A stretch of 64,000 nucleotides of DNA from Aestuariispira insulae (lineage in GTDB: Bacteria; Pseudomonadota; Alphaproteobacteria; UBA8366; Aestuariispiraceae). Each line of letters opens with the position of its first letter. Within the stretch, counting starts at the first letter, position 1. The translations under genes were made by a program, and so were the position numbers. A model generated the notes under the pieces. That model saw only the letters and a program-made list of their open reading frames with translations. It ran no database searches and was not told the origin of the DNA. Of this stretch, positions 1-64,000 are shown in pieces. The stretch is taken from assembly GCF_003385955.1 (NCBI RefSeq), contig NZ_QRDW01000009.1, positions 62,001 to 126,000 on the forward strand, written 5' to 3'.

Positions 1-114
1 ACCGCACTGGCAACGCTTGCCGGCCAGACCCGGGTTGATATCCTGGTGATAGACCGAAAAGGGACAATTCTTGCCCATGTCGGAGCCCCCGATGGTGAAT
101 CCGCCGATGATTAA
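1..114 (+). CDS. cbiD: C-terminal end of a cobalamin-pathway protein, probably CbiD (partial)
   Basis: The window opens inside a frame that reads 37 residues to a TAA. The visible tail contains VDILVIDRKGTILAHVG, a beta strand-turn-strand pattern like the end of cobalt-precorrin-5B C1-methyltransferase (CbiD), as I remember that family. CbiD methylates C1 of the corrin ring in the anaerobic-type B12 pathway. Support comes mainly from context: the stop overlaps the start of a clear precorrin-6A reductase gene, and cbiD and cbiJ/cobK are often adjacent. Too little is visible for a firm identification; another cobalamin enzyme ending here is possible. Confidence 0.5.
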   Translation, partial: TALATLAGQTRVDILVIDRKGTILAHVGAPDGESADD

Positions 115-859
115 ACATCCTGCGATCCTGATTCTTGGCGGCACCGGTGAGGCCAGGGACCTGGCGGCAAAGCTATCGGAGCTGCCCGTGCGGGTGATCA
201 CTTCACTGGCCGGCCGAACGAGAAAACCGGCTGATATCCCCGGCGAAATTCATGCAGGTGGATTTGGCGGCGTTGCAGGCCTGTCCCGGTTTTTAGCCGT
301 CGAGGATATCAATCTGGTGGTTGACGCCACCCATCCCTTCGCCGAAAAGATCAGCCGCAACGCCATGCTGGCCTGCGCCGAATGGCAAGTGGCGCGGCTG
401 CGGCTGGAACGTCCAGCATGGCAGCCACAACCCGGCGATCATTGGCTTCACGCAGCCAGCCTGGAAGAGGCCGCCCGCCTGTTGCCATCCCTTTGCAAGC
501 GGCCCCTGATCACAGTGGGATCCAACGATTTTCATTTTTTCCGGGACGTTCAAGGGGTTGAAATTTTCGCCCGTATGATCGAAGAACCGCCCTTTGCCGA
601 ACGGCCACCGAAATGCCAGCTCATTCTGGAACGGGGACCATTTGACCATACACACGAAATGGCGCTATTTTCGCGCCACAGAATAGATCTTCTGGTGACA
701 AAAAACAGTGGTGGCTCAATGATTGATGCCAAACTGGACGCTGCCAGAGAGCGGGGCCTCCCCGTATTGATGATTGACCGCCCAGTTGCTTTGCCTGGCC
801 CCTGCGCCACGACAGCAACAGAGGCGTTGGATTGGCTTAAAACTAAATTGGACTTCTAA
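107..859 (+). CDS. cobK: Precorrin-6A / cobalt-precorrin-6A reductase
   Basis: This enzyme reduces the corrin macrocycle (precorrin-6A to precorrin-6B) with NAD(P)H in cobalamin biosynthesis, in the cytoplasm. The N-terminus has the expected nucleotide-binding start ILILGGTGEARDLA, followed by the family signature VVDATHPFA near residue 72. The C-terminal half carries LLVTKNSGG, which is also typical. Length is 250 aa, normal for CobK/CbiJ. The frame is open further upstream (TTG at 71, ATG at 77 and 92), but the ATG at 107 puts the start just before the nucleotide-binding strand, as in the family, and has GGTGA about 8 bases upstream. It overlaps the stop of the preceding gene, so translation is probably coupled. 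Confidence 0.88.
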   Translation: MIKHPAILILGGTGEARDLAAKLSELPVRVITSLAGRTRKPADIPGEIHAGGFGGVAGLSRFLAVEDINLVVDATHPFAEKISRNAMLACAEWQVARLRLERPAWQPQPGDHWLHAASLEEAARLLPSLCKRPLITVGSNDFHFFRDVQGVEIFARMIEEPPFAERPPKCQLILERGPFDHTHEMALFSRHRIDLLVTKNSGGSMIDAKLDAARERGLPVLMIDRPVALPGPCATTATEALDWLKTKLDF

Positions 860-1423
860 ATGTTTCGTCGCTTGTTTACCGCTTTGATCTTCACCACCGC
901 AAGCTTGGCCGCCGGGCAGGCTCTGGGCCAAATTTCCCTTTTGGAGAAAAACGAAATCGTCGAAAAAACGGTAAGCGGAGATTACGATGGTGTGCGCTTG
1001 CTGCTCTTGCGCGGCGGCAATGCAAACAGCACTGACAGCAACGGAAAAACCGCGCTTTTTGAGGCTGCTTCCAATCAAGATCTTTCCATCATGGAATTGC
1101 TGATGGAGTTTGATGCGGATGCGGATTGGAGCGATGATCTCGGCAATACTGCCCTTTATTATTCCGTCGAGCAGGCCCGGTATGAATCCGTGCAGTTCCT
1201 GCTGGATGCCAATGCCAACGTCAATCATTCCAACAAACGCGGGGTAACCCCCGTAATGATGGCGGCACGGGTCGGGGATCCCGATATTTTCATGATGCTG
1301 ATGGATGCGGGTGCAGATCCGAGCCTGCGGGATTATTCCGGCAATACAATCATGGATCACGCCCGCCAGTCCCGGAACGGCAATATGGTGAATGTTGCCC
1401 GCCGCGCCGGCATCACGGACTAA
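860..1423 (+). CDS. Secreted ankyrin-repeat protein
   Basis: A 187-aa protein with a signal peptide (basic start MFRR, hydrophobic stretch, probable cleavage after GQALG near residue 23), so it is likely periplasmic. The rest is about four ankyrin repeats: repeated units of the form GKTALFEAAS, GNTALYYSVE, GVTPVMMAAR and GNTIMDHARQ, each followed by a helix-turn-helix and the loop motif ANVN or ADPS. Ankyrin repeats bind other proteins; no enzyme motif is present. The ATG follows the cobK stop without any gap, so the two genes are probably co-transcribed, although nothing links an ankyrin protein to B12 synthesis. The partner is unknown. Confidence 0.8.
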   Translation: MFRRLFTALIFTTASLAAGQALGQISLLEKNEIVEKTVSGDYDGVRLLLLRGGNANSTDSNGKTALFEAASNQDLSIMELLMEFDADADWSDDLGNTALYYSVEQARYESVQFLLDANANVNHSNKRGVTPVMMAARVGDPDIFMMLMDAGADPSLRDYSGNTIMDHARQSRNGNMVNVARRAGITD

Positions 1424-1468
1424 AACGCCCATTCGCAGGGACGTCTATACCCGGCGCAGCCTACTATA

Positions 1469-3406
1469 TCAGGGTTCAAGTGCGCCGGATACGGACCGGC
1501 TCCATAGCTGGGCCGGCAGATTGCCGCCGCCCACATTTTTCATCGGCGATGAATCATCATTGCCGAACCAGACACCGGCCACTAGATCATCCGCATAACC
1601 TATGAACCAGGCGTCTCTGTAATTTTGGGTCGTACCGGTTTTTCCGCGCACAACGCGCCCATCGATCCCGGCCCTTTTACCGGTTCCCCAGGCAACAACC
1701 GCCCGCAGGAGATCCCCCATCTGCGCAACCCTGACAGGTTCGACAACCAACGCACCTGTTGTCCGTTCCGACTGGAACAGAACCGCGCCCGCCGCGTCGG
1801 TCACCCGCTCAATCGCATAAGGCCAAACGGAACGGCCGCCATTGGCAAATACACTGTAGGCCGCGGTTAGTTCCAGCAGAGTTACCTCATGCACCCCGAG
1901 GGCCAATGCCGGATCCGCCTCCATCGGCGTGGAAATGCCCAGTCGCCTGGCCGCCTGTATCACCTTGCCCCGGCCCACCTGTTCCATGAGGGCCACTGCC
2001 ACGGAATTGGAGGATCGCGCAGCCCCTTCCCGCAACGTCATCTCGCCCCGGTGGGTGCCACTGGCATTACGTGGGCTCCAACCCTCCACCGTGATCGCAC
2101 GGTCATCGATGATGCTGTCGGGGGTAAACCCATTCTCCAGCCCTGCCAGAAAGACAAAGGGTTTGAAGGCGGAACCGGGCTGGCGCTGGGCATGGACAGC
2201 CCGATTATACGTGCTGGCAGACCAGTTCTTGCCCCCCAGCATGGCGGTTACGGCCCCGTCGGGGCGCATGGCGACATAGGCCAGTTGGCCTGCATCGGCA
2301 GAGGCCGCTTTATTTTTCAAACTGGCCACCGCACGCTCCGCCGCACGCTGATGCGCAGGCATCAAGGTGGTGTGGATGATCATGTCACGATCCGGGCGGC
2401 CGACCAGCGCCGTTGCTCTTGCAACGGCCCAATCGGTAAAATAGCGGACATTGCGCCCGGCCGGACGTGCCGCAACGGCCACCTGTTTTCTTTTGGCCGT
2501 CTGGGCGGTTTTAGCATCCAGCCAACCAGCAGCCACAAGATTATCCAACACCTGATTGGCCCGCGCTGCCGATCGTTCGCTCGATGCCAGCGGGCTGTAA
2601 CGGCTAGGGGCTTTCGGCAAGCCCGCAAGAACCGCCGCCTGATACAATGTCACCTGCTTCGCCGAACGGCCGAAATACTTCCGGGCCGCCGCGTCCACTC
2701 CATAAGTACCGCTCCCCAGATAAATCCGGTTCAGATAGACCGAAAGGATCTGATCCTTGGTCAATTTATGTTCCAGCCAGAAAGCCAGCAGCACTTCCTG
2801 CACCTTGCGTCGCACGGTCCGTTCCGGGCTCAGGAAAAGATTTTTGGCAAGCTGCTGGGATATTGTGCTGCCGCCCTGGCGCACCCCGCCCGCCATGAGA
2901 TTGGTCACCAGCGCCCTGGCCAGTCCGATCGGATCCACCCCTTGATGATCATAAAAGCGCCGGTCTTCGGTCGCCAAAAAGGCCCGCGGCAAATAGGGCG
3001 GCAGGTCCGCGACATTGACTGCTTCGCCATAATCGTCACCGTGACGGGCCAATTCCACCCCGTTTGCCGCCAGAACGGTAATAATGGGCTTTCGGGTGGT
3101 GCGCGCGATGATTTCATCCGGATTCGGTAAATCCCAAGCATACCAAAGCAGCAGACCCGCGCCCGCGATCATGAGCCAAATGCTCAGGGCCAGCAGGCGT
3201 TTGAACCAGCGCCAGCGCGCGGCCCAGCGACCCTGCCCGGCGGCGCGCCCGTTGGTGGTGGCCGCATTTTTACGAACCCGCTTTTGTTTTGCCATGGGCT
3301 TGGACGATTTGGTTTTCTTGGATGCCGTGGTTTCACGGGTGGTTTTCTTGGGTTGTTTTCGAGCCGGTTTTGACCCGGTCTTTTTGCTTTTCTTTGCAGG
3401 GGCCAT
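1469..3406 (-). CDS. Class A penicillin-binding protein (PBP1A family), transglycosylase/transpeptidase
   Basis: A bifunctional murein synthase of 645 aa anchored in the inner membrane. The first ~70 residues are extremely rich in Lys, Arg, Thr and Ser (cytoplasmic), followed by one membrane span (LLALSIWLMIAGAGLLLWYA). The glycosyltransferase family 51 domain has the catalytic-Glu motif EDRRFYDHQG near residue 147 and GGSTISQQLAKN near 178. The transpeptidase domain has SAFK (SxxK nucleophile) near 413, the SSN motif near 468 and KTGTT near 595. It lacks the long OB insertion of large PBP1A enzymes. It is convergent with the ankyrin gene. The start at 3406 gives the complete basic tail. Confidence 0.92.
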   Translation of the reverse strand: MAPAKKSKKTGSKPARKQPKKTTRETTASKKTKSSKPMAKQKRVRKNAATTNGRAAGQGRWAARWRWFKRLLALSIWLMIAGAGLLLWYAWDLPNPDEIIARTTRKPIITVLAANGVELARHGDDYGEAVNVADLPPYLPRAFLATEDRRFYDHQGVDPIGLARALVTNLMAGGVRQGGSTISQQLAKNLFLSPERTVRRKVQEVLLAFWLEHKLTKDQILSVYLNRIYLGSGTYGVDAAARKYFGRSAKQVTLYQAAVLAGLPKAPSRYSPLASSERSAARANQVLDNLVAAGWLDAKTAQTAKRKQVAVAARPAGRNVRYFTDWAVARATALVGRPDRDMIIHTTLMPAHQRAAERAVASLKNKAASADAGQLAYVAMRPDGAVTAMLGGKNWSASTYNRAVHAQRQPGSAFKPFVFLAGLENGFTPDSIIDDRAITVEGWSPRNASGTHRGEMTLREGAARSSNSVAVALMEQVGRGKVIQAARRLGISTPMEADPALALGVHEVTLLELTAAYSVFANGGRSVWPYAIERVTDAAGAVLFQSERTTGALVVEPVRVAQMGDLLRAVVAWGTGKRAGIDGRVVRGKTGTTQNYRDAWFIGYADDLVAGVWFGNDDSSPMKNVGGGNLPAQLWSRSVSGALEP

Positions 3407-3652
3407 GGAACGGGGGACACACTTTCAAAAAGGGGATAGGCGGGATCGGACGATTGCTCCGCTCAATATCCCAATATAATGACCCGATTCCAAGGATCGC
3501 AAGACTGGTTCTTATTCCCGTCCCACCTTCCTTCCGGGACCGAATACACTTGCCCGTTCTCGTCAGTTGACGATAAGTTTCTATCAATTCCGGGCATTCA
3601 GGGGTAGACTCTGGAAATGCAGCCCCATTTGATTGGGCAGGAAACAGTCAAG

Positions 3653-4072
3653 ATGATGATACAGGACCGTCCCTATTCCAACGCCTTGAACCGGCTGACC
3701 AATGCCGGTCTGCGGCCAACGCGCCAGCGCCTGGCCCTTGCCCGGCTGTTGTTTGAATGCGCGCCCCATCATGTCACCGCGGAACAACTTTATTCCAAGG
3801 CCCAGCGCGAGAAAGTGAAAGTATCACTGGCCACTGTTTACAACACCCTGCACCAATTCAAGGATGCCGGCCTCTTGCGCGAAGTTGTGGTGGAACCCGG
3901 ACGGTCTTATTTTGATACCAACTTAAGTGATCATCATCATTTCTACCGGGAATCGACCGGTGAGTTGATCGACTTTCCCGTGGACACGTTGACAGTCGGC
4001 GATCTGCCGCCGCCGCCCTCCGGAACATCTGTCAGCCGGGTTGATGTTATCATTAGGCTTCAGGACAATTAA
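3653..4072 (+). CDS. irr: Fur-family transcriptional regulator, Irr type (iron/heme response)
   Basis: A 139-aa Fur-family winged-helix repressor. The DNA-binding part contains GLRPTRQRLALARLL and VSLATVYNTLHQF; the dimerisation part contains YFDTNLSDHHHFY, the His-rich segment characteristic of Irr. The C-terminal CxxC zinc motifs of Fur/PerR are absent, as in Irr. In alphaproteobacteria Irr senses heme/iron status and controls heme synthesis and iron storage or uptake. The frame is open from an ATG at 3617, but that codon has no ribosome binding site; the ATG at 3653 follows GGCAGGAAAC with good spacing. It lies directly upstream of rubrerythrin, a common pairing that fits a role in iron and peroxide balance. 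Confidence 0.85.
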   Translation: MMIQDRPYSNALNRLTNAGLRPTRQRLALARLLFECAPHHVTAEQLYSKAQREKVKVSLATVYNTLHQFKDAGLLREVVVEPGRSYFDTNLSDHHHFYRESTGELIDFPVDTLTVGDLPPPPSGTSVSRVDVIIRLQDN

Positions 4073-4120
4073 TAATCATTTTCAATGGCTTGGGTGTATT
4101 TTTAGAGCATTTCCAAGCTG

Positions 4121-4151
4121 TTGACTCTGATTCGTGATCGGCTCATAGTAT
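4121..4151 (+). promoter_or_regulatory. Possible rubrerythrin promoter
   Basis: TTGACT at 4121-4126 and CATAGT at 4144-4149 (17-bp spacer) form a reasonable sigma-70 type promoter about 80 bp before the rubrerythrin ATG. Just upstream (4070-4118) the DNA is AT-rich and holds TAATAATCATTTTCA, similar to half of a Fur box, and TTTTTAGAGCATTTCC, weakly like an Irr (ICE) half-site. These operator readings are tentative. Confidence 0.35.
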
Positions 4152-4229
4152 GGGGGCCGGACAACGAACCGGCGATAAATTAAGGATTCCGGCGGAAACT
4201 ACCGCATCATCCCGATCAGGAGAGAAGCC

Positions 4230-4649
4230 ATGTCCCTTAAAGGTTCCAAGACAGAAGACAATCTGAAAGCGGCCTTTGCCGGTGAAAGCCAGGCAAACCG
4301 CCGGTATTTGTATTTTGCGCAAAAGGCCGATGTTGAAGGTTACAATGACGTTGCCGCCGTATTCCGATCCACCGCCGAAGGTGAAACCGGCCATGCCCAT
4401 GGCCATCTGGAGTTTCTCGAAGAAGTCGGCGACCCGGCCACCGGTGAACCGATCGGCGGGACGTCCGATAACCTGAAAGCGGCCATTGCCGGTGAAACGC
4501 ATGAATATACCGATATGTATCCCGGTATGGCGCGCACTGCCCGCGAAGAAGGCTTTGACGAGATCGCCGATTGGTTTGAAACCCTGGCAAAGGCTGAAAA
4601 AAGCCATGCCGGGCGCTTCACCAAAGCGCTTGACAGCCTGGATGATTGA
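4230..4649 (+). CDS. Rubrerythrin, ferritin-like diiron protein without rubredoxin domain
   Basis: A 139-aa four-helix ferritin-like protein that most likely reduces hydrogen peroxide at a diiron centre in the cytoplasm. Metal-ligand patterns are visible: [16 protein letters not shown] in helix 1, [10 protein letters not shown] in helix 2, [18 protein letters not shown] in helix 3 and [10 protein letters not shown] in helix 4. The two halves are visibly similar, as in all rubrerythrins. The C-terminal CxxC rubredoxin domain of classical rubrerythrin is missing, so electrons must come from a partner, possibly the Fe-S protein encoded next. AGGAGAG precedes the ATG with ideal spacing. A strong terminator follows, so the gene can be transcribed alone. 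Confidence 0.92.
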
Positions 4650-4654
4650 TCGGG

Positions 4655-4689
4655 AAAGAGCGGGATGAACCATCATCCCGCTCTTTTTT
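4655..4689 (+). terminator. Rho-independent terminator after rubrerythrin
   Basis: A perfect 14-bp stem (AAAGAGCGGGATGA / TCATCCCGCTCTTT) with the 4-base loop ACCA, running into six T residues, 6 bases after the rubrerythrin stop codon. It partly separates rubrerythrin from the following Fe-S gene. Confidence 0.93.
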
Positions 4690-4769
4690 GATCCGGATCC
4701 CGCTTTGTTGGATCCCATGAAACAGCGCCCCTTATTCTGACTTGAAACGGCAACCGCGGAGAAATCGTC

Positions 4770-6119
4770 ATGCGGGAAGGAAGTCTTGATGCCCCGATCC
4801 GGCATCCTATCGATTGGCAGAACCCTGACTTTTATGATGAAGAGGCATTAGACGCCGAGTTGCGCCGTGTTTTTGATGTCTGTCACGGATGCCGCCGATG
4901 TTTTAATCTCTGTGATTCCTTTCCGCGCCTATTCGATCTGATTGACGATTCCGAAAGCGGCGAATTGGACACGGTCGCTTCCAAGGATTTTAAGCCGGTC
5001 GTGGATGCCTGCACGCTGTGCGATCTGTGTTTCATGACCAAATGCCCCTATGTGCCGCCTCATGAATTCAATCTGGACTTCCCGCATCTGATGCTGCGCT
5101 ACCGTGCCATCGAGTTGAAAAAAGGCGAGGTCGGCACCGCCGCCCGACAACTGACCGAAACCGATAGAAACGGCAAAATGGCCGGTCTGATGGCACCGGT
5201 GACCAACTGGGCTTCCGACCGGCGCAATGGCCTGACCCGCCCTGTCATGCAATCAGTTGCCGGTATCCATAAAGAGGCGGAACTGCCGAAATTCCACGGC
5301 AAGACCTTTATCAAACGCACTAAGGACACGGCCCCGACCGTCAACAAAGAGGCCCCGGCCAGCGGCCGCAAGGCGGTAATCTACGCCACCTGCTTTGCCA
5401 ACTATAATAATCCCGATATTGGTACCGCCGCGCGGGCGATCCTGGCCCATAATGGTGTTGAAACAGAAGTCGTCTATCCGGAATGCTGCGGCATGCCGCA
5501 ATTGGAGCATGGCGATCTGGCCAGGGTCTCGGAGAAGGCTGACAAGGTGGCCTCGGTCCTGCTGCCCTATGTGGAAAAGGGCTATGATGTGATTGCCCTG
5601 GTGCCCAGTTGTACCCTGATGCTAAAATTTGAATGGCCCCTGATCGCCCCCGAAAATGAAAAGCTGAAAACCCTGGCCCAGGCCACCTTCGATGTCAGCG
5701 AATATATTGTCGACATTGCCCGCAAGGAAGGATTGGCCGATGGGCTATCCCCGCTGGATGGCGGGGTTTCAGTCCATCTCGCCTGTCATGCGCGCGCACA
5801 AAACATGGGCCAGAAAGCAGCCGAATTGATGAAACTGATCCCGGACGTTGAGCTGAAAGTGGTTGAACGCTGTTCCGGCCATGGCGGCTCCTGGGGCATA
5901 CAAAAAGAGAATTTCGAGGTCGGCATGAAAATCGGCCGCCCGGTCTTCCGACAAATGGCCGATGGCGGCAAACCAAAATACATCGCCAGTGAATGTCCGC
6001 TGGCCGGTCTTCATATCGGCCAGGGTATCCAGGCCCAGGCCAAAGAAGGCGAGCCTTTGCCGGAAACAGTGCCCCATCCGGTAATTTTGATGGCCAAAGC
6101 CTATGGTCTCAGCTATTAG
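4770..6119 (+). CDS. Fe-S protein with two CCG domains, GlpC/heterodisulfide reductase-like
   Basis: A 449-aa soluble redox protein. The N-terminus holds two [4Fe-4S] ferredoxin-like motifs, CHGCRRCFNLC near residue 38 and CTLCDLCFMTKCP near 81. The C-terminal part has two cysteine-rich CCG domains (ECCGMPQLEHGD near 240 and ERCSGHGGSWG near 370), as in GlpC, glycolate oxidase GlcF and heterodisulfide reductase HdrB. No flavin or membrane part is present. GCGGAG lies upstream of the ATG. It sits between rubrerythrin and a DUF3501 gene, a trio I recognise from other proteobacteria; the context suggests it passes electrons to rubrerythrin or a related peroxide/iron function, but the substrate is unknown. 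Confidence 0.82.
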   Translation: MREGSLDAPIRHPIDWQNPDFYDEEALDAELRRVFDVCHGCRRCFNLCDSFPRLFDLIDDSESGELDTVASKDFKPVVDACTLCDLCFMTKCPYVPPHEFNLDFPHLMLRYRAIELKKGEVGTAARQLTETDRNGKMAGLMAPVTNWASDRRNGLTRPVMQSVAGIHKEAELPKFHGKTFIKRTKDTAPTVNKEAPASGRKAVIYATCFANYNNPDIGTAARAILAHNGVETEVVYPECCGMPQLEHGDLARVSEKADKVASVLLPYVEKGYDVIALVPSCTLMLKFEWPLIAPENEKLKTLAQATFDVSEYIVDIARKEGLADGLSPLDGGVSVHLACHARAQNMGQKAAELMKLIPDVELKVVERCSGHGGSWGIQKENFEVGMKIGRPVFRQMADGGKPKYIASECPLAGLHIGQGIQAQAKEGEPLPETVPHPVILMAKAYGLSY

Positions 6120-6151
6120 AGTTAAGAATGGTTCTTAATACGGAGTGTCTC

Positions 6152-6745
6152 ATGTCCGCTGCCCGCAAGATTTCCGCCGACGATATCCTCTCCAATGAGG
6201 AATATATGAAAATCCGTGCCGAACGGCGCAAGGCGCTGGTCGCGGTTAAAAAGAATCGCCGTGTGGAAATCGGTCCTGTGGCAACCGCCTATTTTGAATC
6301 CTTCGACACCATGCTGCACCAAATCCAGGAGATGCTCTATATCGAAAAGGGCGGCGAAGAGCAGTTGGCGGATGAACTGGCCGCCTATAATCCGCTTATT
6401 CCCAATGGCCGGGAGTTGGTCGCGACCGTCATGTTTGAAATTGACGACCCTGTTCGGCGCGGCACGTTCCTCTCGAAGCTGGGCGGTGTTGAAGAAACCA
6501 TGTTCATCAAGTTTGGCGATGAGGAAATCATCGGCACACCGGAAGAGGATGTCGATCGGACCAATGCCGCTGGAAAAGCCTCTGCCGTGCAATTTGTCCA
6601 TTTCACATTCAATGACAGCCAGGCGGAGAAATTTCGGTCCGCCGACCAACAGGTCATCATCGGATTCAAACATCCGCAATATGCGCATATGGTGGTGCTG
6701 CAGGATGCCACCCGTAACGCGTTGGCCGGTGATTTTTCAGATTAA
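6152..6745 (+). CDS. DUF3501 family protein
   Basis: A 197-aa soluble protein of unknown function. It shows the DUF3501 pattern: an early RAERRKALVAVKKNRRVEIGP segment, an acidic helix QIQEMLYIEKGGEEQLADELAAYNPLIP, and a later segment VQFVHFTFNDSQ plus VIIGFKHPQYAH. No metal-binding cysteines. The frame is open upstream inside the preceding gene, but the ATG at 6152 has CGGAG at the right distance, and the start MSAARKISADDI matches the family as I know it. The 32-bp gap to the Fe-S gene indicates one operon. The constant partnership with the CCG Fe-S protein suggests a shared function in redox or iron metabolism. Confidence 0.8.
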   Translation: MSAARKISADDILSNEEYMKIRAERRKALVAVKKNRRVEIGPVATAYFESFDTMLHQIQEMLYIEKGGEEQLADELAAYNPLIPNGRELVATVMFEIDDPVRRGTFLSKLGGVEETMFIKFGDEEIIGTPEEDVDRTNAAGKASAVQFVHFTFNDSQAEKFRSADQQVIIGFKHPQYAHMVVLQDATRNALAGDFSD

Positions 6746-6755
6746 TGCCGGGAGA

Positions 6756-7643
6756 TTAGGCGGCCGCTTGTTCCACTCGGTTCCGGCCGCCTTCCTTGGC
6801 CGCATATAATGCCGCGTCGGCCCTTTGCATCATAGCCGACAGGCTTTCGCCTGAATGCCATTGAGCAACACCCTGGCTGACGGTATAGCGAATTTCACTG
6901 CCATCCTTGGTCGCGACGACAGATTCCGCCACATTGACGCGGATGCGCTCAGCAACCTTTTGCGCCGATACCAAGTCCGTTTCCGGTAACATGATGGCAA
7001 ATTCCTCGCCGCCCAGACGGCCAACAAAATCCTGATCCCTGAGATGGTCTTTGCAAGACTTTGCCAGATGGCGCAGGACTTCATCCCCTGCCGCATGACC
7101 ATAGGTATCATTCACCGACTTGAAATGGTCCGCATCCACCATGATCACAGACAATTTGCCGCCATAACGTTGCTCCCTGGCCACTTCATGCTCTGATTCC
7201 TCCAGGAAATGACGGCGGATGAAGACCCCTGTCAGGGAATCAACTGTCGCAAGCTCCCGCAGTTCAACTGATTTACGGCGCAGTGCCAGCAAATTCTTAC
7301 CCCTGGCCAACAGCTCGATCGGCTCCACGGGTTTATCGACAAAATCATTGGCCCCTAATTCGAAGGCCTCGCGCAGTATTTCCTTATCTTCCATGGCGGT
7401 GACCATGATCACCGGATATTCTTCCGGCGTGCGTTCCGCGCGGTAACGTTTGATGTATTCCATGCCGTCCATATCCGGCATCAGATAATCAACCAGCACC
7501 AGATCAATATCCTGGGACAAACAGAATTCCAGGCCCTCCACCGGATCGGTGTAGGTGTGTACCGTGACATCAGAGAGCTGTTTGAGATACTCACCAATCA
7601 ACCTCGCGGTTATCAGCGTGTCGTCTATGACCACTACCTGCAT
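6756..7643 (-). CDS. Response regulator with GGDEF domain (diguanylate cyclase)
   Basis: A 295-aa cytoplasmic protein that probably makes cyclic di-GMP when phosphorylated. Residues 1-120 are a CheY-like receiver (VVVIDDT at the start, phosphoacceptor Asp in LVLVDYLMPDMDG near residue 51, and the VDKPVEP lysine near 102). Residues 130-292 are a GGDEF domain with GGEEF as the active-site signature and RDQD five residues before it, which is the inhibitory I-site. Single receiver plus GGDEF resembles WspR-type proteins. The frame is open to 7721, but AAAGGAAG precedes the ATG at 7643 and the receiver strand begins there. It is divergent from a histidine kinase at 7813, its likely partner. Confidence 0.9.
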   Translation of the reverse strand: MQVVVIDDTLITARLIGEYLKQLSDVTVHTYTDPVEGLEFCLSQDIDLVLVDYLMPDMDGMEYIKRYRAERTPEEYPVIMVTAMEDKEILREAFELGANDFVDKPVEPIELLARGKNLLALRRKSVELRELATVDSLTGVFIRRHFLEESEHEVAREQRYGGKLSVIMVDADHFKSVNDTYGHAAGDEVLRHLAKSCKDHLRDQDFVGRLGGEEFAIMLPETDLVSAQKVAERIRVNVAESVVATKDGSEIRYTVSQGVAQWHSGESLSAMMQRADAALYAAKEGGRNRVEQAAA

Positions 7644-7812
7644 GTGCTTCCTTTGCCCGTTAGCCGTGAACCACGCCCTTCCCCCATTTTCCTCTTTGTC
7701 AACTTCCTGTCTTCGGCTCAACTTGTCAGATTCGACAACGGAAATGAAATAGGCGTTGTTAGTCAGTTAGGGTATACTGTCCACGTGAACAGAAGGTTAA
7801 TCCTTAGAGATC

Positions 7813-9360
7813 ATGAGTTATCCCCTGGCGAATTACCATTTCCGAGACCGAACCCGGTTAGATGTTTTTGAGCTTCTACGGACACCGGTATGGATTTTCG
7901 ATATTACCAACCACGCCATCTGGTGGGGCAATCGGGCAGCCCTCGATTTTTGGCAGGCTTCCAGCTTGGACGAACTTCTTGCCCGGGATTTCTCCAGCGA
8001 TAGTGACATGGTGCGCAATCGCCTGCGCCAAGTGGTGGACAGCACGCCACCCGGCCAACATGTGACCGAGGCCTGGACACTCTACCCCCACGGCAATCCG
8101 GCTGTTGTCACCCTCGACATGAGTCCGATCCGCATCGAAGGCAACCGGGATGGCGTGCTGATCGAAGGGCATGTGCAGTTGGATATGATCCGCGACCCTG
8201 ACGCAATCCGACTGCTCGAGGCAGCCCGAAACACCCCCATGCTGGTCAGTACCTTCGGCTTAGTGGATGGTCGCATCCGCACGCAAAATACCGCTGCCGC
8301 AGGTGTTTACGGCCTGAACACCAGTGATCCCACCAATATCGTTGACCTCGAGAGTCGCTATGGCAACCTGGTGGCGGCCTCTCTGCTGGAATGTTGCCGC
8401 AATCGGCGCTTTTTTGAATGTGACGCCTATGTCTCAAGCCCCACTGTCGGCCGTTGGCATCATGTGGATGCCCGCCCCGGAAGAGACCCGGTCAACGGCG
8501 ACCTCGTGGTGGTTGTCACCGAAGAAGACATCACCATGCAGGTTGCCGCCTGGCAACAGTTGGAGAATATGAACCGCACACTGGAGACACGCGTCCAGTC
8601 CCGTACAAAGGAATTGGTGGAAATTACCCAGCGGGCACGGGAATCACAGCAGAAGGAAATAGAGGCCAGCCGCGCAAAGTCAAATTTCCTCGCCAATATG
8701 AGCCACGAATTACGGACTCCGCTCAACGCCATCATCGGGTTTTCCGATTTAATGCGTTCAGCCTTTTTCGGTCCATTGGAAAACCGCTATCAGGAATATG
8801 CCGACCATATTCACAGATCGGCGGACTATCTGCTCAAGCTGATCAACGACCTCTTGGATCTGTCCCGGATCGAGGCGGGCAAGACCCGATGCGAACCGGC
8901 CCTGTTTGAATTGCGCCAACTACTTGACGAACTGACCTCTTTTCTACCTGGACAGTCGGGCACAGACCGCTGCACGGTCAATATCCATGTCGATCCAGAC
9001 CTCCATCAACTTTATACCGACCGGAGGATCCTGTCCCAGATCCTGATCAATCTGATTGCCAACGCCATCAAGTTCACCCCTGTCGCCGGACATGTCGACC
9101 TGCTGTTCAAACGCGAAGAGGGTCTGGGAATTATCATCGAAGTGAAGGATACGGGCGCCGGGATCCCCCCGGAAGATCTTGACCGGGTGCTGCACCCCTA
9201 CGAGCAAACTGACTCTGCCACCATCGCCAATAACGGCACCGGCCTCGGCCTTTCGATTGTCAACCGCCTCAGCATCCTTCTTGGCGGACGGTTTGAGCTG
9301 GAGAGCGAGATTGAGTGCGGGACAACCGCCCGGATCACCCTGCCAGACGATCAGAGGTAA
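7813..9360 (+). CDS. PAS-containing sensor histidine kinase (soluble)
   Basis: A 515-aa kinase with no membrane segment. Residues ~15-130 form a PAS-like domain with TPVWIFDITNHAIWWGNRAA, residues ~135-250 a second PAS-like region ending in VVVTEEDITMQV, then a coiled coil (residues ~255-290). HisKA has the phosphoacceptor His in [16 protein letters not shown] near residue 300; the ATPase domain has NLIANAIKF (N box), DTGAGIP (G1) and GTGLGLSI (G2). It probably senses an intracellular ligand or redox signal. It is divergent from a receiver-GGDEF protein, a likely output. Its sensory half is strongly similar to that of the hybrid kinase at 56940-58856, so the two are paralogs. Confidence 0.88.
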   Translation: MSYPLANYHFRDRTRLDVFELLRTPVWIFDITNHAIWWGNRAALDFWQASSLDELLARDFSSDSDMVRNRLRQVVDSTPPGQHVTEAWTLYPHGNPAVVTLDMSPIRIEGNRDGVLIEGHVQLDMIRDPDAIRLLEAARNTPMLVSTFGLVDGRIRTQNTAAAGVYGLNTSDPTNIVDLESRYGNLVAASLLECCRNRRFFECDAYVSSPTVGRWHHVDARPGRDPVNGDLVVVVTEEDITMQVAAWQQLENMNRTLETRVQSRTKELVEITQRARESQQKEIEASRAKSNFLANMSHELRTPLNAIIGFSDLMRSAFFGPLENRYQEYADHIHRSADYLLKLINDLLDLSRIEAGKTRCEPALFELRQLLDELTSFLPGQSGTDRCTVNIHVDPDLHQLYTDRRILSQILINLIANAIKFTPVAGHVDLLFKREEGLGIIIEVKDTGAGIPPEDLDRVLHPYEQTDSATIANNGTGLGLSIVNRLSILLGGRFELESEIECGTTARITLPDDQR

Positions 9361-9410
9361 CCCCGTCCCATCACCAATACTTCTACCTATGCGAGAATCA
9401 AGACAGCAAA

Positions 9411-9431
9411 GCGGGAGCATAACGCTCCCGC
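9411..9431. terminator. Hairpin, possible terminator
   Basis: A perfect 8-bp stem GCGGGAGC / GCTCCCGC with a 5-base loop, 50 bases after the histidine kinase stop. There is no T run on the plus strand; on the minus strand it is followed by a moderately T-rich stretch (TTTGCTGTCTTG), so it fits better as the end of a minus-strand transcript. Confidence 0.45.
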
Positions 9432-9476
9432 TCATGAACCTAGTCGGTTATGGTCAGATCCAACCCCACCGCGCGT

Positions 9477-9492
9477 TGTGAGATCGATCACA
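9477..9492. promoter_or_regulatory. CRP-type palindromic operator
   Basis: TGTGAGATCGATCACA matches the TGTGA-N6-TCACA consensus of CRP-like regulators exactly and is a complete palindrome. It lies between two convergent genes, more than 100 bp past the kinase stop. It may serve an unannotated transcript; occurrence by chance cannot be excluded for one site. Confidence 0.5.
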
Positions 9493-9669
9493 TGTCCCCG
9501 CACTGGATTGCGGGAGGCTAATTCGCGCCTGGCATTCCACCAACCACGTGGGCATTATTCTGGCATAACGGCAGCCAGGGTCAAGGGGTTAGTCGTGCGC
9601 TGCAAAACAGCATCTTCAACCGGTTACCTGTTGTCACCATAGGTAGTGGCAACAAATTTGGAACCTTTT

Positions 9670-9685
9670 TTAATGAATTCTTAAC
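9670..9685. promoter_or_regulatory. CtrA-type box TTAA-N7-TTAAC
   Basis: TTAATGAATTCTTAAC matches the full alphaproteobacterial CtrA consensus with the correct 7-base spacer. CtrA controls cell-cycle or motility genes. The site is ~110 bp beyond the 3' end of the minus-strand gene at 9795-10262, so it does not look like that gene's promoter. Confidence 0.45.
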
Positions 9686-9794
9686 CTTCTCAAATCTCAC
9701 AAAGATTTCATTCTGAAAAAACCAATCGGGAGAACAGTGGGAGAATTCTGGTCATTTTGCATCGCAAAAATCGCTCCCTCCGCCAAATATCGGA

Positions 9795-10262
9795 TTAATC
9801 CTCTTCGGCCTCATCCAGATCCTCATAGGGGAAATCATCGGCATCATAATAGGGCCAGCGAAAACTGAAGGCTTTCGATTCACCCAGATCCAATGTGCCA
9901 TTGCCATATTGTTCCAGCAGGTCTTCCGCCACCCGGGCAACGAAACCTTGGGCGATTTCATGGGCGACCTTGGCCGGGCTTCTTGCGAATTCCTCGGAAA
10001 AGAGGGTCTTTGAGATCACAAGCTGGTTTTTCCGCAGGTAACTGGCCATGTGATTGAGGAATGAGACTTCCGGCATGGCCGCCGGCAGTGGTTCGGGTAA
10101 GTCCTCCAGACTGTATGCCAACACCATGAAAGCAACATTCTGTTTGTTTTCAAATGCTTTCACCGTATCAATGCTGGTGACCACGCGCTCATAGTAACCG
10201 CGTTGTTCGCCCTCAAGGGCTTGAACCTTACGCAATACGATTTCGAGATAGGGTGTGGACAT
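9795..10262 (-). CDS. Conserved-looking hypothetical protein, acidic C-terminus
   Basis: I do not recognise this 155-aa protein. It appears soluble and mostly helical; the last 35 residues are aromatic and acidic (FRWPYYDADDFPYEDLDEAEED). It has no signal peptide, membrane span, cysteines or obvious catalytic motif. Codon use matches the neighbours, and no other frame in this stretch is plausible, so I accept it as a gene. It lies just downstream of the phoB terminator on the same strand and is probably transcribed separately. The upstream region has no strong ribosome binding site, so the start at 10262 is less certain. Confidence 0.65.
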   Translation of the reverse strand: MSTPYLEIVLRKVQALEGEQRGYYERVVTSIDTVKAFENKQNVAFMVLAYSLEDLPEPLPAAMPEVSFLNHMASYLRKNQLVISKTLFSEEFARSPAKVAHEIAQGFVARVAEDLLEQYGNGTLDLGESKAFSFRWPYYDADDFPYEDLDEAEED

Positions 10263-10376
10263 GCCTGCTATACCACCCCGACTCCGGCCCCTATCAGCAT
10301 ACGGCTGTTTATCCTCATCTTATGCATTACCGCAAAGAATACCCCCGGCCCGCATCCTTGTCGATAGAGGAGACAG

Positions 10377-10407
10377 AAAAAGGGCCCCCAGACAGGAGGC
10401 CCCTTTT
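10377..10407 (-). terminator. Terminator after phoB (end of the pst-pho operon)
   Basis: An imperfect hairpin: AAAAGGG pairs with CCCTTTT at the base and CCCCC with GGAGG at the top, with one bulge and one mismatch and the loop AGACA. On the minus strand it ends in CCCTTTTTCTG. It lies 22 bases beyond the phoB stop. Confidence 0.75.
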
Positions 10408-10428
10408 ACATCTGTCATATCGCAGGAA

Positions 10429-11136
10429 TTATGCGGCAACACCGCCTGAATCCATGTCCAACGCATATCCCGCGGAACGAACCGTACGGATAATGTCACG
10501 ACCGCCATCTTCGTTCAGCGCCTTGCGCAAGCGGCGGATATGAACATCCACGGTCCGGGATTCAACATAAACATCGCGTCCCCAAACCGCGTCCAGAAGC
10601 TGTTCCCGGGAAAAGACACGTCCCGGATTTTCCATCAAATGGCGCAACAAACGAAATTCCGTCGGCCCAAGCTTGATTTCTTCTTCATTGCGGAAAACCC
10701 GGTATGCGGCCAGGTCCATACTCAATTCCCCAACTTCCAGCATATCCTGGGCAAGACCTGGACGCGACCGGCGTAACAAAGCATTGATCCGGGCGACCAA
10801 TTCGTTGGGTGAGAAAGGTTTCACCATGTAATCATCGGCACCGGAATCCAGCCCGCGCACCGCATCGGCCTCTTCCCCCCGGGCGGTCAGCATAATGATG
10901 GGCAGATCCCTGGTTTCTGGTTTCCGCCGCAGCCGCCGGCAAATTTCAACGCCGGACACATAGGGCAGCATCCAGTCCAGAAGCATCAGGTCAGGCTGCA
11001 TTTCATCAACCTTGATCATGGCTTCCTCGCCGTCATAAGCGGCATCCACCTCGAAACCGGCGGTTTCAAGATTGTATTGAAGCAGGGTGACCACCGCCGC
11101 CTCATCTTCAACAATCAGAATTTTACCATTGGTCAC
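10429..11136 (-). CDS. phoB: Phosphate regulon response regulator PhoB
   Basis: A 235-aa OmpR/PhoB-family regulator that binds Pho boxes when phosphorylated by PhoR under phosphate starvation. The receiver domain has ILIVEDE at the start, the phosphoacceptor Asp in LMLLDWMLPYVSG near residue 53 and MVKPFSP near 105. The C-terminal winged helix has LGPTEFRLLRHLMENPGRVF, DVHIRRLRKAL and IIRTVRSAGYAL. The start codon is GTG, preceded by AAGGGAAAG; no suitable ATG exists. It is the last gene of pstSCAB-phoU-phoB, and a terminator follows. Confidence 0.95.
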   Translation of the reverse strand: MTNGKILIVEDEAAVVTLLQYNLETAGFEVDAAYDGEEAMIKVDEMQPDLMLLDWMLPYVSGVEICRRLRRKPETRDLPIIMLTARGEEADAVRGLDSGADDYMVKPFSPNELVARINALLRRSRPGLAQDMLEVGELSMDLAAYRVFRNEEEIKLGPTEFRLLRHLMENPGRVFSREQLLDAVWGRDVYVESRTVDVHIRRLRKALNEDGGRDIIRTVRSAGYALDMDSGGVAA

Positions 11137-11190
11137 AGGACTTTCCCTTTCCTTCTGAAAGGCCTTAAAAATACTTATACCATCCGGGCC

Positions 11191-11907
11191 TTAAGCGTCC
11201 GGCTCGACCAGCATCTGGTTTGCCGAATTGCCTTTGGGCCTGGTCTGGGACAGACGCACGCCTTTTTCCCTGTAATAAAGGGTCTCAGCCACGTTGGTGC
11301 ACAGATCCCCCATCCGTTCGATGTTTTTTGCGATGAACAGGAGATGCGTGCAGGGCGAAATGTGCCGCGGATCTTCCATCATGTAGGTCAGCAGTTCCCG
11401 GAACAGGCTGGTATAATGGTTATCCACATCCTCATCCGCTTCCCAGACCTCGATCGCCTTTTCCGCATCCCCCTGCAGGTAGGCATCGAAGACATCCTTC
11501 ATCATTTCGGCAACCGACTGGCCCATGCGCATCACAGACCGGGTTACCGGCAGGCGCGGCACCTGATTGAGCACGATGGTCCGTTTGGCGATATTTTTTG
11601 CATAATCCCCGATACGCTCGATATCAGCCGCTGTTTTCATGCTGGCTACGATAGAGCGCAGATCGTTGGCCATTGGTTGGCGCAGGGCAATGGTTTTCAC
11701 CGCCAGTGCCTCGATCTGATCTTCCAGATCATCGATTTCCTTATCGCCATCACGAACCTGTTCCGCCAATTCGTCATTCCGGCTTTCAACCGCTTTCATG
11801 ACTGCAGCGAACTGGGCCTCGGCCAAACCGCTCATCTGGCTGATCAGGGTTGTCAGCTTTTCCAATTCGTCGTCAAACGCCGTGACGATATGCTCTTCCG
11901 ATTCCAT
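11191..11907 (-). CDS. phoU: Phosphate signalling protein PhoU
   Basis: A 238-aa all-helical protein with two PhoU repeats. It links the PstSCAB transporter to PhoR and keeps the regulon off in high phosphate. Typical segments include [19 protein letters not shown] and [27 protein letters not shown], repeated in divergent form as [27 protein letters not shown]. Start: ATG at 11907, preceded by GAGAGGAAAAAAG; the frame is open six codons further but without a better site. It lies between pstB and phoB in the operon. Confidence 0.95.
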
Positions 11908-11966
11908 CTTTTTTCCTCTCAGCACTCGGGCTTGGAAATAATCATTCTCAAACCGGCCTTGGTCTC

Positions 11967-12767
11967 TTAACCGAAGCGCCCGGTGATGTAGCCCTGAGTG
12001 CGCTCATCTTCCGGATTGGTAAAGATTTTTTCCGTGTCACCAACCTCAACCAGATTTCCCAGATGGAAGAACGCCGTTTTCTGGGAAACACGCGCGGCCT
12101 GCTGCATGCTGTGGGTGACAATCACAATGGTGTAATTCTCGCGCAGTTCGTGGATCAGATCCTCGATCTTGGCGGTTGCAATCGGATCCAACGCCGAGCA
12201 GGGCTCATCCATCAGGATCACTTCCGGTTTAACCGCAATGGCGCGTGCGATACACAAACGCTGTTGCTGGCCGCCGGAGAGACCAGTGCCCGGCGCATCT
12301 AGGCGATCCTTGACCTCTTCCCAGATGGATGCCTTGCGCAGGCTCTCTTCCACCAGATCGTCCAGCTGTGACTTGCTGCTGACCAGGCCGTGGATACGCG
12401 GGCCGTAAGCAACATTATCATAGATGCTTTTCGGGAAGGGGTTCGGTTTCTGGAACACCATACCAACCTGGGCCCGGAGATGGACCGGGTCCACATCCTT
12501 GGCATAAATATCCTGCCCATCCATGGTGATGGAGCCTTCCACGCGGCAGATTTCCACCACATCATTCATGCGGTTCAAACAGCGCAGGAAAGTGGATTTA
12601 CCACAGCCGGACGGGCCGATCAGGGCGGTGACTTCCCGCTCATAGATGTCGAGATTGACATCGAACAGCGCCTGTTTCTCGCCATAATAAACACGGACAT
12701 TATCACCGCGCATTTTCACCCGGCCGGTGCCCGGTTCACTCTGAACTACTTGCTCAACAGCAGCCAT
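11967..12767 (-). CDS. pstB: Phosphate ABC transporter ATP-binding protein PstB
   Basis: A 266-aa ATPase that powers high-affinity phosphate uptake by PstSCA. It has Walker [10 protein letters not shown], the ABC signature [16 protein letters not shown], Walker [13 protein letters not shown], and the switch His in [12 protein letters not shown]. The CLNRMNDV and YITGRFG (end) segments are typical of PstB. The ATG at 12767 follows GAGGAACGGAAA; a longer frame (to 12806) exists but starts within 20 bases of the pstA stop and has no family support. The gap to pstA is 22 bp. Confidence 0.96.
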
Positions 12768-12789
12768 TTTCCGTTCCTCTTTCTCTCTA

Positions 12790-14079
12790 TTACCAGCGAC
12801 GCTCAAACCGCTTGCGCAGCAGGACGGCGGAAAGGTTCATTGCAATCAGGAATGCCAGCAGTGCCATGATGGCTGCACTGGTACGTTCAACAAAGGCACG
12901 TTCCGGGCTGTCAGCCCACAGATAGATCTGTACCGGCATCACAGTGGCCGGATCGGTCGGGCCACCCGGGATATCCGCGATGAAGGCAACCATGCCAATC
13001 ATCAGCAGCGGCGCGGTCTCACCCAAAGCCTGGGCCATGCCGATAATGGTTCCGGTCAGCATACCCGGCAGCGCCAGTGGCAGAACATGATGGCCGACAA
13101 CCTGCAGGCGGCTTGCCCCCATGCCCAGGGCGGCTTCCCGGATTGACGGCGGCACCGATTTCAGAGAGGCCCGGCTGGCGATAATGATGGTCGGCAGGGT
13201 CATCAAAGTCAGAACCATACCGCCGACCAACGGCGCTGAACGAGGCAGGCCGAACCAGTTCAGGAACAGGGCCAATCCCAAAAGACCAAACACGATGGAG
13301 GGAACCGCCGCGAGGTTGTTGATATTCACCTCAATCAGGTCGGTCCATTTGTTCTTCGGTGCGAATTCCTCCAGATAAACCGCGGCAGCAACCCCAATCG
13401 GGAAGGAAAGCGCCAAGGTGACCAGAAGCGTATAGAAAGAGCCAACAGCCGCACCGGCAAAACCGGCCAGTTCAGGCTCACGGCTATCACCGGATGTGAA
13501 CAGACGGGTGTTGAATTTTTTCTCGATGGCGTCATTTGCGACCAACGCATCAATCCAGGCGATCTGCTGATCATTCACCCGACGATCCGATTCCGGCAGT
13601 TCTCGGTCGATATAGCCTTTCATCAGCATATCAACGTCATCTGCCGCCGGCAGCCAGATCTCAATCGTTTGGCCGACCAGGTCCGGATTGGCCTGAACAT
13701 GGTTCAGCAACTCGTACCATGCGCCGTTGCTGACCACTGCATAAAGATCTTTCCGGTCCCTGCGGGCAACATCCGGGAACATGTCGCGCAGGGATTTCTT
13801 AATCAGGATCTGATAATCGCCTGCGCGCATGGTTTCCGGATCCAAGGTCGAATCCAGCTGGATCGTCATGCGCACTTCTGTCTGAAAGAGCGCACTGGCT
13901 CCGTTGGAAATGATGGTGAAAAACAGTGTCGACAAGGCCAGCAAAGCCGCCCCGATCGCCACCAAGCCGTAAGACCGGAACCGTTTTTCCGCCGCGTGGC
14001 GGGCCTTTAGGTTTGCCCGGATCTTACTTTGACGTTCTTCTTGTTTAATCGCTTCCGTTGTCATTGCCGTATCAGTCAT
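12790..14079 (-). CDS. pstA: Phosphate ABC transporter permease PstA (long form)
   Basis: A 429-aa inner-membrane permease. A cytoplasmic N-terminus and one membrane span (residues ~35-58) are followed by a ~130-residue periplasmic insertion with charged, helical sequence, then the usual six-span permease domain with the EAA-type loop [27 protein letters not shown]. This long form with the extra periplasmic domain is common in alphaproteobacteria (DUF3333-type N-terminus). It overlaps the end of pstC by 8 bases, so the two permeases are translationally coupled. Confidence 0.94.
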
Positions 14080-15457
14080 ACTGCTCTCTGTATTTCCGGA
14101 CCACGCGAAGCGCGATGATGTTGAGGATCAGGGTAACGATGAACAGAACCAAGCCCAGTGCGAAAGCCGCCAGGGTCTTGGGACTATCGAATTCCTGGTC
14201 ACCCACCAGAAGGGTTACAATCTGTACCGTCACCGTGGTCACCGCCTGGAACGGGTTCGCCGTCAGGTTCGCGGCCAACCCTGCCGCCATCACCACGATC
14301 ATGGTTTCACCGATCGCGCGGCTCACCGCCAGCAGCAGCGAACCCACAATGCCCGGCAGCGCCGCCGGGAAAATCACTTGTTTGATGGTTTCCGATTTAG
14401 TCGCGCCCAGCCCGTAAGAACCTTCGCGTAGGGAATGGGGCACTGCGGAAATCACATCGTCAGACAGCGAAGATACGAACGGAATGATCATGACCCCCAT
14501 GACCAACCCTGCCGCCAGCGCGCTTTCAGATGCTACATCCAGTCCGATGCTCTGCCCGAACCCCCGGATCACCGGCGCCACCGTCAAGGCCGCGAAGAAG
14601 CCGTAAACCACTGTCGGGATGCCAGCGAGGATCTCCAGCATCGGCTTGACCGTGCTGCGGAATCTCGGCGTGGCATATTCCGCCATGTAAATCGCGGAAT
14701 AAAGACCGATCGGGGCCGCCACCATCATGGCCAGGAAGCTGATCAGCATGGTGCCGGCAAAAATCGGCACCGCACCAAAGGCACCGGACGACCCGACCTG
14801 ATCGGACCGCAGGGCCATCTGCGGGCTCCAATCCATGCCGAACAGAAACTCTGTGACCGGCACCTTGGCAAAGAAACGCATGGTTTCAAAAATCAGGGAC
14901 ATCACAATCCCGGCGGTGGTCAGGATCGCCACACAGGAACAGCCGATCAGCAGCCACATGATGGTGCGCTCTACCGCCTGGCGGGCCCGCATCTTCGGAT
15001 TGATCCGCTGCAGGGCCAGGAATAATCCCAGCGCCGCGACACCGAGAAAGACCACAAGCATCGCCATGAAGCTGGTGCTTTGCAGGCTGCTATATTGCTG
15101 TGCCGCTGTCTGGATCGCCGGGTCGGCCAGGCTGGCATCTTTCAGGCCGGCCGCGATATTCTTGATATCGTTATAAACCAGGTTCACCTGATTTTCGGCC
15201 ATATCGGCCAGATCCAGGCCGGCACCGGACAGAACCATATCCCGGATGATAACCGGCTCCGCGATCAACCAGACAACCGTCAGGATCAACGCCGGCACCA
15301 CACACCACAAAACGGCATAGGCACCATAATAACCGGGAAGGGAATGAAGGCCGCCGCCGGGAGCATCCGTACCAAGACGCACCACCCGGGTGCGTCCAAT
15401 CCGAAATGCCAGCGCCACCAGAACCAGAAATGCGAGACTGATTAGCAGGGTCGTCAT
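14072..15457 (-). CDS. pstC: Phosphate ABC transporter permease PstC (long form)
   Basis: A 461-aa inner-membrane permease, partner of PstA. The N-terminal extension has a first span MTTLLISLAFLVLVALAF, a second near residues 50-70, and a periplasmic region with the helical IKNIAAGLKDASLADP segment. The permease domain includes the FLFGMDWSPQ loop typical of PstC, a conserved MLEILAGIPTVVYGFFA segment and the EAA-type loop REGSYGLGATKSETIKQVIFPAALPG. It begins 98 bases after the pstS stop, behind a terminator hairpin, so expression depends on read-through or a promoter I could not find. Confidence 0.95.
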   Translation of the reverse strand: MTTLLISLAFLVLVALAFRIGRTRVVRLGTDAPGGGLHSLPGYYGAYAVLWCVVPALILTVVWLIAEPVIIRDMVLSGAGLDLADMAENQVNLVYNDIKNIAAGLKDASLADPAIQTAAQQYSSLQSTSFMAMLVVFLGVAALGLFLALQRINPKMRARQAVERTIMWLLIGCSCVAILTTAGIVMSLIFETMRFFAKVPVTEFLFGMDWSPQMALRSDQVGSSGAFGAVPIFAGTMLISFLAMMVAAPIGLYSAIYMAEYATPRFRSTVKPMLEILAGIPTVVYGFFAALTVAPVIRGFGQSIGLDVASESALAAGLVMGVMIIPFVSSLSDDVISAVPHSLREGSYGLGATKSETIKQVIFPAALPGIVGSLLLAVSRAIGETMIVVMAAGLAANLTANPFQAVTTVTVQIVTLLVGDQEFDSPKTLAAFALGLVLFIVTLILNIIALRVVRKYREQYD

Positions 15458-15479
15458 AATGTGCCGGACCTAGTTTTTA

Positions 15480-15540
15480 AAAAACAAAAAAAGAAACAAA
15501 AAAAAGATCGGCGGGACCGTTGTCAGACATCGGTCCCGCC
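15480..15540 (-). terminator. Strong terminator/attenuator between pstS and pstC
   Basis: On the minus strand, GGCGGGACCG and CGGTCCCGCC form a perfect 10-bp stem with an 11-base loop, followed 4 bases later by eight T residues and a further T-rich run of about 25 bases. It sits 15 bases after the pstS stop and before pstC. Partial termination here would give more binding protein (PstS) than membrane components, as known for other transporter operons. Confidence 0.9.
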
Positions 15541-15555
15541 ATATCTCTCAAGACC

Positions 15556-16593
15556 TTACATGGTCAGGTTGGCAAGCGTTTCCGTTGCCTTTTTGTATTT
15601 GGCGCGCTCTTCAGCCGGCATCGGGATCAGACCCTTGTCTGCCAGGTAGCCATCGTCGCCCCAAGCACCTTCGCTGGTGAATTCAGCCAGGTATTCTTCG
15701 ATACCCGGGATCACACCAACATGGGCTTTTTTCACGTAGAAATACAGGGAACGGGACACGCCGTATTTACCGTCGGCGATGTTCTCGAAGGTCGGCTCGG
15801 TGCCACCAACTTTGGAACCCTGGATTTTGTCGCTGTTCTGGTCCAGGAAGGAGAAACCGAAGATGCCGAAAGCATTCGGGTTGGCTTCCAGTTTCTGAAC
15901 GATCAGGTTGTCATTCTCACCAGCTTCAACAAAAGCGCCGTCTTCACGGATGGAGTGAGCAACAGCTTTGAACGCTTTTTTGTCGGACTTGCGCAGGTCA
16001 GCCAGAACTTTGATTTTCTTTGCGCCGCCTTCCATGGCCAGCTCAACGAAAGCGTCACGGGTACCGGATGTCGGGGGCGGGCCCAGAACTTCGATTTTGG
16101 TCGCCGGCAGGGAGCTGTCGATGTCAGACCATTTGGTGTGCGGGTTCGGGATCAGTTTGCCGTCGGCACCCGGGATCTCTTTGGCCAGGGCCAGGAAGAT
16201 CTGCTCTTTGGAGACTTCCAGAACGTTGGAGGCTTTGGAGTTACCGATAACGATACCATCGTAACCAACTTTAACCTCAACGATGTCGGTCACGCCGTTT
16301 TTCGCGCAACGCTCAACTTCGGAGGATTTGATGCGACGGGAAGCGTTGGTGATGTCCGGATGCTGAACGCCAACACCTTCACAGAACAGCTTCAGACCGC
16401 CACCGGAACCGGTGGATTCGATGACCGGGGTTTTGAAGCCGGAGGTTTTACCGAAGGTTTCAGCAACAGCGGTTGCAAACGGAAAAACGGTAGAAGAACC
16501 AACAATCTGGATCTGGTCGCGTGCTTCAGCAGCGCCGGCGAATGCCACTACGCCAAGCGCAGCAACGGAAAGTGATTTGCTCAGAAACCTCAT
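15556..16593 (-). CDS. pstS: Periplasmic phosphate-binding protein PstS
   Basis: A 345-aa periplasmic protein that delivers phosphate to PstCA. The signal peptide MRFLSKSLSVAALGVVAFAGAAEA is followed by the mature start RDQIQIVGSSTVFPF; the SSTVFP loop is a classic phosphate-contacting motif. Further signature segments are ESTGSGGGLKLFC and GPPPTSGTRDAF (residues ~60 and ~160). The ATG at 16593 was chosen because it starts the signal peptide and has AGGAT upstream; the frame is open 15 codons earlier with no leader logic. It is preceded by a Pho box and followed by a strong terminator. Confidence 0.95.
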   Translation of the reverse strand: MRFLSKSLSVAALGVVAFAGAAEARDQIQIVGSSTVFPFATAVAETFGKTSGFKTPVIESTGSGGGLKLFCEGVGVQHPDITNASRRIKSSEVERCAKNGVTDIVEVKVGYDGIVIGNSKASNVLEVSKEQIFLALAKEIPGADGKLIPNPHTKWSDIDSSLPATKIEVLGPPPTSGTRDAFVELAMEGGAKKIKVLADLRKSDKKAFKAVAHSIREDGAFVEAGENDNLIVQKLEANPNAFGIFGFSFLDQNSDKIQGSKVGGTEPTFENIADGKYGVSRSLYFYVKKAHVGVIPGIEEYLAEFTSEGAWGDDGYLADKGLIPMPAEERAKYKKATETLANLTM

Positions 16594-16699
16594 GGGTATA
16601 TCCATCCTGGTTAACAGTTTTAATTCCCTCAATGACACAGGTGGCCGACTGCCGACCTGGCGTCTTGATAGGGCCTTCCTAGACCTGTAGCGCGACTCT

Positions 16700-16731
16700 T
16701 TTATGATGGAAATGTTACAAGAGCGTTACAG
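16700..16731 (-). promoter_or_regulatory. Pho box and -10 element of the pstS promoter
   Basis: On the minus strand, TGTAAC occurs twice with an 11-base period (complements at 16725-16730 and 16714-16719), as CTGTAAC-N4-TTGTAAC followed by ATTT. This matches the PhoB-binding direct repeat (CTGTCAT-like 7-mers, 4-base spacers). CATAAA (16705-16700) about ten bases further is a suitable -10 hexamer, so the box takes the place of the -35 element. It lies ~105 bases before the pstS ATG and beyond the phoR stop. Confidence 0.82.
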
Positions 16732-16818
16732 CCCCCGAAGAATCATGAAGGATGTTGGAATCACTGACGGATTCAGACTGTCGTCACGGCTGAGTTATAT
16801 GAAAATTTTCACGGTTGG

Positions 16819-18102
16819 TTAAGAAATCGGCAATGTAACTGTAAATGTGGTGCCCTGCCCCACTTCGCTTTCCACCGTAATCCGGCCACGGTGGCGCTTG
16901 ACGATATGCTTGACGATGGCCAGCCCCAGACCGGTCCCTCCCATTTCCCGCGAGCGGGCGGTATCGACCCGGTAAAACCGTTCGGTGAGGCGCGGCAAAT
17001 GCTCGCGCGGGATCCCGGCCCCATGATCGCGCACATCCACCTTCAGCTTGGCCTCCTCACGGCGCACGATGACCTCGACCGATGTACCCGGCTTGCCATA
17101 TTTAAGCGCGTTATCGACAAGATTCTGGAAGACCTGGATCAATTGGTTTGAATCCCCCATGATCGGCGGCACCTGGTCCGGCACATCAATGACTATAGGC
17201 ATGTCACGATTGTCTGCCTTCAAGGTCAAAACATCTTCGACCTTGCGCAGCACCTCGCCAATATAAACTTCTTCCGACGGCCGGGCATGCTCATCCAGCT
17301 CGATCCGCGAGAGCGACAAAAGGTCCTCGATGATACTGAGCATTCGGCTGGATTGTTCCTGCATGATGCCCAGGAAACGTTCATGGGCCCTAGCATCATC
17401 TTTGGCCGGGCCACGCAGGGTTTCAATGAACCCCATCAAGCTGGTCAGGGGCGTTCGCAGCTCGTGGGACACATTGGCCACGAAATCCGCCCGAAGCTGT
17501 TCCATGCGATGGGCCTGGGTGACATCCTGCATCACCATGAGCAGCGCTGAGCGATTCCGGGACTGCTGCATGCTGCGCGGCTCATTGATCGGCAGCATCC
17601 GGACTTTAAAGGTCTGCGCCACAGGGGAAGAGAGCACAAGATCCGCCTCTTGGGTGACACTTTCCGCCAAAGCCTTGTTGACCGCCCGCATGAAATCAGG
17701 CTGGCGGAATAAACGCGAGAGCTGATTGCCAACCTTCGCGCCCTCACCCAAGGCGCGCGCGGCCCGGTTGACCCGGTTTATCTTCTGGTCCGCATCCAAA
17801 AAAATCAGTGGATCCGGCAGGGTATCGATCATCTCATCAATGATCTTGGAACGCTGCAGGTCGTCATCGGAGAGAACCGCGATCCGGCTGCGCAAGCGGG
17901 TCACCTCCCGCTCCAGGACCGCTTCAGTCCTCAACCGATTTTTCAAGACAAAATAGAAACTGCCTAACGCCACGCATGCCAAACTGACCGCCACCCAGAT
18001 CGTAATCTGTTTAGCGGCCAGCAACAGCAGCAAAAGCCCGATCAGGGGGACAGTCACCCCCAGGGTCCACTTGACAGCGCGCACCGGCATCATTCCCAAC
18101 AT
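16819..18102 (-). CDS. phoR: Phosphate regulon sensor histidine kinase PhoR
   Basis: A membrane-bound kinase of about 427 aa that phosphorylates PhoB at low phosphate. Two hydrophobic spans near the N-terminus ([15 protein letters not shown] and [17 protein letters not shown]) have almost no periplasmic loop, as in PhoR. A PAS domain follows ([18 protein letters not shown]), then HisKA with [19 protein letters not shown], and the ATPase domain with [17 protein letters not shown] and [13 protein letters not shown]. The frame is open to 18186, but that extension is not membrane-like; I chose the ATG at 18102, with 18093/18090 possible, since none has a strong binding site. It lies upstream of pstS, with phoB at the far end of the operon. 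Confidence 0.9.
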
Positions 18103-18246
18103 TGTATGGCATTGCAAAAACGCACCGGGGACCCGGAACGAGAAATCAATCGCAATGCCATACCTTTTCCCACTGTAACAAATCAACCCGCTAAAACATG
18201 AAGTTTTTTTGTCACATCAGGTACTTATAAGGGCTCTACCCTTCCC

Positions 18247-20511
18247 TTAACGTAAGGCATCATGCACCGCCAGGGCGGCCGCATTCACCAGATCATTAAC
18301 GCTGGCCCCGGTCTGGACGATCTGCACCGGTTTGGCCAATCCCATCAACAACGGCCCCATCACGGTCCCGCCGCCCAATTCCTGCAGCAGGCGCGTCGAA
18401 ACATGCGCCGTATGCAAGCCCGGCATCACCAGGACATTGGCGGAATGGCTGAGGCGGCAGAAGGGATAGAGGCGTTTCATATGATCATGATTGAGCGCGA
18501 CCGACGGCGACATTTCCCCGTCATATTCAAAATCCACCTTGCGCCCATCCAATACCTTGACCGCCTCTGCAATGCGATCGGCCTTGGCCCGGACCGGGTT
18601 GCCAAAACTGGATGCGGACATGAAGGCAACCCGTGGCTCATGACCCAGTGAACGGGCAAAATCCGCCGTCTGTTCGGCGATATCCGCCAGGGTTTCACTG
18701 TCAGGCAGTTCGTGGATCGAGGTATCGGCGACAAAGATGGTGCGGCCCCTGGCCACAACGATCAACAGGCCCATAACCTGTTCACCCGCCCGCGGGTCGA
18801 TCACCCGGCTGATCCCCTCGAAGGTATCCGAGAATGTCCGGGTGGTGCCGGACACGACCGCATCCGTGTCGCCCAGCGCCAGCATGCAGGAGGCAAAAAC
18901 GTTTCTGTCCAGCTTCACCAGACGCTGGCAATCGCGATACATCAGACCTTTGCGCGCCATCCGGTTATAGAGGAAATCCGCATAACGGTTATTCCGGTGC
19001 GACAGACGGGCATTGAAAATCTCCAGATCACCGCCGGCCTCCGCCAGGCCCAACTGGTCCATGGTCTGCTTGATCCGGTCTTCACGCCCGATCAAGACCG
19101 GTTTGCCGTAACCGGCATTGCGGAAGGCAATGGCTGCGCGGATCACGCGTTCTTCCTCACCTTCGGCAAAGGCCACCCGGCGCGGGTTCGACCGGACCTT
19201 TTCAAAGATCAGGTTCAGCATGCTGGCGGTTGGATCCAGGCGTTCCTGCAATTCCTGTTTATAGGCTTCCATATCAATGATCGGTTTGTGGGCAACACCG
19301 GAATCCATCGCCGCCTTGGCTACCGCCGCCGGCACCGCCACGATCAGGCGCGGGTCAAAGGGAGCCGGAATGATATATTCCGGGCCGAACACCAACTTCA
19401 TCCCACCATAGGCCGCGGCCACTTCATCCGGCACGTCTTCGCGTGCCAGGGACGCGATCGCCTGGGCCGCCGCCATTTTCATCTCGTCATTGATGGTCGA
19501 GGCGCGAACATCCAAGGCCCCACGGAAGATATAGGGGAACCCCAGCACGTTATTCACCTGGTTGGCAAAATCAGACCGGCCGGTGGCAACAATGGCATCC
19601 TTGCGCACGGATTTCACCTCATCCGGCGTGATTTCCGGATCCGGGTTGGCCATAGCGAAGATAATTGGCTTCTCGGCCATTTCCTCGACCATTTTCGGCG
19701 TCACCGCACCTTTGACGGACAGGCCGAAAAAGGCATCCGCCCCTTTCATGGCCTCTTCCAGGGTGCGGTCCTTGGTTTTGACTGCATGGGCGGATTTCCA
19801 CTGGTTCATGCCTTCGCTTCGGCCCTGATAGATCACGCCTTTTGAATCGCACATGACAACATTGTCATGCTGCACGCCCAACGCCTTGACCAGTTCCACA
19901 CAGGCAATGGCCGCGGCACCCGCGCCATTGACCACCAATTTGCAATCCTTGATATCGCGCCCGGTCAGATAGAGAGCATTCAGCAGGCCGGCAGCGGCAA
20001 TGATCGCTGTACCATGCTGGTCATCATGGAAAACCGGGATATCCATCAGCTCGCGCAGGCGCTGTTCAATGATGAAACATTCCGGCGCCTTGATATCTTC
20101 CAGATTGATGCCGCCAAAGCTTTTGCCCAGGAAACGCACACAATTGACAAATTCATCAACGTCGGTGGTGTCCACCTCCAGATCGATCCCGTCCACATCG
20201 GCAAAACGCTTAAACAAAACGGCCTTGCCTTCCATCACGGGCTTGGAGGCCAGCGCGCCGATCGCGCCAAGGCCCAATACCGCCGTCCCGTTGGAAATCA
20301 CCGCCACCGTATTGCCGCGCGCGGTGTAATCATAGGCCGCCGCCGGATCATCGGCGATGCGCAGGCAGGGCACCGCCACACCCGGCGAATAGGCAAGGCT
20401 CAAATCGCGCTGGGTGGTCAGCGGCTTGGTCGGTGCGATTTCCAGTTTGCCGGGTCGTCCCTGAGCATGGAAAAGAAGAGCATCTTCTTCGGTCATCCGT
20501 TTATCGGGCAT
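18247..20511 (-). CDS. maeB: NADP-dependent malic enzyme with phosphotransacetylase-like domain
   Basis: A 754-aa two-domain enzyme. The N-terminal malic enzyme (residues ~1-430) decarboxylates malate to pyruvate with NADP+; motifs are SLAYSPGVAVPCL, INLEDIKAPECF, PVFHDDQHGTAI and VVNGAGAAAIAC. The C-terminal ~320 residues resemble phosphate acetyltransferase (VRSNPRRVAFAEGEEERVIRAA; PVRAKADRIAEAVKVL) but are generally regulatory rather than catalytic in MaeB. Length matches the family. The ATG at 20511 starts MPDKRMTEEDALLFHA, the usual MaeB N-terminus; a longer open frame (to 20598) is not supported. It is separated from phoR by ~145 bp and probably has its own promoter. Confidence 0.95.
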   Translation of the reverse strand: MPDKRMTEEDALLFHAQGRPGKLEIAPTKPLTTQRDLSLAYSPGVAVPCLRIADDPAAAYDYTARGNTVAVISNGTAVLGLGAIGALASKPVMEGKAVLFKRFADVDGIDLEVDTTDVDEFVNCVRFLGKSFGGINLEDIKAPECFIIEQRLRELMDIPVFHDDQHGTAIIAAAGLLNALYLTGRDIKDCKLVVNGAGAAAIACVELVKALGVQHDNVVMCDSKGVIYQGRSEGMNQWKSAHAVKTKDRTLEEAMKGADAFFGLSVKGAVTPKMVEEMAEKPIIFAMANPDPEITPDEVKSVRKDAIVATGRSDFANQVNNVLGFPYIFRGALDVRASTINDEMKMAAAQAIASLAREDVPDEVAAAYGGMKLVFGPEYIIPAPFDPRLIVAVPAAVAKAAMDSGVAHKPIIDMEAYKQELQERLDPTASMLNLIFEKVRSNPRRVAFAEGEEERVIRAAIAFRNAGYGKPVLIGREDRIKQTMDQLGLAEAGGDLEIFNARLSHRNNRYADFLYNRMARKGLMYRDCQRLVKLDRNVFASCMLALGDTDAVVSGTTRTFSDTFEGISRVIDPRAGEQVMGLLIVVARGRTIFVADTSIHELPDSETLADIAEQTADFARSLGHEPRVAFMSASSFGNPVRAKADRIAEAVKVLDGRKVDFEYDGEMSPSVALNHDHMKRLYPFCRLSHSANVLVMPGLHTAHVSTRLLQELGGGTVMGPLLMGLAKPVQIVQTGASVNDLVNAAALAVHDALR

Positions 20512-20831
20512 TTGCCTAATGTCGCCTCTGCTGGTGAAAAATGTCGCTAATATGTCATGAGACCCGGCACTGGCAAGCCCGGATCCGCCCGTTTTCACAA
20601 TATATCAGTAAGATTATTGCCCGTCGGGGCCAATTTATACAAATAAGTCACTAATTTTAGTCCGGCAAACCTAATAAATCGGTGATACGGGCGGAAACAG
20701 TTTCAAAATTTGATTGAAAATAACGCATATCCCGCAAAGGGATGCGCTGCCCGCGATTTTTCATTTGCCGGAATTGGCCCGAATCATGCTAGCCAATTTA
20801 GCCATAAGAAGAACAGTAACGGAGGATCTGC
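20512..20831. other. 320-bp divergent intergenic region
   Basis: This gap lies between the divergent maeB and 64-codon genes and must hold both promoters. It is AT-rich between 20600 and 20730. I see no clear consensus promoter, operator or RNA gene in it. Confidence 0.5.
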
Positions 20832-21026
20832 ATGTGGCACTCACTCAGAGATGTCGCGGCACACAGGCGACTGCCGGAGGATGATTTTCTGTCCTTTGCC
20901 ATCGGCCAGGCACCAAAGTTTGGTGTGATCGATACCAGCGACGATCCAAAAGTGAGCACTTTCGATGTGCGGGATCTGGTCAATGCCTTCCAGCATCTGC
21001 AGTTGGAAAGCATGAACCAACATTAA
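20832..21026 (+). CDS. Small protein of 64 residues, unknown function
   Basis: A compact gene that I accept because of its signals: the near-ideal Shine-Dalgarno GGAGG stands 5 bases before the ATG, and a strong intrinsic terminator begins 6 bases after the stop. The protein is soluble, begins MWHSLRDVAAHRRLPEDD and ends FQHLQLESMNQH, with no membrane span, cysteine or signal peptide. The central stretch (QAPKFGVIDTSDDPKVSTFDVRDLVNAF) looks like a beta strand followed by a helix. I recognise no family. It is divergent from maeB, and the own-terminator layout suggests a monocistronic, possibly well-expressed gene. Confidence 0.75.
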   Translation: MWHSLRDVAAHRRLPEDDFLSFAIGQAPKFGVIDTSDDPKVSTFDVRDLVNAFQHLQLESMNQH

Positions 21027-21032
21027 CGATCG

Positions 21033-21064
21033 GGGCTGAAACGAACACCGTTTCAGCCCTTTTT
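21033..21064 (+). terminator. Terminator of the 64-codon gene
   Basis: A perfect 11-bp stem GGGCTGAAACG / CGTTTCAGCCC with loop AACAC and five T residues, immediately after the small gene. Confidence 0.94.
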
Positions 21065-21220
21065 AACAGCTTATACCATGTAGCCGCCCCGCCCAGGCTT
21101 GCGGAATTCTCGGACACATCACATATCCTTCATGTAGGATTCAGACTGACCCCAGTAATTTTGCCGATCTTTAACCTTCTTTCGGGATAATGGTTCGTAT
21201 TGCAACCATTGGCACCAAGC

Positions 21221-21748
21221 ATGACCTCATCCAGGATCATTGACCAGCATAACACCGGCTTGAACCGGCCCAAGGAAATGGTCACCAGCATCATTGACCC
21301 TGATACGCTGGCGAGCCCGTTGGCACAGACCTATCTTTACTGGCAGAAAATCCAGGCATCGCGCACGCTTCCACTGGCCAGCGACTTCGACCCGATCGCC
21401 ATCCCACAGGCTCTTGCCCATCTGATCCTGGTGGGTATTGAACAGAGCCCTCTTGATTTCCGCTTTCGCGTCATTGGGGATTACATCAATGAACGGATGA
21501 AGACCAATTACATGCATCAATGCCTGTCCGACATTCCGGAAAAGGGGCCGAGCAGCCAGATCTGGGCTTTTTATGAGCGCTGCTGGTCGGAAAAGAAGCC
21601 GGTCCTGGTCCGGCTGAATTACATTGGCCCCTATGCCGGCATCCGGCAGTCGGAAGAAATCTATCTGCCGCTGGGCAACGAAGCGGGCGAAGTCACCAAG
21701 ATTCTGGTCTGCCTGACATTTGATGCCCAGGGCATTCCGCCGCGATAA
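21221..21748 (+). CDS. PAS_5-type (PF07310-like) domain protein
   Basis: A ~175-aa protein made of one PAS-like domain of the kind abundant in Rhodospirillales. Typical features are [53 protein letters not shown], and a final strand [11 protein letters not shown]. There is no output domain, so it may sense a ligand and act through a partner. The ATG at 21221 is my choice; it lacks a good ribosome binding site, and the ATG at 21278 (after CAAGGAA) is possible but too close to its site. The gene precedes mutS by ~90 bp with no evident functional link. Confidence 0.72.
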
Positions 21749-21836
21749 CACCTTTTCACAAGGCATACCTTATTTCTTGAGCCGGACTAGTGACAAAGAT
21801 GGAATCAGGCTATTTTCATCCGCTCATCTTTTCGCT

Positions 21837-24518
21837 ATGAAGCGGCCCATGACTGAACAGCGCCTGAAAAAATCCGCCCCGAAAATCACCCCGATGATGG
21901 AACAGTATCTGTCCATCAAATCGGCCCATCCCGATTGCCTGCTGTTTTACCGGATGGGCGATTTTTACGAGCTTTTCTTCCAGGACGCGGTCGATGCCGC
22001 GGCAGCGCTGGATATTACGCTGACCAAGCGCGGCCACAGCCATGATGGATCCGAAATCCCCATGTGCGGGGTGCCGGTTCATGCCCATGACACCTATCTG
22101 TCGCGCCTGATCCGCAAAGGGTTCCGAGTGGCGGTCTGTGAACAGACCGAGGATCCAGCGGAAGCCAAGAAACGCGGCTCCAAATCCGTGGTCCGGCGCG
22201 AGGTGATCCGGGTGGTGACGCCGGGCACGCTGACCGAAGACACATTGATGGACGCCAGAAGCCATAACTATCTGGCAGCGCTTGCCGAGACCGGTGCGGA
22301 AATGGGTTTGAGCTGGGCCGATATGTCCACCGGCAATTTCCATGTCCAGCCGGTGGCGGCAGAAAACCTACCGGCGATCCTGGGCCGGATTTCCCCCGCG
22401 GAGCTGATCTGCCCGCAAAAGCTTCTGGAAAAACCCGAGCTTTATGACCTGTTTGCCGACTGGCAGCATATCCTGACCCCCCAGCCCGATGTGCGCTTTG
22501 ATTCGATCAATGCCGAAAGCCGGTTGAAGGAATTTTACGCCGTCGCCTCGCTGGATGCCTATGGCGATTTCAACCGCGCCGAACTGGCCGCCGCCGGGGC
22601 TCTGCTGGATTATGTGGAATTGACCCAGGTCGGCCAGATGCCCAGGCTTTCCACCCTCTCCCATATCGCCGAAGGCGCGATTATGGAGATTGACCACGCG
22701 ACCCGGCGTAACCTGGAACTGGTCCAAACGCTTTCGGGCGAGCGAAAAGGCAGCCTGCTGTCGGTCATCGACCGCACGGTGACCGGTGCTGGGGCTAGAC
22801 TGTTGGGTGCCAGGCTTGCGGCACCGCTGACCGATCCGGAGGCGATCAACCGGCGGCTCGACATGGTGCAATATTTCCGCGATGCCGATCAGTTGCGCGA
22901 TGATCTGCGTCAGCTGTTGAAGGAAACCCCGGATCTGGAACGCGCGCTCGGCCGGTTGAGCCTGGGCCGCGGCGGCCCCAGGGATCTGGCCGCAATCCGC
23001 GACGGGCTTGCCGCCACCGCCATTGCCCGCACGATCCTGAGCGGAGATGCCTATCCAGCGACCGGGGAATTGAAAACCGCCATTGCCGATCTTGGCAATC
23101 ATTTCTCGCTGGTGGAAAAGCTGGGCCGGGCCTTGGGCCAAGATCTGCCCCTGATGGCACGCGACGGCGGTTTTATCGCCGAAGGTTATAACGAGCGCCT
23201 GGACGAATTGCGGGTCATGGGCTCGGAAAGCAAGAAGCTGATCATGGCGCTGCAGGCGCGCTACCAGGAAGAGACCGGCGTCGACAGCCTGAAAATCAAA
23301 CATAACAATGTCCTTGGCTATTTTATCGAGGTCACGGCCAAGAATGTGGACCGGATGGGTGACCAGTTCATCCACCGCCAGACCATGACCAACGCCACCC
23401 GCTATTCCACCACGGAACTGAGCGAACTGGCACGCGACATTTCCGAATCCAAGGACAAGGCGCAGGCCCTGGAGCAGGAATTGTTCGATAGCCTGGCCAG
23501 CGACGTTACCCTGCAGGCCGACCAGATCGCCATTGCCGCCCATGCCCTGGCCAGCCTTGACTGGGCATCCTCCCTTGGTGAACTGGCGATTGAGCAGGAT
23601 TATTGCCGGCCAAGCGTCGATAACAGCCTCGCCTTCGAGATTGAAGGCGGCCGCCATCCGGTGGTCGAGCAGGCCTTGCGCAAGGCGGGCGAAAACGCGT
23701 TCGTGCCCAATGATGCGGATCTGGGCAATGAACGCAGGCTTTGGCTGATCACCGGCCCCAACATGGCCGGTAAATCCACCTTCCTGCGCCAGAATGCCCT
23801 TATCGCGATCCTGGCCCAGATGGGTGGCTTTGTACCGGCAGTTCGCTGTCATATTGGCGCGATTGATCGGCTGTTCAGCCGGGTTGGTGCTGCCGATGAC
23901 CTGGCCCGCGGCCGTTCCACCTTCATGGTCGAAATGGTCGAAACCGCCACCATTTTGAACCAGGCAACCGACCGGTCCCTGGTCATTCTGGACGAGATCG
24001 GCCGGGGAACAGCAACTTTTGACGGTCTTTCCATCGCCTGGGCCTGTGTCGAGCATCTGCATGACGCCAACAAATCCCGCGCGCTTTTTGCCACCCATTA
24101 TCATGAGCTGACCGCGCTGACCGACCGTTTGGGATCGGTGAAGCCCTATTCCATGCGGGTCAAGGAATGGCAGGGCGAGGTGATCTTCCTGCATGAGGTG
24201 GCACAAGGCACCGCGGACCGGTCTTACGGCATCCATGTGGCCAGGTTGGCCGGCCTGCCGGGGCCGGTGGTGAAACGGGCGGAAGAGGTTTTGCAAACCC
24301 TGGAGAATGGGGAAAAATCCTCCGGGGCGCTCTCCAAATTGGCCGAAGAGCTGCCGCTGTTCCAATCCCTGCTGGAACAGCCCGTAGCACCTGCCCTTGA
24401 AGCCGGTCCCTCTGCCTTGGAACAGGCTTTGGGCGATATCAATCCGGATGAGCTCACCCCCCGTGAGGCGCTGGACCAGCTTTATGCGCTCAAACAGATG
24501 ATTGAGACGGATAAATAA
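21837..24518 (+). CDS. mutS: DNA mismatch repair protein MutS
   Basis: An 893-aa ATPase that recognises mispairs and starts mismatch repair with MutL. The N-terminal mismatch-binding domain has the Phe-x-Glu motif in MGDFYELFF near residue 41. Connector, lever and clamp regions follow. The ATPase domain contains Walker [14 protein letters not shown] near residue 640, the STFMVEM segment, Walker [17 protein letters not shown] and FATHYHEL. The C-terminal region ends [10 protein letters not shown], as in other MutS proteins. The ATG at 21837 (or 21849) is preferred; the frame is open to 21720, but that overlaps the PAS gene. Confidence 0.96.
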
Positions 24519-24538
24519 GGCTCTGCTAAACTGGCCCC

Positions 24539-25654
24539 ATGGTGAGCCAGACCGAACAGAACCTTGCCGACATGCGGGCGTTATTACCCCGCCTGTTTGA
24601 TTGCGCGCCGGAACGGCTGGAAGCGGATAATCCCCATCTCAAGACCCTGTCAGACCGGGTTTTGGGCAATGCGCGCTCGCTCTCCGGGCGCGCGGCTCCT
24701 GATCATTTCCGCCATACCCTGCTTCACACCATGCGCCAGCGCTTTGTCCGGGAAAGCCGGGATTTGGACGAGAAACAACTGGCACGTATGACGTCAAGCG
24801 CGGTGCGGTTCCATCGCAGCAAGCTGGCGGACCGGCGGCATGCCCTGCCGGTCCACCTGGAGTGCATTCGCGCCGACAGCCCGGTGGATCTGGGGCCTGT
24901 ACGTATGACCCCGATCACCACCTATGCCGCCAGCCATGAGAATCCGGACATCAGATCCTGGATCGGCAAGGCCGATATGGTGGCGGAGGTCACGATCCCG
25001 CAATGCGACATACCTATGTCGGAACAAAGAGCCCTTCATACGGTCGAGCGGGCCCGCGATATCCTGCGGCTGCTGGCCGGGGAATATCATGCCGTGAACA
25101 AGATCACATCCCCCCGCCCCGTCCGTTGGCCCGAGATCGTCCGGGATCTTCCTGCCGCCATACCCCGCGGCTTTGCCCTGGCCCTCACCAGCATCAGTGA
25201 TCCGACCCGGCCCTGGCCCCTGGCGGCCCGGCTGTTGGATGGGGTCAGCTGGTACTCCATCGGGTCGCGGGAAAATTCCGTCGCGGCAGCGATCACCATC
25301 TGGGTCAATGCCCTGGAACGGCTGACCATGACCCGGGACCATATGCGCATCACGGATTGTGTCGCCCAGCGGACAGCCCTTCTGACCCTGCTGCATCATC
25401 CGGAAAAAGGATATGCGGCCTGCCGACGGGAGGCGGATGCCCTCTATGAAATCCGCTGCGCGCTGGTCCATGGCGGCGCGTCACCTTTCGATCCGGATAT
25501 GATCGCCCATGCCGATGCCGCCGAGGCCATCACAAGAACCGCCTGCCTGGGGGCACTGTCCTTCTTCAGCCAGATCGGGTTGGAAACCATGCCTTACACA
25601 TCAAAGGCCATGGAAAAAGCCTATCACATGATGGAAAAACAGCTGCAGACCTGA
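24539..25654 (+). CDS. Hypothetical protein with a C-terminal HEPN-like (Apea-type) motif
   Basis: A 371-aa soluble protein with no signal peptide or membrane span. The N-terminal ~110 residues are helical and basic. The C-terminal part (residues ~210-360) looks like an all-helical HEPN fold: YSIGSRENSVAAAITIWVNALERL, then LYEIRCALVHGGASPF near residue 300, where R-x4-H (RCALVH) fits the HEPN catalytic RNase motif. I recall similar layouts as Apea-like HEPN proteins. HEPN proteins act as RNases in toxin-antitoxin and phage defence, but also in housekeeping. No antitoxin-sized gene is adjacent; the neighbours are mutS and glnD, 20-24 bp away on each side. Function unknown. Confidence 0.7.
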   Translation: MVSQTEQNLADMRALLPRLFDCAPERLEADNPHLKTLSDRVLGNARSLSGRAAPDHFRHTLLHTMRQRFVRESRDLDEKQLARMTSSAVRFHRSKLADRRHALPVHLECIRADSPVDLGPVRMTPITTYAASHENPDIRSWIGKADMVAEVTIPQCDIPMSEQRALHTVERARDILRLLAGEYHAVNKITSPRPVRWPEIVRDLPAAIPRGFALALTSISDPTRPWPLAARLLDGVSWYSIGSRENSVAAAITIWVNALERLTMTRDHMRITDCVAQRTALLTLLHHPEKGYAACRREADALYEIRCALVHGGASPFDPDMIAHADAAEAITRTACLGALSFFSQIGLETMPYTSKAMEKAYHMMEKQLQT

Positions 25655-25677
25655 TAGGGGTTGGAAAAGCTCTCCTT

Positions 25678-28467
25678 ATGGATCGCGTCATGTATGATTT
25701 GAAGAACCGCCGCAAGATCATCAACCGCCAGGGCCTGTTGCAGGATCTGGAAGCCGTGTTGGCGGAAGACCTGCCGCCGCCCAAACGCCGGGCAAAATGG
25801 CTGGCGCTCTACAAGCAGGCGCTGAACCAGGGGTATGACGAGGTCAAACGGCGTTTTATGGAGGATCATAACGGCGCTCTGGCCGTCATCGGCAACAGCT
25901 ATGTAATCGACCAGATCCTGCGCACCATGTATGAGGTTGCTTCCCGCCATCTATATCCCAGCGGATCGATTACCAAGGGTGAGGCCCTGGCGATTGTGGC
26001 GGTTGGCGGTTTTGGCCGGGGGGAGCTGGCACCGCAATCGGATGTGGATCTTCTGTTCCTGCATGCCTACAAGCTCTCGCCAAGGGTCGAGCAGATCGTT
26101 GAGGATATCCTCTATATGCTTTGGGATCTGGGCCTCAAGGTCGGGCAGTCAACCCGATCCATTGATGAATGCCTGCGCCAGGCCAAGGCGGATTGGACCA
26201 TCTGCACCGCCATATTGGAAGCGCGCTATATTGTTGGTGAAAAAAGCCTGTTTGCCGAATTGCAGAAACAATTCGCCAAATCGATCATGGATGGCAAGGA
26301 CCGTGAGTTCCTGGAGGCCAAGCTGAGCGAGCGGGATGAGCGCCATGCCCGGTTGGGCGATACCCGATATGTACTGGAACCCAATATCAAGGATGGCAAG
26401 GGCGGATTACGCGATCTGCATACGCTCTACTGGATCACCAAATTCCTGTACCGCGTTCATGACATTTCCGAATTGGTCGACCAAAGCCGACTGACCAAAC
26501 GCGAGGCGGAGCATTTTGCCAAGGCCCAGCAGTTCCTCTGGACCCTTCGTTGTCATCTGCACTATTTGACCGGCCGCCCGGAAGAACGTCTGACCTTTGA
26601 CGTCCAGCCGGAACTGGCCAGCCGCATGGGCTATACCGACCATGCCGGTGCCAGCGGGGTCGAACGGTTCATGAAGCATTATTTCCTGATCGCCAAAGAG
26701 GTAGGCGACCTGACCCGGATTTTCTGTGCCACCTTTGAGGCCAGCTCGAAGCGCCGCCGCCTTTTAAACCTGCCGATGAAGATCTTCCGCAAGGATATCG
26801 ACAGTTTTCCGGTCGAAGGCGGCCGTTTGACCATCGAACATGCCAAACGGTTTGAAAAAGACCCGGTAGACATGCTGCGTATTTTCCGCGCCTCCCAGCG
26901 CAACCGGATCGACATTCATCCGGACGCGCTGAAATCCATCACGCGCAAGCTGCGCTTCATCCGCAAGTCGGTGAAAAAGGATGAAACCGCCAACCGGATA
27001 TTCCTGGATATCCTGACCGCCCAGGAAGACCCGGAAACCACATTACGCCATATGAATGAATGCGGCCTCTTGGGCAAATTCCTACCCGATTTCGGGCGTG
27101 TGGTCGCCCAAATGCAATATGACATGTATCATGTCTATACCACGGACGAACATACCATCCGGGCGATCGGTATCCTCAACCGGATCGAAAACGGCCAGTT
27201 GAACGACGACCACCCCGTGGCCAGCCAGATCATTGGTAAGGTCCTGAGCCGCAAGGTCTTGTATGTCGCCGTCCTGTTGCATGACATTGCCAAGGGGCGT
27301 GGCGGCGATCATTCGATCCTGGGCGCGGATGTGGCGCGCGAAGTCTGCCCCCAACTGGGCTTTTCCAGTGAACAGACCGAAACGGTGGCCTGGCTGGTCC
27401 TGCATCACCTGCTGATGAGTGAGACCGCTTTCCGCCGGGATCTGGGCGACCCGAAAACCATCCAGGATTTCGTCGACCAGGTACAATCGCCGGAGAGGCT
27501 GCGGCTGTTGCTTTGTCTGACTGTGGTTGATATCCGCGCGGTCGGCCCCAAGGTCTGGAACAATTGGAAAGCCACCCTGCTGCGCGAGCTCTATTACCGG
27601 GCGGAAGATTTGATGTCCGGCGGTTTGATGGCGGAGGGTCGATCGAAACGGGCCGAAGCAGCGGCCAACAACCTGCGCGAAGCCCTGCCTAACTGGCCGG
27701 CCGACGATTTGGAAGACCATCTCAGCCAGTGCAATCCGGCCTATCTTTTATCCTATCCGTTGGAATCCCTGGTCCGTCATGTGCATCTGATCAAACAGGC
27801 AGAAGGGGAAGAGGCACCGCTCTGCATTAATATGCTGACCGCGCCGGAACGCGACGTCACGGAAGTGACCATCTATGCCGCCGACCATCCGGGCCTGTTT
27901 TCCAGGCTTTCCGGAGCCATGGCGGTTTGCGGTGCTTCCATTGTCGATGCGCGCATCCATACATTCGCCAATGGCATGGCGCTCGACACCTTCCTGATAC
28001 AAAATGCCGACGGTGTGCCCTTTGGCCAGAAAGAGGATCTGAAACGCCTGGACAGCATGATCCGCAAGGTTTTGTCCGGCGCGGTGCGACCGCTGCAGGA
28101 ATTGGAGAAACGGGCCAAAAGCGGCCTGAAAAGCCGAACCGAGATTTTCACCGTGCAGCCGCGCGTGCTGATCGACAACAAGGCTTCCAACACCCATACG
28201 GTAATTGAGGTCAATGGCCGTGACCGGCCTGGCTTCCTGTTCGAAGTGACCAGCACCCTGACCCGGCTGGGCCTGCAGATCGCCAAGGCCAAGATCTCCA
28301 CCTTCGGCGAACAGGTGGTCGACGTCTTTTATGTGAAGGATGTCTTTGGCATGAAGATCGATCATGACGGCAAACTGAAACAAATCCGCGAAACCTTGGT
28401 CGAGGTCCTGGCCAAACATGGGGCAAAAAACAAGAAAGAAAAGAAAAAGCCGGTGGCGGCGGAATAA
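25678..28467 (+). CDS. glnD: [Protein-PII] uridylyltransferase / uridylyl-removing enzyme
   Basis: A 929-aa bifunctional nitrogen sensor that uridylylates PII proteins at low glutamine and removes UMP at high glutamine. Domains in order: nucleotidyltransferase (GGFGRGELAPQSDVDLLFL near residues 108-127), GlnD linker with NIKDGKGGLRDLHTLYW, HD hydrolase (LLHDIAKGRGGDHS near 533), and two C-terminal ACT domains (EVTIYAADHPGLFSRLSG near 727; VIEVNGRDRPGFLFEVTS near 840) that bind glutamine. Length matches alphaproteobacterial GlnD. In many relatives mutS and glnD are neighbours; here one gene separates them. It is convergent with the chemoreceptor gene. Confidence 0.96.
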   Translation: MDRVMYDLKNRRKIINRQGLLQDLEAVLAEDLPPPKRRAKWLALYKQALNQGYDEVKRRFMEDHNGALAVIGNSYVIDQILRTMYEVASRHLYPSGSITKGEALAIVAVGGFGRGELAPQSDVDLLFLHAYKLSPRVEQIVEDILYMLWDLGLKVGQSTRSIDECLRQAKADWTICTAILEARYIVGEKSLFAELQKQFAKSIMDGKDREFLEAKLSERDERHARLGDTRYVLEPNIKDGKGGLRDLHTLYWITKFLYRVHDISELVDQSRLTKREAEHFAKAQQFLWTLRCHLHYLTGRPEERLTFDVQPELASRMGYTDHAGASGVERFMKHYFLIAKEVGDLTRIFCATFEASSKRRRLLNLPMKIFRKDIDSFPVEGGRLTIEHAKRFEKDPVDMLRIFRASQRNRIDIHPDALKSITRKLRFIRKSVKKDETANRIFLDILTAQEDPETTLRHMNECGLLGKFLPDFGRVVAQMQYDMYHVYTTDEHTIRAIGILNRIENGQLNDDHPVASQIIGKVLSRKVLYVAVLLHDIAKGRGGDHSILGADVAREVCPQLGFSSEQTETVAWLVLHHLLMSETAFRRDLGDPKTIQDFVDQVQSPERLRLLLCLTVVDIRAVGPKVWNNWKATLLRELYYRAEDLMSGGLMAEGRSKRAEAAANNLREALPNWPADDLEDHLSQCNPAYLLSYPLESLVRHVHLIKQAEGEEAPLCINMLTAPERDVTEVTIYAADHPGLFSRLSGAMAVCGASIVDARIHTFANGMALDTFLIQNADGVPFGQKEDLKRLDSMIRKVLSGAVRPLQELEKRAKSGLKSRTEIFTVQPRVLIDNKASNTHTVIEVNGRDRPGFLFEVTSTLTRLGLQIAKAKISTFGEQVVDVFYVKDVFGMKIDHDGKLKQIRETLVEVLAKHGAKNKKEKKKPVAAE

Positions 28468-28493
28468 GCCACCCCATCAGCCATTGATCAGGG

Positions 28494-30509
28494 TCACCCC
28501 GCCCGGATCTGGCTGACGAAGCGATTGACCACGCCTTCCAGTTCTTTGGCCTGTTCGGCCAGCTGGGTGCTGGAATTCAGCACATTGTCCGCCGCGGTGC
28601 CAGTTTCATTCGCAGCCTTGGTCACACCGGTGATATTGTTGGACACATCCTGGGCGCCAACGGCGGCCTGCTGAATATTCCTGGCAATCTCGCCTGTGGC
28701 CTCGCGCTGTTCCGAGACCCCGCCAGACGCGGTCACCGCCACCTGATTGATATCCCCGATCCGTTCCGAAATACGATTGATCGCTTCGACCACTCGGGCG
28801 CTCACCCCCTGGATCCGGCCGATGGATGTGGCAATCTCACTGGTCGCGTTGGCGGTCTGGTTGGCCAGGCTTTTCACCTCATTGGCCACCACGGCAAATC
28901 CCTTGCCCGCATCCCCCGCCCGCGCTGCCTCAATGGTCGCATTCAAGGCCAGCAGGTTGGTCTGTTCGGCGATATCCGTGATCAGGCTGGTCACTTCATT
29001 AATCTCGCGACCTGCCTGGTCCAATTCCGCCACCAACTTTGAGGCTGCATCCGCATCGTCAACCGCCCCCGTGGCCAGGCTGGAGGTATTATCCACCTGC
29101 CCCGCCATGGACTGAACCGAGGCGGAGAGCTCCTCGGTTGCCGCCGCCACTGTCTCCACATTGGCAGAGGCCTCTGTGGCAGCCGCTGCCACCTTAATTG
29201 CCAGTTCATTGCTTTCGTCCGCGATCTGGGACATGGAGCGGGCGGAATCAGTCAGTTGCGTTACCGCCATGGTCACCGAGCCGACCACACGGCCGACACT
29301 GGCCTCAAACTCATCGGCCATCCGGGTCATGGAAGCCCGTTTCTCAGCTTCCGCCCGTTCTTTTTCCTCTTCCCGCTCCCGACGCAGGCGCTCTACCCGT
29401 TCTGCATTTTCCTTAAAGATCTGGACCGCGCCGGCCATCCGCCCGATCTCGTCCTTGCGATCCCGGGCCGGGATTTCGGTCGCAAGATCCCCTTCGGCCA
29501 GTTTCTGCATGGCAGAGGTCATCTTCCGCACCGGCCCGGCAATGCCCTGGCCTACAGCCAACGCCAACAGAATGCCTAAGCCAAAGCTGGCGAGCGCAAT
29601 CACGATGGTGATGGTGATCCGTTCTGCCACATCGGCTTCCGATTCAAGGCCCAGTGCCTGTTGCCGGGCGATGTTTTCTTCCTGGAAGGAGGCGGCCAGC
29701 GTGCCGATCTCCGGCCCAACCTGGTTAAGGCTCTGGTCGATCATCCGGTCGCGTTCCTGGACAGCCGCATGGATCTGGTCCAGGACCTGGCGGTATTCTT
29801 CGTAATTATTGCGCGCCAGATCAATGGCATTTTTCAGGGAAAAGTCAGTCAGGACCTTTTTCAGCTCACCGATATTCTCACCATAAAGGTCCAGATATTC
29901 GACGGCCCGTTGATAGGCCTCTTCGTTACTGTTCACCAGATAGCGGTTGGTCCAGAGCTGGGCATGAAGGATGTTGCGCAACATCTGGCCGGAATAATAG
30001 ACACTGTCCAGATCCTGCGCATCCCAGGAAATTTCCAGGATATCACCCAAATGGTAATCCATGCTCTCGCCGGCCTTGTCGATCTTCTCCGTCACCAGGG
30101 CATTGATCTCGGTCTGACGCACGACAATCTGCTCGAAAACCTCCGCATAATTTTTCAGTTTCGCCTGCAGCGCATTGATCCGCTCAATCGCCTGCGCCTC
30201 CTCGTTTTCCCCCTTAGCCACCTCAAGCCCGGACAGCGTATCGCCCACATGGGACCGCAACTCTTCCAGGGCGGCTTCATCATTGGTGGTGATATAACGT
30301 GACGCCTCGATCCGGGCATTGGACATGCCGGTGCGGACCTGGCCCAGCCGGTTGGTTTCCTCCGTCAGATGCCGGTAATTGGAGAAACTCCCACTGGTCG
30401 CATTCAGCCCCGTCACCCCCAGCAGGCTGATCGCGCCCAGCAAGGCTAAAACAATCGCAAAGCCCAGAAAGGCCTTGGCCGCAATCGGAATATTCTTGAA
30501 AAGATTCAT
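28494..30509 (-). CDS. Methyl-accepting chemotaxis protein
   Basis: A 671-aa inner-membrane receptor that signals to CheA/CheW. TM1 lies at residues ~10-30 ([20 protein letters not shown]), followed by a ~265-residue all-helical periplasmic sensor (helical bimodular-like by length and appearance), TM2 ([20 protein letters not shown]), HAMP ([23 protein letters not shown]) and the signalling domain with the hairpin tip [19 protein letters not shown] and [15 protein letters not shown]. No C-terminal CheR-binding pentapeptide is seen. The ATG at 30509 follows GAGGAAACAG; the frame is open to 30575 but that adds an unlikely basic leader. The ligand is unknown, and no chemotaxis genes are nearby. 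Confidence 0.93.
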
Positions 30510-30615
30510 CTGTTTCCTCGCCGCAACACGCTCTCCCCGCCCAACCGGCCGGCGCAGCTTCCGACCCTGGATCATCCTCCAGAGTCTCTTGTAATGGTTT
30601 GCGTAGGCTACTCTT

Positions 30616-30642
30616 TTTTTCTTAAGGCTGTTTTAAGAAAAA
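30616..30642. repeat. AT-rich inverted repeat in a divergent promoter region
   Basis: TTTTTCTTAA and TTAAGAAAAA form a perfect 10-bp inverted repeat with a 7-base spacer, between the divergent chemoreceptor and helicase genes. A second small inverted repeat (AACCC / GGGTT) lies at 30641-30658. It could be an operator or DNA bend; it is AT-rich for a terminator and neither flanking gene ends here. Confidence 0.45.
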
Positions 30643-30709
30643 CCCAAAAATGCGGGTTCGCGGTATTTTCACTTGTCCAGCGGCCCGGCGCGGTCCAGAT
30701 ATAGAAATT

Positions 30710-33271
30710 ATGACTGTAATCGATACCCGCCGGGGCCGAATACGGGCCGTTTTGGGTCCTACCAATACCGGCAAGACCCATCTGGCCATTGAGCGGATGC
30801 TGGGCCATTCCAGCGGCATGATCGGCTTTCCCCTGCGCCTGTTGGCGCGGGAAAATTATGACCGGATCTGCGCCCTGAAAGGGGCCTCCTCCGTGGCCCT
30901 GATCACCGGCGAGGAAAAGATCATCCCCGCCCATCCAAAATGGTATATCTGCACCGTGGAAGCCATGCCGCTGGATAGGTTTGTCGATTTCCTGGCCATT
31001 GATGAAATCCAGCTCTGCGCCGACCGGGACCGCGGCCATATCTTCACCGACCGCCTGCTGCATGCCCGGGGCCGGGATGAAACCATGTTTTTGGGCTCTG
31101 ACACCATGGCCCCGCTGGTCAAACAGCTAGTGCCGGATGTGGAGATTGAAAGCCGGCCACGTTTTTCCACGCTGAGCTATACATCACCTAAAAAACTGAC
31201 CCGCCTGCCCAGGCGGACCGCCGTAGTCGCCTTTTCGGTCAACGAGGTTTATGCCATGGCGGAAACCATCCGTCAGCATCGCGGCGGCACCGCCGTGGTC
31301 CTGGGCGCGCTCAGCCCCAGGACCCGCAATGCCCAGGTCGCCATGTATCAGGCGGGCGAAGTGGATTATCTGGTGGCGACCGATGCCATCGGCATGGGGC
31401 TGAACATGGATGTGGACCATGTGGCCTTTGCCAGCATCCGCAAATTTGACGGTCAACATATGCGGGCCCTGACCCCGGCAGAGGTGGGCCAAATCGCCGG
31501 GCGCGCCGGACGCCATATGAATGACGGAACCTTTTCCGTCACAAATAATCTGCGGGATTTCGACGAGGACATTGTCGAAGCGGTCGAAAATCACGAGTTC
31601 CAACAGATCCCGAAAATCTACTGGCGCAACCGCCGCCTGGATTTCAAATCACCCAAATTGCTGCTGAGATCCTTGCAAACCAATCCCAACCGGGCGGAAT
31701 TGATGCGCTCCCGGGTGGCCGAGGACCACCAAACCCTGATGGCCCTGATGCGGGATGAGGATATCATGCTGCGTGCCGATGCACCGGACCGGATCCGGCT
31801 CTTGTGGGAGATCTGCCAGGTACCAGATTTCCGCAAGGTTACCCCCGATCTGCATGCGGAACTGGTCAGCGGCTTTTATACCCGGCTTTGTGACCATGAC
31901 CGCCTGCCCGATGATTGGGTCGCGGACCATATCCGCAAGCTGGACCGCACCGATGGTGATATCGATGTCCTGACCGCCAGGTTGGCCAAGATCCGGACCT
32001 GGGCCTATGTCTCCCACCGGTCCAGCTGGGTGCGTGATTCCGATCATTGGCAGGAACGCACCCGGGTGATCGAAGATGCGATCTCGGATGCCCTGCATGA
32101 GCAATTGATGCAGCGTTTTGTGGATAAGCGGGCCACCCTGATCGGACGCGGCGGCAAAGAACGGCAAAGCCTGCTGTCCAGCGTTGCCAAGGATGGCCGG
32201 GTTATGATTGAAGGCCATATGGTTGGCCGCCTCAACGGCTTCCGTTTCCAGCCGGACCGGGCGCGCGACACCAGGGAAGCCAAGAACCTGCATGCCGCAG
32301 CCGCTCCGGCATTAGTCCTGGAAATGCAATCGCGCACAGCCCGCCTTGAACGAGCGGTGAACAAGGATATCAAACTCAATCCCCTGGGCCGCCTCGTTTG
32401 GGAGGATAATGAGATCGCCAGCCTGAAAAAGGGCGATAATCCGCTTGGACCCCAAGTGACACTGCTGGCCAATGACATTGTGGATTCCAGCCTGCAGACC
32501 CGGGTTGTCAATCGGCTAGAAAGCTGGCTGAAAGGAATGATTGAAGCCCGTTTCAGCCAGTTGAACCTGGATAAGGATCATGGGCTTACTGCCCCTGCGC
32601 GCGGCATCCTGTTCCAGCTGCGCGAAGGGATGGGAAGTCTGGCCATCGCGGATTTGCAGCAATCGATCAAGGCCCTGTCGCAGGATGACCGAAAGGCACT
32701 CGGGAAACGGGGGGTCCGTTTCGGCACGCAATGGATCTTTGTCGACCGGTATCTGAAACCCGACATGATCCGTTTAAGGGCGGTTCTCTGGGCGGTCTGG
32801 TCCGGGGTTGAGATCCCCGCCATTCCCAACCGCGCCCGGCCCAGTTTGCCACTGGATTATGCGCCATCCGAAATTTGGCCGCGCCTTGGCTATGTGGCCA
32901 AAGGCCCCCTTGCCCTGCGCCAGGACAGATTGGAACATTTACTGGCAACATTGCGTGCAGCTGCACGAAAAGGTCCCTTCGCAATTGACGGGGATATGCT
33001 GAAAACTGTCGGATGCAGTCAAGAAAACATGGTTGCGATGATGAAGGATCTGGGAACGAAACCGGCCGGGCCGGAACATCCGGATTGTTATCTAATGCGC
33101 GGAAAAACCGGTCGAAAACAACCAAATCGGGCCAAAATGGGGCGAAAGCCGTCAAAAAATGCACAAAATTCAGTGCCAGGGTCGAAAGGCCATAGGCGAA
33201 AGAAAAAAACTGTGTCAGAATCCCCGAATTCACCATTCGCCGCATTGAAGGAGTTGTTTGACAAACAATGA
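30710..33271 (+). CDS. Suv3-like DExH-box RNA helicase
   Basis: An 853-aa ATP-dependent RNA helicase related to mitochondrial SUV3 and common in alphaproteobacteria. Motifs: Walker A GPTNTGKTHLAIERML, motif II LAIDEIQL (DEIQ), LGSDTM, the second RecA-like domain with VATDAIGMGLNMD, and motif VI QIAGRAGRH. A ~500-residue C-terminal region follows, with a very basic tail rich in Lys and Arg. It probably unwinds structured RNA during turnover. The ATG at 30710 starts MTVIDTRRGRIRAVLGPTN; an upstream ATG (30650) adds 20 weakly plausible residues, and neither start has a strong binding site. The stop overlaps the next ATG by 4 bases (ATGA). Confidence 0.88.
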   Translation: MTVIDTRRGRIRAVLGPTNTGKTHLAIERMLGHSSGMIGFPLRLLARENYDRICALKGASSVALITGEEKIIPAHPKWYICTVEAMPLDRFVDFLAIDEIQLCADRDRGHIFTDRLLHARGRDETMFLGSDTMAPLVKQLVPDVEIESRPRFSTLSYTSPKKLTRLPRRTAVVAFSVNEVYAMAETIRQHRGGTAVVLGALSPRTRNAQVAMYQAGEVDYLVATDAIGMGLNMDVDHVAFASIRKFDGQHMRALTPAEVGQIAGRAGRHMNDGTFSVTNNLRDFDEDIVEAVENHEFQQIPKIYWRNRRLDFKSPKLLLRSLQTNPNRAELMRSRVAEDHQTLMALMRDEDIMLRADAPDRIRLLWEICQVPDFRKVTPDLHAELVSGFYTRLCDHDRLPDDWVADHIRKLDRTDGDIDVLTARLAKIRTWAYVSHRSSWVRDSDHWQERTRVIEDAISDALHEQLMQRFVDKRATLIGRGGKERQSLLSSVAKDGRVMIEGHMVGRLNGFRFQPDRARDTREAKNLHAAAAPALVLEMQSRTARLERAVNKDIKLNPLGRLVWEDNEIASLKKGDNPLGPQVTLLANDIVDSSLQTRVVNRLESWLKGMIEARFSQLNLDKDHGLTAPARGILFQLREGMGSLAIADLQQSIKALSQDDRKALGKRGVRFGTQWIFVDRYLKPDMIRLRAVLWAVWSGVEIPAIPNRARPSLPLDYAPSEIWPRLGYVAKGPLALRQDRLEHLLATLRAAARKGPFAIDGDMLKTVGCSQENMVAMMKDLGTKPAGPEHPDCYLMRGKTGRKQPNRAKMGRKPSKNAQNSVPGSKGHRRKKKTVSESPNSPFAALKELFDKQ

Positions 33272-33654
33272 GCGAAGGCGAAACGCAGAAGCTGCGACTG
33301 GATAAATGGCTCTGGTATGCTCGTTTTTTCAAAACGAGAACACTGGCCTCCACCGTTGTCTCTGCCGGGCATGTCCGGGTCAACCGGCAACCGATCAAGA
33401 AACCCGGGCATATGATCAAGCCCGGGGACGTCATCACTTTCCCTCAGGGACCCCATATCAGAGTGATAGAAATCCTTGGCCTTTCGGACCGTCGCGGTCC
33501 GGCGGTTGAGGCACAACAACTATATAACGACCTGGACCCGCCTCAACCACGGGCCCGGGAAGAGCAGTTCGATGTGGCCAGACGCGATAAGGGGGCTGGC
33601 CGCCCAACGAAGAAAGAGCGCCGCGACACCGATCAACTGAGAAGCGCATGGTAA
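33268..33654 (+). CDS. S4-domain RNA-binding protein, Hsp15-like
   Basis: A 128-aa basic protein with an N-terminal S4 domain: LRLDKWLWYARFFKTRTLASTVVSAGHVRVNRQ, followed by IKKPGHMIKPGDVITF. This is the Hsp15 (HslR) pattern, which binds stalled 50S subunits carrying nascent chains. The C-terminal third is charged and probably disordered (AREEQFDVARRDKGAGRPTKKERRD). It overlaps the helicase stop by 4 bases, indicating translational coupling and a common role in RNA or ribosome metabolism. Confidence 0.88.
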   Translation: MSEGETQKLRLDKWLWYARFFKTRTLASTVVSAGHVRVNRQPIKKPGHMIKPGDVITFPQGPHIRVIEILGLSDRRGPAVEAQQLYNDLDPPQPRAREEQFDVARRDKGAGRPTKKERRDTDQLRSAW

Positions 33655-33668
33655 GGAGATAACAGGTC

Positions 33669-34163
33669 ATGTGGTCCAAGGTTAGAGATTTCCTGTTTGA
33701 AAAGGCCGGGGAGCCTGAACCCGACAGGAACAAACATACGCTGGATGAATTACATATCGCAGCAGCCGCCCTGATGGTCGAAGCGGCCATGCTGGACGGT
33801 AATTTCGATGAACAGGAAAAATCCGCAATCGTCCATGTCTGCAAACGGCATTTCAATATCGATTGCGATACGGCGCGAAAACTGGTGGAAGAAGCGCAGA
33901 AACAACAAAAAGATGCCGTTGATATCCATAATTTCATCTCCAAATTCGCCCCGCATTTCGATCATGCGGAGCGGCTGAAAATCATGGAGATGATGTGGGA
34001 GGTGGTCTATGCCGACGGCGAATTGCACAGCTATGAAGCCAATCTGATGCGCCGGGTCTGCGGATTGCTGGGGGTCAAAGACCAGGAGAATGGCGATCTG
34101 CGCAAACAGGTCCTAGCCCGGATTGAAGCCGGGAATAACTCGCTGCAAACCGCCAGCGTTTGA
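33669..34163 (+). CDS. TerB-family protein
   Basis: A 164-aa helical protein with the TerB (tellurite-resistance B / DjlA N-terminal-like) fold. Two similar helical units carry acidic metal-binding loops: AAMLDGNFDEQEKSAI near residue 40 and VVYADGELHSYEANLMRRV near 115. No J domain is present. Chromosomal stand-alone TerB proteins are common in alphaproteobacteria and their role is not clear; the name does not prove tellurite resistance. AAGGAG precedes the ATG. The 14-bp gap suggests co-transcription with the helicase and S4 genes. Confidence 0.82.
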   Translation: MWSKVRDFLFEKAGEPEPDRNKHTLDELHIAAAALMVEAAMLDGNFDEQEKSAIVHVCKRHFNIDCDTARKLVEEAQKQQKDAVDIHNFISKFAPHFDHAERLKIMEMMWEVVYADGELHSYEANLMRRVCGLLGVKDQENGDLRKQVLARIEAGNNSLQTASV

Positions 34164-34202
34164 GTAAATAAACCGATCATTCTCAAGATCGTTCGGATAA
34201 GG

Positions 34203-34241
34203 CAAGGGTGACACAGGTGAAGGGAGCCTGTGTCACCCTTG
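34203..34241. terminator. Bidirectional hairpin between convergent genes
   Basis: A perfect 15-bp stem CAAGGGTGACACAGG / CCTGTGTCACCCTTG with a 9-base loop, between the TerB gene (plus) and the transporter gene (minus). There is no long T run on either side, but position and stem length fit a shared terminator. Confidence 0.75.
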
Positions 34242-34253
34242 TTCATGTCAGGC

Positions 34254-35534
34254 TTACCCTTCCATCCCGGGCTTGCCCATTTTGAGTGGCAGAAGCAACA
34301 GAAGGCCGACGACGAAGAAAACCAGAATGGTGGACATTCCCAGGCGCTGACTCTGGAAGGTTTCTGTCACCAGAGAGAAAATCAACGGTCCGGCAAAGGC
34401 GGTCGCCCGGCCGGACAACGCATAAAGGCCAAAAAACTCGGTGCGCAATTCATCGGGGGCAAGCCTGGCCATCATGGTTCGGCTGGCGGCCTGGATCGGG
34501 CCTAAGAAAATGCCGATCAGCAATCCTAATCCCCAGAAAACCATTTTGTCCTGCACAAGCAGGATCCCGATCGAAAGCATGATCAGCGACGTCAGGGACA
34601 CCACAATCACCCATTTCGCCCCCCGGCTGTCATCCAGCCAGGCAAAAACAAAAGCCCCCAGGCCGGCGGTCACATTCAATGTGATGGCAAAGGTCAAAAC
34701 CTCCTCAAAGGACATACCGAATGTCACGCCGGCATAGATACCGCCCATGGAAAAAAGCGTGGTCAGACCATCATTATAAATCATGCGGGCGAGTAAAAAC
34801 CGGAAGGCGGTTTTATAGCGCCGGACCTCGCGCAGGGTTTTAAACAGGCTTCTCACGCCCGCACCCACCGCCTGGTTCAGCGGCAACTGATGTTTGGAAT
34901 GTTCACGCACCCACAGAAACATCGGCAGACAAAAAAGGGCGAACCAAACCGCCACCACAATACTGGTGGCACGGACACCGCCCGCGGCCACATCACCGAC
35001 CCCAAACCAGGGTGTTTCCGCCTGAACAAATCCCACAAGGCAGATGACTAGCGCACAGAGGCCGCCGAAATAGCCGAGCCCCCATCCCCAGCCCGACACC
35101 CGCCCCAGATGATCGCGCGGCGCAACATCCGGCAGCAGCGCGTTATAAAAAACGGTCGAGAATTCGAAACCGACGGTCGCCAAAATAACCAGCCCGACCG
35201 CCAAGGGCACAAAGGCTGGATCGGGTTCCACGAACCAAAGGCCGGCCGAACTGGTCACACAGACCATACTAAAGATCGCCAGCCAGAACTTCCGGCGACC
35301 GCCAAAATCGGCGATCGCGCCCAGAAACGGTGCCAACAGGGCCACGACCAGACCGGCCCAGCCGACCGTACTGCTCCACAAGACCGTGCCGTCGGTTTCG
35401 TTTTCCGCGACAGCCTTGGTGAAATAGGTGGCAAAGACAAAGGTGCTGATGATTGTGGGAAAGGCGGAATTCGCCCAGTCAAAAAGGCACCAGCCCGCGA
35501 CCGCCTTTCGGTCCATCACCTGAATTTCCGACAT
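34254..35534 (-). CDS. UMF1-type major facilitator transporter (Atg22-like)
   Basis: A 426-aa inner-membrane protein with about 12 membrane spans. The N-terminus contains the family hallmark [23 protein letters not shown], followed by [21 protein letters not shown], the MFS loop 2-3 motif. Later [21 protein letters not shown] and [17 protein letters not shown] are typical of this family, whose eukaryotic relative Atg22 exports amino acids from vacuoles. The bacterial substrate is unknown. AGGGG precedes the ATG. It is divergent from the YbjQ-like gene. Confidence 0.87.
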
Positions 35535-35666
35535 ATCAGCTACCCCTGTCTTTTAATCTGCTGCGTTATATTCTTATTCCGCCCAAGGACGGTTGTCTGC
35601 CTTCGCCCGTCTGGTATCCTGCGCGGGCAGAGTATTGATATTCCACTTCAAAAGGAAGCCATAGAG

Positions 35667-35987
35667 ATGATCGTCACCACCACAGATTCCGTCGAGGGGA
35701 AGAGCATCACCGCTTATCACGGTATTGTCAGCGGTGAAACTATTCTCGGTGCCAATATTGTGAAGGATTTTTTTGCCGGTATCCGCGATGTGGTCGGCGG
35801 CCGGTCCGGGTCTTATGAAAAGGTTCTGAAAGACGGCAAGGACATGGCCATGGAAGACATGATGGAACGTGCCCGCGAATTGGGGGCAAATGCCATTATC
35901 GGCTGTGATCTGGATTATGAGGCAATCGGCGAAAAGGGCTCTATGCTGATGGTCATCGCCAACGGCACCGCCGTCACGATAGAATAA
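35667..35987 (+). CDS. YbjQ/UPF0145 family protein
   Basis: A 106-aa small protein of the YbjQ (putative heavy-metal-binding, PF01906) family: it begins [28 protein letters not shown], continues [23 protein letters not shown], and ends with [12 protein letters not shown] and [10 protein letters not shown], all close to the family pattern. Family members form pentamers; metal binding was proposed but function is not established. The frame is open far upstream, but only the ATG at 35667 matches the family start, and AGGAAG stands before it. Confidence 0.92.
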
Positions 35988-36018
35988 CCACAAGCGATCA
36001 AACTCGACTGCCCCGCTG

Positions 36019-36756
36019 TCAGCTGGCCTGGCCAGCAGCGAAGTTGATCAGGGCACCGGTCAGGACACGGCCGGTGCCCCTTTCCTGGATGATCAAGGCA
36101 CAGCCGCCATCACCGGCCATTTCATCCCGGCTGGCAAAATGGGTCACGGCTTCCCCCCGCCACAGGCCAATCCGCTGCAGGCTGCGCACAACGCGGGCAT
36201 TTTTTAGTTGTTTCCCGCTATTTTCACCCCGTTTCACGGTTGTTTCGTGCAATCCGTCAAACCCGACCAGGGTCAGCACATACTCTCCCTTCAGTTGCGG
36301 AAGACCTGAGATCGCGAGATGGATCTCCCCATTATTCTCACGGAAGCGAATGTCCGGCAGGGTAGCCGATCGTTCATCGCGCATTTGGCGGATCACCTGT
36401 TCGACCTCGTGCCGCCTGGAACCCACCACATGGCGCGCACCATCAATCACCATCTGAGGCGTATAGACATAGCGATCCCCGAGATTCCGGACATAGGCCC
36501 GCTGCCTCTCGGTAAAAGCCGGGTCGGCAAAAGGATCCTGCCATCCGATGTAATCCCAGTAATCCACGTGATATTCCAGCGCAATCACATCATCACGCAT
36601 GGCCAGTTCCTGCAGAAAAGCCTCTGCCGGCGGACAGCTGCTGCAGCCCTGGCTGGTGAATAGCTCAACCACGACCGCGCGTTTTTGATCCGCCTGAACA
36701 GAAGCAGAAATAAAAATGAAAGTCGTGGCAATGAGCGCGCTGATCCGTTTTTTCAT
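36019..36756 (-). CDS. DUF1223 secreted thioredoxin-like protein
   Basis: A 245-aa protein with a signal peptide (MKKRISALIATTFIFISASVQA). The mature part starts VVVELFTSQGCSSCPPAEAFL, where CSSC is a thioredoxin-like CxxC, followed by ALEYHVDYWDYIGWQDPFA and YTPQMVIDG, a signature of DUF1223. It is probably a periplasmic redox protein of unknown partner. The ATG at 36756 begins the signal peptide; the frame extends 23 codons upstream without a leader-like sequence. It is convergent with the YbjQ gene. Confidence 0.88.
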   Translation of the reverse strand: MKKRISALIATTFIFISASVQADQKRAVVVELFTSQGCSSCPPAEAFLQELAMRDDVIALEYHVDYWDYIGWQDPFADPAFTERQRAYVRNLGDRYVYTPQMVIDGARHVVGSRRHEVEQVIRQMRDERSATLPDIRFRENNGEIHLAISGLPQLKGEYVLTLVGFDGLHETTVKRGENSGKQLKNARVVRSLQRIGLWRGEAVTHFASRDEMAGDGGCALIIQERGTGRVLTGALINFAAGQAS

Positions 36757-36893
36757 ACCCTTAAGACCTAACCTTGGTAACTGTTCCACGGCCTCAAAGT
36801 AGAACGGACCGTCAAAGGTCACCAATCAAGGCCCATCAAATAGAAGTGAGGCAATGTGCGCGTTCGGTTTGGGCGGGCCGCAAACAGCCAGTA

Positions 36894-37643
36894 TCATAGC
36901 CCGTATCCGGCCATGATGGATTTCCAAACCGGATCCTCGCGCAGCCGCGCCACCTGTTCCTGAATGAAAATTTTCAAGGCTTCGTCCCGGGTCACCAGGA
37001 AATGCCGCCGATAGGCCGAATGGGGTTTGATGGAAAAATGATAAACGCCGGCCAGGTCACGCCGGACAATGTAATATTTGGCTACAGACATGGGCACGAT
37101 GGCAACATTGGCCCGGCCGACAGCCACCATTTTCATGGCCGACCAAAAGGAGGAAACATCCAGCCGCTCTATCTTTCCACCAGACACCATCACATCGATC
37201 CCGACCAGCCGATGCCCCAATACACTGGCAACCGATTTCCCGGCCAGGGACACCGGCCCTTCATATTCAACCGGCAGGGTTGCCGGCGACAGGATGGCGT
37301 TATTGTCGGTCATGAAACCGCCGGTCCAGAAGGCTACCTCCCTTGGCATATTGGGAAACCATTGTGGATTGACCCAGGGCACAACCAGCGGCATTTCCTG
37401 ATCCAGCATCAGATCCAAGCGTTTGCGCGGCACAACAGTCGGCTTAAAGAGGTACCGGCCATCCGAATGACGACTGAGCATTGCCGCCAATTCATGGGTC
37501 AAGCCAATCCCGGCATCCGCATCCACCACAAAGGGCGGCACATCATGGTAAGTCGGGAAATCAATGATCTGTTCCTCTGCCCAGGCTTGGGCTGACCAAA
37601 ATATATAGATCCAAAGAAACCAAAACTGCCGCTTATCCGCCAT
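36894..37643 (-). CDS. Periplasmic solute-binding protein (family 3-like)
   Basis: A 249-aa protein with a signal peptide (MADKRQFWFLWIYIFWSAQAWA) and a type II periplasmic-binding fold by appearance: DFPTYHDVPPFVVDADAGIGLTHELAAML at the start and SLAGKSVASVLGHRLVGID for the second lobe, ending EDPVWKSIMAGYGL. This resembles the polar amino-acid-binding family or stand-alone relatives. No transporter genes are adjacent, so it may be a stand-alone sensor or binding protein. GAGGATTGT precedes the ATG. Confidence 0.75.
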   Translation of the reverse strand: MADKRQFWFLWIYIFWSAQAWAEEQIIDFPTYHDVPPFVVDADAGIGLTHELAAMLSRHSDGRYLFKPTVVPRKRLDLMLDQEMPLVVPWVNPQWFPNMPREVAFWTGGFMTDNNAILSPATLPVEYEGPVSLAGKSVASVLGHRLVGIDVMVSGGKIERLDVSSFWSAMKMVAVGRANVAIVPMSVAKYYIVRRDLAGVYHFSIKPHSAYRRHFLVTRDEALKIFIQEQVARLREDPVWKSIMAGYGL

Positions 37644-37717
37644 ACAATCCTCGAGACCGGGTCAATCCGATAAGAGGCTAACAGTAAATGGATAATAAGC
37701 TGCTAACAGAAGGAAAT

Positions 37718-37747
37718 AGAAAAAGCAGGACCAAACCGTCCTGCTTT
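37718..37747 (-). terminator. Terminator after aconitase
   Basis: On the minus strand AAAGCAGGAC / GTCCTGCTTT form a perfect 10-bp stem with a 6-base loop and a following T-rich run (TTTTTC), 33 bases past the acnA stop. Confidence 0.9.
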
Positions 37748-37780
37748 CCCATGAAGCCGGGTCGAGAGAGCCAACCGGGC

Positions 37781-40459
37781 TCAGTCTTGCAGGATGGACC
37801 TCAACACATATTGGAGAATACCACCATGACGATAATAATCCACCTCGTCCAAAGTATCGATCCGGCACAAAAGCTCAATTGTCTGGCTTGAGCCATCAGC
37901 CCGGTTGATCACACATTGAACATCCATGCGTGGTTTCAATTCCTGCTCAATACCCAGGATATCAAAACTCTCGGAACCATCCAGGCCCAGGCTGGCCGCA
38001 TTTTCCCCGTTTGTGAATTGCAGCGGCAATACGCCCATGCCCACCAGGTTGGACCGGTGGATCCGCTCGAAGCTTTCAACAATCACCGCCCTGATACCCA
38101 GCAGCCTGGTCCCCTTGGCCGCCCAGTCACGGCTTGAACCGGTGCCATATTCCTTGCCACCGATCACCACCAGGGGCACACCGTCGGCCTGATATTTCAT
38201 GGCCGCATCATAAATCGGCATGATCTCGCCCTGGTATCTGGAAAATCCGCCCTCGGTGCCTTGCGCCAGCTGGTTCCGGATCCTGATATTCGCGAAGGTG
38301 CCGCGCATCATGATTTCATGATTGCCACGCCTAGAGCCATAGGAGTTGAAATCTTCGGGCCGGACCTGGCGTTCCAGCAGATATTGTCCGGCGGGGGTAT
38401 CCTTTCGGAAAGAGCCCGCCGGGGAAATATGATCGGTGGTGATGGAATCGCCCAGCAATGCCAGCACCCTGGCCCCTTTCACATCAGAGAGCGGCTCGGG
38501 TTCCGGGGACATATCCTGAAAGAAAGGCGGATGCTGGACATAGGTTGAGCTCTCGTCCCAATCATAGGTCTGCCCCTCAGCCACCTGAATGTCCCGCCAT
38601 TGCTTCGGCCCTTCGGACACATTGGCATAGCGGCTCTGGAACATCTCAGGGGTCAGGGATTGTGCGATCACCTCCTGAATCTCGCGATTCGACGGCCAGA
38701 TATCCTTCAGATATACCGGCGTGCCGGACGGATCGGTTCCGATCGGCTCCCTGGTGATATCGATCTTCATATTGCCGGCGATCGCATAGGCCACCACCAG
38801 AGGCGGCGAGGCCAGGTAATTGCCGCGGGTATGGGGGCTGACACGGCCCTCGAAATTCCGGTTGCCCGACAAAACCGACGCCACGACCAGATCCCCATCT
38901 TCCACCGCCTTGGCAATAGGGCCCGGTAAAGGACCTGAATTACCAATACAGGTGGTGCAGCCATAGCCAACCAGATCGAACCCTAATGCATCCAAATCAT
39001 CCTGCAAGCCAGCGGCTTCAAGATAATCCGTCACCACCTGGGAACCTGGCGCCAGCGAGGTCTTAACCCAGGGTTTGACGGAGAGCCCTCGTTCACGTGC
39101 CTTCTTCGCCACAAGACCGGCTGCCACCAAAACGGACGGGTTCGAGGTATTGGTGCAGGATGTGATCGCGGCAATCACGACGGCACCATCTTCCAACACC
39201 CAGTCGGCCCCGTCCACGACATGGGTCTTGTCCACATGACCATAATCCCGCGCCACTTCGGCGAATGCTGGCGCGGCATTGCTGAGCGCCACACGATCCT
39301 GCGGGCGTTTCGGGCCTGCCAGCGAGGGTTCCACTTGATCCAGATCCAGTTCCAGCATATCGGTGAAGACCGGATCGGGTGTATCGGCATCGCGCCACAT
39401 GCCCTGCGCCTTGGCATAGGCTTCGACCAGCGCCACCTGATCCCGGTCGCGGCCGGTGAACTCCAGATAGCGCAATGTTTCTTTATCCACCGGGAAAATG
39501 CCACAGGTTGCGCCATATTCCGGGGCCATATTGGCTATCGTCGCCCGGTCCGCCAGGCTGAGATTGTCGAGGCCGGGGCCGAAAAACTCGACAAATTTGC
39601 CAACCACGCCCTTTTTGCGCAGCATCTCGACCACCATCAAGACCAGATCGGTTGCGGTCATGCCTTCGCGCATCCGCCCCGTCAGCTTGAACCCGATCAC
39701 CTCGGGGATCAGCATGGAGACCGGCTGGCCCAGCATTGCGGCTTCCGCTTCAATCCCGCCAACCCCCCAGCCCAGAACGCCAAGGCCATTGACCATGGTG
39801 GTGTGGGAATCGGTACCAACAAGCGTGTCGGGATAGGCGACCGTGCGCCCGGATCCATCCTTTTCCTCAGATGACCAAATGGTGCGCGCCAGATATTCCA
39901 CATTCACCTGATGGCAGATGCCGGTGCCCGGCGGCACAACCCGGAAATTGTCAAACGCGGTCTGGCCCCAGCGCAGGAAACTGTATCGCTCCCCATTGCG
40001 TTTAAATTCCAACTCTTCATTCTTGGCAAACGCATCGGGCGTGCCGAAATAGTCTACCATGACGGAATGATCGATCACCAGATCCACCGGTGAAAGCGGG
40101 TTGATCTTTTCCGGATCTCCCCCCATCGCCACCATGGCGGACCGCATGGCCGCCAGGTCCACGACCGCCGGGACACCGGTAAAATCCTGCATCAGGACCC
40201 GGGCCGGGCGATAGGCGATTTCATGATCGGATTTTTTATCCCGTAGCCAGTCGGCCAGCGCCCGGGCATCTTCGGTTGTGACTGTCTTCCCGTCTTCAAA
40301 CCGAAGCATATTTTCCAGCAGCACCTTCAGTGAAAAAGGCAGCCGATCGATATCACCAATCACCGCGGAAGCGGCTTCCAGCGAAAAAAAATCATATTCT
40401 TTTCCGCCAACGTGAAGCGTGCGGCGAGTGTTCAAACTGTCCTGGCCCGTCATTGTCAT
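37781..40459 (-). CDS. acnA: Aconitate hydratase A
   Basis: An 892-aa [4Fe-4S] enzyme of the TCA cycle that interconverts citrate and isocitrate in the cytoplasm; it is an IRP/AcnA-type protein by length and sequence. Cluster-ligand cysteines are visible in [11 protein letters not shown] near residue 435 and [10 protein letters not shown] near 500. The active-site region includes [21 protein letters not shown], and the C-terminal domain [21 protein letters not shown] and [11 protein letters not shown]. The ATG at 40459 follows AAGGAG. The frame is open 10 codons further without support. Confidence 0.97.
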
Positions 40460-40720
40460 GGATCCTGCTCCTTGATTATTCCCCCTCACCGAACAGGCCG
40501 ACGCATTTGCCCCCGGCGTATCGGATCAGTTTATCTTCATATTGAAAGTCTTAGACGATTGTTCAAGCTTTCCCAGTCTAATGCGTACACCCGCCCATTT
40601 CTTCCTTGGCTGGAAAACCTTACCACAACAATGGGTAAAGGAACGGTTCGGCTTGCAGGAATTTTTAGCCTCGGCCAGAATGATCCCCCGCAACCCGTCC
40701 CCTGATCAGGAGCAGAATTC

Positions 40721-41446
40721 TTGTTTTTGCTGGCAAACACCCGTGAACATCTCTTGCCCCATCTGCCCAAACAGGCGGAAATTGCAGAGATTGGCGTCAA
40801 TCTCGGCGAGTTTTCCCGCTTGATCCTGGATCAATGTGCACCGTCAACACTGCATCTGATCGATCCGTGGGAATTATCCACCGCCGATGACGATTATGCC
40901 CAGGCAGAGGGGAAAGCCCCTGAAACCGAACAGGCCGAAGCCCGCTATGAAACCGTGATGGCAATGTTCGCCAAGGAACGGGAACAAGACCAGGTCAGCA
41001 TTCATCGTGCCTATTCCGATAAGGCGGCGGACGATTTTGCCGATGAAAGCCTGGACTGGATCTATATCGACGGTAATCACACCTATGAATATGTCCGGCA
41101 GGATTTGGAAACTTATCTGCCGAAACTAAAACCGGACGGGCTGATTTTGGGCCATGATTATGCGCGCAACAGCCTGGCCCGAAAATATGGTTTTGGCGTG
41201 GTCGAAGCGGTCAATGAATTTTGCCAGACCCACCCCGTAGAATTCCTGTTTCTCACTTTCGAACCCTTCCCGACCTTTGTACTGGCAAAAGATATCAACG
41301 CGCCCGCCACGCAAAAGGTCATGGCCAATGTTCTTTATCATCTAACCCCGGCCATTCAGATCAGAAATTTCGAAAAGATGGATTACGACCAGTTGGAAAT
41401 TGATTTTGGCGACAGCCGTTACCGGTCCCTGATTTCTGTCGGCTGA
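40721..41446 (+). CDS. Class I SAM-dependent methyltransferase (Methyltransf_24-like), TTG start
   Basis: A 241-aa soluble protein. AEIGVNLGEFSRLIL is the SAM-binding motif I; LHLIDPW, DWIYIDGNHTYEYVRQDLE and LKPDGLILGHDY are typical of the Methyltransf_24 family, which acts on sugars, nucleotides or other small acceptors. The start is TTG at 40721, with AGGAG 9 bases upstream; no ATG is near, and the paralog at 42168 begins with the equivalent codon as ATG. Both proteins have equal length, and well over half their residues match by eye. The natural acceptor is unknown. It is probably co-transcribed with the next two genes. Confidence 0.82.
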   Translation: MFLLANTREHLLPHLPKQAEIAEIGVNLGEFSRLILDQCAPSTLHLIDPWELSTADDDYAQAEGKAPETEQAEARYETVMAMFAKEREQDQVSIHRAYSDKAADDFADESLDWIYIDGNHTYEYVRQDLETYLPKLKPDGLILGHDYARNSLARKYGFGVVEAVNEFCQTHPVEFLFLTFEPFPTFVLAKDINAPATQKVMANVLYHLTPAIQIRNFEKMDYDQLEIDFGDSRYRSLISVG

Positions 41447-41556
41447 CCGGTTTCATGCCTGTCACAAGGTCGCCGTTAACAGAATTTGAATGAAATCAGG
41501 ATAATATCCCTAATTGGTGAGCCCCCGTTTCCAAGAATCATAGACGGCTGAAATAC

Positions 41557-42051
41557 ATGCGCCCAGATCCGCTCGACAATGTTCAGATCATGCTTTTCGA
41601 TCCCGACCGTAACAGCGCCAGCGTAACCAAGCTGGCCATGCAGCAGGCGGGCATCAATCTGGCAAAACATGCCAAGGAAGAGGCTGAAGCCCTTGAATCG
41701 CATGAAGCCTCGCCCTTCCAGATTATCCTGGTCGAAATGACCGATGAATTTTGCGAGCTTGGCGCTGCTTTCATCCGGGCCCTGCGCTCCCTGCCAAAAG
41801 AACAGGAGCCACCGCCCAAGGTTGCCACCCTACTAGGTCACGGAACCGAGGAAGCCTTAAGAACAAGCATTGCGGTTGGGGCCGATTCCGCCTGGGTGAA
41901 GCCGCTTTCCGCCATCAAACTGCGCAAACAGCTGGAACATCTTTTGGCCGCAACCGTTCCTTATTATCAGGCTGAGGAGTATTTCGGCCCGGACCGGCGA
42001 CGCGTCCCCGATGATCATGAATATGACGGCACCGAACGCCGAACAGACTGA
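41557..42051 (+). CDS. Receiver-like protein with Glu at the phosphoacceptor position
   Basis: A 164-aa protein with a CheY-like pattern: IMLFDPDRNSASVTKLAMQQAG at the start, IILVEMTDEF near residue 52 where the usual phosphoacceptor Asp is Glu, a strand VATLLGH without the usual Thr/Ser, and AWVKPLSAIKL with the conserved Lys. The C-terminal ~30 residues end in GPDRRR...TERR, a basic tail also seen in other alphaproteobacterial receivers. Glu at this site may mimic phosphorylation or make it a pseudo-receiver. It has no output domain and sits between two paralogous methyltransferase genes. Confidence 0.72.
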   Translation: MRPDPLDNVQIMLFDPDRNSASVTKLAMQQAGINLAKHAKEEAEALESHEASPFQIILVEMTDEFCELGAAFIRALRSLPKEQEPPPKVATLLGHGTEEALRTSIAVGADSAWVKPLSAIKLRKQLEHLLAATVPYYQAEEYFGPDRRRVPDDHEYDGTERRTD

Positions 42052-42167
42052 TCGCTGAGATTTTTTCTGCCCATCCATAACGTCTCCGGCCCCGGCTTGA
42101 TTTACAGGCCGGAAAAAAAAGATGTAGTGTGAATCAGAAAATACCGTATCCGACCTTTGGAGATCCG

Positions 42168-42893
42168 ATGTTCCTGCTGGCCAATTTCCGAGAACAGCTT
42201 CTGCCCTTCTTGCCCAAGAATGCCCATATCGCCGAAGTGGGTGTCAATATGGCCGATCTGTCGCGGAAGATCCTGGATCAATGCGCACCGGCAAAACTGC
42301 ATCTGATTGATCCCTGGGAACTGTCCGGGGCGGATGACGATTATGCCGCCAATATCGGCCATGAAGCGCGGACTGAGAATGCGGAAGAACGTTATGAACA
42401 TGTGGTCAAAACGGTCGGCCCGGAGATGGAGGCTGGCGTGGTAAAGATCCACCGGGCCTATTCTCATGATGCAATAGACAATTTTGAAGATGAAAGCCTG
42501 GACTGGGTCTATATTGATGCCAACCATCAATATGAATATGTCAAAAAAGACCTGGAAATGTTCCTGCCCAAACTAAAGCCCGACGGGCTGATCCTGGGCC
42601 ATGACTATGCCAATAATGAAATGTCGCGCAAATATGGGTTCGGCGTTGTCGAGGCGGTCAATGAGTTTTGCAGCGAACAGAATCTCGATTTCATGTGCCT
42701 GACCTTTGATCCTTTCCCGACCTATGTTCTGGCGAAAGATCCGGCCAGTGCCAAAGCCCAGCAATTCCTGGCCAATGTGCTCTATCATCTGACACCGGCG
42801 ATCCGGATCGAGAATTTTTCCGCCAAGAAATACCAGCAGGTCGTGGTTGATTTTGGCGGCGGCACCCACCGCACCATCATTTCGGTTGATTGA
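42168..42893 (+). CDS. Class I SAM-dependent methyltransferase, paralog of the 40721 gene
   Basis: A 241-aa protein with the same organisation as the gene 1.4 kb upstream: AEVGVNMADLSRKIL (SAM motif), LHLIDPWELSGADDDY, DWVYIDANHQYEYVKKDLE, LKPDGLILGHDY and a nearly identical KYGFGVVEAVNEFC. It begins at the ATG at 42168 with GGAG at 7 bases; an earlier GTG at 42129 is in frame but unsupported. The pair clearly arose by tandem duplication, and the receiver-like gene lies between the copies. Divergence in the middle (residues 60-85) may alter the acceptor. Confidence 0.82.
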   Translation: MFLLANFREQLLPFLPKNAHIAEVGVNMADLSRKILDQCAPAKLHLIDPWELSGADDDYAANIGHEARTENAEERYEHVVKTVGPEMEAGVVKIHRAYSHDAIDNFEDESLDWVYIDANHQYEYVKKDLEMFLPKLKPDGLILGHDYANNEMSRKYGFGVVEAVNEFCSEQNLDFMCLTFDPFPTYVLAKDPASAKAQQFLANVLYHLTPAIRIENFSAKKYQQVVVDFGGGTHRTIISVD

Positions 42894-42917
42894 TCAAACC
42901 CCGCCCCAAGCGGTCGG

Positions 42918-43655
42918 TCACTTCAGATACATGTCCTGAATAGGCAATTGGAACCCGCTCTGCTGTTCGCGCTTGCGGGCCAGACACACCAGATCCAGGC
43001 CACCAGAAAGGTTTTTGAAGCTGTCTGTTGCATAAAATTGGTGATGGGCCTTGTCTTGGATATTGTAGACTTGAACCGAGGACCAGTCGCCGACACCGTT
43101 TGTCCAATGGAAAAACGCCATGGCCACGACCTCCATGCCGTTGGCATCATAAATTCCCCGCAGAAAGGTTGGATTGACCTGGTAAAAGCCTTCATTCACA
43201 TAGCCGTTGCAAGGCAGATGGTGAATCACATGCCCGCCAACCGCCAGCATATCAATGATATGAGCATAGGCCTGGACAATATTGATGACATGTTCCGTGG
43301 TGCCACCATCATAAATTAAGTCAAAACCACCTTTCATCCCCTCAGGCAGCACCGGATTATTCAGATCGAAAACAATCTCCGCCCCCTCGTCCGGGCGAAC
43401 ATCCATGCTTTTGACATCCCCGCAGCCGAGCAACCGGAAATAAGATTCCGCGGCAATCAGGCTGGGGTGGAACACGGACGCTTCCGGTGAGATGCCGTCT
43501 TTCACCTGATATCCGCTTCCTTCAAGAATAGAAGGCACTTCATCAGGTCCGAAGCGGCAGAACTGACGGCCCAGCATCAGCATCCTGGCCTGATCATAAA
43601 TATCCTGACTGAAAATATGCGCCATTGCGCGTGCCGCCTGAATTTCTATACCCAT
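42918..43655 (-). CDS. Methyltransferase-like protein of a surface-glycan type cluster
   Basis: A 245-aa soluble protein resembling SAM-dependent methyltransferases: SMDVRPDEGAEIVFDLNNPV (acidic loop), FDLIYDGGTTEHVINIVQAY, and MLAVGGHVIHHLPCNGYVNEGFYQVNPTFL. I recall the GGTTEHV pattern from methyltransferase-like genes in capsule and O-antigen clusters. The glycine-rich motif I is not obvious, so the ascription is moderate. It is followed on the same strand by a PIG-L deacetylase and a glycosyltransferase-like gene, consistent with modification of a glycan. Confidence 0.6.
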   Translation of the reverse strand: MGIEIQAARAMAHIFSQDIYDQARMLMLGRQFCRFGPDEVPSILEGSGYQVKDGISPEASVFHPSLIAAESYFRLLGCGDVKSMDVRPDEGAEIVFDLNNPVLPEGMKGGFDLIYDGGTTEHVINIVQAYAHIIDMLAVGGHVIHHLPCNGYVNEGFYQVNPTFLRGIYDANGMEVVAMAFFHWTNGVGDWSSVQVYNIQDKAHHQFYATDSFKNLSGGLDLVCLARKREQQSGFQLPIQDMYLK

Positions 43656-43683
43656 CAGCCCATCCGTCTCTTATTTGTTTTTT

Positions 43684-44433
43684 TCATGCCGCCTGCCATT
43701 CGATCCGCCAATAGGCCTCACCGCCAATCTCTGCTGTTTGTTTTTCGATGAGCGCGCCGGTATCACCCTGCATTTGGGAAGGGTAACATGCCGCGCCGGC
43801 CTGTTTGGCCGCCTGGATGTCCGGTGTGGAAAATACATACGGGCAGGGCCGAAATCCCAAGGCATTGCCCATCGGGGCCAGATAATCCGCCACCTCATTT
43901 GGCAACAACCGCGCCGCATAGGGAAGATCCTCATAAAGATATAGTTCAACACCGGTATGGCGTGACAAGGCAAGCGCCGCATCCCGGACCAGAAGATGAT
44001 CCACATGATTGCCAATCCCAACCGGGGCCAGCAGGATCACCCGATCCGCCATCTTTGCCATGACCGCCTGCAGAAGAGGCGGCATCAGCGCCTGATCCCC
44101 ATCATCATATTGGCCCGAAAGGATCTCGGCAAAACCGGCCTTGCGCATATAGGCCTCTTCAAAACCTTCCCAGGAAACCTGACAGCCGCCCCCCAGCCAT
44201 GTGACAAAGGTATCATCTTCCCGCATGCGCAAAGCGGTCACCACATCCGCATCTGCCTGCGGGTCGGACGGATCATAGTTGGACCGTGAAAATATTGTCT
44301 GGATCAGGCAGGGCATTTGCTGACGGGCCACATGGGCAAGCAACCCCGCGCAGGAAAACCCCGCGTCATCGGAATGCGGGGACAGGACCTGAAGACCCTG
44401 CCACAGGCCGATATCAAGTGTTTCGCGTTTCAA
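43684..44433 (-). CDS. PIG-L family deacetylase
   Basis: A 249-aa zinc-dependent de-N-acetylase of the PIG-L/LmbE family. The metal motif PHSDDAGFSCAG (PHxDD variant) lies near residue 19, and a second motif NHVDHLLVRDAAL near 145 supplies the distal His. These enzymes remove acetyl groups from N-acetylglucosamine-like sugars. The gene starts inside the end of the previous (upstream) gene by the 4-base overlap ATGA, so it is translationally coupled to the glycosyltransferase-like gene. The substrate is probably a cell-surface or protein-linked sugar, by context. Confidence 0.85.
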   Translation of the reverse strand: MKRETLDIGLWQGLQVLSPHSDDAGFSCAGLLAHVARQQMPCLIQTIFSRSNYDPSDPQADADVVTALRMREDDTFVTWLGGGCQVSWEGFEEAYMRKAGFAEILSGQYDDGDQALMPPLLQAVMAKMADRVILLAPVGIGNHVDHLLVRDAALALSRHTGVELYLYEDLPYAARLLPNEVADYLAPMGNALGFRPCPYVFSTPDIQAAKQAGAACYPSQMQGDTGALIEKQTAEIGGEAYWRIEWQAA

Positions 44434-45611
44434 TGCCCCACCTCCAACCCATCGTCCGCATCACGGCGGAAGCGGTGTTTTTCCTCCCGGCTGCCAGCGG
44501 ACTGAAAATAATCATCAAACCGGAAACCATCCAGATAACAAAGCGGTTTAATGGAAATATCCCCGGTCCGGCCGACCATGTCATTGACCGTCATCAACAG
44601 AGCGGATTGATCCACAAACCAGCCACTCTCAGGCAGAAGGCGCAACAGGAAATCCGTCAGGCATTCCAGAAATCGGCCCGCCTCCGGCCCAGCGCGCAAG
44701 AAAACGAAAGCCGCCTGATATTTCAGCCAGGGCAGAATAAGACCGCTATCAAACAGACCGACATCGGCCTCCGTCAACATTTCCTGCAATTTTCCAAGAT
44801 CACTGACACGGTCGATATCCACATCCAAGATCATCAGATCGCGGCCAAAAGCCTGCCGGATTGCGCCCGCTCGCAAGAATCGCATGCTGGCATAATAGGT
44901 GCTGGATCGCCAGGAACCGGTGTTTTCGACTGTGACACTGACCCCCGGCCCGGCCAGGGCCGCAAGCTGTTGCCGCTGGTCATCCGTCGGGTCCGCGATA
45001 TGGAGATGAACCCAGCCATGGGCACGAATAGCTTCTATAAAACGGGTGCCGAAACGATCGAAATACCGTCCGTCGCAAGAGGCCAGAAAAACCGGCCCCT
45101 GCTCCTCATCCACCGAATCCGGTTGCGGCCCCGGCAGCCATTGCAGCTCCGGCAATGGATCCTGGCGTGGTTCCCGGGGATTGAACAAGACCGCCAGATT
45201 TCGACTTTCCGCCAAATGCGGGATCGCCGCAAAAAGCGGTCCATGATCAGATGCCGCCGCATCAATGCGTTGCCAGCGGGCCAGACCGGTTTCATAGGCA
45301 CCCCGGGCAATCTCCTGACAGCCCGCAAAGAATGCCAGAACCAGTTCAACGGATCTTTCCCATCCGCCGGCATCCACCATCGCCGGCAGGGCCTGCAACA
45401 ATGTCGGATTGTCCTTGGCATAGGTGGAATAAACCGTCTGGAACAGCAAAAGAGCGGCATCCTGGAACAGCTGCTGGCGCAGCGCGCACACTTCCGTCAG
45501 CAGAACACGGTCCTGTTGCGCGATCGCAAATAACATCAGCCGGACCCAGTTTTCCGCATCCTGCGGCTGGGTTTGCACTTTTTCCAGCAGATGCTCCAAT
45601 TGTTGCTGCAT
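44430..45611 (-). CDS. Putative glycosyltransferase, TPR-like N-terminus
   Basis: A 393-aa soluble protein. Residues 1-125 are helical with an EHLLEKVQTQPQDAENWVRL start reminiscent of TPR repeats. Residues ~165-385 resemble a nucleotide-diphospho-sugar transferase: FLASCDGRYFDRFG, YYASMRFLRAG, then DLMILDVDIDRV, a DxD motif, and FVDQSALLM, as in GT-A glycosyltransferases with a conserved acidic residue. The ATG at 45611 is preferred over a TTG one codon earlier. It overlaps the deacetylase gene by 4 bases. Donor and acceptor are unknown; the ascription is inferred from motifs. Confidence 0.6.
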   Translation of the reverse strand: MQQQLEHLLEKVQTQPQDAENWVRLMLFAIAQQDRVLLTEVCALRQQLFQDAALLLFQTVYSTYAKDNPTLLQALPAMVDAGGWERSVELVLAFFAGCQEIARGAYETGLARWQRIDAAASDHGPLFAAIPHLAESRNLAVLFNPREPRQDPLPELQWLPGPQPDSVDEEQGPVFLASCDGRYFDRFGTRFIEAIRAHGWVHLHIADPTDDQRQQLAALAGPGVSVTVENTGSWRSSTYYASMRFLRAGAIRQAFGRDLMILDVDIDRVSDLGKLQEMLTEADVGLFDSGLILPWLKYQAAFVFLRAGPEAGRFLECLTDFLLRLLPESGWFVDQSALLMTVNDMVGRTGDISIKPLCYLDGFRFDDYFQSAGSREEKHRFRRDADDGLEVGH

Positions 45612-45793
45612 CAATTTCTGTCCAGATACTTCAAAGGCTTATCCACTCTACAATCCGCCAGGGGCGAAGCAAAAGGGAATATTCTGACGGATTGCCCCCT
45701 TCCGACACCAGATCAACCGTGAGATTGGATTTGATCCGCATTTGGTGCATCGTTACCATTCTTGGAAACGACCATAACCGGAAGCCCGCCACC

Positions 45794-46852
45794 ATGCCCG
45801 ATATCATGAAAGCCGTCCTGCTCACAGGGTACGGAGGCCCGGACAAACTGGAATATCGTGAAGATGTGCCCAAACCCGCCCCAGGCAAAGGCGAAGTCCT
45901 GATCCGGATCGGTGCCGCCGGAGTCAACAATACCGACCTCTGGACCCGTGAAGGCGCCTATGGCGAACCGGATGAAGAAGGCGGGGCCTCCGGCTGGCAA
46001 GAAGGCGGCATGCAGTTCCCCCGCATCCAGGGCCTGGATATCGCAGGCACAATTGAAGCGGTTGGCGCGACCGTGCCGGAAAGTCGCATCGGCAAGCGGA
46101 TATTGGTCAATTTTGTGCTGTATCATCCCTCAGAGAAAGATCCGGACGGCCTTTATTATTCCGACGTGGTCGGCTCCGAATGCGATGGCGGTTTTGCCGA
46201 ATATGTCACCCTGCCCAGCGAGAATGCCAAGGCGATCCAGTCCCACTACAGCGATATCGAGCTTGCAAGCTTTCCCTGTGCCAGTGTCACAGCGGAAGGT
46301 ATGTTGCATCGTGCCCGGCTGAACGCCGGGGAAAAGATCCTGATCACCGGCGCGACCGGTGGGGTCGGTTCCGCCCTGGTGCAACTGGCAAAGATCCGCG
46401 GGGCGGAAGTGTGGGCCGTTGGCAGCCAAGGCAAAGAAGCCCCGTTGAAGGAACTGGGGGCCGATCATGTGATCACCCGCCAGTCCGGCAATCCTGACTA
46501 TTTGCTGGCCACATTGGCGGAAGAAAGCATCGATGTCGCCGCCGATGTCGTTGGCGGCGACAGCTTTCCCGCGTTGTTGAAAATCCTTAGACGCGGCGGG
46601 CGTTATGTGACCGCTGGCGCGATCGCCGGTCCGAAGGTGGCGCTGGATCTGCGCAAGCTTTATCTGAAACATCTGGAATTGATTGGTTCGACCATGGGGC
46701 GACAGGCGGATTTCGAAGCCGTGGTTCGGCATATCGAAACCGGTGCTCTAAAACCGCAGGTCGCCCAGACTTTCCCCTTGAGCCAGATCCGGGAAGCCCA
46801 GGCGGCATTTCAGGAGAAGAAATTTTTCGGGAAACTTGTCCTGGTTCCGTGA
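45794..46852 (+). CDS. Zinc-free alcohol dehydrogenase family / NADPH:quinone oxidoreductase-like
   Basis: A 352-aa MDR-superfamily oxidoreductase. The catalytic domain starts MKAVLLTGYGGPDKLEY and contains GAAGVNNTDLWTREG; the GHE zinc motif of alcohol dehydrogenases is GLDIAG here, and no structural zinc cysteine cluster is present. The cofactor domain has ITGATGGVGSALVQLAK, the NAD(P) Rossmann glycines. It probably reduces enones, aldehydes or quinones with NADPH. The ATG at 45794 follows GGAAG; 45806 is an alternative. The frame runs much further upstream as a shadow of the opposite strand. Confidence 0.83.
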   Translation: MPDIMKAVLLTGYGGPDKLEYREDVPKPAPGKGEVLIRIGAAGVNNTDLWTREGAYGEPDEEGGASGWQEGGMQFPRIQGLDIAGTIEAVGATVPESRIGKRILVNFVLYHPSEKDPDGLYYSDVVGSECDGGFAEYVTLPSENAKAIQSHYSDIELASFPCASVTAEGMLHRARLNAGEKILITGATGGVGSALVQLAKIRGAEVWAVGSQGKEAPLKELGADHVITRQSGNPDYLLATLAEESIDVAADVVGGDSFPALLKILRRGGRYVTAGAIAGPKVALDLRKLYLKHLELIGSTMGRQADFEAVVRHIETGALKPQVAQTFPLSQIREAQAAFQEKKFFGKLVLVP

Positions 46853-46867
46853 GGTCCGCAACGGCCT

Positions 46868-48211
46868 TTAGTGTCCGCGCAGCGATTCCAATCCCTCCAG
46901 CAAAACTTTTTCCGCATGATCCGGACCGGCGGCAAGCTCCAACATCTTGATCGCGATCATGAAACGGAAACGGGCCCGGTCATCATCACCATCCACCTCT
47001 CGCGCTTTTTCAACGATCTTCTGGCAAAGGCCGTTCAATTGCTGGCGCAATTCGCGATGAATCTGCTCGGCCTGGGTTTTGATGGCCAGGGATTCAGACA
47101 TGACCACGCAATCACACACCGCCGTGATACGCCGTTCCGCCGCCGCAATCTCTTCCGGATCCGGATCGCCACCGGCATAGGCATCCAAAACCATCTCCAC
47201 CGACCCTTCAAAAATCTCGCTGCAGACAATCTCGGCCACACGTTTCATCGATGCGGTCATCCGCCGCTTCCATGAAACATCCGACGTGATCGCCAACACG
47301 TCATGCACGTTCAGCAACTCATTTGTGAAGCTTTTCACCACCTCGGTGAGCTGGATCTCATTGCCTCCGCTGGCCACCAGATCTTCCAGCTTGTCCGCGG
47401 CAAGATCCAGGTTGTCGAAAACCACATTGCCCAGCTCTTCACCGATTAGGGAGACATCGCCGATATTGTTGTCATCCATCTCTTTCAAAAAGGTGAAGAC
47501 ATCCGCCGGGTGCAGTAAGCACCCTTGCGCGGCAAGAAGAACAAAATACTCCGATCCCGGATTGGTCTTGGCCGCTTTCTGAACATGGCTGTGGATACAT
47601 TCGATCTGTTTTTCATCCAATGTCTGGATCGGCCGTTCCTGCAAACTGTCGCGCATGGACAGGATCAGGGCCGCATTCCTAATCATGCCCGAAATTTCCG
47701 AAAGTACGCCTATCGCATTTTCACAATTCAGCCTTTTCCTAAGCGCTTTTTGTTCGGATGGATCCGATTGCGCTAGTTGGATGATGGTATCCAGTCGCCC
47801 GGCAATCGCCTGCCAAAACTGGTTCGCCGCGATGATGATCGATTTCCCGTCCGCCTGGCCGATCAGTTTTTCCAGACGTTCCATGGCCTGGATGACGGCT
47901 GTATCCTCCGCCTCGGTGACCAGGGACCAGATCGGTTTGATCACATCCCTTTCAATCCGGCCATGACGAACGCCTTGCGCATCCAAATTCATCAAAACCA
48001 CTTCGAAGGGCTGACAGAAAAGCCGCAGCATATTGGGATTGCGGTCCGGCCGGATCTTACGCAATTGCGGCCGCAAGGCCGACAACAGTTGGGCGCTGGG
48101 CAGGTTTCGGTTCCCGCCCTTTTCCAAAACCTTGGTCAGTTTGATGATCTCAGGCGCCTGAAGCTCGCCCATAGCCAGGGAAAGCACATCCAACTTTTCT
48201 GTTTGCCCCAT
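46868..48211 (-). CDS. Hypothetical helical protein, second gene of a two-gene operon
   Basis: I do not recognise this 447-aa protein. It appears entirely alpha-helical and soluble, without signal peptide, membrane span or enzyme motif. Several segments look like repeated amphipathic helices, including LVTEAEDTAVIQAMERLEKLIGQ and AVCDCVVMSESLAIKTQAEQIHREL. AAGGGAG stands before the ATG. The preceding gene ends only 12 bases upstream. Codon use matches the surroundings. It may be part of a complex with the upstream product. Confidence 0.7.
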   Translation of the reverse strand: MGQTEKLDVLSLAMGELQAPEIIKLTKVLEKGGNRNLPSAQLLSALRPQLRKIRPDRNPNMLRLFCQPFEVVLMNLDAQGVRHGRIERDVIKPIWSLVTEAEDTAVIQAMERLEKLIGQADGKSIIIAANQFWQAIAGRLDTIIQLAQSDPSEQKALRKRLNCENAIGVLSEISGMIRNAALILSMRDSLQERPIQTLDEKQIECIHSHVQKAAKTNPGSEYFVLLAAQGCLLHPADVFTFLKEMDDNNIGDVSLIGEELGNVVFDNLDLAADKLEDLVASGGNEIQLTEVVKSFTNELLNVHDVLAITSDVSWKRRMTASMKRVAEIVCSEIFEGSVEMVLDAYAGGDPDPEEIAAAERRITAVCDCVVMSESLAIKTQAEQIHRELRQQLNGLCQKIVEKAREVDGDDDRARFRFMIAIKMLELAAGPDHAEKVLLEGLESLRGH

Positions 48212-48223
48212 CCGTCTGCTCCC

Positions 48224-49303
48224 TTAACCAGCGCCAGAATTGAAATGTGACGCTTTTTCCTGCGGCTCAGCCACATCCTGCTGTGCGATCACGCCCTTCC
48301 AGAAGCGATGGGAAACATCGGTCAGCTCTCCTTGCGGCAGGATCGGCATGAATTGATTCAGTTCCAGCACCAGCGCCCGTTGCTGATGGCGTTCCCAACC
48401 ATCCGCTGCGGACCATTTTTCCAGGATCAGCGCCCAACCATCCAACAACCAGTCGATCCGTTCGATCTCCTGCCGAAGCAGCGCCCCGGTAGATTGCCAA
48501 TCCAGAATCGTTTGTTTCAAGTTCGTCCGGCAGGCATCAATCGATGCCAGGCAAAATTCAGTTTGTTCCACAACGGATTGGGCTGCCAATGCCAGTTCAT
48601 TGGCCAGGCGTTGCGATTTCGGCGGCTCACTGCGCGCCCAGCCCGCCACATCGCGATTCATTTTCCGCAGCAATTGTGCAAAACAGCGCATATAACCGGC
48701 ACAATCCTTTTCCGGAAAGCCGATAGGTTCCACAAGCCGTGTCCATTCAATCAGGTGATCAATCAATTGATCACCGGAAAAGCCCTGACGCCTGGCAAAT
48801 CCTCCCAAAACACGCCCTGCCGCCACCATGGCCGCCTGCTCATCCATGGCGGCAATATCAATCGGATCGTCTTGATCGCCAAACCGATCGACAATCGCCT
48901 GCAACAGCACCTGGCGGATACGAATCCGGACGGCATTATCCTGTTCCAGGGTTTCTTTAGCCGCCTGTGCCCGATCAGAGCCAGAGACACCGCTCTTCGA
49001 GAGATCCAGTGCGATTTTCCGGATTTTTGCTGGGCTGAGGGCCCCTTCGGCTTTCAGGCTTTTGGCCAGTTGACGGTCATAGACCGACATGGAAACCATG
49101 TCCTTGAGATTGTTCCATGGCAGGACATAGGTTCCGCGTCCGCCAGACAACCCCGGCACAAGTGCCTCAAATTCTCCCTGATCAATTTTCCGGATACGGG
49201 CATGAGCGATCACCGGCGTGGTGAAGGGAACCGCAGCGCCCCGTTCCTGGAAAGTGGCAGGAAGCAGGATCTGTTTGCTGACGGCGGCGTGGTCGGTAAT
49301 CAT
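48224..49303 (-). CDS. Hypothetical protein, first gene of a two-gene operon
   Basis: A 359-aa soluble protein that I do not recognise. The first ~80 residues look beta-rich (VIAHARIRKIDQGEFEALVPGL, YVLPWNNLKDMVSMSVYDRQLAK); the rest is helical with many Gln and acidic residues (VRIRIRQVLLQAIVDRFGDQ, LLRQEIERIDWLLDGWALIL). No signal peptide. It is co-oriented with the 447-aa helical gene, with a 12-bp gap, so the products probably act together. The start at 49303 has only a weak binding site. Confidence 0.68.
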   Translation of the reverse strand: MITDHAAVSKQILLPATFQERGAAVPFTTPVIAHARIRKIDQGEFEALVPGLSGGRGTYVLPWNNLKDMVSMSVYDRQLAKSLKAEGALSPAKIRKIALDLSKSGVSGSDRAQAAKETLEQDNAVRIRIRQVLLQAIVDRFGDQDDPIDIAAMDEQAAMVAAGRVLGGFARRQGFSGDQLIDHLIEWTRLVEPIGFPEKDCAGYMRCFAQLLRKMNRDVAGWARSEPPKSQRLANELALAAQSVVEQTEFCLASIDACRTNLKQTILDWQSTGALLRQEIERIDWLLDGWALILEKWSAADGWERHQQRALVLELNQFMPILPQGELTDVSHRFWKGVIAQQDVAEPQEKASHFNSGAG

Positions 49304-49767
49304 AGGCGCATACCCGCCTGGTCCCGGAAACCGGACGCTCTAGGTTCAAATCCGCGTTTGATCTTCAGGCTGCTCACCCGCGACAACGCCAACTCCTTGT
49401 CTGACTTCCCCTCCAAACCGGCTTTTGGCCTCTCAAAAAACCGGTTTCTGCGCTAATTTTGCCAATCAAGTGCCAGACCGCAAGCTTACTACAAAGTTAG
49501 TTTCCAACCGGTTAATATCCACGTTCCCCCCCTGCCGCGCCGTCTGGATAAATTCCATATTTTGATTGTGCGACCGGGAGTATAACAAGCAGGCAGCAAT
49601 ATAACCAAAAATTTCATTTCATTCTTCTTTTTCCCTTTAATCAGGCAACAATGGCGCATTGGCTTGTTTCAAGCCGCGCCCGGTGATATCGAAGGCCGTT
49701 GAATTTTTCCGGCTTTCCGGTGACAGGCCCAAATGGGTCGGCTCCCAAACTTGAAGGTGCGACAGCC
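49304..49767. other. 464-bp divergent intergenic region before purC
   Basis: This gap holds no convincing coding frame. It contains a 7-bp inverted repeat (AAACCGG / CCGGTTT, 49415-49447) and an AT-rich stretch (49555-49640) likely to contain the purC promoter. I see no riboswitch fold or clear operator by eye. Confidence 0.5.
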
Positions 49768-50763
49768 ATGACGCAGACCCCAACGGATTTCACCCTCGCG
49801 CTTGCTAACCGGCTGACCGATGCCACCTACCCGGAGTTGCCGAACCATTACACCGGTAAGGTACGCGAGGCCTATGACCTGCCCGATGGTCGGCGCATCA
49901 TGATCGCCACCGATCGCCAATCCGCCTTCGACAGAATTTTGGCTGCCGTCCCCCATAAAGGACAGGTTTTGAACCAAACGGCGCGTTTCTGGTTTGAACA
50001 GACCCAGGATATCTGCCCGAACCATGTGATCGATTTCCCGGATCCCAATGTGGTGATTGGCCGTAACCTGAAGATGCTGCCCATTGAAATGGTGGTGCGC
50101 GACTATATGACCGGATCAACCGAGACCAGCATCTGGCCGATGTATCAACGTGGTGAACGGGTGATGTACGGCCATCAATTCCCCGACGGTCTGTCCAAAA
50201 ATGACAAGCTGCCGGCGACCATCATCACCCCCACGACCAAAGCCGCGCAGGGTGATCATGACGCCCCGATCACCGCTCGGGAAATCGTTGAAAACGGGTT
50301 GTTGGATCAAGGAACCTGGGACGAAGTGGCCCGGATTTCCCTGGCCCTGTTCGCACGAGGCCGTGAGATTGCCGCGAAAAACGGTTTGATCCTGGTTGAC
50401 ACAAAATATGAGTTTGGCGTGGACGAAAACGGCCGGATCACCCTTGCCGATGAAATCCACACACCCGATTCCAGCCGTTACTGGATTGCGGAAAGCTATC
50501 AGGATCGGATTGCCCAGGGATTGGAGCCGGAAAGCCTGGACAAGGAATTCCTGCGACTGTGGATTTCCGAACGCTGTGATCCCTACAGAGATGATATTCC
50601 GGAGATCCCTGCTGAAACGCTGGAAATGTTTTCCGAGAAATACATCAATCTTTATGAACGGGTGACCGGCCAAACCTTCGAACGGGCGGCTTATGATCGC
50701 CCCCTGAAAGACCGGATCCGGGAAAACCTGGCCCGCATTCTGCCAGATTATTTCAGTGGTTGA
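49768..50763 (+). CDS. purC: Phosphoribosylaminoimidazole-succinocarboxamide (SAICAR) synthase, long type
   Basis: A 331-aa enzyme of purine synthesis that joins CAIR and aspartate with ATP. Motifs: YTGKVREAYDLPDGRRIMIATDRQSAFD near residue 28, GQVLNQTARFWFEQ, EMVVRDYMTGSTETS, and DTKYEFGVDENGRITLADEIHTPDSSRYW. It is clearly longer than the ~240-aa E. coli PurC and resembles the ~300-aa fungal-type (Ade1-like) enzyme found in several proteobacteria. The ATG at 49768 has GAAGGTG upstream; the frame runs to 49699 without a binding site. Confidence 0.95.
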   Translation: MTQTPTDFTLALANRLTDATYPELPNHYTGKVREAYDLPDGRRIMIATDRQSAFDRILAAVPHKGQVLNQTARFWFEQTQDICPNHVIDFPDPNVVIGRNLKMLPIEMVVRDYMTGSTETSIWPMYQRGERVMYGHQFPDGLSKNDKLPATIITPTTKAAQGDHDAPITAREIVENGLLDQGTWDEVARISLALFARGREIAAKNGLILVDTKYEFGVDENGRITLADEIHTPDSSRYWIAESYQDRIAQGLEPESLDKEFLRLWISERCDPYRDDIPEIPAETLEMFSEKYINLYERVTGQTFERAAYDRPLKDRIRENLARILPDYFSG

Positions 50764-50778
50764 TGTAGGCTGACCGCC

Positions 50779-51660
50779 TCACCTGTCCCGTTCGACTTGA
50801 AACCCTTCTCGCTGCAGTAATGTTGGCACCCCAAGATCGCCGACCAGATGAACTGCGCCTACCGCGATGAAAAAGGTTCCGGGCTCCGCCATGATATCCC
50901 GGATTTGGCCCGTCCAGTTCCGGTTCCGCGCATAAATCAGCGATTCGATCAGCGTTTCATGTCCTTCAAACCCCTCGGTCTGGATCCGTTCCAACGCGGC
51001 GGTATCTCCGGACATCCAGGCATTGATCAACGCATCCGCATCTCTGTCGATTTCCGCGAGCTGATCCAGACTGTTTTCCAGGAATGAATTTTCTTCTTCA
51101 GGGGTAAGGCTGGAAAACAGGCCAAGCTGCTGTTCCATCGTCTCAAACCCGCGGATATCTTTTCCCTTGTCCGCCACATAGGCCTGAATGACTTTTTCAC
51201 TGCCATACTCAGGATCCATACCGCGTTTCACAAATTCCATAACCGTAATATTAATGGCAATCATCCAGGGCCGCATCATGTCAAAACCGTTTCGCGGCAT
51301 ACCAGATTCCGCGAGGATATCGCCCAATTTTTCATAGAGCTCTGATCCCACTCTGCTCTTCAGGCTCTCGCCCGGGGTGAGCAAGCCATGTTTCTGAACC
51401 GCCGCCATGGCTTTTTCCTCACTGCTTTCCTCCGGCGACAACTCCAGATAAAGCCGCTGAGACCGATCCAGTTTCCCCTTCATATCCTCATCCAGCCAGT
51501 CGAGGCCGTTGGGGGCAATATGAATGGTGCCGAAGAGATAAACCGTGGTGTCTTGATCCCGGACAACCCATGTGGCCGGATCCGCATGACCCACTGTCGC
51601 AGAAAACAGCAGAAAGACTGTGGCTCGAAACATCGTGATCAGAGGGCGGCAGAGCAGCAT
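50779..51660 (-). CDS. Secreted TraB/GumN family protein
   Basis: A 293-aa protein with a signal peptide (hydrophobic stretch ATVFLLFSATVGHA) and the TraB/GumN pattern: TVYLFGTIHIAPNGLDWL near the mature start, LYLELSPEES, and a C-terminal FFIAVGAVHLVGDLGVPTLLQREGF. The GTIH, E and GAxHL residues resemble the Tiki-like metalloprotease active site, so a proteolytic role in the periplasm is possible, though unproven for this bacterial group. The start at 51660 is chosen because it has an AGAG-like site; 51633 is possible. Confidence 0.87.
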   Translation of the reverse strand: MLLCRPLITMFRATVFLLFSATVGHADPATWVVRDQDTTVYLFGTIHIAPNGLDWLDEDMKGKLDRSQRLYLELSPEESSEEKAMAAVQKHGLLTPGESLKSRVGSELYEKLGDILAESGMPRNGFDMMRPWMIAINITVMEFVKRGMDPEYGSEKVIQAYVADKGKDIRGFETMEQQLGLFSSLTPEEENSFLENSLDQLAEIDRDADALINAWMSGDTAALERIQTEGFEGHETLIESLIYARNRNWTGQIRDIMAEPGTFFIAVGAVHLVGDLGVPTLLQREGFQVERDR

Positions 51661-51724
51661 TTGGAATCTCTTTCATTAGATTGAGCGGCCATCTTAAAAA
51701 AGATAACCGCCGAAGCCACAAGTA

Positions 51725-52633
51725 TTAATAACAATCCCAGACGGGTGTTTCGCCACCAAAGCTCTCAACCGCAAAATCCAGGAAGGCCCGAACCTTGGCC
51801 GGCATATGCAGCCGTTCCGGGAAAACCGCATAAAGTGTATGCGTCTCAACCGGGTAGTCCGGCAAAACCTGAATCAACCGCCCGGACGCAAGATCGGGCC
51901 CGACAATGAATGTCGGTATGCGGGCAATGCCCAAGCCGCCGATGACCGCCTCACGCAGGGCTTCGCTATTATTGACCTGATACCGGCCGCTGACCGTTAT
52001 TTTCTGTCTTTCTGTCCGTGTTTCGAATGTCCACTCGTGATGATTGCTGAGATAGGAATAGGTCAGACAATCATGATCCCGCAGATCCTCCGGTCTTTGC
52101 ACCGGTGCCGCTCCGGCCAGATAGTCCGGTGAAGCACAAAGCACCACGCGGCAGGGCGCCAGCCGCCGGGCAATCAAACTTGAATCAGGCAGGTTGCCCG
52201 CCCGCATTGCCACATCAAATCCGCCCTCCACCAGATCAACGCGCCGATCATCCAGCACCAGGTCCAGTTTCAGAGCTGGATAGCGTTTCATCAATGCCGG
52301 TACCAATGGGGCAAGATGCAGTCGGCCAAAAGACATTGGCGCACTGACCCGGAGCAACCCGCGCGGGTCGCCTTGCATCTCGCTCACGGCATCTTCCGCC
52401 TGCATCGCGGCCTTTCGGCATTCCATGGCATAACCGAGATAGGCCTCGCCCGCTTCCGTCAAGCTGAGCTTACGCGTGGAACGCTGGATCAGCCGCGCGC
52501 CCAATCGGGTCTCCAACTGGGTGATCCTCTTGCTGACCGCTGACTTCGTAATGCCCAACTTGATTGCCGCGGCAGAAAAACTGCCCTGTTCCACCACCGC
52601 CACAAATACCGGGATCGCGCCGAAATCTTCCAT
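51725..52633 (-). CDS. LysR-family transcriptional regulator
   Basis: A 302-aa LysR-type regulator. The N-terminal winged helix contains FVAVVEQGSFSAAAIKLGITKSAVSKRITQLETRLGARLIQRSTRKLSLTEAG split over residues ~9-60, and a type 2 periplasmic-binding-like effector domain follows (LLRVSAPMSFGRLHL, DLVEGGFDVAMRAG). It is of the CrgA/YafC-like group. The start at 52633 is used because the helix-turn-helix begins near residue 20 from here; an in-frame ATG at 52663 is possible. It is divergent from a glutathionyl-hydroquinone reductase gene and probably controls it. Confidence 0.9.
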   Translation of the reverse strand: MEDFGAIPVFVAVVEQGSFSAAAIKLGITKSAVSKRITQLETRLGARLIQRSTRKLSLTEAGEAYLGYAMECRKAAMQAEDAVSEMQGDPRGLLRVSAPMSFGRLHLAPLVPALMKRYPALKLDLVLDDRRVDLVEGGFDVAMRAGNLPDSSLIARRLAPCRVVLCASPDYLAGAAPVQRPEDLRDHDCLTYSYLSNHHEWTFETRTERQKITVSGRYQVNNSEALREAVIGGLGIARIPTFIVGPDLASGRLIQVLPDYPVETHTLYAVFPERLHMPAKVRAFLDFAVESFGGETPVWDCY

Positions 52634-52746
52634 AACCTGCCATCGTGTCGTTTTTCTCAACATTAGGTTTCCAATAAACAGAATTATCAGTCAACAGGAA
52701 ACGAAATAGGGTGCCTTCACCAAATCAATCGACGTGAGGACATCCC

Positions 52747-53718
52747 ATGGCCAAGATGCTTATCAACGGACAGCTTGCCGAGAAACCGCGCGCCCCCGAT
52801 GGCCGCTTCGAACGTTTCCCCAGCCAGTACCGCCACTGGATATCCCGGCAGAAAGATACAGAGTTTCCCGCCGAAACGAACCGCTACCATCTGTTCATTT
52901 CCGAGGCCTGTCCCTGGTGCCACCGGGTGATGATCCTGCGCGCGCTGATGGGGTTGGAAAAGTTCATCACCGTCACCTACATGGATGCCTTGATGGGGGA
53001 AGAGGGATGGAGGATCGATCCCGACCGCCATCCTGATTTACCCGGCCTGTACGGAGATCAGTTTCTTTACCAGACCTATCTGCGGGACAATCCCGCCTAT
53101 ACCGGCACCATCACCGCACCCGTTCTCTATGACCGGAAGAGCGAACGGATCGTCAGCACCGAATCCTCCGATATCATGCGCATGTTCCATCAGGCCTTCA
53201 GCGGCCTTACCGGGAAAGGACAGGACCTGTATCCAAGCGCCTTGCGCGGCCGGATCGACCGGATCAATGATTTTGTACAGGACCGAATAGCCGAAGGGGT
53301 CTATCGCGCCGGGTTCGCCACCTCCCAGGACGCCTACGATACCGCCGTGGACAGACTTGTCGACGGGCTGAGCCAATTGGAAGAGATGCTGTGCGCACAG
53401 CGCTATCTGGCGGGCGAGCGCATCACCGAGGCGGATTGGCGACTATACCCGGTTCTGCTCCGGTTCGATCCCGTCTATTGGATCCATTTCAAGATCGGAC
53501 CGCACCGAATTGCGGATTATTCCAATCTGTCCGCTTATCTGCGCGAGCTGCACCAGATACCGGGCATCGCCGCCACTGTGGATATGGATCATATCCGCCG
53601 GCACTATTTTCTGAGCCACCGGCATCTCAATCCCGGCGGCATCATGCCCCGCAGTCCCCAGTTTGATCTGAACCAATCCCATAACAGGGAAAAAGTCGTA
53701 TGGCGGAGGGTCGGGTGA
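52747..53718 (+). CDS. Glutathionyl-hydroquinone reductase (Xi-class glutathione transferase)
   Basis: A 323-aa enzyme of the YqjG/ECM4 family that reduces glutathionyl-(hydro)quinones. The active-site Cys lies in SEACPWCHRVMILRAL near residue 55; the C-terminal helical domain contains YLAGERITEADWRLYPVLLRFDPVY, as in Xi-class GSTs. The N-terminal extension with RFPSQYRHWI fits the family. The LysR gene is transcribed divergently 113 bp away. The stop overlaps the next start (TGATG), so an exporter gene is coupled. This fits detoxification of quinones or chlorinated aromatics. Confidence 0.92.
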   Translation: MAKMLINGQLAEKPRAPDGRFERFPSQYRHWISRQKDTEFPAETNRYHLFISEACPWCHRVMILRALMGLEKFITVTYMDALMGEEGWRIDPDRHPDLPGLYGDQFLYQTYLRDNPAYTGTITAPVLYDRKSERIVSTESSDIMRMFHQAFSGLTGKGQDLYPSALRGRIDRINDFVQDRIAEGVYRAGFATSQDAYDTAVDRLVDGLSQLEEMLCAQRYLAGERITEADWRLYPVLLRFDPVYWIHFKIGPHRIADYSNLSAYLRELHQIPGIAATVDMDHIRRHYFLSHRHLNPGGIMPRSPQFDLNQSHNREKVVWRRVG

Positions 53719-54641
53719 TGAAGGCAGTTTCATTTCTGCCGCCGGTTGTTCGAACCGGCACAACCCCGATGATCTTGTTCACGGGAACCATCATTTCCGC
53801 AAGTTTCATCCTGGCCAAGCTGGCGGTTGAAAGCGGTATCCCATCCTTTGCCGTCTATTTCTGGCAATTGCTGACCGCCTGCCTGATCCTTTTGGTGTTG
53901 ACTGTGGTACGGGGTGAAAAACTGCCCGTATCAAGGCGTCATCTCACCTACTACCTGCTGAACGGTCTGATGGGGTCCTGCCTGCCGCAATTGATTGCCT
54001 ATGCAGCCCTGGGCCATATTCCAGCCGGGCTATTCACCGTGCTGATCACCCTTTCTCCGCTTTTCACCTATCTGGTCAGCTCTCTTGCCGACCGCCGTTT
54101 CCTGCCCTGGCCGCGACTGGCCGGTATCCTGACCGGTTTGATCGGGATCAGCCTTGCCACTTTCGGCGGTTTTGCAGTCAGTGGTGTGAACGGATCATGG
54201 GTTCTCATCGCGGCCCTCTCCCCCATGTTTCTGGCCGTCAACAATGTCTATCGGGCAAAAGCCTATCCCCAAGGCACCAGCCCGCTGGCCCTGGCGCTGG
54301 GTTCCATGCTGTTCCAGATCCTCCTGCTCTGGCCGGTTTTGATCTGGACCGGCCATGACTATCAGCCTTTCAGCCTGACCGGTCTCCTTGACTGGGCAGT
54401 TCTCCTGATCGGCCTGATCACGGCGGTTTCCTTCATCCTGACCTTTGAGCTGCAAAAAAGAACCGACGGTCTTGGCTTCAGCCAGGTCGGTTATGTGGTG
54501 ACCCTGGCCGGGATCCTGTTGGGGGCCTGGATCTTCAACGAACCGCTAAGCCCGGTTCTGCTGATCAGTCTCATTCTTCTCTTCATTGGCCTCGGCATGA
54601 CCAACGGCCATCTCCACCTCCCTATAGGAAAAAAGGACTAA
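53718..54641 (+). CDS. EamA-type (DMT superfamily) inner-membrane transporter
   Basis: A 307-aa protein with about ten membrane spans and two EamA-like halves: SGIPSFAVYFWQLLTACLILLVL and LTVLITLSPLFTYLVSSLADRRFLPWPRLAG in the first half, and IALSPMFLAVNNVYRAKA...VGYVVTLAGILLGAWIFNEPLSP in the second. These transporters mostly export metabolites. The ATG at 53718 has GGAGG upstream and overlaps the preceding stop by one base. It shares a transcript with the glutathionyl-hydroquinone reductase and the following cyclase gene. Confidence 0.88.
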   Translation: MKAVSFLPPVVRTGTTPMILFTGTIISASFILAKLAVESGIPSFAVYFWQLLTACLILLVLTVVRGEKLPVSRRHLTYYLLNGLMGSCLPQLIAYAALGHIPAGLFTVLITLSPLFTYLVSSLADRRFLPWPRLAGILTGLIGISLATFGGFAVSGVNGSWVLIAALSPMFLAVNNVYRAKAYPQGTSPLALALGSMLFQILLLWPVLIWTGHDYQPFSLTGLLDWAVLLIGLITAVSFILTFELQKRTDGLGFSQVGYVVTLAGILLGAWIFNEPLSPVLLISLILLFIGLGMTNGHLHLPIGKKD

Positions 54642-54645
54642 CTCC

Positions 54646-55623
54646 ATGAAAAACATGTTTCTTTCATTCGCGTTTGCGGCCGCGGCCAGTTTCGCCGCTA
54701 CCGCCCTGGCCGAACCGACGGTCGGGATCAGCCCCTGGGGGCCTGATGATGAGATCGGCCGCCTCAACCTGATGACGGAGGAAACCCGTGCCGCAGTTCT
54801 GAGCCGCGTTGCCAGCGGCAAAAGCTATGATCTCAGCGTGGATTATTTTGTTGGCATGCCCAGCTGGCACGGGATCGGCGATCCCCGTTATCAATATTGG
54901 CTGACCCATACACCCCATGGCACGGTTGTGGACGATCCGATGGGTGTCGGCCAGGAAATCAACCACCATGTCAGCTATACCGGGGATGCAGTCTCCATGT
55001 ATACCCACATGGGCACCCATATTGATGCCCTCAATCATTTTGGCCTCAAGGGTAAGATCTGGAACGGATTTTCCGCCAGCGAGCATCTGGGTGACAGGGG
55101 TTGGAAAAAAGCCGGAGCCGAAACCATTCCTCCGATCATTGCCCGGGGCGTGATGCTGGATATCCCGGTGGCACTCGGCCTTGAGGAATTGCCGGAAAAC
55201 TACCGGATCACCCCGGATGATCTAAAATCCGCCCTTTCCCATCATAAGGTGGATCTGCAATCCGGTGACGTGGTTATGATCCGGACCGGCCGCATGCGTC
55301 ATTATCTGGATGAAACGGCCTATATGCATAACGCACCAGGATTGGATATCACAGCGGCCAAATGGCTGGTGGAGGAAAAGGGTGCAATGCTGCTTGGCGC
55401 GGATAATCTCAGTCTCGAGGCGTTTCCTTCCCAGACGGAGGGTGATTATGTGCCGGTCCACACTTATCTTCTTGCAGAAAAGGGGGTGATGATCATGGAA
55501 CTGGTGATGCTGGAAGATCTGTCCCGCGACCAGATTTATGAATTTGCCTTCATCGGCGGGTCATTGAAATTCCGCGGGGCCAGCGCCGCCCCCATGCGCC
55601 CCATTGCCCTTCCGCTGAAATAA
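54646..55623 (+). CDS. Secreted cyclase-family (kynurenine formamidase-like) hydrolase
   Basis: A 325-aa protein with a signal peptide (MKNMFLSFAFAAAASFAATALA). The domain has the cyclase family (PF04199) metal motif HMGTHIDALNHFG (HxGTHxDxxxH) near residue 125, and later LDIPVALGLEELPENY, VVMIRTGRM. Family members include kynurenine formamidase and isatin hydrolase; this one is exported, so it acts on a periplasmic amide or lactone. It is 4 bp after the EamA gene, in one operon. The physiological substrate is unknown. Confidence 0.88.
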   Translation: MKNMFLSFAFAAAASFAATALAEPTVGISPWGPDDEIGRLNLMTEETRAAVLSRVASGKSYDLSVDYFVGMPSWHGIGDPRYQYWLTHTPHGTVVDDPMGVGQEINHHVSYTGDAVSMYTHMGTHIDALNHFGLKGKIWNGFSASEHLGDRGWKKAGAETIPPIIARGVMLDIPVALGLEELPENYRITPDDLKSALSHHKVDLQSGDVVMIRTGRMRHYLDETAYMHNAPGLDITAAKWLVEEKGAMLLGADNLSLEAFPSQTEGDYVPVHTYLLAEKGVMIMELVMLEDLSRDQIYEFAFIGGSLKFRGASAAPMRPIALPLK

Positions 55624-55641
55624 CCATCTGCGACACTATGC

Positions 55642-56319
55642 TTATTTGGCATCGTGAAAAATAACACCCAGCGCGTGGCGTTGGCCGGATCGGATCCGGC
55701 TGACGCCATGGCGCATGGTCACCCGGTAATCGCCGCGCTTCCCTTTTTTGGGCTGATGATTGACCGGAAAGACCACCGCATCCCCCTGTTTCAGCGGTAT
55801 CACCTCGGCACGTGACTGCATCCGGGCGCGCTGTTCGGTCAGAATAAACTCACCGCCCTCGAAATCCGTTTCCGGGCGGGAAAGCAATATGGCAACCTGC
55901 AGCGGAAAAACCATCTCGCCATAAAGATCCTGATGCAGGCAGTTATAATCCCCTTCGCCATAACGCAGGATAAGCGGGGTCGGCCTTTCCTGGCCATTTT
56001 GATGGCAGCGTTTCAAATAGTCCTGATGAACGGCTGGATAGCGGATCGCCACCCCCATCCTGGCCGTCCATTCATTGGCGATCTCCGCCAGGGCCGGATA
56101 GAGGCTGTTGCGCAAATCCAGGATCCGGTCCGGCAAAGGATAAGAGAAATAGCGGTATTCTCCCTGGCCAAAACCATGCCGGGCCATGGCCACGGTTGAT
56201 CGATAGCGTTGATCGTCATCGTAACCATTTACAAAAGACTGGCATTCCGACGGAGATAACAACCCGGTTAACAGGCAATAGCCGGTTTCATTCAGGGCGT
56301 CTTTATTGATTTGCACCAA
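55642..56319 (-). CDS. 2-oxoglutarate/Fe(II)-dependent oxygenase, non-AUG start
   Basis: A 225-aa protein with a double-stranded beta-helix: HQDLYGEMVFPLQVAILLS carries the HxD metal pair near residue 125, FEGGEFILTEQ follows, and the distal His and the 2-oxoglutarate-binding Arg are in TMRHGVSRIRSGQRHALG near 200. This matches the prolyl 4-hydroxylase-type 2OG oxygenases (PF13640/PKHD-like). The start is TTG (or the adjacent GTG), with AAGG about 9 bases before the TTG; no ATG exists before residue 40. The substrate is unknown. It is convergent with the cyclase operon. Confidence 0.85.
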   Translation of the reverse strand: MVQINKDALNETGYCLLTGLLSPSECQSFVNGYDDDQRYRSTVAMARHGFGQGEYRYFSYPLPDRILDLRNSLYPALAEIANEWTARMGVAIRYPAVHQDYLKRCHQNGQERPTPLILRYGEGDYNCLHQDLYGEMVFPLQVAILLSRPETDFEGGEFILTEQRARMQSRAEVIPLKQGDAVVFPVNHQPKKGKRGDYRVTMRHGVSRIRSGQRHALGVIFHDAK

Positions 56320-56399
56320 GGGCGGGAACCTTCTGCATCCATGTGATCTGGATAGTTTAGCGATCCTGCCGCCGGGCCAGCCACCCGATCCTTGCGCTT

Positions 56400-56849
56400 C
56401 TAATAACCGCTGCTATACCCACCTTCTTCGGTGGATTTTTGCCCGCTGTCATCTTTGCTGCTCATGGTTACGATATACCAGACATTGCGCACGCCATCCC
56501 CGTTGATATCACCGGGTTTCTTATCCTTAATGAAAAGATAAAGAGGCTGTTCCTTGTAGGCCCATTGATTGCGCCCGTCCTTGCGGGGGATCATACTAAA
56601 ATCCCCTTTTGCCTCCGCGCCGTCGGCCGCATAGGCCGGCGGCCAGTTTGTCGCACAATCCTGATAGCAGTTGGAGATGCCCGGTAAATCGAGATCAAAG
56701 ACATAGAGCGTCAAGCCTGCTTCATTGGTCAGGATTTTGCCGCCTGCCACTTCCCGAACGGAAATGCCATTTGGCAGCGATAAACCGTAGCTGACGCAGC
56801 CCGCCAAGAGAGACAATGAAATCAGGATGCTCGCAAACCGAATTTTCAT
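56400..56849 (-). CDS. COG4315 (PF03640) lipoprotein
   Basis: A 149-aa probable lipoprotein: the signal peptide ends in the lipobox LLAGC (residues ~14-18). The body has the two secreted-repeat units of this family: LTLYVFDLDLPGISNCYQDC and later QPLYLFIKDKKPGD, with NWPP. The pattern YxFDxDxPGxSNC...C is the hallmark of COG4315, whose function is unknown; the paired Cys may bind metal or heme or form a disulfide. It ends in GGYSSGY, similar to its two paralogs at 60.3-61.2 kb. AGGGGAAG precedes the ATG. It lies downstream of the hybrid kinase on the same strand. Confidence 0.85.
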   Translation of the reverse strand: MKIRFASILISLSLLAGCVSYGLSLPNGISVREVAGGKILTNEAGLTLYVFDLDLPGISNCYQDCATNWPPAYAADGAEAKGDFSMIPRKDGRNQWAYKEQPLYLFIKDKKPGDINGDGVRNVWYIVTMSSKDDSGQKSTEEGGYSSGY

Positions 56850-56939
56850 AGACGTCTTCCCCTTAATCCAAAACCTGCACCGATCAGTTGTATTCTGATG
56901 CGCTTTTTGCCTGACTGCAATCATCGCACCATAAAAACG

Positions 56940-58856
56940 TTAACAATCGGTGACCTTGCTCAACGCACGCACCATGGCCTGAAACAATAGATCACGTTCT
57001 ATCGGCTTGGTGACATGATCATCCATACCAGCGCTGAGGTAGCGTTCACGATCTCCCTTCATGGCATTGGCCGTCAAAGCAATGATCGGTACATCGCTTT
57101 TTGGAGGGGCCATGGCGCGGATCTCGGCGGTCGCGGTGATCCCGTCCATGCGTGGCATCTGAGAATCCATCAAGATCAGATCATAATCTTCCGTTTCAAC
57201 CTTCGCGACCGCTGCGGCACCATCATCGGCAAAATCCATGGATACATTCAACCGCCCCAGGAATGCCTGCATCAGGCGCTGGTTCACATGGTTATCTTCA
57301 GCCACCAGGATACGCACAGGGGCCGTTCCTGCTTTTAGGAACCCCTCCGGCACTTCCGTTTGCAGATCTTTTGCATTCTCCAGGGCTGCTGGCTGACCGG
57401 CATCAAATTCTATTCCAACAGAAACAGTCGTGCCCCGGCCCTGCTGACTATCCAGCGATACGGTGCCTCCCATCAGTTCCGTCAATTCCCGACATATGGC
57501 CAAGCCCAAACCTGTGCCGCCATAGCGGCGCGAGACCGAACCATCCACCTGGGCAAATCGTGCAAACAGCTTTTCCTGGTCCGCCTTTGCGATACCAATG
57601 CCACTATCTTCGACCGTCAAGGTTACATGATGCCGACCGCTCTTTAACAACGAATGATCCATCCTGAGACTGACCGCACCCATATCCGTGAATTTAAGGG
57701 CATTTCCCAGAAGATTGTTCAAAATCTGGCGCAGACGCAATGTATCGCCGATCAAAACCGGTGGCATGACAGGCGGTAAAGACAGTTTAAAATCGATGCC
57801 TTTGGCATTGGCTGCCTGGCGCCAGAAACCGGCAACCCTTTTCAGTAGTTCCCCCATATCAAAGGCGACAGGTTCCAATTCCATTGCACCCGCCTCCACC
57901 TTGGAAAGGTCCAAAATGTCGTTTAACAGGTCTCTGAGTCCAAGGCCGCTTTCCCGAACATAACGCAACATCTGTTGCTGTTCTTCATTCAGGCCTTCAT
58001 CCATCAAAGCTTCTGTGAAGCCCAGAATACCGTTAAGCGGGGTGCGTAATTCATGGCTCATCACGGCAAGAAAATCGGATTTTGCACGATTTGCCGCCTC
58101 CGCCTGTTCCAAAGCCTCGCGCAACTCCGTGACATCCTCTTCTGTCACCACAAGATTGAATTCACCGGTCACTGGATCACGGCTGATCCGGACATCCATC
58201 GCATGCCGCCGCGGCCCGGCCAGGGTTTCCACCTGAAACTCCTCCCGGCTTGCCTGATGGTCCCGGGCCCGGCGCAACCGGTTCTGGCCGAGCGCCCGGT
58301 CGGAAAAGCGCCGTACAAATAAAGGGTCCGGATCAACAATCCGGTCTTCCCGGATATTGCCATAAATCGCGCCCGCGGCTTCATTCTGGCGCATCAGATG
58401 GCCATCCATGGAAAAAACAGTGATGGGATTGGGGATATAGCGCATCGCCTCGATCAGCATGATATTATCCGGCATACTTCCCAGATCAACATCGTCGGAC
58501 ACAAAGGCGATGATCCCTTCCACCGCATCGTCACCCAGCCGGATAGACCGATGGCGCATATGAGTAACCTTCGGCTTGTCGTTGGGATAGGTGGTCCAGG
58601 TTTCCTCGCGCTCGCCCTGCGCCGCGGCCATTTCAAAGGTCTGCCAAACCCGCCGTTTCGCACCATCACTGTCACCGGACAAGTCCTTGTCGATCATATC
58701 CTGGACCGTGTTCACACCCCACATCTTCAAAGCGGCCTGGTTGCACCACCAAAACTTATAGTTGCGAACATCAAAAAACCATACCGGAGTCGGTACCATT
58801 TCAAACAGTTCGGCCTCTGAACGATGTTGGAAATGTCTTAAATGGTCATTTGCCAT
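56940..58856 (-). CDS. Hybrid PAS sensor histidine kinase with C-terminal receiver
   Basis: A 638-aa soluble kinase. The N-terminal two PAS-like domains (TPVWFFDVRNYKFWWCNQAALKMWG near residue 24, NPITVFSMDGHLMRQNEAA near 150, ending VVTEEDVTELRE) match those of the kinase at 7813-9360. HisKA has [15 protein letters not shown] near 275, the ATPase domain NLLGNALKFTD, DSGIGI and GTGLGLAI, and the receiver has LILMDSQMPRMDGI (phosphoacceptor Asp near 563) and ALTANAMKGD. No output domain or partner regulator gene is adjacent. It stands between two COG4315-related groups of genes on the same strand. The ribosome binding site is weak. Confidence 0.88.
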   Translation of the reverse strand: MANDHLRHFQHRSEAELFEMVPTPVWFFDVRNYKFWWCNQAALKMWGVNTVQDMIDKDLSGDSDGAKRRVWQTFEMAAAQGEREETWTTYPNDKPKVTHMRHRSIRLGDDAVEGIIAFVSDDVDLGSMPDNIMLIEAMRYIPNPITVFSMDGHLMRQNEAAGAIYGNIREDRIVDPDPLFVRRFSDRALGQNRLRRARDHQASREEFQVETLAGPRRHAMDVRISRDPVTGEFNLVVTEEDVTELREALEQAEAANRAKSDFLAVMSHELRTPLNGILGFTEALMDEGLNEEQQQMLRYVRESGLGLRDLLNDILDLSKVEAGAMELEPVAFDMGELLKRVAGFWRQAANAKGIDFKLSLPPVMPPVLIGDTLRLRQILNNLLGNALKFTDMGAVSLRMDHSLLKSGRHHVTLTVEDSGIGIAKADQEKLFARFAQVDGSVSRRYGGTGLGLAICRELTELMGGTVSLDSQQGRGTTVSVGIEFDAGQPAALENAKDLQTEVPEGFLKAGTAPVRILVAEDNHVNQRLMQAFLGRLNVSMDFADDGAAAVAKVETEDYDLILMDSQMPRMDGITATAEIRAMAPPKSDVPIIALTANAMKGDRERYLSAGMDDHVTKPIERDLLFQAMVRALSKVTDC

Positions 58857-58994
58857 AGGAAGACCGCCCCCCTGCCCCAGTTGGATATATCACTGCTGAT
58901 AAACCTAGCCAGCTATCCAGCCTTTGCAATGCAAAAGTCACGGCATATTATAGGCGACCAATAATTGAAAATGGTCAAAATCGTAGAACCGGCT

Positions 58995-59789
58995 TCAAAT
59001 GGCACCGGCCGGCCATTGCGCCTGCAGCTTGCTGGCCAACCCTTCCAGCTGGTCCTTTGACAGATTGCCGACCAGATTAAAACTCAGTGACGGGTTTAAC
59101 CAGTAAAAGGCCCCGGTTTTGCCCTGGGACACAAAGGCAAAGGATGATGTCTTGCCCGAGGGATTGGGCGTGATGAACAAGGTCACCCGTTCCCCCTTTT
59201 CATCTTCAAACATAAACTGGGCCGCCGCCCCATTGGTCGCCGCCAACAGACGCCCGCCGATCAGGTCAAAATCCAGCCCGCTCAGATCCGGCTCAATCAG
59301 TTGCCGGTCCAGCCTTTTTGACAGCCAGGAGACCAAATGCTGGGACTGTTCCGCCGTCACTTCGACAGGATGGGTCTTGTCAACCGAATAGACATCATGG
59401 GCATTGATGGCGAGATGGGCCTCCGCGGAAGCCGAAAAATCCTGTGACGCCAGGATTCCGCGCGTCATCCACCCCCCGGCGAGGCCAACCGCCAGCAGCA
59501 AAATTGACGCGGCCACCAGGCGCAGCTCCGGCCGCCAGAGACTCATTCGGCTTTCCCTGTTTTTCCGCAAGTTTCTCGGATCAAGATAGTCCGGCACGGG
59601 TGCGTCCACTTCCCGGTCAAACAGGGCTTTTAAATCCTGATTCTGCTGTTGCCAGGTCCGGACCTTTTCCATGGCGTCGGGGTTTTCTTTCAGGAACGCC
59701 TCCATGGCCCCGACCCGATCAGGGTCGAGCTGGCCGTCCACATACATCATCATTTCATCATCGCTGAAAATGGGATCCTGTCTGCTCAT
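58995..59789 (-). CDS. Anti-sigma factor
   Basis: A 264-aa membrane protein that probably holds the ECF sigma factor inactive. The cytoplasmic N-terminus FSDDEMMMYVDGQLDPDRVGAMEAFL is the usual anti-sigma helical start but lacks the zinc-binding His/Cys pattern. One membrane span (VAASILLLAVGLAGGWMTRG, residues ~100-120) follows, then a ~140-residue periplasmic domain with FMFEDEKGERVTLFI. It overlaps the sigma gene by 4 bases (ATGA), so the two are translated together. GAGGACGGTGAA precedes the ATG. Confidence 0.88.
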   Translation of the reverse strand: MSRQDPIFSDDEMMMYVDGQLDPDRVGAMEAFLKENPDAMEKVRTWQQQNQDLKALFDREVDAPVPDYLDPRNLRKNRESRMSLWRPELRLVAASILLLAVGLAGGWMTRGILASQDFSASAEAHLAINAHDVYSVDKTHPVEVTAEQSQHLVSWLSKRLDRQLIEPDLSGLDFDLIGGRLLAATNGAAAQFMFEDEKGERVTLFITPNPSGKTSSFAFVSQGKTGAFYWLNPSLSFNLVGNLSKDQLEGLASKLQAQWPAGAI

Positions 59790-60307
59790 TTCACCGTCCT
59801 CACCGATACCGTTTTTTCCACCCCTTCCTCCGTCAGCCGGGTCAGATTCTGCCGGGCCCTTGAAAGCCTGGACATCACCGTACCCTGCGGAATATTGAGG
59901 ATTTCCGCCGCCTCCCGATAACTCACCCCTTCCAGGACCACCAAGGTTAAAACCTCTTTTTGATCTTCCGGTAGTTTGGCCAGTGCCTCGGCGGTCTGGC
60001 CCAGCGCGATCCGGTTGACCTGCGGCGCCTGCTCGGACAGACGCGCCGGATCCCGGACCTCTTCGATCGGCAGGCTGTTCCGGGCGAAATCCGTTCGGCG
60101 CACCTGGTTCCGGTTCACATTGACCATTACCTTGAACAGCCAGCTTTTCAGGGATCCGGAAGGCCGCCAAAGGCGGCGCTTCCGAATGGCACGCTCCAGA
60201 CAATCCTGGACCAGGTCGTCCGCACGATCCCGGTCCTGGGTCAGCGCCAGCGCATAACGCCTGAGCGCCGGAACCTGATCGGCGATATCGTCCATCAAAT
60301 CAGCCAT
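59786..60307 (-). CDS. ECF-family RNA polymerase sigma factor
   Basis: A 173-aa extracytoplasmic-function sigma factor. Region 2 contains LVQDCLERAIRKRRLWRP and SWLFKVMVNVNRNQVRR; region 4 contains LPEDQKEVLTLVVLEGVSYREAAEILNIPQGTVMSRLSRAR. It lacks regions 1 and 3, as all ECF factors do. The gene is cotranscribed with the anti-sigma factor and preceded by two COG4315 protein genes; such linkage suggests that it controls them in response to an envelope signal. Its own target promoter is not identified. Confidence 0.93.
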   Translation of the reverse strand: MADLMDDIADQVPALRRYALALTQDRDRADDLVQDCLERAIRKRRLWRPSGSLKSWLFKVMVNVNRNQVRRTDFARNSLPIEEVRDPARLSEQAPQVNRIALGQTAEALAKLPEDQKEVLTLVVLEGVSYREAAEILNIPQGTVMSRLSRARQNLTRLTEEGVEKTVSVRTVK

Positions 60308-60334
60308 AACACTCCCTCGGCCCCAAAAACGGCC

Positions 60335-60748
60335 TTAATAACCGCTGCTGCCATCCATCCGGATCACGTGCCAGACATTCTTGACCTTATCGCCGGTCAC
60401 GTCTCCAGCCTTCTTATCTTTGATCCAGGTATAAAGCGGCATTCCTTTATAGGCCCATTGCCAATCACCGTCATCCCTGGTGATCACGGAAAAATCCCCT
60501 TCGGCCTTGGCATCCTTGGTGGCCATCATCGGCGACCAGGCAGTGGCGCATCCGCCATTGCAATTGGATTTTCCAGGCTGGTCCTTATCAAAAGTATAGA
60601 GGGTCATTCCCTTTGCATTGGCCAGAACCTTGCCAAGCGAACTTTCCTGATACTGGAAACCGGCCGCCGCATGATGATCGGCAAGTGCCGCGGTAGCGCC
60701 CAACGCCAGCGCGGCAGTGAGGATGGATGCTTTTAAAACCTGTTTCAT
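60335..60748 (-). CDS. COG4315 (PF03640) secreted protein
   Basis: A 137-aa protein with a cleavable signal peptide (MKQVLKASILTAALALGATAALA) and no lipobox Cys, so it is a soluble periplasmic or secreted protein. It has the two repeats of COG4315: MTLYTFDKDQPGKSNCNGGC and MPLYTWIKDKKAGD, with the HHAAAGF segment after the signal peptide and a short tail MDGSSGY. Function unknown; the family is often small, secreted and linked to ECF sigma factors. AAAGGAAC precedes the ATG. It lies 27 bp before the sigma gene and 20 bp after its paralog. Confidence 0.88.
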   Translation of the reverse strand: MKQVLKASILTAALALGATAALADHHAAAGFQYQESSLGKVLANAKGMTLYTFDKDQPGKSNCNGGCATAWSPMMATKDAKAEGDFSVITRDDGDWQWAYKGMPLYTWIKDKKAGDVTGDKVKNVWHVIRMDGSSGY

Positions 60749-60768
60749 GTCGATTGTTCCTTTCACGA

Positions 60769-61221
60769 TCAATAGCTGCCGCCATAGCCGCCATTGCCGC
60801 CATAGCTGTAGGTTTTTTGGGCTTTCTTGATCAGGACCGCATGCCAGACACCACCGATGCCGTGACCAGTCATATCGCCGGGCCGATCATCCTGGGCATA
60901 GAGATAAAGCGGTTGGCCCTTATAAGCCCATTGCCAGACATTACCGTCCCGCTTGATCACCGAATAATCACCCTGGGCCGCCTGATAACCGCTGGCCAGC
61001 ACCGCAGGCCATTTGGCTGCGCAAGCCTCGTGGCAGTTGGACACACCCGGCATATCCAGATCAAAGGTATAGAGCGTCATGCCATGGGTATCGGTCAGCA
61101 GATAGCCGCCGTTGGCTTTGGCCAGGGTCAATGCCGGGGGGACGGATTGCGCGCCACTGCTGAAACAGGCGGTCAGGGTCATGGCACCGGCCAGGGCAAG
61201 TAAGCGGGAACGGATGGTCAT
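60769..61221 (-). CDS. COG4315 (PF03640) lipoprotein, paralog
   Basis: A 150-aa probable lipoprotein (lipobox LTAC within AMTLTACFSSG). Body: MTLYTFDLDMPGVSNCHEAC and QPLYLYAQDDRPGD, the same two-unit pattern as its neighbour, and a tail YGGNGGYGGSY rich in Gly, Ser and Tyr. AAAAAGGATC precedes the ATG at 61221; a longer frame (to 61287) has no leader character. It is the first gene of the sigma-containing operon, so a promoter should lie in 61222-61376. Confidence 0.87.
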   Translation of the reverse strand: MTIRSRLLALAGAMTLTACFSSGAQSVPPALTLAKANGGYLLTDTHGMTLYTFDLDMPGVSNCHEACAAKWPAVLASGYQAAQGDYSVIKRDGNVWQWAYKGQPLYLYAQDDRPGDMTGHGIGGVWHAVLIKKAQKTYSYGGNGGYGGSY

Positions 61222-61376
61222 AGGGTTGATCCTTTTTCGAAGTGGTAAATTTGTCCCTCCGAAAACAGAACAGGTCGACCGGGCCAATTATTCCCAGATT
61301 TTTCGACTTTTTTTCATTGTGATTGAAAAACAAAGGGATGCGCATGCTTTCACGCGCATCCGCAATAGATCGGCGG

Positions 61377-62225
61377 TTAATTTTCCCGCCCGATAAAGTC
61401 CAGCAGATACCCTGTGACCTCTTCCGGCCGGTCTTCCATCAGGAAATGGCCGCATCCTTCCAGGATTTTGAGCGCCGACCCCGGAATATCTCCGTGCAAC
61501 CGGTGCGCCCAATCAACCATCTGCCATTCGTCATTCTGGCCCCACAGGATCTGGACCGGTATCTCCCCCAACCTGTCCAGGTGCGGGACAACCTCCTGGG
61601 TATGGGTCGGGTCGTAATGGCGGATCTGATGCTGGAACAGGCTCGCCTGTCCGATAGGGTTGGAGATCAGCTCCAGGAAATAGGCCTGGGCCCCTTCGGC
61701 AAAAGCCGCTTTGTCATGAACGGCAGAAGACAGCCAATCATGAAAATGGGCCCGATGATCCGCGTCCGACGCCGTTATCAGTTTTTCCAATCCTTCGTGC
61801 ATCTGCTGGCGGGTGCGCGGTGAAGGCCAGCTGTCATAGCTGACAATATCCAGCAAGGTCAGGGATCTCGGCATCCGGCCCGCCAACAGGGCCAGGCGCA
61901 GGGCCACCGCGCCGCCGATATCATGGGCAACCAGATGAAAATCCGTCAGCCCCCAATGGTCCAGCAACCCTTCCAGCACCGGCACCTGCCCGGTAACGGA
62001 GGTGTCCACCGCCGGGTCCCAGGGCCGCTCCGACAGGCCAAATCCCAGCAGGTCATAGAGATAAACACGATAACCGGCTTCGGCCAGTTGGGGCGCGACA
62101 TGACGCCAGATATAGGATGAAGACGGCGTGCCATGCATCAGGACAACGGGCGTGCCTTCGCCGTAAATGCCATAGGCAATGCGGTTGCCATTGACGATGA
62201 CATGATCTTTCACGAGAGGGTTCAT
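61377..62225 (-). CDS. Alpha/beta hydrolase, haloalkane dehalogenase-like
   Basis: A 282-aa cytoplasmic hydrolase. The start VNGNRIAYGIYGEGTPVVLMHGTPSSSYIW carries the oxyanion HGTP motif; the nucleophile is Asp in VAHDIGGAVALRLAL (DxG, not Ser as in esterases) near residue 104, and the catalytic acid and His are in WGQNDEWQM and EGCGHFLMED. Asp nucleophile and HGxP fit haloalkane dehalogenase, epoxide hydrolase or fluoroacetate dehalogenase. The substrate is unknown. AAGGAG precedes the ATG at 62225. It is divergent from a LysR gene, which probably controls it. Confidence 0.88.
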   Translation of the reverse strand: MNPLVKDHVIVNGNRIAYGIYGEGTPVVLMHGTPSSSYIWRHVAPQLAEAGYRVYLYDLLGFGLSERPWDPAVDTSVTGQVPVLEGLLDHWGLTDFHLVAHDIGGAVALRLALLAGRMPRSLTLLDIVSYDSWPSPRTRQQMHEGLEKLITASDADHRAHFHDWLSSAVHDKAAFAEGAQAYFLELISNPIGQASLFQHQIRHYDPTHTQEVVPHLDRLGEIPVQILWGQNDEWQMVDWAHRLHGDIPGSALKILEGCGHFLMEDRPEEVTGYLLDFIGREN

Positions 62226-62276
62226 AACAGGCTCCTTAAAAAAAATCCCTTTCAGGAGTCTTAGCCCACCGCTACA

Positions 62277-62304
62277 ATATGACACAAACGAATGATTGTC
62301 ATAT
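62277..62304. promoter_or_regulatory. Inverted repeat, probable LysR operator
   Basis: ATATGACA and TGTCATAT form a perfect 8-bp inverted repeat with a 12-base spacer, in the 109-bp gap between the divergent hydrolase and LysR genes. The T-N11-A type symmetry, the position and the AT-rich halves fit a LysR-type operator that controls both promoters. Confidence 0.68.
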
Positions 62305-62334
62305 ATTGATCGATATTCTTCATGTGAGGTTTTT

Positions 62335-63213
62335 ATGGCGGAACGGCTGGAAATTGACGGCTTGAGGGCTTTGCTGGCTATCGCGTCCCAAGGCGGCGTG
62401 ACCCGGGCCGCCGATCATCTTGCCCTGTCACAATCGGCGGTCAGCCATAAGATAAAACGGCTGGAACAGAATCTCGACTGCACCCTGTTGGCCCGGCGGC
62501 CTGGCGGCCCTCTCTTCACCGAAGCAGGCCTGCGCCTGCTGGAATATGCCCGCCGGATGATCGATCTACATGACGAGGCCCTGGCCGCGCTTGGCCGCAA
62601 GGCCCTGGCCGGCACCATTCAGCTTGGCATGACCGAAGATACCACCAGCAGCGGCATCGCCCGCATCCTGGGCCGGTTCACAAGGCTGTATCCTGAGATC
62701 AAAGTGCGCACGAGGATCAGCCAGAGCCTGACCCTGGAGGACTGGCTTAAGGATGCGAAGATCGATATAGCCGTGATGCAGATTTTCAAGCGCGACATCC
62801 GGCCCGATGACCTGGTTTTATATGAAGACCGTCTCTATTGGGTGAAATCCCATGACCTGACCCTGGACAGCCAAAAACCGGTGCCGTTCCTGACCTTCGA
62901 TGAAAATTGCTTTTACCGCCACTGGGCCTTGGACGAAGGATCCGCAAGAGGACAGCGGTTTGAAACCGTGCTGGAATGCGGCAGCGCCGCCGGGATCCGG
63001 TCCGCCGCCCTGTCCGGACTCGGCATTGCGCTGCTCAACGGCCTGCATCTCACCCCTGAGCTGGACCTGATCACACAAGAACTGCCATCGCCGCCCGAAA
63101 TCGCCTATGTGGTGCGGGCACATAAAAAAAGCCGGACCCCGCCGGTCCGGGCCCTGATCGGTGAGATCGAGCGCGAGATCGGCGGCACCCGGCTTCTGCT
63201 GAAAGCCAGCTAA
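62335..63213 (+). CDS. LysR-family transcriptional regulator
   Basis: A 292-aa LysR-type regulator. The helix-turn-helix lies in ALLAIASQGGVTRAADHLALSQSAVSHKIKRLEQ, residues ~9-42, and an effector domain with GTIQLGMTEDTTSSGIARILGRFT follows. The ATG at 62335 follows GTGAGG; the longer frame to 62296 lacks a site. It is divergent from an alpha/beta hydrolase gene, likely its target, and a perfect inverted repeat lies between them. Confidence 0.92.
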   Translation: MAERLEIDGLRALLAIASQGGVTRAADHLALSQSAVSHKIKRLEQNLDCTLLARRPGGPLFTEAGLRLLEYARRMIDLHDEALAALGRKALAGTIQLGMTEDTTSSGIARILGRFTRLYPEIKVRTRISQSLTLEDWLKDAKIDIAVMQIFKRDIRPDDLVLYEDRLYWVKSHDLTLDSQKPVPFLTFDENCFYRHWALDEGSARGQRFETVLECGSAAGIRSAALSGLGIALLNGLHLTPELDLITQELPSPPEIAYVVRAHKKSRTPPVRALIGEIEREIGGTRLLLKAS

Positions 63214-63217
63214 GGCG

Positions 63218-63245
63218 GCGGGACCGGACAAAATGCCGGTCCCGC
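63218..63245. terminator. Hairpin between convergent genes
   Basis: A perfect 10-bp stem GCGGGACCGG / CCGGTCCCGC with an 8-base loop between the LysR gene and the convergent aldehyde dehydrogenase gene. No T run follows on either strand, so termination efficiency is uncertain. The stem core resembles the pstS terminator stem. Confidence 0.65.
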
Positions 63246-63257
63246 ACGCCCCATGTA

Positions 63258-64000
63258 TCAGGGCTGGATATAGGCGGTTTTCACCGTGGTATAAAACTCC
63301 GCCGCATAACGGCCCTGTTCCCGGCTGCCATAGCTGGACCCTTTGCGCCCGCCAAAGGGTACATGGTAGTCCACACCAGCGGTCGGCAGGTTGACCATCA
63401 CCATCCCGGCCTGGGATTTGGCTTTGAAGTCACTGGCAAATTTCAGCGACGAGGTGCAGATCCCGGCGGAAAGCCCGAAATCAGTGTCATTGGCCAATGC
63501 CAGGGCCTCGTCATAGTCAGCAGCCTTAATCACACTGGCCACGGGACCGAAGATTTCCTCACGGTTAATCCGCATCTCATTCCTGGTGCCGATGAACAGG
63601 GCCGGGCTCATATAGAAACCGTCATGCTCCAGGTCCAGCCGCTCGCCGCCGCAGACCAGCTCGGCCCCTTCTTCCCTGCCGATCTTGACGTAATCCAGAT
63701 CCTTGGCCAGCTGATTGCCGTTGATCACCGGCCCCACCTGGGTGCCGGCGTCCAGGGCATGGCCAACTTTCAGCGCCGACACCGCATTGGAAACCGCATC
63801 GACAAAACGGTCATGAATGCCTTCGGTCACAATAATTCGGGAGGAAGCCGTGCAACGCTGGCCGGTGGAGAAGAAACCGCTGTTCACGCAGGCGCCAACC
63901 GCGGTTTCAAGATCCGCGTCGTCCAGCACAACCATCGGATTCTTGCCCCCCATCTCCAACTGGACCTTCTTCATATTCATGGCACAGGCCTGGGCAATGC
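63258..64000 (-). CDS. Aldehyde dehydrogenase (partial; start outside the window)
   Basis: The last ~247 residues of an NAD(P)-dependent aldehyde dehydrogenase; the frame runs off the window end. Visible motifs are KKVQLEMGGKNPMVVLDDADLE (catalytic Glu), FFSTGQRCTASSRIIV (catalytic Cys), EEIFGPVASVI, and the C-terminal NLPTAGVDYHVPFGGRKGSSYG. The latter resembles 2-oxoglutarate semialdehyde dehydrogenase (glucarate/arabinose pathways), but the exact substrate cannot be fixed without the N-terminal half. The internal ATG at 63980 is not the true start. It is convergent with the LysR gene. Confidence 0.9.
   Translation of the reverse strand, partial: IAQACAMNMKKVQLEMGGKNPMVVLDDADLETAVGACVNSGFFSTGQRCTASSRIIVTEGIHDRFVDAVSNAVSALKVGHALDAGTQVGPVINGNQLAKDLDYVKIGREEGAELVCGGERLDLEHDGFYMSPALFIGTRNEMRINREEIFGPVASVIKAADYDEALALANDTDFGLSAGICTSSLKFASDFKAKSQAGMVMVNLPTAGVDYHVPFGGRKGSSYGSREQGRYAAEFYTTVKTAYIQP

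Follow-up and report, generated by a model that had tools for sequence, protein, structure and literature searches.

A probable RpoE1-type ECF sigma factor operon with secreted COG4315 proteins in Aestuariispira insulae

Genes and features of the locus

The window analyzed here is a 64,000-nt stretch of Aestuariispira insulae contig NZ_QRDW01000009.1, and six minus-strand genes lie in a row at 56400-61221, all present as the first-pass annotation had placed them. Start positions were refined for cogB (60748) and cogC (56849). In the direction of transcription, the features are as follows:

61269-61295, minus strand: predicted ECF promoter, GGGAATAA-N13-CCTGTT, 74 nt upstream of the cogA start
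60769-61221, minus strand: cogA, COG4315/PF03640 protein (PF03640 E 1.5e-25), lipobox LTAC, C-terminal tail ...GGYGGSY
60335-60748, minus strand: cogB, secreted COG4315/PF03640 protein (PF03640 E 4.8e-33), without a lipobox, tail ...GSSGY
59786-60307, minus strand: ECF sigma factor, RpoE1-like, with sigma-70 regions 2 and 4 (Pfam)
58995-59789, minus strand: single-pass anti-sigma factor (35% identity to EcfR1) with a predicted RseB/MucB C-terminal-like periplasmic fold (structure model)
56940-58856, minus strand: soluble hybrid histidine kinase with PAS, HisKA, HATPase and response regulator domains (Pfam)
56400-56849, minus strand: cogC, third COG4315/PF03640 protein (PF03640 E 9.2e-28), lipobox LAGC, tail ...GGYSSGY

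The genes for cogA, cogB, the sigma factor and the anti-sigma factor are tightly packed, with gaps of 20 nt and 27 nt followed by a 4-nt overlap, and are one tight operon of an already described kind. The anti-sigma gene is separated from the kinase gene by 138 nt, and the kinase gene from cogC by 90 nt. Each of the three secreted proteins carries two PF03640 Lipoprotein_15 repeats in Pfam, with scores of 88.9, 95.9 and 112.9 bits against a gathering cut-off of 24.4. These three proteins, with six repeat matches, are the only PF03640 proteins in the genome (assembly 99.4% complete), so their clustering at the locus is not due to chance.

Conservation of the operon and its promoter

The window sigma factor is 38% identical to Sinorhizobium meliloti RpoE1 over 145 residues (E 5e-30), the anti-sigma factor matches EcfR1 (E 1e-43), and cogB, the positional counterpart of SMc01418, is 51% identical to that protein over 126 residues. 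All three counterparts (sigma, COG4315 and anti-sigma) are encoded at the S. meliloti locus in our set (L137). The locus therefore resembles SMc01418-rpoE1-ecfR1, an ECF26 system, in gene order, promoter and homologous proteins, and from these similarities the window sigma factor can be provisionally placed in ECF26. Unlike the S. meliloti system, the window has three COG4315 genes rather than one, two lipoboxes, Tyr-ended tails on all three proteins, and a hybrid kinase and third COG4315 copy downstream.

We surveyed the linkage of ECF sigma factors to COG4315 in the best 80 of 555 sigma matches, 20 of which are titled Devosia, so that the counts are not independent. A COG4315 gene lies directly upstream of the sigma gene in 61 of these 80 loci, in the order COG4315-sigma-anti-sigma and on one strand in all 61. 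The remaining 19 are without a visible COG4315 gene, including one that is unjudgeable because only 0.2 kb of upstream sequence is present (L055). The first-pass annotation had proposed that the sigma/anti-sigma pair belongs with the COG4315 genes, and this is upheld by the survey, by the conserved promoter described below and by overexpression data from S. meliloti, where RpoE1 raises expression of SMc01418, rpoE1 and the anti-sigma gene according to two reports (PMC3511301, PMC6180224). The link is thus supported, yet already published. It establishes the regulatory setting of a widespread, uncharacterized secreted family.

The kinase does not share this conservation. Its most hydrophobic 19-residue stretch averages only 1.0, so that it is most likely soluble, in agreement with its first description. 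The same annotation had it form a second signaling route combined with the sigma/anti-sigma pair, a reading we reject because the kinase is unlinked in relatives: of the 63 relatives whose sequence extends at least 3.5 kb beyond the sigma gene, one has a similar kinase there, and that locus (L083) is without COG4315. A joint system in this lineage, with the kinase acting on the output genes of the sigma circuit, is improbable. The position of the kinase gene between the anti-sigma gene and cogC on the same strand favors such a system, as does the 138-nt gap before the kinase gene, in which no terminator-like site was found, while no kinase follows the operon in any judgeable relative with COG4315, including G001, which is the family's other genome with PF03640. 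In two relatives without PF03640, GGDEF proteins carry the N-terminal half of the kinase as well. Similar kinases elsewhere in the flanks, upstream or farther off, at three loci with COG4315 (L017, L067, L075) and four without (L038, L043, L069, L086), are no surprise for so common a type of protein. The kinase is probably outside the conserved system and a mere neighbor.

The promoter consensus GGGAWTAA-N12/13-GSTGTT, counted at a score of at least 12 of 14 consensus positions, precedes the COG4315 gene at 50 of 60 homologous loci, against 4 of 1370 control windows; the count took in 60 of the 61 COG4315 loci, L014 being dropped for its degenerate gene. The predicted cogA promoter matches 13 of 14 positions and resembles the mapped SMc01418 promoter (GGGAATAA...TGT) as given in PMC6180224, and a 33-nt stretch of the published promoter is present in L137 with zero mismatches. 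In G001, the closest relative with the operon, the upstream motif scores only 10, which is chance level. No motif was found upstream of cogB or cogC, where the cogC region reaches a chance-level 10 of 14. The resulting promoter rule can be used to find the COG4315-associated regulon.

The rpoE4-sorT and sigE-sorAB sulfite-oxidation circuits (PMC6527743) likewise have an ECF26 sigma factor and a -35 GGAAT consensus, but the window operon lacks a sulfite dehydrogenase gene and has a GSTGTT-like -10 element in place of their CGTC. In this genome, on C2, a sulfite-dehydrogenase-like gene is convergent to another ECF/anti-sigma pair; GGAAT-N16-SGTC was not found at that locus at the one spacing tried, and GGGAWT...TGT was at chance level.

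The anti-sigma factor and the COG4315 proteins

The less ordinary features of the locus are the predicted domain on its anti-sigma factor, the lipoboxes and Tyr-ended tails, and the unmatched COG4315 fold. The anti-sigma factor has a single strongly hydrophobic segment (residues 91-109), and residues 1-135 are predicted to form helices including the membrane segment. No Pfam family matched at 1e-3; the only Pfam match in a relaxed search was DUF3379 (E 0.001, under its cut-off), and two NCBIfam anti-sigma models matched at E 9e-6, below their cut-offs. The protein contains no cysteine and therefore no ZAS zinc-ligand Cys/His motif, though zf-HC2 is matched by 35 of 46 alignment members at E up to 5.

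The predicted fold of the periplasmic domain is that of the RseB/MucB C-terminal domain. In the fold comparison, the RseB/MucB rows gave Z 9.4-9.7 over 93-103 residues, and since the next structure, TM1622 (Z 8.0), trails the lowest of them by just 1.4 Z units, the assignment leans on sequence evidence too. Foldseek returned a probability of 1.00 against RseB/MucB but a best E of only 2e-3, and profile comparison with the RseB/MucB C-terminal domain gave 81.7% over residues 171-258. Additionally, 16 of 46 anti-sigma relatives weakly match MucB_RseB_C (PF17188) at E up to 5 (best 1.8e-4), and 6 of the 46 alignment members weakly match DUF4367. PF17188 has no match at E 1e-3 in the genome. The modeled arrangement recalls the RseA-RseB and MucA-MucB locks of sigma-E and AlgU in its single-pass anti-sigma factor and periplasmic domain, but here the RseB-C-like domain would be built into the anti-sigma factor itself. 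The N-terminal lipid-binding (LolA-like) domain of RseB was not found on it, so the protein is not an RseB.

PMC6180224 likens this C-terminal domain to the one of Bacillus subtilis RsiW, not RseB. We found no report of an RseB-like domain on anti-sigma factors among the open-licence PMC matches listed: passages from PMC7406223, PMC7769602, PMC7400510 and PMC13108547 describe none, and PMC8315932 is about an ECF16 system. The predicted domain offers a testable idea of sigma release, a step that PMC6180224 calls hypothetical.

The COG4315 proteins are like other PF03640 Lipoprotein_15 members in having two repeats, a CxxxC motif and a signal peptide, and differ in the lipoboxes and C-terminal tails of the window paralogues. 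The tails of cogA, cogB and cogC are missing from 59 homologues and 29 more distant members, a count that left out L014 (degenerate gene) and L077. Across 50 COG4315 sequences, C63, C67 and W71 are invariant and H127 is present in at least 90%; the CxxxC motif recurs in 28 of the 29 distant members. These residues could form a binding site, which would make the proteins metal or heme carriers, but we regard this as rather improbable. The CxxCH heme motif is absent from the three window proteins, 60 homologues and 29 distant members, and the two cysteines may be a simple structural disulfide. No solved relative points to carriage either: the fold of cogB is predicted confidently (residues 31-130, block means 94-98 pLDDT), and it gave no Foldseek match at E 1e-3 and none of 788 chains at Z 2 in VIA, with nothing significant in sequence searches of the PDB. 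With no solved counterpart in this search, one crystal structure of the small, abundant protein would be informative. No paper on COG4315 by name was found in open-licence PMC text, and PMC8078820 was the one relevant match listed for PF03640/Lipoprotein_15. The biochemical role given to the family here is inferred.

A sensing role for COG4315 is also conceivable, if unlikely. The proteins would bind the RseB-C-like domain of the anti-sigma factor and control its destruction, making the first genes of the operon regulators and not effectors. Consistent with this are the predicted domain itself, the COG4315 gene directly upstream of sigma in the 61 loci, and a suggestion in PMC3511301 that SMc01418 has a role in RpoE1 control; the aromatic tails of the window proteins are also reminiscent of C-terminal signals on outer-membrane proteins and MucE that are read by AlgW (PMC8545111). 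The tails are nevertheless missing in the homologues and distant members counted above. Anti-sigma factors from seven COG4315-less loci (including L055) fall in the same alignment (A3), so the periplasmic domain does not need COG4315. In stationary phase, SMc01418 accounts for 10% of total protein (PMC3511301, PMC6180224), which is much for a sensor. Among the 29 top-scoring additional PF03640 loci sampled across the phylum, 19 lack an ECF gene of this type within 1.5 kb; together with the 19 of 80 sigma loci without visible COG4315, this favors an effector over an obligate sensor part. A sharper form of the sensing proposal, in which the anti-sigma factor is a one-protein RseA-RseB lock and, in this lineage, the COG4315 proteins act through their Tyr-ended tails as a MucE-like periplasmic trigger, letting the operon monitor how its own most abundant secreted products are sorted or what their redox state is, is very doubtful.

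Proposed circuit and candidate regulon

The likely identity of the locus is an RpoE1-type (ECF26) operon for envelope stress that regulates itself, with the COG4315 proteins as its main output and the kinase as a neighbor. Of this picture, kinship of the operon, conservation of the promoter and the domain content rest on computed results; the stimulus, the proteolysis step and the function of the proteins are inferred. In the resting state, the single-pass anti-sigma factor would keep the sigma factor at the membrane. The trigger may be an envelope stress. The parallel with S. meliloti suggests sulfite or a related reactive sulfur species; there the RpoE1 switch is active with sulfite-generating substrates and is induced by taurine and thiosulfate (PMC3511301, PMC6180224). 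RpoE1 stimuli differ by species, taurine and tetrathionate being named in PMC6527743, and the signal here may therefore be something other than sulfite. Acting via the RseB-C-like periplasmic domain, stress would then inactivate the anti-sigma factor, with regulated proteolysis as the most likely means, and the freed sigma factor would transcribe cogA-cogB-sigma-anti-sigma from GGGAATAA-N13-CCTGTT. The COG4315 proteins, abundant, disulfide-capable through their invariant CxxxC and located in the periplasm or at the outer membrane, would serve in envelope protection and may exert feedback on the switch. cogC may be a duplicated putative effector left beyond the kinase.

Three places in the genome carry the exact promoter pattern: cogA and two sites without a convincing downstream gene. 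With one mismatch allowed, there are 11 sites including cogA, against 3 for a reversed-pattern control. Two of the one-mismatch sites are followed after about 100 nt by envelope redox genes, encoding MsrP (L146) and a CCP_MauG-family di-haem protein (L141), and are suggestive only as regulon members.

YceI genes were scanned at 42 loci: 30 from genomes with the COG4315-sigma operon (of 38 matches), the copy in this genome, and 11 from family members without PF03640. Four of the 30 score at least 13, two beside COG4315 (L200, L207) and two away from the operon (L195 with 14 of 14, L201 with 13 of 14), and the motif before these distant genes points to an envelope redox regulon. A fifth locus, beside COG4315, scores 12 (L197). 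The remaining 25, among them every Kiloniella copy, score 9 to 11, and the same range holds for the 11 loci of PF03640-less family members. The idea that YceI universally belongs to the regulon was rejected, most of the scanned genes being without the motif. The single YceI operon of this genome has a 12 of 14 site, and its shuffles also reach a maximum of 12. By eye, this operon sits behind a b561-like gene.

An RpoE1-type operon and its conservation

All six minus-strand genes that the first-pass annotation placed at 56400-61221 are present, and their layout with the predicted promoter is listed below.

Features of the operon region (window positions)
61269-61295, predicted promoter GGGAATAA-N13-CCTGTT, 74 nt before the cogA ATG
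60769-61221, minus, cogA, secreted COG4315 protein, two PF03640 (Lipoprotein_15) repeats by Pfam
60335-60748, minus, cogB, secreted COG4315 protein, two PF03640 repeats by Pfam
59786-60307, minus, ECF sigma factor, sigma regions 2 and 4 by Pfam
58995-59789, minus, anti-sigma factor, one membrane segment, no cysteine
between anti-sigma and cogC, minus, hybrid kinase, PAS, HisKA, HATPase and response-regulator domains by Pfam
56400-56849, minus, cogC, secreted COG4315 protein, two PF03640 repeats by Pfam

The gaps between cogA and cogB and between cogB and the sigma gene are 20 and 27 nt, and the sigma and anti-sigma genes overlap by 4 nt. The kinase lies 138 nt beyond the anti-sigma gene and 90 nt before cogC. 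A terminator-like hairpin (61361-61336), of a kind only about twice as common as in shuffled sequence, separates an upstream hydrolase gene from the cogA operon. The downstream neighbor (55642-56319, minus) encodes an Oxygenase-NA protein (PF09859, E = 1.9e-85), which according to Pfam acts on damaged DNA.

The sigma, anti-sigma and COG4315 genes belong to a system type already described in Sinorhizobium meliloti. According to the available excerpts of PMC3511301, the product of the first gene of SMc01418-rpoE1-SMc01420 is putatively secreted, contains a repeated "lipoprotein 15" motif and accounts for 10% of total protein in stationary phase. The same paper describes RpoE1 as an ECF26 sigma factor that regulates the operon encoding it and becomes active with taurine and thiosulfate, and notes that rpoE1-like operons often include SMc01418 homologues. 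The stimuli of RpoE1 vary by species (PMC6527743, in part). We located the operon in an S. meliloti Ak57 record (pSymB by its label, 3.7 Mb), where a 33-nt piece of the promoter published in PMC6180224 (excerpt) has zero mismatches. Identity between the window proteins and their S. meliloti counterparts is 38% for the sigma, 51% for COG4315 and 35% for the anti-sigma. The window's genes vary from the known system in copy number, lipidation and protein tails.

Among the best 80 of 555 loci from a search with the window's sigma, a COG4315 gene lies immediately upstream of sigma on the same strand in 61, never with more than one copy in the stretch examined, and an anti-sigma homologue is present at 79. 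The unit is thus conserved, and compared with these 80 loci only the window has three copies. Devosia titles account for 20 of the 80, so neither these counts nor the promoter counts below are independent. The A. insulae assembly encodes no PF03640 proteins besides the three of the window; with this genome included, the family occurs in 2/14 genomes of the taxonomic family and 57/299 of the phylum sample. The second PF03640-bearing genome of the family, G001, has one COG4315 gene followed by sigma, anti-sigma and an ABC-transporter-like gene, with no kinase in the operon region. Two loci are irregular. In Rubellimicrobium mesophilum (L077, 7593-8504) the COG4315 frame continues stop-free into the sigma gene, which may reflect an internal start, a real fusion or a sequence error, and in one Agrobacterium tumefaciens genome (L014, ~7670-7990) an apparently degenerate COG4315 gene retains an intact promoter motif in front.

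The proposal that the hybrid kinase forms a joint signaling system with these genes is not borne out. Of these best 80 of 555 loci, 63 extend at least 3.5 kb past the sigma; a similar kinase occurs there in a single one (L083), which has no COG4315 gene. Similar kinases occur elsewhere in the flanks of seven more loci, three with COG4315 (L017, L067, L075). Two family members that lack PF03640 encode GGDEF proteins (L135, 1340-2812; L136, 852-2138) that share 41-42% identity with the kinase's N-terminal half (residues ~5-255). We treat the kinase as a neighbor of the operon.

A predicted RseB/MucB-like domain on the anti-sigma factor

The most interesting general point of the locus is the predicted periplasmic domain of the anti-sigma. 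An AlphaFold2 model based on 46 sequences has a mean pLDDT of 89, with ten-residue means of 91-98 over residues 121 to 260. Its top Foldseek rows are the C-terminal domain of RseB/MucB (probability 1.00, E = 0.002-0.03), which VIA also places first (Z 9.4-9.7, rmsd 2.8-3.3 over 93-103 residues), followed by TM1622 (Z 8.0) and then 6.7. In a Pfam search at E up to 5, MucB_RseB_C (PF17188) was matched by 16 of the 46 alignment members (best 1.8e-4) and not by the window anti-sigma itself. Profile comparison aligns anti-sigma residues 171-258 with RseB-type proteins, represented by the C-terminal 150 residues of 23 out of 25 fetched proteins, at 81.7% probability; COG4315 scores 0.1% against the same profile. 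PF17188 was found in 25/150 sampled genomes and had no match in the A. insulae genome. The sequence evidence agrees with the predicted RseB/MucB C-terminal-like fold of the anti-sigma.

MucB shields MucA from the protease AlgW and is released by lipid A (PMC7400510, excerpt). By analogy, an anti-sigma with a built-in RseB-C-like domain would be a compact MucA-MucB-type lock. The domain does not depend on an accompanying COG4315 gene, because the same alignment holds anti-sigmas from seven loci with no visible COG4315 gene. The portions of the literature searched contain no earlier description of such a domain on anti-sigmas; the accessible part of PMC6180224 instead notes some similarity to Bacillus subtilis RsiW.

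The COG4315 proteins

Thirteen residues are invariant in 50 COG4315 sequences (L50, Y51, D56, C63, C67, W71, R91, L105, Y106, D111, G115, G119 and W126), and among 29 more distant members 28 retain the CxxxC. CxxCH is absent from the window proteins, 60 homologues and the 29 distant members. The predicted model of cogB is confident over residues 31 to 130 and had no match to solved structures in a fold search; the family is counted among those modelled without known structure (PMC8078820, in part). Lipoboxes occur in cogA and cogC, and all three window proteins carry a C-terminal tail of 10-24 residues with a final Tyr (GGYGGSY, GSSGY, GGYSSGY). A simple pattern found no lipobox in 59 homologues, whose tails have 3-6 residues and no aromatic end, and no distant member (0/29) has a Tyr-ended tail of the window type.

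Because an ECF of this kind is missing within 1.5 kb of 19 of the 29 distant members, an effector role is favored over that of a dedicated sensor. One COG4315 gene on a Pseudomonas orientalis plasmid (L138, 263-4306) has no ECF nearby; its neighbors include a TDT-family transporter, a LysR regulator and a YncE gene.

Promoter motif and possible regulon

Regions upstream of COG4315 genes share GGGAWTAA-N12/13-GSTGTT, with a variable spacer. At least 12 of its 14 positions are matched in 50 of 60 homologous upstream regions; of 1370 control windows drawn from those loci, 4 reach this score. Upstream of cogB, cogC and the G001 COG4315 gene, 10 positions match, which is chance level.

In Brucella/Ochrobactrum, Agrobacterium-type and Paramesorhizobium loci, a YceI gene immediately in front of the operon is likewise preceded by the motif (YceI confirmed by Pfam in L010, L011 and L015); in both loci checked for it (L011, L015), the anti-sigma gene is followed by one for a cytochrome b561. 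Two Pleomorphomonas genomes have the motif before a YceI gene located elsewhere, with 14 and 13 of 14 positions matched (maximum in shuffles, 11). The motif is missing before most other YceI genes scanned. The S. meliloti cytochrome b-like protein SMc01022 responds to RpoE1 and RpoE3 (PMC6180224, excerpt).

Candidate regulon sites found in the A. insulae genome are only weak. An RpoE1-type site with one mismatch lies 100 nt upstream of its msrP gene (L146, 1501-2563; NCBIfam equivalog, 441 bits). The genome also encodes another ECF sigma/anti-sigma pair, convergent to a sulfite-dehydrogenase-like gene (PF00174, E = 3e-55), in L184 (G000:C2:149000-161000; 4656-5921, plus, and 6323-7629, minus).
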